From Acidimicrobiales bacterium (lineage in GTDB: Bacteria > Actinomycetota > Acidimicrobiia > Acidimicrobiales > AC-9), in the NCBI GenBank assembly GCA_036270875.1, contig DATBBR010000128.1, forward strand, positions 1 through 43,441: a DNA stretch of 43,441 nucleotides. The letters are read 5' to 3'. The translations under genes and the position numbers were made by a program. Shown one piece after another: positions 1 through 43,441 of this stretch; within the stretch, counting starts at the first letter, position 1; each line of letters opens with the position of its first letter. Below the pieces are notes generated by a model, which was given only the letters and a program-made list of their open reading frames with translations, searched no databases and was not told the DNA's origin.

Positions 1-126
1 GGCCACGGTGAACATCACCGTCGGGTCCTTGGACACCAGCGACGCCGAGGCCAGGTAGTGGTGGCCCCGCTCGACGAAGTAGCCCACGAAGGCCTGGCGC
101 AGCTCGTTGGAGTCCATCTTCACCAT
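1..126 (-). CDS. alaS: Alanine--tRNA ligase, N-terminal fragment
   Basis: Only the first 42 codons are in the window; the rest lies beyond the left edge. The fragment begins [17 protein letters not shown] and continues with a [17 protein letters not shown] stretch ending MFTVA. This matches the opening of class II alanyl-tRNA synthetase, which charges tRNA-Ala in the cytoplasm. Two ATG codons are possible (126 and 117); the family often starts at the M of MDSNE, so the true start may be 117. Two small genes upstream on the same strand (254-502 and 506-907) are in the order commonly seen before alaS in Actinomycetota. A TAGGCT box (143-138) lies 11 bases upstream and could be a -10 element. 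Confidence 0.9.
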
Positions 127-253
127 GACGGAGACGAAGCCTATCGGCCGCATCCCGACGGTCTCCGGCCGTCGATGCTGCCCCCGGCCTCACGCCGCCA
201 ACGCGCCTTGGACGGCGACGGCGACGGCCACCGCCGTCGCGCTCTCGATGACG

Positions 254-502
254 TCAGCGGTGGGCGTGCCGGGTGTCTACCTGGGCCCGAAGCTCGGCCT
301 CGTGGGCGCGCATGGCGTCTCGTCCGTCGGCGACGGCCTGCCGCACGTCGACGCCCACGGCGCGGGCCGCCTCGCTCAGGTCGGACGAGATCCGGTGCGG
401 CGAGTACCGCTCCACCGTCTCCCGCACCGTCCGCATGATCCAGAAGGACATGCCGAAGCCGAGCCCGGCCCCCATCATCAGCCAGAACAGCCGCTTGAAC
501 AC
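254..502 (-). CDS. Small membrane-anchored hypothetical protein upstream of alaS
   Basis: The 82-residue protein starts with GTG and has one N-terminal hydrophobic segment (about residues 3-23, with FWLMMGAGLGFGMSFW). A charged, probably helical tail follows, with R/E/D-rich sequence to the C-terminus. It resembles the short DUF6167-type proteins found between a DUF948 gene and alaS in many Actinomycetota; that family name is from memory. Only 3 bases separate its start from the stop of the upstream DUF948 gene, so the two are probably co-transcribed. A purine-rich GAGGGAGCG precedes the start. Function is unknown; a membrane-tethered role is all the sequence supports. Confidence 0.75.
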   Translation of the reverse strand: MFKRLFWLMMGAGLGFGMSFWIMRTVRETVERYSPHRISSDLSEAARAVGVDVRQAVADGRDAMRAHEAELRAQVDTRHAHR

Positions 503-505
503 GAT

Positions 506-907
506 CTAGCGCTCCCTCCGCTGGCGGAACTGACGGGCTGCCAGGCTCGTGCCCCTTCCCAGGGCCCTGGCCTTGATAACCGGGCTCACCAGAGCGAGGT
601 CGGGCAGCCGGGTACGCGCATCGGCCCGGCCGGACGACAGCAGCGCGCCGTTGTCCACGTGGTCGGCGCCGCCAACTCCGTCGCCGTTGGAGCGCGCGGC
701 CGACCCAGCGGACCCGACCATGCCACCCACGCCGAGCGGCTCCGCCTCGGCTCGTAGCTCCGCGACACCGCGGCCCAGCTCCCGGGTCGCCTGGTCCAGG
801 CGGCCAACCGCCGCGACCAGACGGGCGAGTAGGACCGTGAGGACGAGCGTGACGACCGCCGCGGCCGCGACGCCACCCGCCACCGCCGCCACCTCCCAAC
901 TGCTCAC
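506..907 (-). CDS. DUF948-like membrane protein
   Basis: The 133-residue protein is read from a GTG start (residues VSSWEVAAVAGG). An in-frame extension to 1018 exists but is Gly/Ser-rich and lacks family character. One transmembrane helix lies at about residues 6-28 (AAAAVVTLVLTVLLARLVAAV). It is followed by a heptad-like helical region (LDQATRELGRGVAELRAEAE) and a basic C-terminus (IKARALGRGTSLAARQFRQRRER). This layout matches the DUF948 proteins encoded before alaS in Streptomyces and relatives. GGGGACGG upstream of the GTG may be a ribosome binding site. Function unknown; probably an anchored coiled-coil protein. Confidence 0.7.
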   Translation of the reverse strand: MSSWEVAAVAGGVAAAAVVTLVLTVLLARLVAAVGRLDQATRELGRGVAELRAEAEPLGVGGMVGSAGSAARSNGDGVGGADHVDNGALLSSGRADARTRLPDLALVSPVIKARALGRGTSLAARQFRQRRER

Positions 908-1199
908 CTCGTAACCGTCCCCATCGGCCCCACTCCCTATCCACCCTGCTCCCGCACCGACCGACGATGCAGGAGCGACCAACCTCGACATACCCCGATC
1001 ACGACCCCCGTCGATCACTAACGTAGCGGCGCTTCACAGCGCAGGGCTCCGAGCGGCCGGGATGCCTACCCTCGAACACAGTCGATACGGGGCCCAGGAG
1101 GCGACGTTTGCCCACCCGCTGCGGACCGGCGCGCCCAGAACCACCCGCCGTACGACCCGGGGACGGTACCCTGCGGTCCGTAGGACAAGGGGGGGCGAT
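908..1199. other. Divergent intergenic region
   Basis: This region separates the minus-strand DUF948/alaS genes from the plus-strand lipoprotein gene. No convincing gene is seen. A TACCCT hexamer at 1167-1172 and the AAGGGGGG ribosome binding site just before 1200 are the only signals noted for the plus-strand gene. Confidence 0.4.
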
Positions 1200-1784
1200 G
1201 TGCGGACCCGGCGATGTCTGGCAGCGGCGGTAACGAGCAGCCTGCTTCTCGCTGCCTGTGGAGCGAGCCACGGCAACGCCGGCCAAGCCAAGGCCAGCCA
1301 GTCCAAGACCAGCTCGGCCCAGGCCAATCCAGCACCGCCCAGCCCGTGTCTGCCCGGCTCTTGCGGAGCCAGCGTGAACGGCACGAGCACCACCGCGCCC
1401 GCGAGCGGGTCCCACGCCCCGTCCGCCAAGGCCCTTCAGGCATGGGGCGCCGCGCACGTCGCGACGATTCAGTCGTTGAGCGACGAGGCGTCGCATCTTC
1501 TCGGCGGTGCCGGCAGCGCCGATCAGGTGAAGCTCGCGTGCAGCGCGCTGGGCTCGCACGCACAAGCGGCCCTGTCGTTGCCGCCGCCGCCCGACGCCGC
1601 GACGGCGAGCCAACTGCAGACCGGTCTGGCCGACCTCAGTCAGCTCGCCCGAGACTGCGCGGCGGCCTTCGCAACCGGTGATGCGACAGCCTCTTCTCGG
1701 TTGATATATGAAGCAAACCAGGGAACGACTGCGCTCAGCCAGGTGATCCAGACCGTCAATGGTGCCGGTCGCGGCACGTCTTAG
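1200..1784 (+). CDS. Predicted exported lipoprotein
   Basis: The 194-residue protein uses a GTG start preceded by a strong AAGGGGGG ribosome binding site. The N-terminus is a lipoprotein signal: RTRR, a hydrophobic core, then the lipobox LLAAC with the lipidated cysteine at residue 20. A low-complexity linker rich in Ala/Ser/Gln/Thr/Pro follows (about 21-80). The C-terminal half (about 85-190) is Ala/Leu-rich and looks helical, with a few Cys residues that could pair. No family is recognised. It is the first gene of a plus-strand block of surface proteins that interrupts the minus-strand housekeeping array. Probable location is the outer face of the cell membrane. Confidence 0.75.
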   Translation: MRTRRCLAAAVTSSLLLAACGASHGNAGQAKASQSKTSSAQANPAPPSPCLPGSCGASVNGTSTTAPASGSHAPSAKALQAWGAAHVATIQSLSDEASHLLGGAGSADQVKLACSALGSHAQAALSLPPPPDAATASQLQTGLADLSQLARDCAAAFATGDATASSRLIYEANQGTTALSQVIQTVNGAGRGTS

Positions 1785-1923
1785 CTGGTCCAGATCCTCT
1801 CCGACGCCCGTATCCAAAACCTGCTATGAGCAGCTCGTCACCGCTCTCCTGACGATGACAGCCGGCGGCCACAATCAGTCCGGTATTTGTGGCGCACACG
1901 GACCCATTGTCTAGAACCAGGGC

Positions 1924-1951
1924 TTGCCAGATTCGACGATTGCTTTAAAGT
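1924..1951 (+). promoter_or_regulatory. Putative promoter of the first LGFP gene
   Basis: TTGCCA (1924-1929), a 16-base spacer, then TAAAGT (1946-1951), which fits the actinobacterial TANNNT -10 pattern. The same arrangement with the same spacing is found before the tandem paralog (3832-3859), within a longer conserved leader. This conservation is the main support. Confidence 0.5.
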
Positions 1952-2024
1952 GAGCCTTGATCCTTGTGACTCTCTGCTGCTTTGACGCGGCAGGAGGGTC
2001 AGACACCGAGGGCGGAGTGGGTGG
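1924..2024 (+). repeat. Duplicated promoter/leader block, copy 1
   Basis: This block is similar along its length to 3832-3931. Shared stretches include TTGCCAGATTCG, ATCCTTGTGACTCTCTGCTGC (near 1960-1980) and the CAGACACCGAGGGCGGAGTG run before the start codon. It shows that the tandem duplication that made the two LGFP genes carried the upstream control region. Confidence 0.7.
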
Positions 2025-3554
2025 ATGCGAGTATTTTCTCGCGCCAGGGGCGGCGCAGTTGCAGCAATAGTCGTCATCATTCTCATCACGGGGGGCACCG
2101 CAGGCGTCGCCTTGGGCGAGCTCGCCGCGACACAGCCCACCGCCGACCAGCCACAGCCCGGCCGTGTACAGCCCGGCCACGTATCGAGCAAGGGACCGAC
2201 CAAGGCGACTCTCGCGTCCGTCGCATCGCCGTGCGCACTGGGGACTAGCGGTGCGGCCACCGGCTGGAGCATGCCTCTGCCGGCGCAGTATCTCGTGAAC
2301 GGCGCTGTCGACCAGGGTGTCGACTACTCCGCCCCAGGGGGAACGCCGGAGTGCGCCATGGGAGACGGGACAATCGTGGGCGAGGGCGGACCAGGGCTCG
2401 GAGGCTTCGGGCCGAACGCTCCTCTCTTGCACATCGAAGACGGGCCGCTCGCCGGTAGATATGTGTACTACGGGCATGCTGGGCCGGACCTCGTACCGGT
2501 GGGCGCACACGTATCGAATGGCCAGCAGATCTCTATTGTCGGCTTCGGGATCGTCGGCCTCTCGACGGGCCCCCATATTGAGATCGGCTTCTGGAATGTC
2601 ATAAGCACGAACCCACTGGCGGGATCACCAGGATCATTCGGTGCCGGCCAGCCGATGCTGGACTACATCAACTCGGCGGCTCCAAGCTCGAACCCGAACT
2701 GCACCGTGTTCGGCGGTCATGCGGTCTGCGGGGCAATCAGGGACAAGTATGTGTCCCTCGGAGGACCTTTCCTGCTCGGCAACCCCATCACAGACGAGAG
2801 CCCGACCCCAGATGGGGTCGGAAGGTTCAACTACTTCGCCAACGGTGTGGCCATCTACTGGACTCCGGCCACCGGGGCGTGGTCCATCGGCGGTGCCATC
2901 CTCACCCACTGGGCAGCCATGGGCTGGGAGCGCAGCGTCCTCGGCTACCCGGTCACCGACGAGACCGGTACGCCCGACGGGATCGGGCGCTTCAACCACT
3001 TCCTCAACGGGGGCTCGATCTACTGGACACCCGCCACCCAGGCGCATGAGGTGCATGGCGCGATCCAAGCCAAGTGGGCCAGCGCAGGGTGGGAGCGCAG
3101 CGTCCTCGGCTACCCGGTCACTGACGAGGGCACCACTCCCAACACGATCGGGCGCTTCAACTACTTCAGCGGCCACGGAGCCATCTACTGGACCGGCCCA
3201 ACCGGGGCGCAGTCGATCCACGGGGCCATCCTCGACAAGTGGGCCAGCATGGGCTGGGAGAACAGCGTGGTCGGCTTTCCGACGACAGACGAGTCCGGCA
3301 CGCCCGATGGGATCGGGCGCTTCAACCACTTCAGCCTCGGCGGCTCGGTCTACTGGACGCCCGCGACCCAGGCGCACGAGGTGCATGGAGCGATCCGAGA
3401 CAAGTGGGCCAGCCTCGGCTGGGAGCGCAGCTGTCTCGGCTACCCCGTGAGCGACGAGCTCGCCATCACGGGTGGCCGGCAGAGCAACTTCCAGCAGGGC
3501 GTGATCACATTCGACGCCACGTCCCTGCAGGCGACATCCAGCTGCGGCGCCTGA
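2025..3554 (+). CDS. Secreted M23-like domain plus LGFP-repeat protein (copy 1)
   Basis: 509 residues. An N-terminal signal or anchor helix covers about 11-30. An M23-like (lysostaphin-type) beta domain covers about 80-215, with the landmarks GVDYSAPGGTPECA, YYGHAGPDLVPVG and STGPHIEIGF. Five LGFP repeats follow (about 236-500, period 55 residues; motif LGYPVTDE, GRFNHF, IYWTP, HGAI-KW). LGFP repeats occur in actinobacterial cell-wall-bound proteins. The canonical M23 zinc ligands are altered: the first His is Asp96 and the second His of HxH is Glu186; Asp100, His151 and His184 remain. It may therefore bind metal differently or only bind wall glycans. ATG 2025 lies just after GGAGTGGGTGG. It is a tandem paralog of the next gene. 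Confidence 0.85.
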   Translation: MRVFSRARGGAVAAIVVIILITGGTAGVALGELAATQPTADQPQPGRVQPGHVSSKGPTKATLASVASPCALGTSGAATGWSMPLPAQYLVNGAVDQGVDYSAPGGTPECAMGDGTIVGEGGPGLGGFGPNAPLLHIEDGPLAGRYVYYGHAGPDLVPVGAHVSNGQQISIVGFGIVGLSTGPHIEIGFWNVISTNPLAGSPGSFGAGQPMLDYINSAAPSSNPNCTVFGGHAVCGAIRDKYVSLGGPFLLGNPITDESPTPDGVGRFNYFANGVAIYWTPATGAWSIGGAILTHWAAMGWERSVLGYPVTDETGTPDGIGRFNHFLNGGSIYWTPATQAHEVHGAIQAKWASAGWERSVLGYPVTDEGTTPNTIGRFNYFSGHGAIYWTGPTGAQSIHGAILDKWASMGWENSVVGFPTTDESGTPDGIGRFNHFSLGGSVYWTPATQAHEVHGAIRDKWASLGWERSCLGYPVSDELAITGGRQSNFQQGVITFDATSLQATSSCGA

Positions 3555-3831
3555 GACCCTTCGGCTCGCTCCCATCCGGTCGGTGCTGAGTCGTCTCCGA
3601 GGGGCCATTCGAGCTCAGCGTGCTGGGCCACACCGGATTCGTCCCTCAACCGGGTGAACCGGCAGTCAGTGCCAGCCGTTCGCACCGCGTGCTGGCCGGT
3701 CCTGATCCTGTCCAGCCGATACGGAACACTCGCGCTGACCAGGCTCGCAACGCCCTCGTCGCCGCAAGCCGGGCCGTTCACGATCACTCCCCCGTCCGTG
3801 GGACACGCCGACAAATGCCGCGAACCAGCTC
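3555..3831. other. Intergenic spacer between the LGFP paralogs
   Basis: No supported gene. Short open frames cross the region but show no family match and no ribosome binding site. The last bases pass into the promoter and leader block shared with the upstream paralog. Confidence 0.5.
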
Positions 3832-3859
3832 TTGCCAGATTCGGCGAATCCTTTAGGGT
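3832..3859 (+). promoter_or_regulatory. Putative promoter of the second LGFP gene
   Basis: TTGCCA (3832-3837), a 16-base spacer and TAGGGT (3854-3859). It aligns with the element before copy 1 and sits at nearly the same distance from the ATG (72 versus 73 bases). The following leader, including CTTGTGACTCTCTGCTGC and CAGACACCGAGGGCGGAG, is also conserved. Confidence 0.5.
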
Positions 3860-3931
3860 AACCGCAATCCTTGTGACTCTCTGCTGCGTTGTCGCGGCCG
3901 CGGGTCAGACACCGAGGGCGGAGTGGGGGGT
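3832..3931 (+). repeat. Duplicated promoter/leader block, copy 2
   Basis: Counterpart of 1924-2024. Differences cluster around the spacer and a few positions before the ribosome binding site; the -35-like box, the central leader and the SD-proximal run are retained. Confidence 0.7.
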
Positions 3932-5434
3932 ATGCGAGTAGTCGCTCGCGCTAGGGGCAGCGCAGTTGCCGTAATCGGGCTGATCATGCTCGTCTCGGGG
4001 GGCATCGCGGGTGTCGCCCTCGGTGAGCTCGCGGCGACGCAGTCTCCCGCCGAGCACGCACAGGCCGGCCACGGGTCGAGCAGAGGACCGATCAAAGCGA
4101 CCCTTGCGTCTGTCGGGTCGCCGTGTGGGCTCGGGAGCTTTGGTGCGGCCAACGGCTGGGGAATGCCGCTGCCGGCCGGTTACCTGGGCGGCGGCAGCGT
4201 CGACCAGGGAGTCGACTACGCCGCACCGGGTGGAACGCCGGAGTGCGCCATGGGCGACGGCACGATCATCGGCGAAGGAGGACCGGGGCTCGGCGGCTTC
4301 GGCCCGTGGGCGCCGATCCTTCAGATCGACGACGGGCCGCTCGCCGGTCGGGCCGTCTACTACGGCCATGCCGGACCCGACCTGGTCCCGGTCGGCGCCC
4401 ACGTCTCCAGCGGCCAGCAGATCACCGAGGTGGGCTACGGCATCGTCGGGCTCTCCACCGGACCACACCTGGAGATCGGGTTCTACCCTCCGGGCCCCTT
4501 CGGTGCCGGCCAGGCGATGCTGAACTACATCAACTCGACTGGCCCCAGCGACAACTCGAGTTGCACCGTCTGGGGCGGCCACCAGGTCTGCGGGGCGATC
4601 CGGGACAAGTATCTCGCCCTCGGCGGTGGCTTCGTGCTCGGCGCCCCCGTCACGAACGAATTGCCGACTCCGGACGGGGTCGGACGGTTCAACCACTTCT
4701 CCAACGGCTGGTCGATCTACTGGACTCCGTTCACGGGGGCATGGTCGATCCACGGCGCCATCAGGGACCATTGGGCGGCCATGGGCTGGGAGCGCAGCGT
4801 CCTCGGCTATCCGGTTACCGACGAGAGCCCGACGCCGGACAGGATCGGGCGCTTCAACCACTTCCTCAACGCCGGCTCGATCTACTGGACGCCGGCCACC
4901 CAAGCGCATGCGATCCACGGGGCGATCCGGGCCAAGTGGGCCAGCATGGGTTGGGAGCGCGGCGTCCTCGGCTATCCAGTTACCGACGAGGGCGTCACAC
5001 CCAACAAGATCGGGCGCTACAACTTCTTCAGAGGCCACGGGGCCATCTACTGGACCGGACCCACCGGTGCCTGGTCGATCCGGGGGGCAATCCTCGACAA
5101 GTGGGCCAGCATGGGCTGGGAGACCAGCGTGCTCGGCTTTCCCGTCACCGACGAGCACGTTGCTCCGGACAAGATCGGACTGGCCAATCACTTCTCCTCA
5201 AACCACAGTCTGGGCAACGTCGACGGCTCGATCTACTGGACTCCCACCACGGGCGCCCACGAGGTGCACGGCATCATCAGGGCGAAATGGTTCAGCCTCG
5301 GCTCGGATCACAGCTGTCTGGGCTATCCGACCAGCGACCAGACGAAGACGCCGACCGGCTCGCAGAACACGTTCCAGCGCGGCGTGATCACCGTGGTCGC
5401 CCCGGCTGTCCAGACGGCCGTCTCCAGCTGCTGA
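3932..5434 (+). CDS. Secreted M23-like domain plus LGFP-repeat protein (copy 2)
   Basis: 500 residues from ATG 3932, chosen because MRVVARARG aligns with the start of copy 1; an in-frame GTG at 3923 is an alternative. Architecture is the same: signal or anchor helix (11-30), M23-like domain (about 75-205) and five LGFP repeats to the C-terminus. The ligand changes are the same as in copy 1: Asp91 replaces the first His and Glu181 replaces the second His of HxH, while Asp95, His146 and His179 remain. The last repeats carry a small insertion (SSNHSLGNVDG region) not present in copy 1. Identity extends upstream of the start, so this is a tandem duplication including the promoter. A hairpin lies 52 bases after the stop. 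Confidence 0.85.
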   Translation: MRVVARARGSAVAVIGLIMLVSGGIAGVALGELAATQSPAEHAQAGHGSSRGPIKATLASVGSPCGLGSFGAANGWGMPLPAGYLGGGSVDQGVDYAAPGGTPECAMGDGTIIGEGGPGLGGFGPWAPILQIDDGPLAGRAVYYGHAGPDLVPVGAHVSSGQQITEVGYGIVGLSTGPHLEIGFYPPGPFGAGQAMLNYINSTGPSDNSSCTVWGGHQVCGAIRDKYLALGGGFVLGAPVTNELPTPDGVGRFNHFSNGWSIYWTPFTGAWSIHGAIRDHWAAMGWERSVLGYPVTDESPTPDRIGRFNHFLNAGSIYWTPATQAHAIHGAIRAKWASMGWERGVLGYPVTDEGVTPNKIGRYNFFRGHGAIYWTGPTGAWSIRGAILDKWASMGWETSVLGFPVTDEHVAPDKIGLANHFSSNHSLGNVDGSIYWTPTTGAHEVHGIIRAKWFSLGSDHSCLGYPTSDQTKTPTGSQNTFQRGVITVVAPAVQTAVSSC

Positions 5435-5486
5435 GGCCCCTCGCGAGCCCATAGGGCACTTCCGGGCACGGACGGCCACATCACCT

Positions 5487-5517
5487 CTCACCCATCCGTG
5501 TCACCCGGATGGGTGAG
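5487..5517 (+). terminator. Perfect 12-bp hairpin after the LGFP genes
   Basis: CTCACCCATCCG (5487-5498) pairs perfectly with CGGATGGGTGAG (5506-5517) around a 7-base loop. It lies 52 bases past the stop of the second LGFP gene. No T-run follows, as is common for actinobacterial terminators. It could instead be an operator for the following gene. Confidence 0.6.
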
Positions 5518-5623
5518 GCGCGATAGCGCCACGCCCGCCGTCAGACGACGGAGCTCCCAAATTCGGCCTCATCGCCGCAGCGTGGGACAATCCCTGACAA
5601 TCACCGCACCACGCACGGAGACG

Positions 5624-6205
5624 ATGGACACACGTCAGAACGTCGACCTGAGCAGTCGCGTCCACGGCGAGGTACACGCTCGCGTGATCGCACGGAGCCA
5701 GGTACACGTTGGCGCCACTGCAACGAACACCGGTGAGCGAAAGCGACGACTGCATGTGCCGATCATCGTCGTCGCCGCTATCGCAATCATCGTTGGGCTT
5801 TCTCTCGGCCTGGGGCTGACCGGCGGCGCTGCGCAGAAGGTCCCGAGCGGCCGCCTCACCGGGTCGAGCGCCACAGCTCGCACACCTCAGACGGCGTCCA
5901 CACCATTCACCACCACGTCGGCTGCACCGTCCTCGGTCAGCCCGACGACGTCGACCACTCTCTCGACGTCGACTACCCGCGCTCATCCGTCAGCCAGGGC
6001 ACCGAGCGCCACCACCACGAGCACCACGTGGACGATGGGTCCTGGGGTGACGACACTATCTAGCGCACCGAAAACGTCGAGCCCACCTGCGATGTCGAGC
6101 CCACCGACGACCTCGAGCCCACCAACTCCCACGACGACGTCTTCGACCACGACCACCACGTCGACAACCACCCCGCCGACCACCTCGACAACCGAAGGCA
6201 GGTGA
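5624..6205 (+). CDS. Single-pass membrane protein with Ser/Thr/Pro-rich outer tail
   Basis: 193 residues from ATG 5624, with ACGGAG just upstream; an in-frame extension to 5498 would overlap the hairpin and is less likely. A hydrophilic N-terminus (1-42), rich in His/Arg/Val, is followed by one transmembrane helix (about 44-66, VPIIVVAAIAIIVGLSLGLGL). The long tail (about 67-193) is almost wholly Ser, Thr and Pro with runs such as TTTTTSTTTPPTTST. Such tails are typically extended, often glycosylated, wall-spanning stalks. The N-terminus before the helix has the alternating-valine look of a bactofilin-like edge but is too short to assign. Function unknown. It converges with rarA. Confidence 0.65.
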   Translation: MDTRQNVDLSSRVHGEVHARVIARSQVHVGATATNTGERKRRLHVPIIVVAAIAIIVGLSLGLGLTGGAAQKVPSGRLTGSSATARTPQTASTPFTTTSAAPSSVSPTTSTTLSTSTTRAHPSARAPSATTTSTTWTMGPGVTTLSSAPKTSSPPAMSSPPTTSSPPTPTTTSSTTTTTSTTTPPTTSTTEGR

Positions 6206-6271
6206 GAGCGCGTTTCTCTTCGCCCTGACACCACGTGCCACCGACGCTTGTCGGCGAGGCGCGGGCAGGCC

Positions 6272-7711
6272 TCACGCTGACGCGTCGTCGTCGTCTGGGT
6301 CCCGTCGGGCTCCTTGCTCAGGCTCGGGTGCATCGTTGCCGTGAGGGCCCCACAGGGCGCGAAGCCGCTGCCGCACCTCTGCCTCCGCCCCGTGCTCCGA
6401 CGGCTCGTAGTAGCGATGGCCGGCGACCTCGGCAGGACGGTACTCCTGGCGCACCCACCCGCTCTCGTCGTCGTGGGGATACTCGTAGCCGTCTCCGTGT
6501 CCCAGGCGTCGCGCCCCGCGGTAGTGGCTGTCTCGCAGCCGGGCCGGTACCGCGCCCGCGGGCAGACGCTGCACGTCCTCGTGAGCCCGGCCGAGCGCCA
6601 GGGTGACCCGGTTCGACTTGGGTGCGGAGGCCAGGTGCACCACCGCCTGAGCCAGGTTGAGACCGGCCTCGGGTAGCCCAACGAACTCGACGGCTCGGGC
6701 CGCGGCGTCGGCCACGACCAGCGCCTGCGGGTCGGCCATGCCGATGTCCTCGCTGGCCAGGATCACCAGGCGCCGGGCGATGAAGCGAGCGTCTTCACCT
6801 GCCTCCAACATGCGGGTCAACCAGTAGAGCCCGGCGTCGGGATCCGAGCCTCGGACGCTCTTGATGAAGGCGCTGATGATGTCGTAGTGGTCGTCCTCCC
6901 CATAGCGCAGGGCCCTGGTCCCCCGCGCCGCCTCGGCGTCGTCCAGCGTCACCCGGAGGGCGCCGTCGTCTCCCGGTGCCGCCTGCTCCGTCCGGCGGGC
7001 AGCGAGGGCGAGCGCCACCTCGAGAGAGTTGAGCACCACCCGGGCGTCGCCGTCGGCCTGGTCGACGAGGTGGTGCACGGCGTCGTCGTCGGCCTCGGCG
7101 GCCTCACGGGTGAGCGCCCGGCGCACGACCTCCTGCAGGTCATCAGGACCGAGCGGCACCAGTCGGAACAGGCTCGAGCGACTCATGAGGGGCGCGTTCA
7201 CCTCGAAGAAGGGGTTCTCGGTGGTCGCCCCGATCAGGACGAGCGTCCCGTCCTCGACCGACGGCAGCAGGGCATCCTGCTGGGCCTTGTTGAACCGGTG
7301 CACCTCGTCCAGGAACAGGATCGTCCCTTGCCCCTGCTCGGCCAGACGCCGACGGGCGCCATCGACGACCTCTCGCACGTCCTTCACCCCGGCGGTCACA
7401 GCCGAGAGCGGTACGAAGGCCTTGGCACTGCTCTCGGCCACCAGCCGGGCGAGCGTGGTCTTCCCCGTTCCGGGCGGACCCCACAGGATGATCGAGGACA
7501 GCCGGTCCGTCTCGATCAGGGCTCGGAGAGGAGCGCCCGGGCGCAGAAGGTCGTCCTGGCCCACGACCTCGTCGAGGCTGCGGGGCCTCAGCCGGGCAGC
7601 CAGCGGCGCCTGCCGGGCCAGTTGCTCCTCGAGGGCGGCGTCGAACAGACCCGGCCGGTCAGCCCCTGCCCTCGGGCCACCCTCCCGGGCCGGCCGGGCC
7701 GTCGGCGTCAT
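6272..7711 (-). CDS. rarA: Replication-associated recombination protein A (RarA/MgsA AAA+ ATPase)
   Basis: 479 residues. A low-complexity N-terminus (1-20) is followed by a clamp-loader-like AAA+ ATPase. It has Walker A GPPGTGKTT (about 78-86), Walker B ILFLDEVH (about 131-138), the sensor ATTENPFFEVN and an SRSSLFRL arginine-finger region. The C-terminal half is the RarA tetramerisation part (YGEDDHYDIISAFIKSVRGSDPDAGLYWL). RarA acts at stalled replication forks. Its ATG (7711-7709) overlaps the aspS stop by 4 bases (ATGA), so it is translationally coupled to aspS. The order aspS-rarA-alaS is the Actinomycetota order. The N-terminus includes a CCTCCCGGGCCGGCC run (7681-7695) also seen in aspS and pdxT. 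Confidence 0.95.
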   Translation of the reverse strand: MTPTARPAREGGPRAGADRPGLFDAALEEQLARQAPLAARLRPRSLDEVVGQDDLLRPGAPLRALIETDRLSSIILWGPPGTGKTTLARLVAESSAKAFVPLSAVTAGVKDVREVVDGARRRLAEQGQGTILFLDEVHRFNKAQQDALLPSVEDGTLVLIGATTENPFFEVNAPLMSRSSLFRLVPLGPDDLQEVVRRALTREAAEADDDAVHHLVDQADGDARVVLNSLEVALALAARRTEQAAPGDDGALRVTLDDAEAARGTRALRYGEDDHYDIISAFIKSVRGSDPDAGLYWLTRMLEAGEDARFIARRLVILASEDIGMADPQALVVADAAARAVEFVGLPEAGLNLAQAVVHLASAPKSNRVTLALGRAHEDVQRLPAGAVPARLRDSHYRGARRLGHGDGYEYPHDDESGWVRQEYRPAEVAGHRYYEPSEHGAEAEVRQRLRALWGPHGNDAPEPEQGARRDPDDDDASA

Positions 7712-9528
7712 TGCTTGCGGGGCGCGACACGGATGCCCAGCTCGGCCAGCGACCCCGGGTCGAGCGGCTTGGGCGCCCCGGTCATCGGGTCGAGCCCGGA
7801 CTGTGTCTTCGGGTACGCGATGACCTCGCGGATGTTCTCCTGCCCGGCGAGGACTGCGACGAACCGGTCGATCCCCATGGCGAAGCCGCCGTGTGGCGGC
7901 GCCCCGTACCGGAAGGCATCGAGCAGGAACCCGAACCGCGACTCGGCCTGCTCGTCACTGATGCCGAGGGCGGCGAAGATGCGACGCTGCATGTCGCCCC
8001 GGTGGACGCGGATGCTGCCGGACCCCAGCTCCCACCCGTCCAGCACGAGGTCGTAGGCGAGGGAGCGGACGCGCAGCGGGTCCGACTCCAGCAGCGAAAG
8101 ATCCTCCGGGTTCGGCATCGTGAACGGATGATGGGCGGCCTCGGGTCGGCCGTCGTCGCCGACCCCGTCGAACAGCGGGAAGTCGACGATCCACACGTAG
8201 CGGGCCGGGCCCTCCCCGACGGGCGGCCGACCGAGGTAGAGCCGGAGCTGTCCCATCACCGAGCATGCCGGATCATGCTCGTCGGCCACGGCCAGCACCA
8301 GGTCGCCGGGCTCGGCATCCGCGGCGGCGATGATGCCGGCCTCCTCCTTCGCGCTCAGAAACCGCGAGATCGGCGACTCGAGCACCGGGCCCGATCCGCC
8401 ATCGGTACCAGGGACCACCCGGGCCCAGACCAGCCCCTTGGCCCCGAGCCCCTTGGCCCGGTCGACCAGGGCGTCGAGCCGCGACCGGCTGAGCCCGCCC
8501 TGGCCGGGCACCCGGAGCGCCTTCACCGACGGGGCCCGGAGCGCGTTGAGCTCGGTGTTGGCGAGCACGCCGGTGAGATCCACCAGCTCCATGCCAAAGC
8601 GCAGGTCCGGCTTGTCGGTACCGAACCGGTCCATGGACTCGGCCCACGCCATGCGCTCCATCGATGGCCGGGACCGACCGGTGGCCGCGTCGTCGGCTTC
8701 GAGGACGGCCTCGGACACGAACTCGATCACGTCGTCCTGACCCACGAACGAGGCCTCGAGGTCGAGCTGAGTGAACTCGAACTGCCGATCGGCCCGCAGG
8801 TCCTCGTCCCGCATGCAGCGTGCCAGCTGGTAGTAGCGGTCGAACCCACCGACCATGAGGAGCTGCTTGGCGATCTGGGGGCTCTGGGGGAGCACATAGA
8901 ACGAGCCGGGCTGGCGGCGCGAAGGCACGGCGAACTCCCGGGACCCCTCGGGCGTCGGGGTCCACAGCAGCGGAGTCTCCACCTCGGTGAAACCCTGGCG
9001 CTGCATCGCCGCCCGGATGGCGGCGTTGACACGCGCCCGCAGCCGCAGGTTGGCCTGCATCCGATCGCGCCGCAGGTCCACGTACCGATAGCGGAGCCGG
9101 AGCGATTCGTCAGCGTCGATGCGGTCGGTGACCGGGAACGGGGGCGGCTCGGCCGTGGCGAGGATCTCGACCTGGCAGTCACCGACCTCGACCTCACCGG
9201 TCGACAGCGCCGGGTTGACCGTGCCCTCGGGGCGGAGGCGCACGGTGCCAGCCACGGCGACGACGTACTCCGACCGGAGGTCATGGGCGTGGTCGACGAC
9301 ACACTGCACGACTCCGGTGTGGTCACGCAGGTCCACGAAGGCGAGGTGCTCGCCGTGCTCGCGGCGGCTGGCCACCCAGCCACACAGACGCACGGACCGG
9401 CCGGCGTCGGACGCCCGAAGCGTCCCGCAGTAGTCGGACCGCATCCCGACGGCAGCCGGCCCGGGAGGCCGGCCCGAGGAACCAGCCGGCCCGGGAGGCC
9501 GGCCCGAGGAGTCAGCCGGCTCGCTCAC
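7708..9528 (-). CDS. aspS: Aspartate--tRNA ligase
   Basis: 606 residues from GTG 9528, which overlaps the hisS stop (GTGA). The family start is at Met29 (MRSDYCGTLRASD), so 9444 is an alternative. The extra 28 residues contain two copies of SSGRPPGPA encoded by a 30-bp tandem repeat. Domains are an OB-fold anticodon-binding domain (RLCGWVASRREHG...FVDLRDHTGVVQ), a class II catalytic core with motif 2 (RDEDLRADRQFEFTQLD), a GAD insert and motif 3 (GIDRFVAVL). It charges tRNA-Asp in the cytoplasm; in lineages without AsnRS it also charges tRNA-Asn for GatCAB. It sits between hisS and rarA with overlaps on both sides. Confidence 0.96.
   Translation of the reverse strand: MSEPADSSGRPPGPAGSSGRPPGPAAVGMRSDYCGTLRASDAGRSVRLCGWVASRREHGEHLAFVDLRDHTGVVQCVVDHAHDLRSEYVVAVAGTVRLRPEGTVNPALSTGEVEVGDCQVEILATAEPPPFPVTDRIDADESLRLRYRYVDLRRDRMQANLRLRARVNAAIRAAMQRQGFTEVETPLLWTPTPEGSREFAVPSRRQPGSFYVLPQSPQIAKQLLMVGGFDRYYQLARCMRDEDLRADRQFEFTQLDLEASFVGQDDVIEFVSEAVLEADDAATGRSRPSMERMAWAESMDRFGTDKPDLRFGMELVDLTGVLANTELNALRAPSVKALRVPGQGGLSRSRLDALVDRAKGLGAKGLVWARVVPGTDGGSGPVLESPISRFLSAKEEAGIIAAADAEPGDLVLAVADEHDPACSVMGQLRLYLGRPPVGEGPARYVWIVDFPLFDGVGDDGRPEAAHHPFTMPNPEDLSLLESDPLRVRSLAYDLVLDGWELGSGSIRVHRGDMQRRIFAALGISDEQAESRFGFLLDAFRYGAPPHGGFAMGIDRFVAVLAGQENIREVIAYPKTQSGLDPMTGAPKPLDPGSLAELGIRVAPRKQ
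9454..9510 (-). repeat. 30-bp tandem repeat in the aspS N-terminus
   Basis: A 27-base identical core occurs at 9454-9480 and 9484-9510 (period 30). Its centre is CCGGCCCGGGAGGCCGG, an imperfect palindrome. In frame it encodes two SSGRPPGPA units ahead of the conserved AspRS start. The inverse complement of the same 17-mer occurs in the pdxT loop at 22553-22569. Confidence 0.8.
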
Positions 9529-10805
9529 GATCGGGCCCGCTCGAGCGCAGTCTGCACCGCCTTGGCGACCTCGTGGCGGGGCACCTTCTCCTCGTCACGA
9601 TCCGAACGCAACCAGTGCACGGTCACCGTGCCGGCCGCCGCCTCGTCGGGACCGACGATGAGCGCTACCTCGGCCCCCGAGCGATCGGCCGCCTTGAGCT
9701 GGGCTCGGGCCGAGCGTCGATCAAAAGCCCGGTCGACACGAACGCCGGCCGTTCGCAGCTCGTCGGTGAGGTCGCGCGCCGCGCCACCACCAGTGAGGTC
9801 GACCACGAAGGCGTCGAGCGAGGTCGCCGGCGTCGGGAAGGCGCCCTCGGCATCGCAGGCCTGGAGCAGGCGCTCGATTCCGATCCCGAAGCCGATGCCA
9901 GGCGTCGGCGGTCCTCCGAGCGCCTCGACCAGGCCGTCGTAGCGGCCACCACCACCGACGCCGTTCTGCGCCGCCTCGAGCGCCAGGGCCGAGAACTCGA
10001 AGGTCGTGCGGGTGTAGTAGTCGAAGCCGCGCACCAAGCGGTGGTCGATCGAGTAGCTGACGCCGAGGGACTCCAACCCTTCGAGGACCCGGGCGAAATG
10101 TCTCGCGCACGGCTCGCACAGAGAGTCGAGCAGCCGGGGCGCGTTCGCCGTGACCCGCACGCACGCCTCGTCCTTGCAGTCCAGCACCCGCAGCGGGTTG
10201 GCGGCGTAGCGCTCGCCGTGCTCGTCGCACAGCTCGGCCCGGTGCGCCTCCAGGAAGGTGCGGAGCGAATCGATATACGCGGGCCGACAGGCCGCGTCAC
10301 CCATCGAGTTGAGCTTCAGGTCGATACGGGTCAGGCCCAGGCCGGTGAAGAATCGGGACGCCAGGGTCACGACCTCGACGTCGAGATCGGGATCCTCGGT
10401 GCCAAGCGCTTCCACCCCGAGCTGGTGGTGCTGGCGGTACCTCCCCGCCTGGGGACGCTCGTAGCGAAACGCCGGCGTGACGTACCACGCCTTCCACACC
10501 ACGGGCGGCCGGAGCTGGACGAACGCCCGCACGATGGAGGCGGTCCCCTCGGGTCGAAGAGCGAGGTGACGGTCGCCCTTGTCCCGAAATTCGTACATTT
10601 CCTTGCCCACCACGTCGGTGCCCTCTCCCATCCCGCGCACGAAGACCCCCACCTCCTCGAACATGGGACTCAGCACCAGCCCGTAGCCCGCTCGCTCTAC
10701 AAGACGGGCGAAGGCCACGACGAGGGCCTCCCATCGTGAGGAGTCGGGAGCCAGGACATCGCGGGTCCCGGCGGGTGCCTGGAAGGCTTGACGCTGCTGG
10801 GGCAC
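9525..10805 (-). CDS. hisS: Histidine--tRNA ligase
   Basis: 426 residues, GTG start. Class II synthetase signatures are present: PAGTRDVLAPDS at the N-terminus, motif 2 region (FRYERPQAGRYRQHHQLGVEALG), the histidine-A motif RGFDYYTRTTFEF, GGGGRYDGLVEALGG and motif 3 (GIGFGIGIERLL). A C-terminal anticodon-binding domain lies at about 325-420. It charges tRNA-His. TAGTCT (10819-10814) ends 8 bases before the GTG and there is no good ribosome binding site, so the mRNA may be leaderless. It is probably the first gene of a hisS-aspS-rarA operon joined by 4-base overlaps. Confidence 0.96.
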   Translation of the reverse strand: MPQQRQAFQAPAGTRDVLAPDSSRWEALVVAFARLVERAGYGLVLSPMFEEVGVFVRGMGEGTDVVGKEMYEFRDKGDRHLALRPEGTASIVRAFVQLRPPVVWKAWYVTPAFRYERPQAGRYRQHHQLGVEALGTEDPDLDVEVVTLASRFFTGLGLTRIDLKLNSMGDAACRPAYIDSLRTFLEAHRAELCDEHGERYAANPLRVLDCKDEACVRVTANAPRLLDSLCEPCARHFARVLEGLESLGVSYSIDHRLVRGFDYYTRTTFEFSALALEAAQNGVGGGGRYDGLVEALGGPPTPGIGFGIGIERLLQACDAEGAFPTPATSLDAFVVDLTGGGAARDLTDELRTAGVRVDRAFDRRSARAQLKAADRSGAEVALIVGPDEAAAGTVTVHWLRSDRDEEKVPRHEVAKAVQTALERARS

Positions 10806-10813
10806 GACTTCTC

Positions 10814-10819
10814 AGACTA
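10814..10819 (-). promoter_or_regulatory. -10 box for hisS (leaderless candidate)
   Basis: TAGTCT on the minus strand fits TANNNT and ends 8 bases before the hisS GTG, placing transcription start at or next to the start codon. No clear -35 is visible. Confidence 0.4.
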
Positions 10820-10827
10820 GTGAGGCC

Positions 10828-13047
10828 TCAGGCGCCCTTGCCTGGGAGTATGCGGTAGGCGTCATAGACGCTGTCGAGGCGCTTGATGGTCCCGATCACC
10901 GAGTCGAGGTGGCTCGGGTCGGCCAGCTCGAACTCGAAGCGCATCCGGCTCACCCGGTCGGCCGCCGTGTGGCTGGAGCTGGCGAGGATGTTGATGTGGT
11001 GCTCGGCCAGGACCTTGGCCACGTCGGCGAGCAGGCGGGCCCGGTCCAGCGCCTTCACCTCGATCGACGCCACGAAGACCCCCGTCGCGTCGCGGTCCCA
11101 CTCCACCTCGATGAGCCGCTCGCCGGTCTGCGACGACAGCGACATGGCGTTGGCGCAGTCGCCACGATGGACCGAGACCCCACGGCCCCGGGTGATGAAG
11201 CCGAGGATCACGTCGCCCGGGACCGGCGTGCAGCACCGAGACAGACGGATCATCACGTCGTCCAGGCCCTCGACGTACACCCCGGTCGACTGCCGCCGGC
11301 TCGGACGCCGCGGCGGGCGCGCCGTCGTCGGCAGCTGCTCGTCGTGGCCCCCGCCCCGAAGCTGGCGGGACAGGCGCTGGGCAACCGAGATGGCCGATAC
11401 GTGGCCCTCGCCGATAGCCGCGTGCAGCGCGTCCAGGTCGGCGTAGTTCATCGACTCCGCCAAGGTGCTGATCGAGGCCGAGGCGGCGAGCTTCTGCACC
11501 GGCAGGCCCTCCCGCCGGAGCGCCTTGACGAGGTCGTCCTTGCCCGTCTCGATGGCGTCCTCCCGCCGCTCACGGCTGAACCACTGGCGGATCTTGTTGC
11601 GGGCGCGGGGCGTCACGACGAGCTTGAGCCAGTCGCGAGACGGTCCCGCGGTGGGCACCTTCGAGGTGAAGATCTCGACCGTGTCGCCCGAGTGGAGGGC
11701 GGAGTCCAGCGGGATCAGCCGCCCGTTGACCCGGGCCCCGATGCAGCGGTGCCCGACCTCGGTGTGGATGGCGTAGGCGAAGTCGATTGGTGTGGCCGCC
11801 GTGGGCAGCGTGAGGACCTTGCCCTTCGGGGTGAAGACGTAGACCTCGTCCTGGTCCAGGTCGAGCTTGAGCGTCTCGAGGAACTCGGTGGGATCCGGGG
11901 TGTCCCGCTGCCAATCGACGATGCGCTGGAGCCAGGCGATCTCAGCGGGCGACGAGCGTTCCTTGTAGCCCCAGTGGGCGGCGATGCCGTACTCGGCTCG
12001 GTTGTGCATCTCCCGGGTGCGGATCTGGACCTCGAGGGGCTTGCCCATCGCTCCCACGACCGTGGTGTGCAGCGACTGGTAGAGGTTGAACTTCGGCGTG
12101 TTGATGTAGTCCTTGAACCGCCCCGGCACCGGGCTCCAGATGGCGTGGATGGCACCCAGCGCCGCCCAGCAGTCCTTCTCGGAGTCGACGAGGACCCGGA
12201 TGCCCACGAGGTCGTAGATGTCGTCGAACTCCTTGCCCTTGACGACCATCTTCTCGTAGATGCTCCAGAGGTGCTTGGGTCGACCCGTGACCTCGGTCTT
12301 GATGGCCACCTCCTGGAGGCGCTCCCGGACCGACTCCAGCACCTGGGCCAGGTAGATGTCCCGCTCCGGCGACCGGGTGGCGACCATCTGCTCGATCTCG
12401 GCGTAGCGCTTGGGGTGAAGTGTGGCGAAGGCCAGGTCCTCTAGCTGCCACCGGATCTCCTGGATGCCGAGGCGGTGCGCCAGCGGCGCATAGATGTCGA
12501 GCGTCTCCTGGGCCGTCCGGCGCTGCTTCCACGCCGGCATGCTGGCGATGGTCCGCATGTTGTGCAGGCGGTCGCCCAGCTTGATGATCAGGACCCGCCA
12601 GTCCTTGGCCATCGCCACCAGCATCTTGCGCATGGTGGCGGCCTGCTGCGCCTCCCTCGAGTCGAACCGCAGCCGGTCGAGCTTGGTGACACCGTCGACG
12701 ATGGCCGCCACCACGGGGCCAAAGTCCTCCGACACCGAGTCGAGCGACAACCCCGTGTCCTCCACGGCGTCATGGAGGAGGGCCGCGGCGATGGTGACGT
12801 CGTCCAGGCCCAGGTCGGCGACGACGGTCGCCACGGCGAGCGGGTGGTTGATGTAGGGCTCGCCGGAGTTGCGAACCTGGTCGACGTGGGCCCGCTCCGC
12901 GACCCCGTAGGCCCGCACGATGAGCGAGGGCGAGGCCTTGGGATGCCGGGCCCGGAAGGCCTTGACCAAGGGTGTCACCGCCGGCGTGGGCGCGGACGTC
13001 TGCCGATGCCAGGGCAACAGGGCCCGATCGACGCCCACCATGCGCAT
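10828..13047 (-). CDS. relA: Bifunctional (p)ppGpp synthetase/hydrolase (RSH family)
   Basis: 739 residues from ATG 13047; GTG 13050 and ATG 13041 are adjacent alternatives, and GAGGG lies 7-10 bases upstream. Domain order is HD hydrolase (YINHPLAVA, LLHDAVEDTG), synthetase (RFKDYINTPKFNLYQSLHT, EVQIRTREMHNRAEYG), TGS (YVFTPKGKVLTLP), a helical/zinc-finger region (CCTPVPGD) and a C-terminal ACT domain. The HD metal-binding residues and the synthetase motif are both intact, so both making and breaking the stringent-response alarmone is expected. Position between secF and hisS matches Actinomycetota. A TACCGT box at 13111-13106 may be its -10. Confidence 0.95.
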   Translation of the reverse strand: MRMVGVDRALLPWHRQTSAPTPAVTPLVKAFRARHPKASPSLIVRAYGVAERAHVDQVRNSGEPYINHPLAVATVVADLGLDDVTIAAALLHDAVEDTGLSLDSVSEDFGPVVAAIVDGVTKLDRLRFDSREAQQAATMRKMLVAMAKDWRVLIIKLGDRLHNMRTIASMPAWKQRRTAQETLDIYAPLAHRLGIQEIRWQLEDLAFATLHPKRYAEIEQMVATRSPERDIYLAQVLESVRERLQEVAIKTEVTGRPKHLWSIYEKMVVKGKEFDDIYDLVGIRVLVDSEKDCWAALGAIHAIWSPVPGRFKDYINTPKFNLYQSLHTTVVGAMGKPLEVQIRTREMHNRAEYGIAAHWGYKERSSPAEIAWLQRIVDWQRDTPDPTEFLETLKLDLDQDEVYVFTPKGKVLTLPTAATPIDFAYAIHTEVGHRCIGARVNGRLIPLDSALHSGDTVEIFTSKVPTAGPSRDWLKLVVTPRARNKIRQWFSRERREDAIETGKDDLVKALRREGLPVQKLAASASISTLAESMNYADLDALHAAIGEGHVSAISVAQRLSRQLRGGGHDEQLPTTARPPRRPSRRQSTGVYVEGLDDVMIRLSRCCTPVPGDVILGFITRGRGVSVHRGDCANAMSLSSQTGERLIEVEWDRDATGVFVASIEVKALDRARLLADVAKVLAEHHINILASSSHTAADRVSRMRFEFELADPSHLDSVIGTIKRLDSVYDAYRILPGKGA

Positions 13048-13182
13048 CACGATCCGACCCTCACGTCGCGACCCTGATCGGGGATAGACCAAGCTCCACT
13101 CTTCTACGGTAGTCGTCGGGGCGGCGTGAGGGCACCATCCCGCCCCAACAGGCTGTGTTGTCGAGCCGCTGCCGCGGAGTGT

Positions 13183-14478
13183 CTATCGCCGTTTGCCCTT
13201 CTTTCGAGGGCGAGGCGACGAGCGGCGACCCGACGGACGCCCCCTGGTCGAGCTCGGTCGGGGCCGACCGGTGGGCGCGGGTCCTTGGCCGGCACCGTCT
13301 GTCGATTCCGCTGCCACACCGTCCTCGCCGGGCCTCCCGCCATCGCCAGTGACGGCGGCGCCGTCCGCTTCCGCGTGCCCGGCGCGACCGCCCCGTCCGG
13401 CCCCAGACCCGGCTCGCACCAGGGCCCCCGGTTGGCTGCCGCCCCCCCGAGCGGCGGCCGCCGCCGCCGGCGTGAGCAGCGTCATGGCCTCGCCCCGTGC
13501 GCTCAGCCGCTGTCGGATCGTGGCGTAGCGACCCTCGCGCTCCTTCATCATGGCGAGCAACGGGGAGGCGATGAAGATCGAGGAGTAGGCCCCGCTGGCC
13601 AGGCCGATGAACAGGGCCAGGCCGAACTCCTGCAGGGGCTTGGCCCCGAGGAACTGGGCCCCGATCACGAGGATCGACAGGATGGGCAGCAGGGCCACGA
13701 ACGACGTGTTGATCGAGCGCATCAGCGTCTGGTTCATGGAGAGGTTGACCACGTCGCTGTACGTGAGCCGACCCGTCGACGCCAATCCCTTCGTGTTCTC
13801 CTGGACGCGGTCGAACACCACGATGGTGTCGTACAGCGAGTACCCAAGGATGGTGAGGAACGCCACCACCGTGGCCGGGGTGACCTGCAACCCCGACAAG
13901 GAGTAGATCCCGGCGGTCACGAGGATGTCGTGGATGACCGCCACGATGGCCGCCACCGCCATCTTCCACTCGAAGCGCAGCGTGATGTAGAAGGCGATGG
14001 CCAGGAAGAAGGCCAAGAGCGCGTACTCGGCCTTGGTCGTGATCTCGTGGCCCCACGTCGGGCCCACGTCGTTGATGCTGACCTGGGACGGCTGCACGTG
14101 GGCCACCGACGCCAGCTTGTTGGTGACGGCCTGCTTCACCTGGGCCTGGTGGGCGGCTGAGCCCGAGTTGACGTTGGCCTCCACATCGAGCGTCTTCCCG
14201 CCGAGCACCGTGATGGTGGGATCGGGCACTCCCACCGAGCCCACGGCCGAACGGGCCTGGCTCACGCTGACGTTGGGCGCCACCACCTGCCAGGACGTGC
14301 CGCCCTTGAACTCGATGCCGAAGTTGAGGCCCTTCACGCCGAGCGAGACGGACCCCACGATGATCACCACGGCCGACAGCAGGAACCAGCGCCACCGCTT
14401 GCCGACGAAGTCGAAGGCGGTCTCGCCCCGGTACAGGCGCGACCACAGGCCGCGCAGCCCGCCCCTCCCCTCGCTCAC
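13183..14478 (-). CDS. secF: Protein-export membrane protein SecF
   Basis: 431 residues from GTG 14478, which overlaps the secD stop (GTGA); a longer frame upstream lies inside secD and is rejected. Six membrane helices are evident. The SecD/SecF signature is present in the first periplasmic segment (GLNFGIEFKGGTSWQ), with further family motifs (VGPTWGHEITTKAEYA, YSLYDTIVVFDRVQEN, SMNQTLMRSINTS). The C-terminal tail (about 335-431) is a long Gly/Ala/Arg-rich cytoplasmic extension ending in RKKGKRR, unusual in length. With SecD it uses the proton gradient to aid late steps of Sec export. Confidence 0.95.
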   Translation of the reverse strand: MSEGRGGLRGLWSRLYRGETAFDFVGKRWRWFLLSAVVIIVGSVSLGVKGLNFGIEFKGGTSWQVVAPNVSVSQARSAVGSVGVPDPTITVLGGKTLDVEANVNSGSAAHQAQVKQAVTNKLASVAHVQPSQVSINDVGPTWGHEITTKAEYALLAFFLAIAFYITLRFEWKMAVAAIVAVIHDILVTAGIYSLSGLQVTPATVVAFLTILGYSLYDTIVVFDRVQENTKGLASTGRLTYSDVVNLSMNQTLMRSINTSFVALLPILSILVIGAQFLGAKPLQEFGLALFIGLASGAYSSIFIASPLLAMMKEREGRYATIRQRLSARGEAMTLLTPAAAAAARGGGSQPGALVRAGSGAGRGGRAGHAEADGAAVTGDGGRPGEDGVAAESTDGAGQGPAPTGRPRPSSTRGRPSGRRSSPRPRKKGKRR

Positions 14479-15947
14479 GCCGGAGTCCTCGCCGGAGGCC
14501 GGGCGGGGGCGCCATCGGCCTTGGGCGCAGGCGTTGACGCCAGACCGCTGGCCACGCCCAGCCACCGGGCCTCGGTGAAGAACCGGTTGCGGCCGACCAT
14601 GACAACCATGGGCCGGGTGAAGGTGAACGTGATGATGACGTCGAGCAGGGTGGACAGGCCCAGGTAGAAGGCGAAGCCGCGGACGGCGCCGACGCTCAGC
14701 CAGTAGAGGATGGCGGCACCGATGAACGACACCGCGTCGGCCGCCAGTACGGTGCGGAAGGCGGAGCGGAAGCCCCTGTCCACCGACGACCGGATCGTCT
14801 TGCCCGACCGTATCTCGTCCTTCAATCGCTCGAAGTAGACGACGTAGGAGTCGACCGTGATGCCGATGGACACGATGATGCCGATCACGCCTGACAGGTC
14901 GAGGGCGAGGCCGTTGCTGTGGCCCAGGTATGACACGATCGCCCAGAGCAGTGCGGCGGTGAGGCCCAGTCCCGCGACCACGATCATCCCGAGGGCCCGG
15001 TAGTAGGCGATCATGTACAGCATCACCAGGCCCAGCCCCACGAGACCGGCCACCAACCCGGCGTGCAGCGAGTCATGGCCCAGGGTGGGCGACACGGTGG
15101 TGACGGTCTGCTGGTTGAGCTGGACCGGCAGGGCGCCGTAGCGCAGGATCAGGGCCAGGTTCTTGGCCGACGACTCGTTGAAGCTCCCGGTGATCTGGCC
15201 CTGGCCGCCGAAGCTCTGGGCGTTGATCGTCGGCGCCGACTGAACGGTCCCGTCGAGCTCGATGGCCACCTGCTTCTGGTAGTTCTGCTGGGCGAGCTGG
15301 TCGAACTTCGGCGATCCCGAGCTGGTCAGGGTGAAGTTGACCTGCCACCCGCCGCCGTTCTGGGGCACGGCGGCGCTCGCGCTCTTGATGATGCTCCCGT
15401 TGAGGATGGCCGGGCCGAGGACGTAGCGGGTCGTCGAGTTGATCTGCGGCAACAGGACGTTGCTTTGCGATACGTCGCCGCCCTTGGGCGTGCTGGGCAC
15501 GCTGGCGAGAGTGGGGTCGGCCTGCCCGCCGGCGGCCGACGAGCAGGACGGCGGCCCCGCAGGCGGAGGGGGCTGGCCCGGTGCCGGAGGCGTGAACGGC
15601 GGAGCCGTGCACAGCACCGGGCGGAAGAACAGCTGCGCCGTCTGACCCACGATCTGGATGGCGCGCTGCTGGTCCTTGACGCCCGGAAGCTGGATGATGA
15701 TGTTGTTGCCCTGGCGGGCGATGTTGGGCTCGGCCACGCCGAGGGCGTCCACCCGGTTGCGGATGATCGAGATGGCCTGGTCGAGCTGGTCCTGGGGGAC
15801 CTGATGGGCCGGCTGGTAGACCACCGACACACCGCCCTGGAGGTCCAGCCCCAGAGCCGGCGAGTACCCGAGGCCGATCACGGCCCCCAGTGCCCCCAGG
15901 CACACCAGCACCGTCCCGATGGCCCACACCATCAGGCGCCGTCTCAA
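14475..15947 (-). CDS. secD: Protein translocase subunit SecD
   Basis: 490 residues, TTG start at 15947 with GGGAG 8 bases upstream. An N-terminal helix (about 7-29) is followed by the SecD signature LGLDLQGGVSVVY. The large P1 periplasmic domain contains a Pro/Gly-rich insert (about 120-150, PPPPAGPPS type). Five further C-terminal helices include DLSGVIGIIVSIGITVDSYVVYFERLKDE. It couples to secF by a 4-base overlap and follows yajC on the same strand, giving a yajC-secD-secF operon. Confidence 0.95.
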   Translation of the reverse strand: MRRRLMVWAIGTVLVCLGALGAVIGLGYSPALGLDLQGGVSVVYQPAHQVPQDQLDQAISIIRNRVDALGVAEPNIARQGNNIIIQLPGVKDQQRAIQIVGQTAQLFFRPVLCTAPPFTPPAPGQPPPPAGPPSCSSAAGGQADPTLASVPSTPKGGDVSQSNVLLPQINSTTRYVLGPAILNGSIIKSASAAVPQNGGGWQVNFTLTSSGSPKFDQLAQQNYQKQVAIELDGTVQSAPTINAQSFGGQGQITGSFNESSAKNLALILRYGALPVQLNQQTVTTVSPTLGHDSLHAGLVAGLVGLGLVMLYMIAYYRALGMIVVAGLGLTAALLWAIVSYLGHSNGLALDLSGVIGIIVSIGITVDSYVVYFERLKDEIRSGKTIRSSVDRGFRSAFRTVLAADAVSFIGAAILYWLSVGAVRGFAFYLGLSTLLDVIITFTFTRPMVVMVGRNRFFTEARWLGVASGLASTPAPKADGAPARPPARTPA

Positions 15948-15961
15948 CGAAACGCTCCCAT

Positions 15962-16387
15962 CTACCCGGCGATCTCCTCGGGTCCGTTGTCGTCCCGGTG
16001 GCGGCCCGAACCCTGAGCCCGCTCATCGTGGGAGCCTTCGTGACGCTCGTCGTCGACCTCGTTGGTGTCGTCGACCTCGTGGGCGACGTCCGCCGCGTCT
16101 GACTCGTCGGACTCGTCGGACTCGTCGGACTCCGTCGGATGCTCCACCTTGCGGCCCAGCGCCTGGCGCAGCATGGCGATCGTCACGCCGGGAGCCACCT
16201 CGATATAGACGCGGTCCTCCTCGATCGCCTCGACGTGGCCGACGATGCCGCTGACCGTCACGACCTCGTCACCGACGTCGATGGACGAGACCAGGGCCTG
16301 CTGCTGGCGGACGCGTTGCTGCTGGGGGCGAATGAGCAGGACGTACATCAAGATGAGTAGCAGGGGCAGGAAGAGGAGGATTTCCAT
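15962..16387 (-). CDS. yajC: Preprotein translocase subunit YajC
   Basis: 141 residues. An N-terminal helix (LLFLPLLLILMYVLLIRPQQQR) and the YajC core (VSSIDVGDEVVTVSGIVGHVEAIEEDRVYIEVAPGVTI) are clear. The tail (about 90-141) is acidic and includes four ESD units encoded by a 9-bp GACTCGTCG-type microrepeat at about 16101-16134, then HDE-rich sequence. The family is usually about 100 residues, so the tail is an add-on. GGAGG lies 9 bases before the ATG. It is an accessory of the Sec translocon with SecD and SecF. Confidence 0.93.
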   Translation of the reverse strand: MEILLFLPLLLILMYVLLIRPQQQRVRQQQALVSSIDVGDEVVTVSGIVGHVEAIEEDRVYIEVAPGVTIAMLRQALGRKVEHPTESDESDESDESDAADVAHEVDDTNEVDDERHEGSHDERAQGSGRHRDDNGPEEIAG

Positions 16388-16423
16388 GGATTTGGACCTC
16401 CAAGGGGAGCAGTCATCGAGATT

Positions 16424-16446
16424 ACTCCAGGCGGGCTGGCTGGAGT
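16424..16446 (-). terminator. Hairpin just after the tgt stop
   Basis: ACTCCAG (16424-16430) pairs with CTGGAGT (16440-16446) around a 9-base loop, starting 2 bases past the tgt stop on the minus strand. No T-run follows in the minus direction. It could attenuate read-through into yajC or act as an mRNA processing stem. Confidence 0.4.
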
Positions 16447-16448
16447 TT

Positions 16449-17573
16449 TCAGGCTGACGTGCTGGGCAGAGGCCTCCATTGGCCGGCGAGCTCGGCCCGC
16501 AGCCCCGTCAGGGTCCCGTCTCCGATGGCCGCCCGCATGCGAGCCACGAGGGCGAGGATCCAGGCCAGGTTGTGCATCGTCAGCAGTCGCCGGGCGGACG
16601 CCTCGCCGATGACCAACAGGTGGCGCAGGTAGGCCCGCGACCAGCGTCCGCAGACGGCGCAGGGGCAGGCCGGATCGATGGGGTCCCCGTCCCGGGCAAA
16701 TGCCGCGTTGCGCAACCGGAGGGGACCTTCGGTGGTCATCGCCGTGCCATGCCGGGCCAATCGGGTCGGCAGCACGCAGTCGAACATGTCGACACCGACG
16801 GCGACCGCCTCGACGAGCCCGACGGGGTCCCCGACGCCCATCAGGTAACGGGGCCGGTCTGCGGGCAGCTCGGCCACGGTCGGGGCCAGGGCGGCGAGCA
16901 TCTCGCTCCTGCTCTCGCCGACCGAGAGGCCCCCGATGCCGTACCCGGCGAGGTCGAGCTCCACGGTCCGCCGTGCGCTCTCGGCCCGCAGCGCCTCGTC
17001 GATCCCTCCCTGCACGATGCCGAAGAGGGCCTGGCCCTCCCGCCCTCCCCGGCGATGGGCCTGGCTGGCCCGCCGACCCCACGCCACCGTCCGTTCGACG
17101 GCCTGGCGCAGCACCGTTGGGGAGGAGGGCAGCGGTGGGCACACGTCGAGGGCCATCTGGATGTCGGCACCCAGGAGGCCCTGCACGGCCACGGCGTCCT
17201 CGGGCGTCAGGCGGTGAGTCGAGCCGTCGTAGGTGGAACGGAACGTCACCCCGTCGTCGTCCACCCTCGCCGCCAGGGAGAAGACCTGGTACCCACCCGA
17301 GTCGGTGAGCACCTGGCCGTCCCAGGCCGCGAAGCGGTGGATGCCGCCCATCGCAGCCACCACGTCGGCGCCCGGGCGCAGCATCAGGTGGTAGGTGTTG
17401 GCCAGGGTGACCTCCACGCCGAGCATCTCGAGGTCGGCGCTGGAGAGCCCCTTCACGCTGCCTCGGGTCCCGACGGGCATGAAGCAGGGGGTCGTGAAGC
17501 GGCCGCGCGGGGTCTCGACCGATCCCGTGCGGGCGGCCCCGTCTCTGGCTGCGACCGTGAACCGCAGGGTCAC
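16449..17573 (-). CDS. tgt: Queuine/preQ1 tRNA-guanine transglycosylase
   Basis: 374 residues from GTG 17573, whose GTGA overlaps the queA stop; an upstream in-frame ATG lies within queA and is rejected. TIM-barrel TGT features are CFMPVGTRGSVKGLS, TYHLMLRPG, the DSGGYQVFSL substrate loop, GIVQGGID and GGLSVGE. The C-terminal zinc site is CPCAVC...RAYLRHLL. It exchanges guanine-34 for preQ1 in tRNAs with GUN anticodons. Its partner queA, immediately upstream, completes the pathway to epoxyqueuosine, so this lineage appears able to modify tRNA with queuosine. The pair lies between yajC and ruvB. Confidence 0.95.
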   Translation of the reverse strand: MTLRFTVAARDGAARTGSVETPRGRFTTPCFMPVGTRGSVKGLSSADLEMLGVEVTLANTYHLMLRPGADVVAAMGGIHRFAAWDGQVLTDSGGYQVFSLAARVDDDGVTFRSTYDGSTHRLTPEDAVAVQGLLGADIQMALDVCPPLPSSPTVLRQAVERTVAWGRRASQAHRRGGREGQALFGIVQGGIDEALRAESARRTVELDLAGYGIGGLSVGESRSEMLAALAPTVAELPADRPRYLMGVGDPVGLVEAVAVGVDMFDCVLPTRLARHGTAMTTEGPLRLRNAAFARDGDPIDPACPCAVCGRWSRAYLRHLLVIGEASARRLLTMHNLAWILALVARMRAAIGDGTLTGLRAELAGQWRPLPSTSA

Positions 17574-18619
17574 GAGGCTGCCGAACTCCTGCTCACGATC
17601 ATGGCATCGCCGAAGGACAGGAAGCGGTAGCCCTCGGCGAGGGCGAGGTCGTAGAGCGTTCTCCACCGCTCACCGCAGAAGGCGTCCACCAGGAGTAGGA
17701 GCGACGACCGCGGGAGGTGGAAGTTGGTCAACAGCACGTCCACCACCCGGAACGGGAAGCCGCCGTGGATGAACAGCGACGTACGCCCGCACAGCTCTCC
17801 GCTGGCGGCTGCCGACTCGAGGGCGCGGACGGCCGTCGTACCCACGGCCACCACCCGCCGGGCGCGATCGCAGGCCTCGAGCGTCGACGCCGGCACCGAG
17901 TAGCGCTCGCTGTGCATGGTGTGGTCCTCGGGGCGGGCTGCCGTGACCGGCCGGAAGGTGTCTGCACCGACCGCCAGGTCGACCGTCGCCAGCTCGGCGC
18001 CGCGGGCCCGACACCGCTCGACGAGCTCGGCGTCGAAGTGGAGACCGGCGGTCGGTGCGGCTACCGAGCCCGGTCGGCGGGCGAACACCGTCTGGTATCG
18101 GCCAGGGTCGTCGAGCGGTTCGTGGATGTACGGCGGGAGGGGGAGCTGGCCCTGGGAGTCGGGCAGCGCGTCATCGAGTAAGCGCACGATCCGACGCCCG
18201 TCGCCCCCTTCGTGCTTCTCCCGCGTGTCCTGCCCGCCGCGGGGGCCGACCGCGGGCCCGCGCACCTCGACGGCGGGCGACTCGTCAGCGAACAGGGTCG
18301 TGCCCGGCGCCACCCGTCGGCCCGGTCGGACGAGCGCCTCCCAGCAGCCGGCCCCGGCGGCGGCCGGCTCGAGGAGGAGCACCTCGACTGCCCCCCCAGT
18401 GGCCTTGCGCAGCCTCAGCCGGGCGGGGATCACCCGGCTCTCGTTCACCACGAGGAGGTCCCCCGCCTCCAGGACCGCCGGCAGGTCGCCGACCGTGAGA
18501 TGGCGCGCCGGCGCCGGGTCGTCGAGTCCGACCAGCATCCGGGCGTCCGATCGCCGCCGGGCGGGGCGCTGGGCGATGGCCTCGGCGGGCAGGTCGTAGT
18601 CGAAGCGGTCCAGCTCCAC
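17570..18619 (-). CDS. queA: S-adenosylmethionine:tRNA ribosyltransferase-isomerase
   Basis: 349 residues, GTG start. QueA landmarks are FDYDLPAEAIAQRPA, LLVVNESRVIPARL, GGAVEVLLL, DDPGRYQTVFAR-GSVAAPTAGLHF, GADTFRPV and LLTNFHLPRSSLLLLVDAF. A loop at about 115-145 (EVRGPAVGPRGGQDTREKHEGG) is longer than usual. It transfers the ribosyl part of AdoMet to preQ1 in tRNA. TACGCT (18631-18626) ends 6 bases before the GTG in the 33-base gap after ruvB, suggesting its own leaderless promoter. It overlaps tgt by 4 bases. Confidence 0.95.
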   Translation of the reverse strand: MELDRFDYDLPAEAIAQRPARRRSDARMLVGLDDPAPARHLTVGDLPAVLEAGDLLVVNESRVIPARLRLRKATGGAVEVLLLEPAAAGAGCWEALVRPGRRVAPGTTLFADESPAVEVRGPAVGPRGGQDTREKHEGGDGRRIVRLLDDALPDSQGQLPLPPYIHEPLDDPGRYQTVFARRPGSVAAPTAGLHFDAELVERCRARGAELATVDLAVGADTFRPVTAARPEDHTMHSERYSVPASTLEACDRARRVVAVGTTAVRALESAAASGELCGRTSLFIHGGFPFRVVDVLLTNFHLPRSSLLLLVDAFCGERWRTLYDLALAEGYRFLSFGDAMIVSRSSAAS

Positions 18620-18625
18620 GCCACG

Positions 18626-18631
18626 AGCGTA
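18626..18631 (-). promoter_or_regulatory. -10 box for queA (leaderless candidate)
   Basis: TACGCT (TANNNT) on the minus strand ends 6 bases upstream of the queA GTG; no Shine-Dalgarno is seen. Confidence 0.35.
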
Positions 18632-18652
18632 GGGGCGACCGGACCCCGCGCC

Positions 18653-19726
18653 TCAGTCGAACAGGCCCTCAGCAGTCGGCGGGCTGGCCAGTCCCAGGTG
18701 GCTCCACGCCGCCGGCGCCGGCACCCGGCCGCGGGCCGTGCGCATCAGAAGCCCCCGCTGCAGGAGGAAGGGCTCGTACACATCCTCGACCGTCTCGGGC
18801 TCCTCACCCACGCTGACGGCGAGCGTGCTGAGCCCCACGGGGCGCCCACCGAAGCGCCGGCACAGCGCTTCGAGGATCGACCGGTCCACCTTGTCCAGGC
18901 CCAGGTGGTCGACCCCGAACAGCTCGAGTCCCTCCGACGCGGACTCCCGCGTGACGATCCCCTGACCACGGACCTCGACGAAGTCCCGGACCCGCCGGAG
19001 CAGCCGATTGGCGATGCGGGGTGTGCCGCGCGAACGGCCAGCTATCTCCTCGGCGCCGCCACGATCGATCTCCACGCCGAGGATGTGCGCGGTCCGGCCG
19101 ATGATGGTCTCGAGCTCGCCGGCGTTGTAGTAGTCCAGCCTGGCGACGAAGCCGAACCGCTCTCGCAGGGGACCGGTGACCAGCCCCGTCCTGGTGGTCG
19201 CACCGACCAGCGTGAAACGCGGCAGGTCGAGGCGGATCGAGCGGGCGGTCGGGCCCTTGCCGATCACGATGTCGAGCTGGAAGTCCTCCATGGCCGGGTA
19301 CAGGATCTCCTCCACCGCCCGCGCCAACCGGTGGATCTCGTCGATGAAGAGGACGTCGCCCTCGGCCAGGTCGGTGAGGATCGCCGCCAGGTCGCCGCCG
19401 CGGACCAGCGCCGGACCGGACGTGATCCGCAGGCCGGCGCCCATCTCGTTGGCCGCGATGCCGGCCAACGTCGTCTTCCCCAGCCCTGGCGGCCCGGCGA
19501 AGAGCAGATGGTCGACGGCCTCGCGCCGCCGCCGGGCCGCCTCCAGCACGATCTCGAGGTGCTCCTTCAGCTGGGACTGGCCGACGAACTCGACCAGGTA
19601 CCGGGGACGGAGCCCGACCTCCTCGGCGGCTTCCACCGGGGCCGCGGCGGGGTCGACGGCGCGGGCGTCCCGGTCGTCCTGCCCGGCTTGCCCGTCAGCG
19701 CTCACCACATCCCGGCGCCGGCTCAC
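18653..19726 (-). CDS. ruvB: Holliday junction branch migration helicase RuvB
   Basis: 357 residues from GTG 19726, overlapping the ruvA stop (GTGA). The N-terminus (1-30) is a variable Asp/Ala-rich leader. RuvB AAA+ motifs are [19 protein letters not shown], Walker [12 protein letters not shown], Walker [11 protein letters not shown], sensor GATTRTG and the arginine finger region PLRERFGF. A winged-helix C-terminus ends the protein. With RuvA it drives branch migration of Holliday junctions for RuvC to cut. It forms a ruvC-ruvA-ruvB operon. Confidence 0.97.
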
Positions 19727-20313
19727 GGCGCTGCTGCCAGCTCACGGAGGGCCGCCCGCAACACCTCCTCGGTCGCACCCTCCGCGGGCACCGACTGCAG
19801 CACCTGTCGCACCTCCTCGGGACCGTAACCCAGTCCCGCCAGCGCGGCGCGGACCTCGGCGCGAACCCCCGCTCCGCCCCGAGTCGCGGTCGTGGGCTCG
19901 GCGCCGAGGTCGGGCAGATCGAGGCGAGCCTTGAGCTCGATCAGCAGGCGAGCGGCGGTCTTGCGGCCGACGCCGGGGACGAGCACCAGTGCGTCGATGT
20001 CGTCGGCCAGCACCGCCCGCTGCAACGACACCGGTGAGTGCGCCGAGAGGATGGCGAGCGCCAGCGAGGGTCCCACTCCGTGGGCGCCGACCAGGGCCTC
20101 GAAGCAACGACGTTGCTCGCGGGTCGCGAACCCGTACAGCACGATGGCGTCCTCACGCACGTGGGTGTGCACGTGCAGAAAGGCGGGGGCGCCGAGCTCC
20201 AAGGGGACGAGCGTGGACGTCGGGACCGTCACGCGGTAACCCACGCCGCCCACCTCGACGAGCACCTCACCCTCGCCGCGGTCGATCACCACGCCGCGCA
20301 GCGAGCCGATCAC
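19723..20313 (-). CDS. ruvA: Holliday junction DNA helicase RuvA
   Basis: 196 residues from GTG 20313 ([27 protein letters not shown]), whose GTGA overlaps the ruvC stop; the longer frame inside ruvC is rejected. Domain I is an OB-fold, domain II has the helix-hairpin-helix motifs ([16 protein letters not shown] and [20 protein letters not shown]), and domain III is a C-terminal UBA-like domain ([17 protein letters not shown]). It binds four-way junctions and loads RuvB. Confidence 0.97.
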
Positions 20314-20825
20314 GTTGGGCCGCCCTTCGTGGCGGCCGCATCGATCCGCCGGGCGCGAGGGGCGACGGTGAGGTGGCAGATGGCCAGGGCCAGTGCGTCG
20401 GCCACATCGCTCGGCGCAGGCGGATCCGGGAGGCCCAGAAGGACGGCCACCATTCGCTGCACCTGCTCCTTGGTCGCCGATCCGTAGCCGGTCACCGCCT
20501 GCTTGACCTCGTTCGCCGTGTACTGAGCGACAGTGCACCCGGCCTCGGCCGCCGCCACCAGGGCCAGGCCGCTGGCCTGCCCGACCGACATGGCCGTGCG
20601 GGCGTTGGTCTGGAAGAACACCCGCTCGACGGCGACGGCGGACGGCGACAGCTCGGCGATCAGCAGGCGCAGCTCCCGGGCCAGGTCGGCCAGCCGCTGG
20701 GGCAAAGGGGCCCCCACCTCCGTGGTGATGACGCCGGCGACGACCGTCGACAGCTCGCCCCCACCGCCGGCGACGCAGCCGTAGCCACACCTCGACACCC
20801 CAGGATCGATCCCGAGCACGAACAC
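20310..20825 (-). CDS. ruvC: Crossover junction endodeoxyribonuclease RuvC
   Basis: 171 residues from GTG 20825 (FVLGIDPGVSRCGYG). A GTG at 20849 would add eight residues, but TAGGCT lies 7 bases before 20825 and would be inside that extension. The RNase-H-like catalytic acids are visible: Asp in GIDPG, Glu in AVERVFF, Glu in TANEVKQAVTG and Asp in DVADALALA. It resolves Holliday junctions. It is first in the ruvCAB operon, joined by 4-base overlaps, and diverges from marR. Confidence 0.96.
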   Translation of the reverse strand: MFVLGIDPGVSRCGYGCVAGGGGELSTVVAGVITTEVGAPLPQRLADLARELRLLIAELSPSAVAVERVFFQTNARTAMSVGQASGLALVAAAEAGCTVAQYTANEVKQAVTGYGSATKEQVQRMVAVLLGLPDPPAPSDVADALALAICHLTVAPRARRIDAAATKGGPT

Positions 20826-20832
20826 TCGTTCG

Positions 20833-20838
20833 AGCCTA
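20833..20838 (-). promoter_or_regulatory. -10 box for ruvC (leaderless candidate)
   Basis: TAGGCT (TANNNT) on the minus strand ends 7 bases before the ruvC GTG at 20825. It supports that start over the 24-base longer one. Confidence 0.4.
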
Positions 20839-20938
20839 CTTGAGCCCACGCCCGACGGCGCGGATCGTGCCCCGACCCACCGGCCCCGCGACGCCTGTGG
20901 CCAGCTGATCGTTTCTCGGCCAAACTATCGCCGCGCTG

Positions 20939-20944
20939 TAACGT
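20939..20944 (+). promoter_or_regulatory. -10 box for the marR-type gene (leaderless candidate)
   Basis: TAACGT (TANNNT) ends 7 bases before ATG 20952, with TG directly in front. No Shine-Dalgarno lies between. Confidence 0.4.
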
Positions 20945-20951
20945 GTGGCAC

Positions 20952-21473
20952 ATGGGGGCTTCGGCTGCCGGCGAGAAGCGGGTCACCCAGCCACTCATCG
21001 GCGGCGTGCCCGCTGAGCTGGCGCAGCACACTGGGTTTCTCCTGTCCAAGCTCGGCCTGGCCACCAGCCGCCGCTTCGCTCGGGCCATGGAGCCCCTCGG
21101 CCTCGATCCCCGCCAGTTCGCCGTGATCACCGTGCTCGGCGCCCACGACGGGGTCGCCCAGCAGGACCTGGCCGACCGGCTGCGGATCCACCCGAGCTCC
21201 ATGGTGGCCGTCATCGACGACTGCGAGTCGGCCGGGCTCCTCGAGCGCCGGCGCGACCCGACGGACCGCCGCCGCTATGCCATCCACCTCACCGCGACGG
21301 GACGTTCCGTGCGCACCCGAGCCCAGGAGGTGGCCGCAGCCCTGCGCGACGAGATGTTCGCCGAGCTCGACGAGCGGGAGCGGAGGACGCTTCACGACCT
21401 GCTCCTGCGCCTCGCCAGCGCCGGCCCGCTCTCGGACCTCGGCGCCCATGCCGCCGTCGCCCAGCCGGGATAG
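20952..21473 (+). CDS. MarR-family transcriptional regulator
   Basis: 173 residues from ATG 20952 (GTG 20943 is an alternative, but it overlaps the -10 box). A winged-helix MarR core runs from about residue 30 to 140: LGLDPRQFAVITVLGAHDGVAQQDLADRLRI recognition region, then HPSSMVAVIDDCESAGLLERRRDPTDRRRYAIHLT, which holds the recognition helix and the DxRxxx wing. MarR proteins are dimeric repressors often released by small phenolic ligands. It is the only plus-strand gene in this stretch, diverging from ruvC and converging on yebC, so its target may be itself or a distant gene. Confidence 0.92.
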   Translation: MGASAAGEKRVTQPLIGGVPAELAQHTGFLLSKLGLATSRRFARAMEPLGLDPRQFAVITVLGAHDGVAQQDLADRLRIHPSSMVAVIDDCESAGLLERRRDPTDRRRYAIHLTATGRSVRTRAQEVAAALRDEMFAELDERERRTLHDLLLRLASAGPLSDLGAHAAVAQPG

Positions 21474-21516
21474 GGCACCCTCGCGCCGACGCCGGGCGCG
21501 ACCGGCAGGTTCCGCT

Positions 21517-21588
21517 CGTTCCACCTTTTGTCGAAAGTGGGCGATGCGCTCGCAGCAGCCGCGACCCTTTTCGACCAAAGGTGAAACG
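21517..21588. repeat. 20-bp inverted repeat between convergent genes
   Basis: The left arm CGTTCCACCTTTTGTCGAAA (21517-21536) and the reverse complement of the right arm (21569-21588) match at 18 of 20 positions, with a 32-base centre. It lies between the convergent marR and yebC stops. The stem is AT-richer than its surroundings and there is no T-run. It may be a bidirectional terminator, a protein-binding site or a relic of a small mobile repeat. Confidence 0.6.
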
Positions 21589-21636
21589 GGACAACGGTCC
21601 CGAGGCGGCTCCTTCCGGCGACCAGACCCTCGGCGA

Positions 21637-22386
21637 CTAGGCCTCGACGAGCTCCAGGATGGAGTCCGGGATGTCGAAGTTGGAGTAGACGTTCTGCACG
21701 TCGTCATCCTCCTCGAGCCCATCGATGACCCGTAGCACCCGCCGGGCGTCGGACTCGGTGGCGAGGGGCACCGTCTGGGTGGGCAGCATGGTGAGATCAG
21801 CGGAGTCGTAGGCGAAACCGGCCTCGTCCAGGGCGGCTCGCAGGCGCCCGAGCTCTGTCGGGGGACAGGTGATCTGCCAGGTGTCGCCCTCGTCGGAGAG
21901 GTCCTCCGCCCCCGCCTCGAGGGCCGCCAGCATGAGGTCGTCCTCCGCGACCGTCTTCGGCATGATCACCACGCCTTTGCGCTCGAACTGCCACGACACC
22001 GCACCGGGCTCAGCCATCGACCCGCCGTTGCGGGTGAAGGTGCTGCGGACGTCGGCGCCCGTGCGGTTGCGGTTGTCGGTCAGGCACTCGACGATGACGG
22101 CCACGCCGCCCGGCGCGTAGCCCTCGTAGGTGACCGACTCGTACCGGACACCTTCGAGCTCGCCGGTCCCCCGCTTGATGGCGCGCTCGATGGTGTCGGT
22201 CGGTACCGACGCATCCCGCGCCTTGCCGAACATGGTCCGCAGCGTCGCATTGGAGCTGACGTCTCCCCCGCCCTCCCGCGCCGCCACCTCGACCTGGCGG
22301 AGGATCTTGGCGAACAGCTTCCCCCGCGCCTTGTCCTGAGCGCCCTTGCGGTGCTTGATGGTCGCCCATTTCGAATGACCGGACAT
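21637..22386 (-). CDS. yebC: YebC/PmpR-family protein
   Basis: 249 residues. The canonical start MSGHSKWATIKHRKGAQDKARGK is present, with AGGAGGG just upstream. Three-domain YebC features are ARDASVPTDTIERAIKRGTGE, YEGYAPGGVAVIVECLTDNRNRT and GSMAEPGAVSWQFERKGV. The family was long annotated as a transcription regulator; recent work assigns YebC members a role in helping ribosomes through difficult stretches such as prolines. It sits in a pdxS-pdxT-yebC order as in mycobacteria. Confidence 0.95.
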   Translation of the reverse strand: MSGHSKWATIKHRKGAQDKARGKLFAKILRQVEVAAREGGGDVSSNATLRTMFGKARDASVPTDTIERAIKRGTGELEGVRYESVTYEGYAPGGVAVIVECLTDNRNRTGADVRSTFTRNGGSMAEPGAVSWQFERKGVVIMPKTVAEDDLMLAALEAGAEDLSDEGDTWQITCPPTELGRLRAALDEAGFAYDSADLTMLPTQTVPLATESDARRVLRVIDGLEEDDDVQNVYSNFDIPDSILELVEA

Positions 22387-22396
22387 GGCAACCCTC

Positions 22397-23050
22397 CTAC
22401 TGGACCTGGCGGCCGGTGGTGGAGCCGACGCTCGACAGGAAGAGCTCGTGCAGGCGCCAGTCGCCCGCCAGCTCGGGATGGAACGCGGCGACCAGCACGC
22501 TCCCGTGGCGGCACACGACCGGCTGCGTCTCGGGGCCGGCCTCGCCCACGGACCGGCCTCCCGGGCCGGCCTCGCCCACCGGGCGCGCCACGCTAGCGAG
22601 GACCTCGACGCCGGGGCCGGTGCGCTCGACGACGGGAGCCCGGATGAACACCGCTCGCATGGGTCCGCCCGTCATCTTGCTCACCTCGAGATCGCTCTCG
22701 AAGGACTCGACCTGACGGCCGAAGGCATTCCTGCGGACCGACAGGTCGATGGCCCCGAAGCAGCGCTGGTCGCGCCGCCCGTCCAGGACCTCCGTGGCAA
22801 GGAGGATCATGCCCGCGCAGGTGCCGAAGGCCGGCATGCCCTCCGCCAAACGGTCAGCGATGGGAGCGAACAGTCCTGACGACTCCAGCAGCATCGACAT
22901 CGTGGTCGACTCCCCGCCAGGGAGGATCAGGGCGTCGATACCAGCCAGCTCCTGGGGAGACCGGACCTCGATCGGGTCGGCTCCGAGGTCAGACAGGACC
23001 CCGGCGTGCTCCCGGACGTCGCCCTGCAGCGCGAGGACCCCGACCTTCAC
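22397..23050 (-). CDS. pdxT: Pyridoxal 5'-phosphate synthase glutaminase subunit PdxT
   Basis: 217 residues, GTG start. Class I glutamine amidotransferase features are GVLALQGDVREHAG, LPGGESTTM, the nucleophile in FGTCAGMI, and the His-Glu pair in AAFHPEL. It supplies ammonia to PdxS. A loop near residues 155-178 contains a repeated GEAGP unit (VGEAGPGGRSVGEAGPE), encoded by a period-30 duplication, and lengthens the protein beyond the usual 190-200 residues. The spacing to pdxS is 26 bases. Confidence 0.94.
   Translation of the reverse strand: MKVGVLALQGDVREHAGVLSDLGADPIEVRSPQELAGIDALILPGGESTTMSMLLESSGLFAPIADRLAEGMPAFGTCAGMILLATEVLDGRRDQRCFGAIDLSVRRNAFGRQVESFESDLEVSKMTGGPMRAVFIRAPVVERTGPGVEVLASVARPVGEAGPGGRSVGEAGPETQPVVCRHGSVLVAAFHPELAGDWRLHELFLSSVGSTTGRQVQ
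22533..22579 (-). repeat. 30-bp-period duplication in pdxT
   Basis: GGGCCGGCCTCGCCCAC occurs at 22533-22549 and 22563-22579 (period 30). Between them lies CCGGCCTCCCGGGCCGG (22553-22569), the reverse complement of the core of the aspS repeat. It encodes the GEAGP duplication in a non-conserved loop. Confidence 0.7.
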
Positions 23051-23076
23051 CTGGCGGCACCCGTTCGTTCATCCGG

Positions 23077-24009
23077 TCACCAGCCTCGCTCGGACAGCCG
23101 CACCTCGAGGCCGTCGATCTCGCTGCCAGGCATTGGCTCGCCGAGATTGCGGCTGACCTGGGCCAGGATGTCGGGTCGGCGGAAATGCGTGGTCGCCTCG
23201 ACGATCGCCCGGGCTCGCCGGGCGGGGTCCGAGCTCTTGAAGATGCCAGACCCCACGAAGACGGCCTCCGCACCAAGCTGCATGACCAGCGCGGCGTCAG
23301 CCGGAGTCGCCAGCCCGCCCGCACAAAAAAGCGGCACCGGAAGCCGTCCCGTCTCCGCGATCTCCTGCACGAGGGCGACAGGGGCCTGGAGCTGCTTGGC
23401 CCATCCGTACAGCTCGGCCGGGTCGGCCTGGGTGACGCGGCGGATATCGCCGAGGATGGACCGCAGATGGCGCACCGCCTCGACGACGTTGCCCGTCCCC
23501 GCCTCGCCCTTCGAACGGATGAGGGCAGCCCCCTCCGAGATGCGGCGCAGGGCCTCCCCGAGGTTCGTCGCGCCACAGACGAAGGGCACCGAGAACGCCC
23601 ACTTGTCGACGTGGTGAGCCTCGTCGGCCGGCGTCAGCACCTCGCTCTCGTCCACGTAGTCGACACCGAGGGCCTCCAGGATCTGCGCCTCGACGAAGTG
23701 GCCGATGCGCGCCTTCGCCATCACCGGGATGGTCACGGCGCCCTGGATGGCCTCGACGAGCGCGGGATCGCTCATGCGGGCGACCCCACCGTCACGACGG
23801 ATGTCGGCCGGCACCCTCTCGAGCGCCATGACGGACACGGCACCGGCGCTCTCGGCCACCTTGGCCTGCTCGGCGTCGACGACATCCATGATGACGCCGC
23901 CCCGCAGCATCTCCGCCAGGCCGCGCTTCACCCGGCTGGTCGCCGTCACTCGCGCGTCCACGGCTCCCCGCGCCGTCGCTGGCCCGCTCACTGGTGCGTT
24001 CTCGCCCAC
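23077..24009 (-). CDS. pdxS: Pyridoxal 5'-phosphate synthase lyase subunit PdxS
   Basis: 310 residues, GTG start. It is a TIM-barrel synthase with [45 protein letters not shown], the catalytic lysine region ([14 protein letters not shown]), [14 protein letters not shown] and [28 protein letters not shown]. It condenses ribose 5-phosphate, glyceraldehyde 3-phosphate and ammonia from PdxT into PLP. TACACT (24022-24017) ends 7 bases before the GTG, suggesting a leaderless transcript starting a pdxS-pdxT-yebC operon. Confidence 0.97.
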
Positions 24010-24016
24010 ACCCGTC

Positions 24017-24022
24017 AGTGTA
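24017..24022 (-). promoter_or_regulatory. -10 box for pdxS (leaderless candidate)
   Basis: TACACT (TANNNT) on the minus strand ends 7 bases before the pdxS GTG, the same geometry as ruvC and marR. Confidence 0.4.
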
Positions 24023-24039
24023 CTGGCCGTCGGCCCCGC

Positions 24040-24843
24040 TCAGAGCTCCCGCAGCGCCTGGAGGCGCTCGTCGAGCGGGCGTCCCTGAGCGAAGATCCAG
24101 AGATGATCGGTTGCCCTGGCGCGTGCCCGCCGGGAGCGGCCGGACCGGCGAGGGTGGTCGGCAATCTTTTGCAGCGCCGAGATCAGCCCAGGCGGATAGC
24201 GGGTCAGGTCGACGGCGGCGAGGTCGGCGAGCGGTTCGCGCTGGTCCCCTGCGCCCCAGAAGGGCAGGCGGGCGGCGGCGGGGAACAGGACAGCCACCGC
24301 CCCCAGAGATGGGACGGCCACGGTGCCGGGGAGGATGTCACCGGTCTTGACGTGGCTGAGCTCGTGGGCCAGCACCGCCTCCAGCTCGATCCGCGCCAGC
24401 GACGACACGAGGCCGGTCGTGACCACGATGGTCGCCCGCCGAGGGTGGACCCCGACGGCCATCGCGTTGGGGACCCGGTCGTCGACGATACGCAGCGTCG
24501 GCTTCGGGATCCCGGACGCGGCGCACAACCCGTCGATGAGGTTGTGCGCCCTCGGCTGCTCGTCGACCCCCACCACTCGCGCACCCGTCAAGCGGACGGC
24601 CGCCGCCGCTCCCCCCCACCAGATAGCCAACCCGGTGCCTGCTCCGGCGACAGCGCCGAGGACGAGACCGACGACCACGGACACGAGGGCACCTGCGATC
24701 GCCACGCCGGCCGCGAAGACAACGAGGGCCGGCAACGCGGCGAGCAGCACGGCTCGCCTGTGGTTGGCGGCGATCGCAGCCCGTCCCGGCGCCTCGGGCC
24801 CGCTCGACGGCTTTCTCGACAGCGTCGCTCCCTGACCCTTCAT
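24040..24843 (-). CDS. M48-family membrane zinc metalloprotease (HtpX-like)
   Basis: 267 residues. Two N-terminal hydrophobic helices (about 28-52 and 53-75) precede a cytoplasmic protease domain with RIVDDRVPNAMAVGVHPRRATIVVTTGL and the zinc motif HELSH (in LEAVLAHELSHVKTGD). The third ligand is probably the Glu in the downstream REPLADLAA stretch. HtpX-type enzymes degrade damaged membrane proteins. Its ATG overlaps the stop of the upstream glycosyltransferase (ATGA), so the two are co-translated. Mycobacteria have other genes between pimA and pdxS, so this neighbour is lineage-specific. Confidence 0.85.
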   Translation of the reverse strand: MKGQGATLSRKPSSGPEAPGRAAIAANHRRAVLLAALPALVVFAAGVAIAGALVSVVVGLVLGAVAGAGTGLAIWWGGAAAAVRLTGARVVGVDEQPRAHNLIDGLCAASGIPKPTLRIVDDRVPNAMAVGVHPRRATIVVTTGLVSSLARIELEAVLAHELSHVKTGDILPGTVAVPSLGAVAVLFPAAARLPFWGAGDQREPLADLAAVDLTRYPPGLISALQKIADHPRRSGRSRRARARATDHLWIFAQGRPLDERLQALREL

Positions 24844-25970
24844 CGATCCGGCATGGCCCGGCCGGCATACGGGCGGCCTCGGGCGTCGACTCGGGCCGGT
24901 TGGCGCATGATCTCGGTGTAGATCTGCACGTATCGCTCGGCCAGCCTGTCCATGGCGAAACCGCCGGCTCTCGCCTCGCCGGCGATGGCCAGCCGCTCCG
25001 CCAGCCCGCGATCCTGCAGGGCAAGGCGCAGCGCAGCAGCGAGCGCGTCCACGTCACCGGGTGGCACCAGCAGGGCGTCGCGACCGTCGCCAGTGACCTT
25101 GCGGTAGGCGGGAAGGTCGCTGGCCACGATGGCCGTGTGTGCTGCCATCGCCTCCAGCAGCACCACTCCGAAGGACTCCCCGTGCAGCGAGGGTGCGCAG
25201 AAGACCTCTGCGCCCCGGAGCCGGGAGGCCACCTCCGAGTCGCCGATCCGCCCCAGCCACTCGATCCGGGTGTCGGCGAGCGTCCGCTGGCGCAGCTCCG
25301 CGGTCTGTGGGCCCTCACCCACCATCCACAGGCGGGTGTCGGGCGGGAGCCGGCTGAAGGCCGCCAGCAGGGTCTCGACTCCCTTCCGGGGCTCGTGGCG
25401 GCCGATGAAGACGATCGTGGGACCAGCCGTCGGCCACGCCGTGGCCTTGGCGAACCGCTCCGTCTCGATCCCGTTGAACACCGGCTCGTAGACGCCGCCG
25501 AGGGCCGCCTGCGCCGTCGCCTGGGCGTCCGCCGACACGGCGCAGCGCCAGGCCAGAAAGGCCACGGCGGTCCGGACCAGCGGACGCAGCACCGAGTACG
25601 CCAAGCTGGCGCCCGAACGATGGAACGTGCCGACCATGGGCCGGTCGCTGTACAGAAGGGTCGTCAGGGCCGGACCCGGGGCGAGCGGCTCGTGCAGGTG
25701 CACCACGTCGAAGTCCTCGTCGCGGAGCGTCCGAATCGTTCGCAGCGCGCAGGGCAGGTCGGGCGCCAGCGGCGCCACCGAGCCGTTGCCCGCCAGCGGG
25801 ATCGACCGGCCGAGCGGCGCCACCCCGCCGTCGGGCGGTGGCCCATCGCACGGCGCCAGCACCCGCACCTGGTGGCCCTGTGACCGCAAGGCGCGCGCCA
25901 GACCCAACACCTGGCCCTGCACGCCACCGGGGATCGTCAAGCTGTACGGGCACACCTGGGCGACGCGCAC
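24840..25970 (-). CDS. GT4 glycosyltransferase, PimA-like
   Basis: 376 residues, GTG start. The GT-B fold is visible: the N-terminal half has VCPYSLTIPGGVQGQVLGLARAL and DFDVVHLHEPLAPGP, the C-terminal half has IVFIGRHEPRKGVETLLAAF, VGEGPQ and the donor-binding APSLHGESFGVVLLEAMAA. These align with phosphatidylinositol mannosyltransferase PimA, which adds the first mannose from GDP-mannose to PI at the cytoplasmic membrane. The position upstream of pdxS also fits pimA. Substrate is inferred, so no gene symbol is given. TACCGT lies 6 bases before the GTG. The C-terminal 20 residues (VDARGRPYAGRAMPDR) are unconserved. Confidence 0.85.
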   Translation of the reverse strand: MRVAQVCPYSLTIPGGVQGQVLGLARALRSQGHQVRVLAPCDGPPPDGGVAPLGRSIPLAGNGSVAPLAPDLPCALRTIRTLRDEDFDVVHLHEPLAPGPALTTLLYSDRPMVGTFHRSGASLAYSVLRPLVRTAVAFLAWRCAVSADAQATAQAALGGVYEPVFNGIETERFAKATAWPTAGPTIVFIGRHEPRKGVETLLAAFSRLPPDTRLWMVGEGPQTAELRQRTLADTRIEWLGRIGDSEVASRLRGAEVFCAPSLHGESFGVVLLEAMAAHTAIVASDLPAYRKVTGDGRDALLVPPGDVDALAAALRLALQDRGLAERLAIAGEARAGGFAMDRLAERYVQIYTEIMRQPARVDARGRPYAGRAMPDR

Positions 25971-25976
25971 GGATCA

Positions 25977-25982
25977 ACGGTA
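25977..25982 (-). promoter_or_regulatory. -10 box for the PimA-like gene (leaderless candidate)
   Basis: TACCGT (TANNNT) on the minus strand ends 6 bases upstream of the GTG at 25970. Confidence 0.35.
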
Positions 25983-26122
25983 GCCCCGGGCCACCAGGGC
26001 CGTTACCGCCGACATCGCCGCCTCCGGTCCGAACCCGTGGTGAACAGGAGCTTTCGGCTGGGTGAAGCATCTCCGCCCGAGGCGCTCCGTGTCGCGATAC
26101 CCACGGCAAATCCACAAGTTGT

Positions 26123-26142
26123 GCCCTGGATGCACACAGGGC
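26123..26142. promoter_or_regulatory. Inverted repeat upstream of the PhoU-domain gene
   Basis: GCCCTG (26123-26128) and CAGGGC (26137-26142) flank 8 bases. A TACCCT hexamer (26151-26156) follows, about 32 bases before the ATG at 26189. The repeat would overlap the -35 region, so it may be an operator; it is short and could be chance. Confidence 0.3.
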
Positions 26143-26188
26143 GCCCCGCCTACCCTCACGATTCGTCTACCCGAGGGAGGGCGCCGCC

Positions 26189-26869
26189 ATGACCGTGCTT
26201 GGCCAAGTATCCGGCGAGCAGTCGGGGCTTCATCAGACCACCTTGGTCGAACCTGCGAGCGATATCGACGCCCTCGACGGCCAGGTCATTCGCCTGTTCA
26301 GTCTGGTGGCCGAGGGCATCACGGGGGCGACGACCGCGTTCTTGGCCAGTGCCCGCCAGGCCGCCGCGCTGCTGGTGGCCGAGGAGGAGGAGGTCGATGC
26401 CGTCTTCCACTCTGTGGAAGACCTGATCCGAGCCGAGGTGGTGTCCCGCACGCCCCCGTCGGAGCCGCGACTGGCGCGCCTGCTGGTGATCCTCCAGATC
26501 GTGCCCGAGCTCGAGCGCAGCGGGGATCTGGTCGACCACATCCGGTGGCGGGCCAGGCAGGGCCTGGCCCGGTCCCTCACGCCGACGAGCCGTGACCTCG
26601 TGGAGCGCATGGGCCATCGGGCGACGATGATGTGGAGGGCCGCCTCCTCGGCCTACCTCCAGCGCGACCGGACGATGGCCGAGCGCCTCCGCCGCTGGGA
26701 CGACGAGCTCGACGACCTCCACGTGACGCTGACCGTCGAGCTGGCGACGACCGCGCTTCCCGTGGCAACCGCCATCGAGATGGGCCTCGTCGCCCGCTTC
26801 ATGGAGCGGCTCGGCGATCATGCCGTGAACGTGGCCCGGCGGCTCGAGACCCTGCCAAGCGGCGCATGA
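26189..26869 (+). CDS. PhoU-domain protein
   Basis: 226 residues with a GGGAGGG ribosome binding site 8 bases upstream. The sequence is almost all helical, with two PhoU-type three-helix repeats. The first (about 25-115) has IDALDGQVIRLFSLV and the metal-site-like ELERSGDLVDHI; the second (about 125-220) has LHVTLTVELA and FMERLGDHAVNVARRLE. ExxxD and ERxGDHAxN are hallmark metal-binding motifs. PhoU proteins modulate Pst phosphate transport and PhoR signalling. No pst or pho genes are nearby, so its target is unknown. It overlaps the next gene by 4 bases. Confidence 0.85.
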   Translation: MTVLGQVSGEQSGLHQTTLVEPASDIDALDGQVIRLFSLVAEGITGATTAFLASARQAAALLVAEEEEVDAVFHSVEDLIRAEVVSRTPPSEPRLARLLVILQIVPELERSGDLVDHIRWRARQGLARSLTPTSRDLVERMGHRATMMWRAASSAYLQRDRTMAERLRRWDDELDDLHVTLTVELATTALPVATAIEMGLVARFMERLGDHAVNVARRLETLPSGA

Positions 26870-27243
26870 TGAGCTCTCCCCCCTCTTCCGAGAGCATCGA
26901 GCTCATCGAACGGGCCCGTTCACACGCCATCTGGGCCCGACGCCACCTCCTGGCCTACGACCCCGGCGGTGACCATGGGGGCGACCTCCTCAGAGCGCAG
27001 CGGCTCCTCGCGGCCGCCAGCCAGGCCCTGGGCACGGCGGCGATGGACTCGACGCTGCCGACGAACGTGACCAAGGCCCTGGTCGATTCCTGGGCTGGGC
27101 TCGACGCCTTCCTGCTCGCGGCCGGGGAGCTCGACGAGGAGCCGTGCGGCGCCGACGCCTATCCGTTCCTCCGGCGCGCCGCGACGTTCCTCATCGAGGC
27201 GCTTCCCGCCCGTGACGTACGGATCCGGGTCGGGGCGGACTGA
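26866..27243 (+). CDS. Small helical protein coupled to the PhoU-domain gene
   Basis: 125 residues from ATG 26866, which overlaps the upstream stop (ATGA). A longer frame within the PhoU gene is rejected. The sequence is predicted all-helical (IELIERARSHAIWARRHLL, ALVDSWAGLDAFLLAAGELDEE) with no membrane segment or known motif. It resembles no family I can name. Tight coupling suggests a partner of the PhoU-domain protein. Confidence 0.65.
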   Translation: MMSSPPSSESIELIERARSHAIWARRHLLAYDPGGDHGGDLLRAQRLLAAASQALGTAAMDSTLPTNVTKALVDSWAGLDAFLLAAGELDEEPCGADAYPFLRRAATFLIEALPARDVRIRVGAD

Positions 27244-27276
27244 GCCAGCCTGTCCCGCCCTACGGGTCGAGTCCGC

Positions 27277-27624
27277 TCAGACCTGGGCCAGGACCTCGTT
27301 CAACGTGGCCGTGCTCGTGCTCCACACCTGCCGGGCCACGTCGATCGTCGGTGCCGCCATCGGCTCGACCGGGCTCGACTTCACGAACGACTCGGCCGTG
27401 TCCAACGTGGCCAGGACGATGGTGTCGACGGCCTGCACGACACCGGTCATCGCCGTGCGGGCGACATCCATCCCCTCGGTCGCCAGGGCGGCGGTCGAGA
27501 GGACGATCTGGTCGGTGAGCTTGACCTCGCCGTTGGACGGGCCCTGGCCGTCTCCCGCGGGCATCAGGGAGCGTCGGGCTGCGCTGCGAGCGGCCTGCGT
27601 GGACTCCTGCACCGGTGTGTCCAT
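27277..27624 (-). CDS. Phasin-like small hypothetical protein
   Basis: 115 residues with an AGGAG ribosome binding site. After a polar N-terminus (1-40), residues 41-115 form an amphipathic Ala/Thr/Val-rich helix pattern (VLSTAALATEGMDVARTAMTGVVQAVDTIVLATLDTAESF). This recalls phasins or other apolipoprotein-like helices, but there is no specific motif. It converges on the 26866-27243 gene and diverges from the DJ-1-type gene. Function unknown. Confidence 0.6.
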   Translation of the reverse strand: MDTPVQESTQAARSAARRSLMPAGDGQGPSNGEVKLTDQIVLSTAALATEGMDVARTAMTGVVQAVDTIVLATLDTAESFVKSSPVEPMAAPTIDVARQVWSTSTATLNEVLAQV

Positions 27625-27744
27625 GGTTACGCCTCTCCTCTCCGTGACTGGCCTGGTCGGGGCGACCGCTCGTCACCCTAGAAGGCTGGGGTGGCGAAAT
27701 GGTTACCTTCAGATGAGCAACGAACGAAGCTGTCATTGCATCTG

Positions 27745-27750
27745 TAAGGT
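27745..27750 (+). promoter_or_regulatory. -10 box for the DJ-1/PfpI gene (leaderless candidate)
   Basis: TAAGGT (TANNNT) ends 6 bases before ATG 27757. No other ribosome binding site is evident. Confidence 0.35.
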
Positions 27751-27756
27751 CGGACC

Positions 27757-28287
27757 ATGGCTCTCTCAGACAAGACGGTCCTGCTGCTCGCCGCCGATCT
27801 CTTCGAGGACATGGAGCTGCTCTATCCGTTGTACCGGCTCGCCGAGGAGGGCGTGGACGTCACGACCGCCGGGCTCGACGATCACCCGGTCACCGGCAAG
27901 AAGGGCCACGGACCCGTGCCCGTCGACGCCACGGTGAACGATGTCAGCTGTGACGGCTTCGACGCGCTGATCATTCCCGGCGGTTACGCGCCCGACAAGC
28001 TCCGTCGCTCAGAGGCCGTCCTCGAGCTGGTGCGCAGCTTCGACACCGCGGCGAAGCCGATCGCCTTCATCTGCCATGCCGGCTGGGTCCCGATCTCGGC
28101 CCAGGTGGTCAAGGGTCGGCGGGCGACGAGCGTCGATGCCATTCGCGACGACATGGTCAACGCGGGGGTCGACTGGGTCGACGAGGCGACGGTGGTCGAC
28201 GGAAACCTGATCTCGGCCCGAACCCCCGCAGACTTGGGGCCCTGGATGAAGGCGCTGCTCACTGCGCTCGATGCCGAGACGGGTTAG
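27757..28287 (+). CDS. DJ-1/PfpI-family protein
   Basis: 176 residues. Class I glutamine-amidotransferase-like fold with VLLLAADLFEDMELLYPLYRL (acidic residue near the nucleophile), DALIIPGGYAPDKLRR and the nucleophile elbow AFICHAGW, where Cys is followed by His. Members include stress-induced proteases, glyoxalases and chaperones. The full CHAGW motif and the conserved Glu argue for an active enzyme of the YhbO/PfpI type. It lies just upstream of the PadR-YceI gene but is separated by that gene's own promoter. Confidence 0.88.
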   Translation: MALSDKTVLLLAADLFEDMELLYPLYRLAEEGVDVTTAGLDDHPVTGKKGHGPVPVDATVNDVSCDGFDALIIPGGYAPDKLRRSEAVLELVRSFDTAAKPIAFICHAGWVPISAQVVKGRRATSVDAIRDDMVNAGVDWVDEATVVDGNLISARTPADLGPWMKALLTALDAETG

Positions 28288-28335
28288 CCCCCAGGTCGGC
28301 GCCGTCGAAGATACGACGTCAGAGCCACCCGACCA

Positions 28336-28365
28336 TTGACACCTCCGGCCTGTTCCAGCTATGAA
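28336..28365 (+). promoter_or_regulatory. Promoter of the PadR-YceI gene
   Basis: TTGACA (28336-28341), an 18-base spacer and TATGAA (28360-28365). The -10 box ends 8 bases before ATG 28374, so transcription would start at the initiation codon. This is the only promoter in the window with a consensus -35. Confidence 0.6.
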
Positions 28366-28373
28366 AAGCAGCG

Positions 28374-29408
28374 ATGGCGACGGCGAGCCGTCGAACAGCC
28401 GAAGACGCAGCGGGCCCTGATCGTCTGCCACCCACCCGTTGCCAGTTCACGCTGGTGCCGCCGCGGCACTTTCTGTATCCCGCCATCCTCCTCCTCCTTG
28501 CCGAGAAGCCACGCCACGGCTATCGGCTGATCGAGCCGCTCACGGCCCTTGGGTTCGGTCCAGTCGAGCGCCCCCAGGTCTACCGGGCGCTCGCCGAGCT
28601 CGAGCGTGACGGTCTGGTCCGCTCCTGGCTCGAGCCACCAACAGCGGGTTCGGCCCGTCACGTGTACGCCCTTACGGCAGAAGGCCAGCAAGCCCTCGAG
28701 GCCTGGATGTCGGTGATCGCCCAGGAACGGGCCAGCCTGGATCTTGTGCTCGAGAAGTACTGGTACTGCAATGCCCACAGGCTGGCCGTCGTCAAGACGG
28801 TGCCTGGCGAGTCGGTGGAGCGAACGTCGCCGGACACATCAGACGAATCGGTCAACGGCTTCGGGCATCCGGCCGAGGTCGGTCCAGCCGGGGAGCGGCA
28901 CCGTTTCGACGTCATCAACGACCGTTCGGCCGTGGTGATCGAGGCCAGGTCCAGCATCGGGCCGATTGCCTTCGGGACGACGGGGGTGCGGGGTTGGATC
29001 GACGCCGAGCTCCTCGACGGGCTCGTCGCCGTGGACAGCTCTCCCACGGCGTGGCTGGAGGTCTCGCTCGAGCAGCTCAGCTCGGGCAACGCCCTCTACG
29101 ATGCCGAGCTCCTCAGCAGAGCCGACGCCCGCCGGTTCCCGACCGCGGTTGTCGACCTCCATCAGGTTTCTCGCATGGGAGACGGCAACCGATACCAGCT
29201 CGAAGGCGACGTGACGTTCCACGGCGTGACCCGGCGCCTTGGTGGCGCCGTGACCGCGGCCCTGCTCGATGAGGGCACGATGATCGTGACGGGCGAACAG
29301 ACCGTCGACGTCCGGGACTTCGCCATGTCACTCCCGACGATGCCGCTGCTCAAGATCTATCCCGACGTGAAGGTGCACCTGCACGTCGAGGCCGGATTGG
29401 CGATCTGA
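28374..29408 (+). CDS. PadR-type DNA-binding domain fused to a YceI domain
   Basis: 344 residues. N-terminal PadR winged helix (about 33-112: FLYPAILLLLAEKPRHGYRL, PQVYRALAELERDGLV, YALTAEGQQAL). A linker (about 130-174) follows, then a complete YceI domain (about 175-341) with SSGNALYDAELLSRADARRFPTAVV, FHGVTRRLGG and GEQTVDVRDF. YceI folds are lipocalin-like barrels that bind polyisoprenoid chains; PadR domains are repressor-type DNA binders. The protein is thus a candidate one-component regulator sensing a lipophilic ligand. There is no signal peptide. Its YceI part is clearly related to the free YceI protein at 36757-37269. The 29414 gene begins 5 bases after its stop. ATG 28374 is chosen from the promoter; GTG 28455 is an alternative. 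Confidence 0.88.
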   Translation: MATASRRTAEDAAGPDRLPPTRCQFTLVPPRHFLYPAILLLLAEKPRHGYRLIEPLTALGFGPVERPQVYRALAELERDGLVRSWLEPPTAGSARHVYALTAEGQQALEAWMSVIAQERASLDLVLEKYWYCNAHRLAVVKTVPGESVERTSPDTSDESVNGFGHPAEVGPAGERHRFDVINDRSAVVIEARSSIGPIAFGTTGVRGWIDAELLDGLVAVDSSPTAWLEVSLEQLSSGNALYDAELLSRADARRFPTAVVDLHQVSRMGDGNRYQLEGDVTFHGVTRRLGGAVTAALLDEGTMIVTGEQTVDVRDFAMSLPTMPLLKIYPDVKVHLHVEAGLAI

Positions 29409-29413
29409 CGGCC

Positions 29414-29689
29414 GTGGGAATCCTCGTCGCCTTCGCCGTGGGGTACGCCCTCGGCGCCAGAGCTGGTACCGAGGGGCTCGAGGAGGTGGCGGCGTCCATC
29501 CGGGTCCTGCGGGACTCCGAGGAGTTCGAGGCCCTCGTCTCGGCGTTGCGGTCGTACCTGAGCCATGCCCTCCAGGAGCTGGGCGAATCGCTCGCTCCCG
29601 AGACCCAACGGCCCCAGACGGTCACCGACCTCCTCGGCCGCCTGCGGAACCCCGTGGCCGGCATGGATCCTCCCTCGCGCGGCGCCTGA
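29414..29689 (+). CDS. Small protein with Gly/Ala-rich hydrophobic N-terminus
   Basis: 91 residues, GTG start 5 bases after the PadR-YceI stop, so probably co-transcribed with it. The N-terminus (GILVAFAVGYALGARAGTEGLEEV) has the GYxLGARAG pattern common in small actinobacterial proteins of unknown function, followed by a helical region and a Pro-rich end. The hydrophobic segment is short (about 15 residues) and may be a membrane-associated helix. No function is assigned; its position between the regulator and the hydrogenase genes suggests a linked role. Confidence 0.65.
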   Translation: MGILVAFAVGYALGARAGTEGLEEVAASIRVLRDSEEFEALVSALRSYLSHALQELGESLAPETQRPQTVTDLLGRLRNPVAGMDPPSRGA

Positions 29690-29733
29690 CCGGGCTCGGG
29701 TCCGGCGGGTCGTCCCGCACTCCGCTCCCGGCC

Positions 29734-29758
29734 CAATGGGTACCGAACGCACCCATTG
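29734..29758. promoter_or_regulatory. Operator-like inverted repeat upstream of hhyS
   Basis: CAATGGGT (29734-29741) and ACCCATTG (29751-29758) form a perfect 8-bp inverted repeat with a 9-base spacer. The right half overlaps the -35-like TTGACT (29756-29761). That is the expected place for a repressor or activator site. The PadR-YceI protein encoded just upstream is the obvious candidate binder, by inference only. Confidence 0.55.
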
Positions 29759-29784
29759 ACTGCGCCTGCCGACAGCATTAGATC
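29756..29784 (+). promoter_or_regulatory. Putative promoter of the hydrogenase structural operon
   Basis: TTGACT (29756-29761) with a 16-17 base spacer to TTAGAT/TAGATC (29778-29784). The leader to GTG 29876 would be about 86 bases and ends in a GGGAGG ribosome binding site. Confidence 0.45.
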
Positions 29785-29875
29785 AACTTCCAGACTTCCG
29801 CCGAGCCGGGCGCGTCCGCGGTGGCGGCCACGCGGTGGTCTGCAGTCAGTGTCGGCTGAGCGCGGGAGGTGCGGA

Positions 29876-30928
29876 GTGACGACGGTAGAAGCCCCACCCG
29901 ATGAGACCGTGGTCCATCTGCTGTGGATCAACGCCGGGCTGAGCTGTGACGGCGACTCGGTCGCCCTGACCTCGGCGACCCAGCCGACGATCGAGGAGAT
30001 CGCGCTCGGTGCGCTCCCCGGGCTGCCCAAGGTCGCGGTGCACTGGCCCCTGATCGACTTCGAGTGCGGGCCGGAGCAGGGCGCAGACAACTTCATCGAG
30101 TGGTTCCACAAGGCGGACCGCGGCGAGCTGGAGCCATTCGTGCTGGTCGTGGAGGGGTCCATCCCCAACGAGTCCATCAAGTCAGAGGGCTACTGGTGCG
30201 GGTTCGGCAACAACCCGGCTACGGGCCAGCCCATGACGACGAGCGAGTGGATCGACCGGCTGGCTCCCAAGGCGCTGGCCATCCTGGCCGCCGGTACGTG
30301 TGCCACCTACGGCGGGATCCACGCCATGGCCGGCAACCCGACCGGCGCCATGGGTGTGCCCGACTATCTGGGATGGGACTGGAAGTCCAAGGCCGGCCTC
30401 CCGATCGTCTGTGTGCCCGGGTGCCCGACCCACCCGGACAACCTCTCGGAGACGATCCTCTATCTCCTGTACCAGGCGGCCGGACAGGCTCCGATGATCC
30501 CCCTTGACGAGGCGCTCCGGCCGCGCTGGCTGTTCGGCGCCACCGTGCACGAGGGCTGCGACCGCGCCGGTTACTACGAGCAGGGTCAGTTCGCCACCGG
30601 TTACGACTCGCCGACCTGCCTGGTGAAGCTCGGCTGCTGGGGGCCGGTCGTCAAATGCAACGTCCCCAAGCGGGGATGGATCAACGGCATCGGCGGGTGC
30701 CCGAACGTGGGCGGCATCTGCATCGCATGCACGATGCCCGGCTTTCCGGACAAGTTCATGCCCTTCATGGACGAACCCCCTGGCGCCCACGTCTCATCGA
30801 CCGCCAGCTCCATCTACGGCAAGCTCATCCGCACCCTTCGCGGCGTCACCGAGAAGACCGTCGACGAGGAGCCCAAGTGGCGCAAGCGAGGGCGCGAGCT
30901 GACGACCGGCTACCGCCCGCCGTGGTGA
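29876..30928 (+). CDS. hhyS: Group 1h [NiFe]-hydrogenase small subunit
   Basis: 350 residues from GTG 29876, which follows GGGAGG at good spacing; the in-frame upstream extension lies in the promoter region and is rejected. The N-terminal iron-sulfur motif is CDGD (Cys24, Asp27) in place of the usual CxxC. This matches the known Asp-ligated proximal cluster of the actinobacterial-type hydrogenase of Ralstonia eutropha. Further cluster Cys lie in AGTCATYGG, CVPGCP, HEGCDRAGYYEQ, KLGCWGPVVKC and GGCPNVGGICIACTMPGFPD. No Tat signal peptide is present, so the enzyme faces the cytoplasm. This class oxidises trace H2 and passes electrons towards the quinone pool. Confidence 0.95.
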   Translation: MTTVEAPPDETVVHLLWINAGLSCDGDSVALTSATQPTIEEIALGALPGLPKVAVHWPLIDFECGPEQGADNFIEWFHKADRGELEPFVLVVEGSIPNESIKSEGYWCGFGNNPATGQPMTTSEWIDRLAPKALAILAAGTCATYGGIHAMAGNPTGAMGVPDYLGWDWKSKAGLPIVCVPGCPTHPDNLSETILYLLYQAAGQAPMIPLDEALRPRWLFGATVHEGCDRAGYYEQGQFATGYDSPTCLVKLGCWGPVVKCNVPKRGWINGIGGCPNVGGICIACTMPGFPDKFMPFMDEPPGAHVSSTASSIYGKLIRTLRGVTEKTVDEEPKWRKRGRELTTGYRPPW

Positions 30929-31007
30929 GCCGACGAGGAGAACCGAGGAACGCGGACAGGACCGACCGAACCCAGCCAACAGGGCGCCCAAGGGAGGCAT
31001 GAGGAAG

Positions 31008-32795
31008 ATGGCCACGAAGCTGCGGGGAGAGAAGACCGACGAGGCTCGCACCGGGCTCGTGGAGATGTCATGGGATCCGATCACGAGGATCGTCGGCAGC
31101 CTCGGCATCTATACGAAGATCGACTTCAGCAAGAAGGAGGTCGCCGAGTGCTACAGCACGTCGTCGATCTTCCGCGGCTACAGCATCTTCATGAAGGACA
31201 AGGACCCGAGAGACGCCCACTTCATCACCAGCCGGATCTGCGGCATCTGCGGCGACAACCACGCCACCTGCTCCTGCTACAACCAGAACATGGCCTACGG
31301 CGTACGCCCACCGCATCTCGGAGAGTGGATCGTCAACCTCGGTGAGTCCGCCGAGTACATGTTCGACCACAACATCTTCCAGGAGAACCTGGTGGGGGTC
31401 GACTTCTGTGAGCGGATGGTCAAGGAGACGAATCCGGGCGTCCTGGACATGGCCAACCGCACCGCGTCACCCCACGCGGGCGACCACGGCTACCGCACCA
31501 TCGGAGACATCATGCGGTCGCTCAACCCCCTCGCGGGCGAGTTCTACCGCGAAGCGCTGCAGGTGAGCCGCGAGACACGGGAGATGTTCTGTCTGATGGA
31601 GGGCAGGCACGTCCACCCGTCGACGCTGTACCCCGGCGGCGTGGGAACGGTCGCCACCGTCCAGCTGTTCACCGACTACCTGACCCGGTTGATGCGGTAC
31701 GTCGAGTTCATGAAGCGTGCGGTGCCGATGCACGACGATCTCTTCGACTTCTTCTACGAGGCCCTCCCCGGGTACGAGAAGGTCGGCCAGCGGCGTGTGC
31801 TCCTCGGCTGCTGGGGCAGCCTCAACGATCCCGAGTACTGCAACTTCCAGTACCGCGACATGACCGATTGGGGACGGCGGATGTTCGTGACCCCCGGCGT
31901 GGTCGTGGACGGCAAGCTGGTGACCAACGACCTCGTCGACATCAACCTCGGCATCCGGATCCTCCTCGGCAGCTCGTACTACGAGGATTGGGGGGACCAG
32001 GAGATGTTCGTCAACCGCGACCCGCTGGGCAACCCCGTAGACCGTCGTCACCCCTGGAACCAGCACACGATCCCCAAGCCCCAGAAGCGGGACTTCGACG
32101 ACAAGTACAGCTGGGTGATGTCACCTCGTTGGTTCGACGGCAAGGACCATCTCGCCCTCGACACCGGTGGCGGTCCGATCGCCCGCCTGTGGTCGACGGC
32201 CCTCTCCGGGCTGGTCGACATCGGTTACGTGAAGGCGACCGGCAACAGCGTGGTCATCAACCTGCCCAAGACGATGACCAAGCCCGAGGCCAGGTTCGAG
32301 TGGAAGATCCCCCAGTGGAGCAACGCCATCGAGCGAGACCGGGCCCGCACCTATTTCCAGGCCTACGCCGCCGCCTGTGCCCTTCACTTCGTGGAGAAGG
32401 CGCTGGGCGAGGTGCGCGCTGGCAACACCAAGACCTGGGAGCCGTTCAAGGTACCGGAGGAGGCCATCAGCTGCGGCTTCACCGAAGCCGTGCGCGGCGT
32501 CCTGTCCCACCACATGGTGATCCGGGGCGGCAAGATCGCCAACTATCACCCGTACCCCCCGACGCCGTGGAACGGGAGCGTTCGCGACGTCTACGGGACA
32601 CCCGGGCCATACGAGGATGCCGTCCAGAACACCCCGATCTTCGAGGAGAACAAGCCGGAGAACTTCAAGGGAATCGACATCATGCGCGCCGTTCGGAGCT
32701 TCGACCCCTGCCTGCCGTGTGGGGTCCACATGTTCCTCGGCAAGGGCAAGGTGTTGAAGAAGCTCCATTCGCCCACCATGATGAACACGCCGTAG
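31008..32795 (+). CDS. hhyL: Group 1h [NiFe]-hydrogenase large subunit
   Basis: 595 residues from ATG 31008; AGGGAGG (30991-30997) is 10 bases upstream, so this start is preferred over ATG 30999. The L1 motif RICGICGDNHATCSC (Cys78, Cys81) and the L2 motif DPCLPCGVH (Cys568, Cys571) supply the four nickel-iron ligands. A 21-residue tail after His574 (starting MFLGKG) is expected to be cut off by the maturation protease. The sequence SSYYEDWGDQEMF and HPWNQHTIPKPQKRDF are typical of the class. It forms the catalytic dimer with hhyS, 79 bases upstream. Confidence 0.96.
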   Translation: MATKLRGEKTDEARTGLVEMSWDPITRIVGSLGIYTKIDFSKKEVAECYSTSSIFRGYSIFMKDKDPRDAHFITSRICGICGDNHATCSCYNQNMAYGVRPPHLGEWIVNLGESAEYMFDHNIFQENLVGVDFCERMVKETNPGVLDMANRTASPHAGDHGYRTIGDIMRSLNPLAGEFYREALQVSRETREMFCLMEGRHVHPSTLYPGGVGTVATVQLFTDYLTRLMRYVEFMKRAVPMHDDLFDFFYEALPGYEKVGQRRVLLGCWGSLNDPEYCNFQYRDMTDWGRRMFVTPGVVVDGKLVTNDLVDINLGIRILLGSSYYEDWGDQEMFVNRDPLGNPVDRRHPWNQHTIPKPQKRDFDDKYSWVMSPRWFDGKDHLALDTGGGPIARLWSTALSGLVDIGYVKATGNSVVINLPKTMTKPEARFEWKIPQWSNAIERDRARTYFQAYAAACALHFVEKALGEVRAGNTKTWEPFKVPEEAISCGFTEAVRGVLSHHMVIRGGKIANYHPYPPTPWNGSVRDVYGTPGPYEDAVQNTPIFEENKPENFKGIDIMRAVRSFDPCLPCGVHMFLGKGKVLKKLHSPTMMNTP

Positions 32796-32828
32796 TCCGG
32801 GCTCGGGGTGTCCGCTCGACGAGGACCG

Positions 32829-33428
32829 ATGTCCGACCCGCCCGACCTCCGTGAGGTGGGAGCACGGATCGAGGAGCTGCTCCAGGAGCTCCTGAAGGCG
32901 GCCGACGCCTCGGTGCGGGACCGCGCTGAGGAGGTGGTGCGCCTGCTGGTGGAGCTGTACGGGGGCGCCTTGGAGCGGGTCGTCGACATGGTGGGCGGGG
33001 ACGGGGCAGCCGGACGCGCCCTGCTCGACCGACTGGCCTCCGACGAGCTCGTCGCCAGCCTCCTCGTCCTCCACGGCCTGCACCCGGTGCCCACCGAGGA
33101 TCGGGTGCAGGCCGTCCTCGACCGTCTGGGCCCCGATCTCGGCTTGGGCGCAGGTGTCGACCTGGCCGGTCTCGACGACTCGGGGGTCGCCCACCTCCAC
33201 CTTGGGCCGGGTTGTGACGGCTCCCCGCTCTCGGCCGCCGCCAGGCTGGCGCTCGAGCATGGCATCGAGGAGGCAGCTCCCGAAGTGAGCGGGATCGAGG
33301 TCGAGGGGCCACCCCAGCAGCCGCCCCCCTCCGTGTTCATCCCGGCCGCATCGCTGCGGCCCAAGCCCCGAGACGGGGCGGCGCATCGCGGAGGCGACGG
33401 CACGCGGCCGACTGCGGTGGGGCCATGA
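32829..33428 (+). CDS. NifU C-terminal-domain-like protein with degenerate CxxC
   Basis: 199 residues from ATG 32829 with GAGGA upstream. The N-terminal part (1-100) is helical. The region GCDGSPLSAAARLALEHGIEEAAPEVSGIEVEG (about 128-160) aligns with the NifU/Nfu iron-sulfur scaffold domain, but the CxxC pair is Cys129 with Ser132. A Pro-rich tail follows. NifU-type proteins are present in other group 1h loci, where a role in cluster delivery to the hydrogenase is presumed. With one Cys the domain could only bridge a cluster as a dimer with another donor ligand or has lost that role. It overlaps the next gene by 4 bases. Confidence 0.7.
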   Translation: MSDPPDLREVGARIEELLQELLKAADASVRDRAEEVVRLLVELYGGALERVVDMVGGDGAAGRALLDRLASDELVASLLVLHGLHPVPTEDRVQAVLDRLGPDLGLGAGVDLAGLDDSGVAHLHLGPGCDGSPLSAAARLALEHGIEEAAPEVSGIEVEGPPQQPPPSVFIPAASLRPKPRDGAAHRGGDGTRPTAVGP

Positions 33429-34057
33429 GGTCTGCCCCGGACCTGCGGCGCTTCCGCGAGGCCGCGCCCCCGAGACGTGCCGGCGAGCACTGCGAGATGT
33501 GTGACGAGGCGCTGGGCGGCGACCACCGTCACGTCGTCAACCTCGAGTCGAGAAATCTGCTCTGCACCTGCACGGCCTGCAACTTGTTGTTCACTCACGA
33601 GGGCGCGGCCGGGGGCAAGTACAGGGCCGTTCCCGACCGCCATCTTTACGACGCATCGCTCGCGCTCAGCGAGCGGCAGTGGGACGAGCTCCAGATCCCG
33701 GTCGGGATGGCGTTCTTCTTCCTCAACTCCTCTCTCGGACGGTTCGTCGCCTTCTATCCGAGCCCTGCCGGGGCGACCGAGTCCCTGCTGCCGCTGGAGA
33801 CGTGGCAGCAGGTGATGGAGGCCAACCCCTCCTTTGGCTCCATAGCCCCCGATGTGGAAGCGCTACTGCTCCGCCGAACAGGCGATCGCGTCGAGTGCTA
33901 CCTCGCCCCTATCGACGCCTCCTACGAGCTCGTCGGCCGGGTGCGGATCCGCTGGAAGGGCTTCGACGGGGGTTCGGAGGTCTGGGAAGAGATCGACAGC
34001 TTCTTCTCCACCCTGCGGGAGCGAAGCCGCACCGTAGGGGCAGACGGAGATGAGTGA
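33425..34057 (+). CDS. Hydrogenase-locus protein with CxxC...CxCxxC motif (DUF5947-like)
   Basis: 210 residues; ATG overlaps the upstream stop. The N-terminus holds HCEMC (Cys23, Cys26), HRH (34-36) and CTCTAC (Cys47, Cys49, Cys52), a likely zinc- or iron-binding knuckle. The rest (60-205) is a mixed alpha/beta domain with aromatic stretches (AFFFLNSSLGRFVAFYPS). I believe this matches the DUF5947 family known from actinobacterial hydrogenase loci; that name is from memory. Function unknown; maturation or electron transfer are possibilities. Its end overlaps the next gene by 8 bases. Confidence 0.75.
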   Translation: MRSAPDLRRFREAAPPRRAGEHCEMCDEALGGDHRHVVNLESRNLLCTCTACNLLFTHEGAAGGKYRAVPDRHLYDASLALSERQWDELQIPVGMAFFFLNSSLGRFVAFYPSPAGATESLLPLETWQQVMEANPSFGSIAPDVEALLLRRTGDRVECYLAPIDASYELVGRVRIRWKGFDGGSEVWEEIDSFFSTLRERSRTVGADGDE

Positions 34058-34691
34058 CCTCGTCTTCGAGTGCATCGACGCCCGGCCAGAGCGCTTCGCG
34101 GCGGCGCCCACGATCCAGTTCAAGCTCCGCGTGGCGGAGACGACGGGAGAGCGTGTCCACGCCGTCGTGCTCCGGTGCCAGATCCGCATCCAGCCCCAGC
34201 GCCGCGAGTACAGCGACACGGAGGCCGAGCGCCTGTCCGACCTCTTCGGGGAGCGACCGCGGTGGGGCGACACGCTGAAGCCACTGCAGTTCACCAACGT
34301 CTCCCTCATGGTCCCGGAGTTCCAGGGAACCACGAATGTCGAGATGCCGGTGCCGTGCACCTACGACTTCGACGTGGCGGCCAGCAAGTACTTCCACGCC
34401 CTGGACCATGGCGAGGTACCGCTCCTGCTGCTCTTCAGTGGCACGGTCTTCCTCAGGGCCCCGAGCGGCTTCTCGGTCGAGCCGGTGCCGTGGGAGAAGG
34501 AGACCTCCTACCGCCTGCCCGTGCGGGTGTGGCGCGAGGTGATGGACCTCTACTTCCCAAACAGCGCCTGGATCCGGATGAGGCGGGAGACCCTCGACTC
34601 CCTGCAGGGGTTCAAGTCGAGGATGGCCCTGCCCACCTGGGACGACGCCCTGGAGATGCTGCTCAAGCAGGCCGACGAGGGCCGACCATGA
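34050..34691 (+). CDS. Hydrogenase-locus accessory protein (DUF6084-like)
   Basis: 213 residues. The sequence is beta-rich (FKLRVAETTGERVHAVVLRCQIRIQPQRR; TNVSLMVPEFQGTTNVEMPVPCTYDFDVAASKYF) and looks like an Ig- or C2-like sandwich, with a helical C-terminus (WDDALEMLLKQA). No catalytic motif or membrane segment. I recall this as DUF6084 of group 1h clusters; the name is from memory. It sits between two other unassigned hydrogenase-locus proteins with overlapping ends, so the three are probably made in equal amounts. Confidence 0.75.
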   Translation: MSDLVFECIDARPERFAAAPTIQFKLRVAETTGERVHAVVLRCQIRIQPQRREYSDTEAERLSDLFGERPRWGDTLKPLQFTNVSLMVPEFQGTTNVEMPVPCTYDFDVAASKYFHALDHGEVPLLLLFSGTVFLRAPSGFSVEPVPWEKETSYRLPVRVWREVMDLYFPNSAWIRMRRETLDSLQGFKSRMALPTWDDALEMLLKQADEGRP

Positions 34692-36064
34692 GCCTCGACA
34701 TGGCCCGCAGGGTTGCCGACGCGGTCCTCTACGAGGGCTACGTGCTCTATCCGTACCGGGCGTCGGCACAGAAGAACCGGCTCCGGTGGCAGTTCGGTGT
34801 GCTCGTCCCGCGGCCCCACGGCGAGGAGAGCTGTTCCGAGCCGTGGGCCAACCAGACGGAATGCCTCCTCGAGCCGGGTGACGATCCGGTGCTCCAGGTC
34901 GACCTGCGGTTCATCCAGGTGCAGGCCCGGACCGTCGAGGAGGAGGTCGGGGCCGGCGCGTTCCGGCCCGTCGAGTCGTTGGAGGTCGACGGCTCCGTCC
35001 TGGTGAGCTGGGACGAGGGGGTCGAGCACGAGGTCCGCGCCTCGGCGTCGATCCTCGATGCCCTCGTCGACGAAGTGGTGGTGCCCTTCGAGGTTCCGAG
35101 CGGTGTCGATGCCGAGCCCGTCAGCGCCGGAGGCCGGCAAGTGGGACGTATCGTGCGGCGCCGCCAGCCGCTCTCGGGGCGGCTGCGCCTGAGCGCTCAG
35201 CCCGCCGGAGGCCCGTTCGGCGCGCTCAAGGTCCGCCTGCGGGTCGAGAACGTGACCGAGTGGCATGATCCGGCGGCCACCCGGGACGAGGCTCTCTTGC
35301 GCTCTCTGGCGGCCGTTCACAGCCTGCTGTCCCTCGAGGACGCGTCGTTCATCTCGTGTCTCGAGCCTCCCGAGTGGGCTCGAGGCGATGTCGAGTCCTG
35401 CGCCAACCTTCATACCTGGCCGGTGCTCGTCGGCGACGAGGGTGCGAAGGACGTGATGCTGTCGTCGCCGATCATCCTGTACGACTACCCCCAGATCGCA
35501 CCTGAGAGTCCCGGAGAGCTCTTCGACGGCACCGAGATCGACGAGATCCTGAGCCTTCGGACGATGGCTCTCACCGAGGAGGAGAAGCGGGAGGCCCGAG
35601 CGACCGATGCCCGGGCGGCGCAGCTGATCGACCGGGTCGACGCCATGCCTCCGGAGATGATGGACCGCCTGCACGGCGCCATTCGCTACCTACGGGGGAC
35701 GAGCGGAGGGACCGAGGCATCGAGTCCTTCCGCCGGGACGGAGGCGTCGACCGGTGTGCCCTGGTGGGATCCCGGCAGGGACGAATCGGTCTCGCCCGAG
35801 TCCGACATGGTGTGGATCAGCGGTGCCGCCGTGTGTGGCGGCAGCCGCGTACGGCTCCGCCCGGGGGCACGACGGGCTGATGCCCAAGATCTCTTTCTGG
35901 AAGGCCGACTGGCCAAGGTCGAGGCTGTCTTCTCCGACGTCGAGGACGAGACCTATCTCGCCGTGACCCTCGAGGACGACCCCGGTGCCGACCTCCAACA
36001 GGCTCACGGCCGGTTCCTCTACTTCCGACCGGATGAGGTCGAGCCGGTCGGGGGGGACTCGTGA
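34688..36064 (+). CDS. Unassigned hydrogenase-locus protein
   Basis: 458 residues from ATG 34688, which overlaps the upstream stop (ATGA). A much longer frame extends upstream within the previous gene and is rejected. The N-terminal part (VLYEGYVLYPYRASAQKNRLRWQFGVL) and the WANQTECLLE segment start a large alpha/beta region. A helical segment (about 320-350) follows EEEKREARATDARAAQLIDRVD, then a Ser/Gly-rich linker. The end is an SH3-like beta domain (VRLRPGARRADAQDLFLEGRLAKVEAVFSDVEDETYLAVTL). Conserved neighbours imply a role with the hydrogenase. I cannot name a family. Confidence 0.75.
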   Translation: MSLDMARRVADAVLYEGYVLYPYRASAQKNRLRWQFGVLVPRPHGEESCSEPWANQTECLLEPGDDPVLQVDLRFIQVQARTVEEEVGAGAFRPVESLEVDGSVLVSWDEGVEHEVRASASILDALVDEVVVPFEVPSGVDAEPVSAGGRQVGRIVRRRQPLSGRLRLSAQPAGGPFGALKVRLRVENVTEWHDPAATRDEALLRSLAAVHSLLSLEDASFISCLEPPEWARGDVESCANLHTWPVLVGDEGAKDVMLSSPIILYDYPQIAPESPGELFDGTEIDEILSLRTMALTEEEKREARATDARAAQLIDRVDAMPPEMMDRLHGAIRYLRGTSGGTEASSPSAGTEASTGVPWWDPGRDESVSPESDMVWISGAAVCGGSRVRLRPGARRADAQDLFLEGRLAKVEAVFSDVEDETYLAVTLEDDPGADLQQAHGRFLYFRPDEVEPVGGDS

Positions 36065-36618
36065 ACGACCGGGTGCTGGTGGCCGGGGTGGGCAACATCT
36101 TCCTCGGCGACGACGGCTTCGGCTCGGAGGTGGCCAGGCGCCTGGCAAGCGAGGCTCTCCCTGACGAGGTCACGCTCACCGACTTCGGTATCGGCGGCAT
36201 ACACCTCGCCTACGAGCTCCTGGAGGGATACAAGACCGCCATCCTCGTGGACGCCTGCCCCCGCGGCGAGGAGCCGGGGACGGTCTTTGTCATGGAGGCC
36301 GATCGGGACGAGACCCGAGACGGCCCGACGGATCAGCCGGCCGCGATCGCAAGCGCGCTGGCTGACGCGCACGCCATGGAGCCCGGCTCGGTCCTCGAGA
36401 TGGTCGGGGCGCTCGGGGTGGCTACCCGGGTGCTCGTCGTTGGATGTGAGCCCGCTGACGTCGATGAGGGAATCGGGCTCAGCCCGCCTGTCCGCGGGGC
36501 GGTCGGCGAGGCTGTCCGGGTGGTGCTGGCGCTGCTCGAAGACGAGCGGGCGAGCGCGGACCCGGTCGCGTCGGCATCAGGATCGTCTGGTGGTGCCAGA
36601 GCGAGAAGGGAGAGTTGA
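36061..36618 (+). CDS. Hydrogenase maturation endopeptidase (HyaD/HybD type)
   Basis: 185 residues, GTG start overlapping the upstream stop (GTGA). Signature VLVAGVGNIFLGDDGFGSEVA at the N-terminus, then ILVDACPRGEEPGT, and VLEMVGAL with a preceding His. These carry the acidic and His residues that sense bound nickel in HybD-type proteases. It removes the 21-residue tail of the large subunit after nickel insertion. The C-terminal 30 residues are a low-complexity Ser/Ala/Arg tail. Confidence 0.92.
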   Translation: MNDRVLVAGVGNIFLGDDGFGSEVARRLASEALPDEVTLTDFGIGGIHLAYELLEGYKTAILVDACPRGEEPGTVFVMEADRDETRDGPTDQPAAIASALADAHAMEPGSVLEMVGALGVATRVLVVGCEPADVDEGIGLSPPVRGAVGEAVRVVLALLEDERASADPVASASGSSGGARARRES

Positions 36619-36620
36619 AC

Positions 36621-36725
36621 ATGCTACGTCGCTTGTTCACGGCCTCGCTGCTGATCGGGGCGGCTGTGGTGGTGGTGCAGAGCCTCCCCGACCTGGCGAG
36701 GTACCTGAGGATCAGGAACATGTAG
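36621..36725 (+). CDS. 34-residue single-helix protein (DUF6893-like)
   Basis: ATG 36621 with AGGGAG just upstream. The protein starts MLRRLFTASLLIGAAVVVVQ, followed by SLPDLARYLRIRNM. One helix of about 16 hydrophobic residues (FTASLLIGAAVVVV) is followed by a basic amphipathic end. The QSLPDxxRYLRIRxM ending matches small proteins I recall as DUF6893, found in hydrogenase loci. It is located 2 bases after the protease stop. It may anchor an accessory protein, or the hydrogenase itself, at the membrane. Confidence 0.7.
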   Translation: MLRRLFTASLLIGAAVVVVQSLPDLARYLRIRNM

Positions 36726-36756
36726 CGCGGGATGCTGGAGCGAAGCGGTGGGTGGT

Positions 36757-37269
36757 ATGACACGGTTCCGCATCGACCCGGGCCGGTCCCACGTCTGGAC
36801 CGAGTCCCGCTCGAGCGTGCACCCGATCCACGGAGAGGCGGACGGCCTGCACGGCGAGATGGACGTCCAGCTGCTGGACGGACGACTCGACCTGTCGGTC
36901 CCTCCGCGCATCCGCCTCGAGCTGGACGTGGAGCGGCTCAAGTCAGGGAACGCCCTGTACGACGGGGAGATGTTGCGCCGCATCTCCGCACGCCGGTTTC
37001 CCACCATCGTCGGAGAGGTCAAGGAGATGCGGGAGCTGGACTCCTCGGACCGCTATCACGTGGCCGGCGAGCTCAAGTTCCACGGCGTCACCCAGCGCGA
37101 GCACGGGGAGGTCACGGTGGAGGTCAACGACGGCAGGACACTGGTGATCGACGGAGAGCAGACTTTCGACGTCCGGGACTTCGATATCGAGCCGCCCAAG
37201 TTCCTCATGCTCAAGGTTCATCCGGATGTGACGGTCCGGGTCCACGTGGTCGCCGAGGCAGAGGGGTGA
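36757..37269 (+). CDS. YceI-domain protein in the hydrogenase locus
   Basis: 170 residues from ATG 36757 (GTG 36748 is an alternative). The whole protein is one YceI domain: TRFRIDPGRSHVWTESRSS, LKSGNALYDGEMLRRISARRFPTIV, YHVAGELKFHGVTQREHGE, VIDGEQTFDVRDFDIEPPKF. No signal peptide, unlike E. coli YceI, so it is cytoplasmic. It is paralogous to the C-terminal half of the PadR-YceI protein: SGNALYD, ARRFPT, FHGVT and GEQT-DVRDF are identical. YceI folds bind polyisoprenoid lipids. With the quinone-linked hydrogenase beside it, a quinone- or prenyl-binding role is a reasonable guess. Eight bases separate it from hypA. Confidence 0.88.
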   Translation: MTRFRIDPGRSHVWTESRSSVHPIHGEADGLHGEMDVQLLDGRLDLSVPPRIRLELDVERLKSGNALYDGEMLRRISARRFPTIVGEVKEMRELDSSDRYHVAGELKFHGVTQREHGEVTVEVNDGRTLVIDGEQTFDVRDFDIEPPKFLMLKVHPDVTVRVHVVAEAEG

Positions 37270-37276
37270 GCTGATC

Positions 37277-37657
37277 ATGCACGAGCTCGGGATGTGCGAG
37301 GCAATTCTCGATACGGTCGAACGTCGGGCCGCCGGACGACGGGTGTCGGCCTTCACGGTCCGCGTCGGCACGCTGCACCGTGTGGTCGAGCCGGCAATGG
37401 ACCAGGCGTTCGCCCTGGCCTCCGAGGGCACCCTCGCCGAGGGGGCGGAGCTCCACCTGGTCGTGCTCCCGGTGCGCGGCACGTGCGCGTCGTGCGGGCT
37501 GACGACCGAGTCGGCCGAGCCGCCCGTGGCCTGCGCGGGCTGCGGGGCGACAGATCTCGAGCTCAGCGGCGGCGACGAGCTGATCCTCGAGTCGATAGAG
37601 GTCGATGCACCACTGCGGGTGGAAAGGAGTGCCGATGTGCCTGGGCATACCCGGTGA
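37277..37657 (+). CDS. hypA: Hydrogenase nickel-insertion protein HypA
   Basis: 126 residues. The start MHELGMCEAIL holds the nickel-binding His2. Zinc loop: CASC (Cys70, Cys73) and CAGC (Cys86, Cys89). It delivers nickel to the large subunit with HypB; hypB is not in the window. The 3' end overlaps hypC by 23 bases. Confidence 0.95.
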   Translation: MHELGMCEAILDTVERRAAGRRVSAFTVRVGTLHRVVEPAMDQAFALASEGTLAEGAELHLVVLPVRGTCASCGLTTESAEPPVACAGCGATDLELSGGDELILESIEVDAPLRVERSADVPGHTR

Positions 37658-37913
37658 GGTGGTAGAGCTCCTTCCCGACCAGCCCGACCTGGCCACCGTC
37701 GACGTGAGCGGGGTGCGACGCTCCATCAACGTGGGCCTCCTGGAGAACGAGGTGGTGTCGCCCGGCGACTGGGTGCTCATCCACGTCGGCTTTGCCATGT
37801 CCAAGATCGACGAGGATGAAGCGAGGGCCGCACTCGAGTTCCTTGAGGGGATCGGCCAGGCCTACGACGACGAGTTGCGGGCCCTCCAGGAGTCCGGGAT
37901 CGACGGACCATGA
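37635..37913 (+). CDS. hypC: Hydrogenase assembly chaperone HypC
   Basis: 92 residues from ATG 37635, overlapping the end of hypA, with GGAAAGGAG upstream. MCLGIPGEVVEL carries the essential Cys2. The body VDVSGVRRSINVGLLENEVVSPGDWVLIHVGFAMSKIDEDEA is typical. HypC binds HypD and the large-subunit precursor during Fe(CN)2CO transfer. A second hypC-like gene starts near the right edge of the window. Confidence 0.95.
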   Translation: MCLGIPGEVVELLPDQPDLATVDVSGVRRSINVGLLENEVVSPGDWVLIHVGFAMSKIDEDEARAALEFLEGIGQAYDDELRALQESGIDGP

Positions 37914-37962
37914 CCGCTCGCCACTGGCTTCGGCGCCCGCATCCCGTCGTGATCAACCCGAC

Positions 37963-37972
37963 AAGGAGGTGA
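37963..37972 (+). promoter_or_regulatory. Strong Shine-Dalgarno for hypD
   Basis: AAGGAGGTGA is an almost perfect match to the anti-SD, 6 bases before the hypD GTG. It fixes that start in a 65-base gap. Confidence 0.7.
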
Positions 37973-37978
37973 CAACCC

Positions 37979-39106
37979 GTGCGCTTCGTCGATGAGTTCC
38001 GAGACGCCGAGAAGGCACAGGCGCTGGCCGCCCAGATCACCGCCCTGTGCGAGCCGGCTCGCCACTACAAGCTGATGGAGGTCTGCGGCGGCCACACCCA
38101 CACGATCTACAAGCACGGCATCGACGACTACCTGCCCGAGAGCATCACGCTCGTCCACGGCCCCGGTTGCCCGGTCTGCGTGATCCCAATGGGCAGGGTC
38201 GACGATGCCATCGCCATCGCCGAGCAGCCCGACGTCATCCTGACCACCTTCGGAGACATGATGCGGGTGCCCGGCGGTCGGGGCTCGTTCTTCGACTCGA
38301 AGGCGAAGGGCGCCGACATCCGCATGGTCTACTCGCCGCTGGATGCCCTGAAGGTGGCCCGGCACAATCCCGACAAGCGGGTCGTGTTCATGGCCATCGG
38401 CTTCGAGACGACGGCCCCGTCAACAGCGATGACGGTCCTGCGGGCAGCATCGGAGGGAATCGAGAACTTCTCGATCTTCTGCAACCACGTCACCATCATC
38501 CCCGCCATCAAGGCCATCCTGGACTCTCCCGACCTGCGACTCGACGGGTTCATCGGGCCCGGTCACGTGTCCACCGTCATCGGGTGCAGGCCCTACGACT
38601 TCATTGCCCGCCTGCACGCCAAGCCCCTGGTCTGCGCCGGCTTCGAGCCGCTCGACATCCTGCAGTCCGTCTACATGATCATGCAGCAGCTCGCGGGCGG
38701 CCGGGCCGAGGTGGAGAACCAGTACTCCCGCGTCGTGCCCTGGGAGGGGAACCCCAAGGCGCTCGCCGTCATCAGCGAGGTGATGGAGCTTCGCCCCTAC
38801 TTCGAGTGGCGGGGGCTGGGTTTCATCTCCCACTCGGCCCTCAAGGTTCGGGACAGCTACGCCGCCTTTGACGCCGAGCGGATCTTCGAGGTCCCAGGGG
38901 TGCGGGTGACCGACCCCAAGGCCTGTCAGTGCGGAGAGGTGCTGAAGGGCGTCATCAAGCCGTGGGAGTGCAAGGTGTTCGGGACCGCCTGCACACCAGA
39001 GACACCGATCGGCACCTGCATGGTGTCCTCCGAGGGAGCCTGTGCCGCGTACTACAACTTCGGGAGATTCTCCCGCGACCGCGTGAAGGAGGCGATCAGG
39101 ACGTGA
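37979..39106 (+). CDS. hypD: Hydrogenase formation protein HypD
   Basis: 375 residues, GTG start. HypD motifs are EVCGGHTHTIYKHGI, GPGCPVCVIPMGR, the TTFGDMMRVPG loop, IGFETTAPSTA, FCNHVTIIPAI, GFIGPGHVSTVIG, and the C-terminal iron-sulfur cysteines in CQCGEVLKGVIKPWECKVFGTACTPETPIGTCMVSSEGAC. It is the iron-sulfur scaffold on which the Fe(CN)2CO group is assembled with HypC. Its stop overlaps the hypE start (GTGA). Confidence 0.97.
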   Translation: MRFVDEFRDAEKAQALAAQITALCEPARHYKLMEVCGGHTHTIYKHGIDDYLPESITLVHGPGCPVCVIPMGRVDDAIAIAEQPDVILTTFGDMMRVPGGRGSFFDSKAKGADIRMVYSPLDALKVARHNPDKRVVFMAIGFETTAPSTAMTVLRAASEGIENFSIFCNHVTIIPAIKAILDSPDLRLDGFIGPGHVSTVIGCRPYDFIARLHAKPLVCAGFEPLDILQSVYMIMQQLAGGRAEVENQYSRVVPWEGNPKALAVISEVMELRPYFEWRGLGFISHSALKVRDSYAAFDAERIFEVPGVRVTDPKACQCGEVLKGVIKPWECKVFGTACTPETPIGTCMVSSEGACAAYYNFGRFSRDRVKEAIRT

Positions 39107-40293
39107 GCCCCGAGCGGACCGACGCGCCCACCGAGGAGCGGCCGGAGGATGGGCCCGCCGGGGAAACGCACGCTCATACAGAGCCCGGAGCACCCGCTGA
39201 GCACCGCGCCGGCGCAGCGCACCTGAGCCGCGAGCAGCAGGTCCTCGAGCGCATCGACAAGGCCCGACATCGCAAGGCCAAGGTCAAGGACGAGCGCATC
39301 ACGCTTGCCCATGGCTCAGGGGGAAAGGCCACCCACACGCTGATCGAAGCCGTGTTTCTCGAGGCCTTCCGCAACCCCCTCCTCGAAGGCCTGGAGGACC
39401 AGGCCACCCCCGTCGTCGACGGCGTGCGCCTGGCGTTCACCACGGACTCCTTCGTCGTATCGCCGCTGGTCTTTCCCGGTGGCGACATCGGCGACCTGGC
39501 CGTGAACGGGACGGTGAACGACCTCGCCATGTCGGGGGCGCAGCCCCTCCACCTGTCGGCCGGGTTCATCCTGGAGGAAGGCTTCCCGCTTGTCGACCTG
39601 GAACGGATCGTCGGATCGATGAGCGAGGCCGCGTCCTCGGCCGGCGTCGCGGTGGTGACCGGCGACACCAAGGTGGTCGAGAGGGGCAAGGCCGACGGTT
39701 GCTACATCAACACCGCCGGGATCGGCGTGATCCGCCACGACCTCCAGCTCGGCGCGTCCCGCGCTCGCCCGGGTGACGCGGTGATCGTCTCCGGCCCCAT
39801 CGGTGACCACGGAGTCACCATCATGCTGGCTCGCGGTGAGCTGGAGATCGAGGCCGACGTCAGCTCCGACACGGCCCCGATGCACGACCTGGTCGAGCGC
39901 CTGCTGGATGCGACGACAGAGGTGCACGCCCTGCGCGACGCCACCCGGGGCGGAGTGGCCACCATCCTGAACGAGGTCGCGAAGGCCTCGAACACCGCCG
40001 TTGTTCTCGACGAGGAAGCGGTACCGGTGCGACCGGAGGTGACCGGGGCCTGCGAGATCCTTGGCATCGACCCTCTCTATGTCGCCTGCGAGGGGCGGCT
40101 GGTCGCCGTGGTGGACGGTGCCGCCGCCGACCAGGCCCTGGAGGCCCTACGGTCCCACCCGCTCGGCGCGGGCGCTGCGGTCATCGGCCGGGTGAAGGAC
40201 GATCCGCCCGGTCTCGTCCTGCTGAAGACGACCTTCGGGGGGACCCGGATCGTCGACGTGCTGGTGGGCGACCCTCTTCCCCGCATCTGCTGA
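39103..40293 (+). CDS. hypE: Carbamoyl dehydratase HypE
   Basis: 396 residues from GTG 39103, overlapping hypD. After a 66-residue polar N-terminal extension (Glu/Pro/His-rich, then HLSREQQVLERIDKARHRKAK) the PurM-like core begins at ITLAHGSGGK. Other motifs are DSFVVSPLVFPGGDIGDLAVNGTVNDLAM, GDTKVVE and DATRGGVATILNEVA. It ends in PRIC, whose C-terminal Cys receives the carbamoyl group from HypF and is dehydrated to a thiocyanate. The extension is unusual. The last 147 bases overlap the antisense 3' end of hypF. Confidence 0.96.
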   Translation: MSPERTDAPTEERPEDGPAGETHAHTEPGAPAEHRAGAAHLSREQQVLERIDKARHRKAKVKDERITLAHGSGGKATHTLIEAVFLEAFRNPLLEGLEDQATPVVDGVRLAFTTDSFVVSPLVFPGGDIGDLAVNGTVNDLAMSGAQPLHLSAGFILEEGFPLVDLERIVGSMSEAASSAGVAVVTGDTKVVERGKADGCYINTAGIGVIRHDLQLGASRARPGDAVIVSGPIGDHGVTIMLARGELEIEADVSSDTAPMHDLVERLLDATTEVHALRDATRGGVATILNEVAKASNTAVVLDEEAVPVRPEVTGACEILGIDPLYVACEGRLVAVVDGAAADQALEALRSHPLGAGAAVIGRVKDDPPGLVLLKTTFGGTRIVDVLVGDPLPRIC

Positions 40294-42597
40294 CCCACCG
40301 GACTGGCGGTCGGCGTCCCTCGCCCCGGCCACGGCAGCCTGACCCAGGCTGATGCCGGCGTCGTTCGGCGGGACCCGGGAATGGAGGAGCACACCGAACC
40401 CGGTGCGTTCCAGGCCGCCCACCGTCCTCTCGAGCAGCAGGACGTTCTGGAACACCCCGCCCGAGAGTGCCACCGTCCGCAACCCGGTCTCGGCGCGGAT
40501 GACCTCGCAGGCGTGGACGATTGTCGCGGCGACGCCGTTGTGAAAGCGCGCCGCGATGATCCCGGGGTCCTCACCGGCGCGTAGTTCATCCACGACCGCA
40601 CGCACCAGATCGACTCCGGCAATACGGAAGGGCCAGTCTCCGCCGATGGCGGCCCGGTAGACGCCCGCCTCGTTCGGGTCGGCGAGCTGCTCCAGCTCGA
40701 CAGCCGCCTGGCCTTCGTAGTTGACGGTGTCCCTCACGCCCAGGATGGCGGACACGGCGTCGAAGAGCCGGCCCGCGCTGGATGTCAGCGGCGAGTTGAC
40801 CCGCGCCCGGCCGAGCTGGACGACATCATCCCAGCGGCGGCGGTTCCTCCGCACCACGTCGAGATCGTCGGGGATTCCGATCTCGTCGCAGAGGTCGAGT
40901 GATGCTGCCGCCATGCGCCATGGCTCCCTGATGGCTGCCGTGCCTCCTGGCATGGGCACGGGCTCGAAGTGGCCAACCCGTTCGAATCCGGCCAGGTCGG
41001 CCACGAGGAGCTCGCCTCCCCAGATGGTGCCGTCGGTCCCATAGCCGAGACCGTCGAAGGCGACACCGATGGCAGGTCCACGCTGGCCGTTGTCAGCCAG
41101 GCAGGAGGCCACGTGGGCGTGGTGGTGCTGAACGCCCTCGAGCTCGACCCCGTCCAGGTCCAGGGCGTGCTTTGTGGACAGGTACTCCGGGTGAAGGTCG
41201 TGGGCCACGAGATCAGGACGGACATCGAAGAGACGGCAGAAATGATCGATGCCATCGGTGAACGAGCGGAGGGTCTCGAAGTTCTCGAGGTCGCCGATGT
41301 GATGGGAGACGAACGCCCGGCGGTCCTTGCCGACGCAGAAGGTGTTCTTGAGCTCGGCCCCGCACGCGAGCACCGGGCGGGGGAACGACCACGGGAGCGT
41401 GAGCGGCTGGGGCACATGGCCCCGAGAGCGACGCAACAGCAGCTGGCGGCCACCAAAGGACCGCGTCACCGAGTCGTCGGTGCGCGTGTGGATCGGCCGG
41501 TCGTGGACCAGGAAGTGATCCGCGATCGGCGCCAGTCGCTCGAGTGCGTCAGCGTCGGTGTAGGCGATGGGCTCGTCGGAGACGTTGCCGCTGGTGAGCA
41601 CGAAGGGACGCCCCAACTGGCGAGCGAGCAGGTGGTGCAGGGGGGTGTACGGAAGCATCACGCCCACGAACCGGTTGCCCGGAGCGACCGAGGCGGCGAT
41701 CGCGGCATCGCTCCGGCGGCTGACCAGCACGATCGGCCGCCTCGAGCTGGCCAGGAGAGCCTCCTCGGCCGGCCAGACGTGACAGAGCCCGCGGGCTTGC
41801 TCGATGTCGGCAACCATCACCGCGAACGGCTTGTCCTCCCGCTGCTTGCGAGCGCGCAGGGTTGCCACGGCATCGTCGTCGTCGGCTGCGGCGGCAAGGT
41901 GGTAGCCGCCCAGTCCCTTGATGGCAATGACCGTTCCACGGCGCAGGAGGGCCACGGCAGCCTCCAAGGGGTCGCCGTCGACCGAGCGCCCGTCTCGGTC
42001 GATCAGCCGCAGGGTCGGTCCGCATACCGGGCAGCAGAGCGGCTGGGCGTGGAAGCGCCGGTTCGCAGGATCGTCGTACTCACGGGCGCATTCGGCACAC
42101 ATGGCGAAGCCCGCCATGGTGGTGGACGGCCGGTCGTAGGGCACGTCCGTCACGATCGTGAACCGTGGTCCGCAGTTCGTGCAGTTGATGAAGGCGTAGC
42201 CATGCCTGCGATCAGCCGGGTCGAGCAACTCGCCCAGGCAGTCCTCACAGGTGGCGGTGTCGGGGGCGATGAGGGTCTGCCGCTCACCGCGGCCCGCACT
42301 CTCCACGATCGCGAACCCGACCTGCCCCGTCGGCTCCACGCGCTCGGCGCTCACCCGCTCGACCAGCGCCAGCGGGGGCGCCCGGGTCTGCAACGACTCG
42401 GTGAACCGGGCCACGTCCGCCGGACTCCCCTCGACCTCGACGAAGACGCCCGTGGTGTCGTTGCCGACCATCCCCGCCAGCTGCAGGTCGTTCGCCAGTG
42501 CATGCACGAAGGGGCGGAACCCCACTCCCTGCACGATCCCATCGACAAGGATTCGCGACCGTACCCGGCGGCCTCCAGGACCGCCCGCCTCCACCAT
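40147..42597 (-). CDS. hypF: Carbamoyltransferase HypF
   Basis: 816 residues from ATG 42597, two bases after the stop of the SIS gene. The in-frame region upstream of 42597 lies inside that gene and is rejected. Domains: acylphosphatase (RILVDGIVQGVGFRPF, Arg28, Asn46); two zinc fingers (Cys117/120/139/142 and Cys167/170/189/192); YrdC-like (AIKGLGGYHLAAAADDD, KQREDKPFAVMV); and Kae1-like (VQHHHAHVASCLADNG). It makes the carbamoyl group that HypE converts to cyanide. The conserved end is NDAGISLGQAAVAGARDA; about 55 further residues run antisense through the end of hypE and are probably an extended tail. Confidence 0.95.
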   Translation of the reverse strand: MVEAGGPGGRRVRSRILVDGIVQGVGFRPFVHALANDLQLAGMVGNDTTGVFVEVEGSPADVARFTESLQTRAPPLALVERVSAERVEPTGQVGFAIVESAGRGERQTLIAPDTATCEDCLGELLDPADRRHGYAFINCTNCGPRFTIVTDVPYDRPSTTMAGFAMCAECAREYDDPANRRFHAQPLCCPVCGPTLRLIDRDGRSVDGDPLEAAVALLRRGTVIAIKGLGGYHLAAAADDDDAVATLRARKQREDKPFAVMVADIEQARGLCHVWPAEEALLASSRRPIVLVSRRSDAAIAASVAPGNRFVGVMLPYTPLHHLLARQLGRPFVLTSGNVSDEPIAYTDADALERLAPIADHFLVHDRPIHTRTDDSVTRSFGGRQLLLRRSRGHVPQPLTLPWSFPRPVLACGAELKNTFCVGKDRRAFVSHHIGDLENFETLRSFTDGIDHFCRLFDVRPDLVAHDLHPEYLSTKHALDLDGVELEGVQHHHAHVASCLADNGQRGPAIGVAFDGLGYGTDGTIWGGELLVADLAGFERVGHFEPVPMPGGTAAIREPWRMAAASLDLCDEIGIPDDLDVVRRNRRRWDDVVQLGRARVNSPLTSSAGRLFDAVSAILGVRDTVNYEGQAAVELEQLADPNEAGVYRAAIGGDWPFRIAGVDLVRAVVDELRAGEDPGIIAARFHNGVAATIVHACEVIRAETGLRTVALSGGVFQNVLLLERTVGGLERTGFGVLLHSRVPPNDAGISLGQAAVAGARDADRQSGGSADAGKRVAHQHVDDPGPPEGRLQQDETGRIVLHPADDRSARAERVGP

Positions 42598-42599
42598 GA

Positions 42600-43277
42600 T
42601 CAGTGGACACCACCTTCCCCGAGAGCCTGCTGGGTCAGCGTCCACAGCACGTGATAGGTGGTCGTCTGCGCCTCCTGGATGCGGTGCACCGATGACGACG
42701 GGATCACGAACAGGTAGTCGACAGTGCCGGCATCCCTCATTCTGCCCCCGTCGTAACCGGCGAGGCCGACGGTCACGAGACCGCGACGGCGGGCCTCGGC
42801 GAAGCCGGCGAGCACGTTCTCGGAGCCGCCGCTGGTGGAGATGCCCAGGGCGATGTCCCCGGGGCGACCCAAGGCGGCAATCTGGCGGGCGAAGACCACG
42901 TCGAAGCCGATGTCGTTGGCAAGAGCGGTGAGGACCGCGACGTCGTTGCTCAGGCAAAGGGCGGGGAGCGCTGTCCCAGAGGGCGGGCTCAGGAACGTCT
43001 GGGTCACGTCTTGGGCATCGGTGCTGCTCCCGCCATTGCCAAAAGCCAGCAGCCTGCCGCCTCCTGCGAACGACCTCGACAGTCGGCCAGCGCATTCGCC
43101 GAGCAGGCTTCCGTACCGCTCAGCGACGGTCGCACGAAGGGCCACGATCTCGGCGGCCTTCTCTGCGGTCGAACGGGCGACCTCTTCCAGCACGGAGCTC
43201 ACGCTGGTGCCGGCCTCGTAGAGGAAGGGGTACAGGGACTCGACACCCCCGGAGGCCACATCCCCCTCGCGACTCAT
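42600..43277 (-). CDS. SIS-domain protein, phosphoheptose isomerase-like
   Basis: 225 residues; ATG overlaps the stop of the downstream-edge hypC-like gene (ATGA). Sugar isomerase features are GRLLAFGNGGSSTDAQDVTQTFLSP, LTALANDIGFDVVFARQI and ALGISTSGGSENVLAGFAEAR. It resembles GmhA (sedoheptulose 7-phosphate isomerase), but the FGNGGSS and STSGGS motifs only establish a phosphosugar-binding SIS fold. SIS genes are found beside hypF/hypC in other actinobacterial hydrogenase loci, so a role with the hydrogenase rather than heptose synthesis is likely, by inference. Confidence 0.85.
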   Translation of the reverse strand: MSREGDVASGGVESLYPFLYEAGTSVSSVLEEVARSTAEKAAEIVALRATVAERYGSLLGECAGRLSRSFAGGGRLLAFGNGGSSTDAQDVTQTFLSPPSGTALPALCLSNDVAVLTALANDIGFDVVFARQIAALGRPGDIALGISTSGGSENVLAGFAEARRRGLVTVGLAGYDGGRMRDAGTVDYLFVIPSSSVHRIQEAQTTTYHVLWTLTQQALGEGGVH

Positions 43278-43441
43278 CCGTCCTCCATCACGGCGATCGC
43301 CTCCTTGGCGTGCACGAGGAGACGGTCACCGACAGTGGCGTCGACGAGCGCGACGCTCACCTGCTCGATGGTCGACCCCGTGTCGACGAGGGCCAGTCCG
43401 TCGCCCAGCAACTCGACCAGTCGTACAGCCGTCGCCTGATC
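43274..43441 (-). CDS. Second HypC-family chaperone, C-terminal fragment
   Basis: The last 55 codons of a gene that continues beyond the right edge. The sequence ALVDTGSTIEQVSVALVDATVGDRLLVHAKEAIAVMEDG matches the second half of HypC/HupF (VSLALV-VGDWVLVHAGFAI). The fragment shares with hypC the VGDxxLVH core but is clearly diverged, and the N-terminal Cys is not visible here. It is the upstream member of a hypC2-SIS-hypF minus-strand group with 4-base overlaps. Confidence 0.75.
   Translation of the reverse strand, partial: DQATAVRLVELLGDGLALVDTGSTIEQVSVALVDATVGDRLLVHAKEAIAVMEDG

Follow-up and report, generated by a model that had tools for sequence, protein, structure and literature searches.

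The two adjacent genes at 2025-5434 of the 43,441-nucleotide stretch of Acidimicrobiales DNA analysed here (the window) raise the question of what an M23-like domain can do when both of its zinc-binding histidines have been replaced by acidic residues. The motifs HxxxD and HxH define the M23 peptidases, a family of zinc enzymes, and, to our knowledge, members without the zinc motif are usually taken as inactive. Under their bare profile name, Peptidase_M23, the proteins would be labelled zinc peptidases by automatic annotation. A group with acids in place of the zinc histidines and a fixed water-activating pair allows a direct test of whether the wall is cut with another metal, and either outcome, new metal chemistry or a new silent LytM class, would alter the reading of actinobacterial and phage genes.

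The tandem genes and the fold of their M23-like domain

The gene pair consists of the following features:

1917..2024, forward strand: segment upstream of P0001, common to both genes, 83% identical to 3825-3931
2025..3554, forward strand: P0001, 509 aa, with an N-terminal hydrophobic segment, an M23-like domain and six LGFP stretches
2310..2594, forward strand: M23-like domain of P0001, residues 96-190 (Pfam match)
3825..3931, forward strand: segment upstream of P0002, duplicate of 1917-2024
3932..5434, forward strand: P0002, 500 aa from the ATG at 3932, with the same layout as P0001
4202..4486, forward strand: M23-like domain of P0002 (Pfam match)

P0002 is numbered from the ATG at 3932 because this matches the start of P0001; the mechanical ORF begins at GTG 3923 and has 503 aa. 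The proteins are identical in 372 of 517 alignment columns, and the 107 bases 5' of the genes are 83% identical between the copies; judged by these alignments, the pair is a tandem duplication. In Protein PS1, LGFP repeats are joined to a different catalytic domain, not M23. The LGFP repeats of both window proteins (PF08310; 324.9 and 311.3 bits against a cut-off of 22, with six stretches per protein) match those of PS1 (PDB 6swz, 6sx4) with E values of 1.8e-29 and 3.1e-29, and the hydrophobic segment of P0001 was read by eye as a signal or anchor. P0001 and P0002 are secreted-looking members of a subfamily of M23/LytM fold, and the LGFP part would anchor them to the wall.

PF01551 (Peptidase_M23) matched P0001 with 29.8 bits and P0002 with 33.0 bits, both passing the Pfam cut-off of 28.7. 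The AlphaFold model of the window domain (pLDDT 85.0, pTM 0.83) had 51 PDB matches at E<=0.001, and the best 50 of the 51 are, by title or known identity, M23/LytM chains. The model superposed on lysostaphin (4lxc) with Z 14.2 and rmsd 2.9 over 124 residues, and on StM23 (9gy1) with Z 14.0 and rmsd 2.4 over 112 residues. The predicted fold of the domain is therefore that of M23/LytM, which bears out the M23 landmarks noticed in the first-pass annotation, where a fold unlike M23 had been named as refutation.

An Rfam search of the window gave zero matches at the gathering score. At a relaxed threshold, D12-methyl and mir-9191 appeared over 1700-4050, both sub-threshold, and were taken as chance.

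Acidic residues at the zinc positions

In both proteins, the canonical HxxxD...HxH reads DxxxD...HxE, so that the zinc motif is lost and two of the three ligand residues are altered:

2310..2312, forward strand: D96 of P0001, in place of the first zinc His of HxxxD
2322..2324, forward strand: D100 of P0001, the kept Asp of HxxxD
2475..2477, forward strand: H151 of P0001, equivalent of LytM His260
2574..2576, forward strand: H184 of P0001, first His of HxH, equivalent of LytM His291
2580..2582, forward strand: E186 of P0001, in place of the second (zinc) His of HxH
4202..4204, forward strand: D91 of P0002, in place of the first zinc His
4214..4216, forward strand: D95 of P0002, the kept Asp
4367..4369, forward strand: H146 of P0002, equivalent of LytM His260
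4466..4468, forward strand: H179 of P0002, equivalent of LytM His291
4472..4474, forward strand: E181 of P0002, in place of the second (zinc) His of HxH

In the alignment with 9gy1 and LytM, gap-free in both motifs, D falls in the column of the first zinc His and E in that of the second HxH His. The replacements proposed in the first-pass annotation, Asp 96/91 and Glu 186/181, were confirmed in both copies, together with its observation that the Asp, His and catalytic-type His remain (D100/H151/H184 and D95/H146/H179). In the excerpted text of PMC4594094, His260 and His291 of LytM are the water-activating pair and alanine at either one abolishes activity; this pair is retained as H151/H184 in P0001 and H146/H179 in P0002. 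A register shift of E, through a two-residue deletion in HLHFE, was not favoured, since PHLHLG of a canonical domain (L096) aligns gap-free to PHLEIG and the second-shell site aligns to Gly, not to a displaced Glu.

Conservation of the site among relatives

Across 72 distinct homologous domains with a median pairwise identity of 56%, the five sites read Asp (72/72), Asp (71/72), His (72/72), His (72/72) and Glu (70/72), whereas the canonical set has His at both zinc-His positions in 65/65 domains, a purity that is partly circular because this set was sorted by motif. The scoring that defined the canonical set gave three motif classes, with zero scored domains outside them. With Asp in 72/72 and Glu in 70/72, the non-canonical site that the two copies were said to share goes beyond chance, and by these alignments the substitution is one that runs through a large family, beyond the two copies first noticed. 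Before counting, we dropped L021 (HxE segment deleted), a frame-split copy (C106, as L007/L060/L142) and identical or overlapping loci; L025, from a set of 18 loci, was an unrelated protein picked up by a short match. The newest 39 variant domains, gathered by profile score and not by motif, agreed at all five sites in 39/39, with a collecting profile that leans to variants because it was built from variant rows. This later profile listing gave more than 70 matches, of which only the domains readable in the fetched loci were counted (39 variant, 1 His-less).

Two members (L064 and L065) have Thr in place of Glu and keep both His, L065 with Ala in place of Asp as well; the His pair is therefore not strictly tied to the ligands. 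Among the 26 columns conserved at 97% or more, none is Lys or Arg, and three carboxylates without an invariant basic partner would favour a bound cation.

The dN/dS values of 10 pairs were 0.071-0.171, indicating purifying selection. That the domains are decaying relics within duplicated genes is extremely improbable and was rejected: a copy in the window's genome (G000:C106) runs across two frames, and the HxE segment is missing from L021, but dN/dS of 0.07-0.17 and the same residues in 72 domains, and at all five sites throughout the later 39, contradict decay. The first-pass annotation had argued against decay from two copies with the same change; its conclusion stands on the homologs and dN/dS, while the argument by itself carries little weight, as the two genes form a tandem duplication. 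Likewise, an artefact of recent duplication, possible for two copies alone, is excluded by the homologs. Because the same residues run through dozens of relatives, the acidic site looks redesigned, not broken, with activity predicted at most.

In the genome of the window, the seven PF01551 matches at E<=0.001, including the split one, are without exception members of the variant family, so that normal-HxH homologs, earlier named as possible counter-evidence, were not found among them. At E<=1, four more weak PF01551 pieces appeared, all under the cut-off, one being the remaining part of the frame-split gene. Two same-genus genomes each yielded one canonical M23 protein (L126, L127), of a different protein type and located on other contigs.

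Possible functions of the altered domain

We lean, at somewhat under even probability, towards a wall peptidase of M23 descent that has kept the catalytic His pair and exchanged its zinc site for carboxylates that hold another cation. The zinc-binding His-Asp-His would have changed to Asp-Asp-Glu, most simply once, with loss of the second-shell Glu, and the two water-activating histidines would have stayed fixed through the ligand change. Instead of tightly bound zinc, the all-carboxylate triad may hold Ca, Mn, Mg or a loosely bound Zn; the held cation would polarise the scissile carbonyl, while water would be activated by the His pair. The domain, which the LGFP part would keep at the wall, could in this way still cut peptidoglycan cross-links. 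In favour of this reading, residues that could bind metal took the place of the zinc histidines, and the water-activating pair stayed.

It appears improbable that the domain is an ordinary M23 zinc enzyme in which D-D-E is tolerated as a ligand set, with weaker zinc binding and normal function. Its fold and His pair are as in LytM, and Asp and Glu serve as zinc ligands in other enzymes, but three carboxylates should bind zinc less tightly than H-D-H. LytM, lysostaphin, StM23 (9gy1) and EnpA resemble the variant in fold, in the Asp of HxxxD, in both water-activating histidines and in wall-binding companions, and differ from it in that the variant has Asp and Glu for the zinc histidines and Gly for the second-shell Glu; many variant members also differ from M23/LytM peptidases by a GPLAGR-type insert ahead of YYGH. 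The second-shell Glu, which according to the excerpted text of PMC8269130 bonds a zinc His in EnpA, is found in 57/65 canonical domains, and Gly stands there in 72/72 variant domains. This fixed Gly shows that the shell was remodelled, which speaks against the ordinary zinc enzyme, as does H. pylori Csd2, which carries one such ligand change and in the excerpted literature binds no zinc. Csd2 is like the variant in its acidic residue (Glu) at the first His and, in the same excerpts, keeps the second zinc His, unlike the variant with acids at both. Searches of the open-licence PMC literature gave no description of a D-D-E M23 variant.

The partners of the variant domain are LGFP, PG_binding_1 (L056 and L014), SLT (L018) or a PcsB-type coiled coil (L255). 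On metagenomic viral contigs, it occurs in four long tail-type proteins, one with SLT_3 (L082) and another with PhageMin_Tail (L084). The variant family resembles EnpA in tape-measure context; EnpA is described in part of PMC8269130 as a tape-measure, transglycosylase and M23 protein with an active M23 domain. Neither the window domain nor L084 matched isolate phage records. L117 matched 140 such records, of which 11 were inspected: four, read across the domain, are canonical; of the remaining seven, five carry the canonical site by profile alignment, and L214 and L216 have HxH but are cut before the first His.

The main rival, an appreciable possibility that we place clearly below even, is a catalytically silent LytM-type module that, like EnvC and NlpD, attaches to peptidoglycan or activates a partner hydrolase, with the acidic residues and the His pair kept for ligand or partner binding. 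SpoIIQ is a degenerate LytM factor. The non-catalytic EnvC also has a layout of coiled coil and LytM, and coiled-coil or LGFP companions suit a binding or regulatory role as well. Both zinc histidines are gone, and Csd2 and other substituted LytM domains are without zinc in the excerpted literature. EnvC, NlpD and Csd2 share with the variant family the M23 fold and an incomplete zinc motif. However, E. coli EnvC reads WVYSY and E. coli NlpD reads NDHRH at the five sites, and they therefore look different from the variant: EnvC has lost both and NlpD one of the catalytic-pair histidines, whereas the variant family keeps the pair in 72/72. Moreover, the first zinc His is always replaced by Asp (72/72), never by a neutral residue, and the domain is found in tail-type proteins of viruses, a setting in which an M23 part can be active, EnpA being an example.

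The silent-module reading also draws on a His-less sister group, with no curated name seen, which keeps D, D and E and the M23 fold without the catalytic pair (17/17 rows, alignment A2); D-D-E can therefore persist without catalysis. In this group, the His of YGH is Glu (YxAE) and the other pair position varies; hhalign (98.9%, 36% identity) pairs its two Asp and the Glu of E-x-G-W with the D-D-E residues of the window family. PF01551 recognises 16/17 of its rows at E<=0.01, the lowest value being 1.3e-06, and one member scores 21.9 bits, below the 28.7 cut-off; the AlphaFold model of a member (pLDDT 93.9) has the M23 fold, with Z 12.9 to lysostaphin. Extending the preferred cation-site peptidase, it is conceivable, at clearly less than even probability, that the whole lineage left zinc, using D-D-E for a hard cation (Ca, Mn, Mg) in an actinobacterial and viral-tail wall-cutter, with the His-less sister non-catalytic and held by a cation.

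The variant domains form one group in trees from which the five site columns were excluded; long branches and an alignment of about 100 columns limit tree support. The first tree held 28/33 variant, 17/17 His-less and 35/65 canonical rows, and its bootstrap had not settled; the second held 72 variant, 18 His-less and 26/65 canonical rows. The canonical L096 stood with the His-less rows in the first tree (95/73) and with the canonical rows in the second.

Tandem genes and the fold of their M23-like domain

The two genes encode secreted-looking proteins, both of which exceed the Pfam M23 cut-off:

window 2025-3554, P0001, 509 residues, N-terminus judged hydrophobic by eye, plus a single M23-like domain and six LGFP stretches
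window 3932-5434, P0002, 500 residues, with the same layout, numbered from the ATG at 3932, which corresponds to the gene start of P0001

Five sites were compared, namely the first zinc His of HxxxD, its Asp, the equivalents of LytM His260 and His291, and the second His of HxH. They are D96, D100, H151, H184 and E186 in P0001 and D91, D95, H146, H179 and E181 in P0002, in exact agreement with the residues named in the first-pass annotation. The proteins are identical in 372 of 517 alignment columns and, judged from their sequences, the genes are a tandem duplication. Despite a coding dS of ~0.95 between the two M23 domains, the upstream segments (1917-2024 and 3825-3931; 107 bases) are 83% identical and may represent either a conserved control region or gene conversion. 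The 107-base segment had no further match at E<=0.01 in the window's own genome and two same-genus genomes, and neither segment matched Rfam. Just downstream, an ORF at 5498-6205 combines a hydrophobic stretch with an extended tail rich in Ser, Thr and Pro and, by eye, may encode a wall-spanning protein. LGFP proteins with other N-terminal parts occur in the genus (L061, L063, L068, L078 and L079, in G000, the own genome, and G001); by eye only, that part resembles a subtilisin/sedolisin-like peptidase in L063 and a glycoside hydrolase in L078.

The M23 fold proposed earlier was recovered by AlphaFold (pLDDT 85.0, pTM 0.83; the input alignment comprised 28 window and locus domains). Foldseek against the PDB gave 51 matches at E<=0.001 with StM23 9gy1 on top, and the 50 listed were all M23/LytM chains, as judged from their titles or from what is known of the entries. 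VIA-align gave Z 14.2 to lysostaphin 4lxc (rmsd 2.9, 124 residues) and Z 14.0 to 9gy1 (rmsd 2.4, 112 residues).

Conservation of the five sites

Domains were classed as variant (D-D-H-H-E, as in the window), canonical (HxxxD/HxH) or His-less (D-D-E, no His pair). The first locus search yielded 18 genome loci (14 window-like, three His-less and one unrelated), and the whole-protein search matched 10 of 59 genomes, part of these by LGFP only. Three viral contigs with the variant domain were found in one search and a fourth in another, and a repeat search returned the same four. Among 33 distinct variant domains, the five sites were conserved in 33, 32, 33, 33 and 31 domains, respectively. The exceptions are two related loci, possibly a second loss step within the family:

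2684-3094, minus strand, L064, GPHLTIGF, Thr for Glu, both catalytic-type His present
988-1398, minus strand, L065, GPHLTIGF and DQGVAY, Thr for Glu and Ala for Asp, both catalytic-type His present

A profile search of seven genomes and the order of one of them, where 35 of 201 genomes matched at E<=1e-20, added 39 variant domains with all five sites intact (39/39), the profile being built on variant rows and hence biased towards variant members. Altogether, the sites are Asp 72/72, Asp 71/72, His 72/72, His 72/72 and Glu 70/72, at a median pairwise identity of 0.56 (minimum 0.38), which confirms the non-canonical metal site noticed in both window copies. The canonical set has His in 65/65 at each zinc-His position, a partly circular count since the set was sorted by motif; no domain scored with it fell outside the three motif classes. 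Two residues past the second HxH His, Glu stands in 57/65 canonical and Gly in 72/72 variant domains; in EnpA the equivalent Glu bonds the zinc His (PMC8269130). None of the 26 columns conserved at >=97% in variant domains is Lys/Arg. One own-genome copy (L007/L060, G000:C106) is split across two frames and L021 (G001:C191) lacks the HxE segment; both are likely pseudogenes or assembly errors.

Relatives and range

In trees built without the five site columns, the variant domains form one group (99/97 with 28 rows; 92 with 72 rows), which the His-less group (17 and 18 rows) adjoins. Both together form one side of a branch in the 72-row tree (88, not starred), and the AU test did not reject this grouping (p 0.431), the trees being limited by long branches and few columns. 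Profile alignment places D, D and E of the two groups in register (98.9%, 36% identity).

His-less members: L022-L024, L071, L141, L143, L149-L151, L193-L199, L204, L249

In the His-less group, the His of YGH is replaced by Glu and the second position of the pair carries no conserved His; four acidic residues are invariant in it, namely D, D, the E of YxAE and that of ExGW. The M23 fold was also predicted for it (pLDDT 93.9; Z 12.9 to lysostaphin); no curated family name was seen, its Pfam matches being to PF01551 only (best E 1.3e-06). The dN/dS ratio was 0.071-0.171 in ten pairs. One canonical protein is a candidate picture of the variant family's ancestor, although its place in the tree is unstable:

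1417-2259, minus strand, L096, canonical H-D-H-HxH protein, HLHLGWY and a TGPL insert resembling that of the variant family

P0001 and P0002 are M23-like by fold and ancestry; they lack the zinc motif and are therefore not filed as M23 zinc peptidases.

The rarity check suggested earlier, run as a DNA pattern for GPHxExG(F/Y), found only the own genome (seven occurrences) among 396 sampled genomes of the phylum; the pattern would miss members with a different last residue, as in many of the 39 later domains. When these 396 genomes were searched with a profile, the 29 top-scoring loci from genomes other than the window's own (L086-L114) were all canonical. Within the window's order, variant members above 80 bits occurred in 5 of 248 genomes (G000, G001, G002, G474 and G546). 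The records behind the first locus search are titled as MAGs of Actinobacteria, Solirubrobacterales, Acidimicrobiaceae or Actinomycetes. Normal HxH homologs in the same genome would have spoken against the first-pass interpretation; in the own genome, which is 97% complete, the seven matches to PF01551 at E<=0.001 are all variant, one split across two frames, although incomplete assembly could hide a canonical copy. Four weaker pieces, all below the cut-off, appeared at E<=1, one of them being the remainder of the frame-split copy. One canonical M23 was found in each of the two same-genus genomes (L126, L127).

Domain company and possible activity

Variant domains are fused to SLT (L018), PG_binding_1 (L056, L014), a PcsB-type coiled coil (L255) and, in the window, LGFP. 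The proteins that contain them on the four viral contigs are long and of tail type. PhageMin_Tail and strong matches to tape-measure PHROGs occur in L084, a tape-measure PHROG match in L117, and an SLT_3 domain with no tape-measure match in L082; L082 and its close relative L083 are called tail-type from length and layout.

In LytM, the metal polarises the carbonyl. Water is activated by His260 and His291, and the enzyme is inactive when one of them is lost (PMC4594094). Exactly these equivalents are fixed in the variant family while the zinc His are replaced by Asp and Glu. A cation might then be held by carboxylates in place of the HxxxD/HxH zinc, with the His pair retained for water activation. 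A catalytically silent domain is a somewhat doubtful but substantial alternative. Four observations speak against a working enzyme: no metal is bound by Csd2, in which Glu replaces the first His (PMC5053510), LytM domains with substitutions crystallise without zinc (PMC8416486), D-D-E persists in the His-less sister group although the catalytic pair is gone, and L064 and L065 keep the pair without the Glu. However, the pair is fixed in the variant family, unlike in the silent LytM factors EnvC (WVYSY at the five sites) and NlpD (NDHRH). Because of this difference, the fusion to wall-enzyme domains and the occurrence in tail-type proteins of viral contigs, the reading we prefer, at slightly less than an even prospect, is an active peptidase whose cation is held by carboxylates, by analogy with LytM. 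The earlier interpretation stands in part, for the M23 fold, the non-canonical site shared by both copies and the case against decay. Neighbouring pairs of variant genes were also seen in other genomes (L265, L267, L268 and L274), with open frames <100 bases apart.
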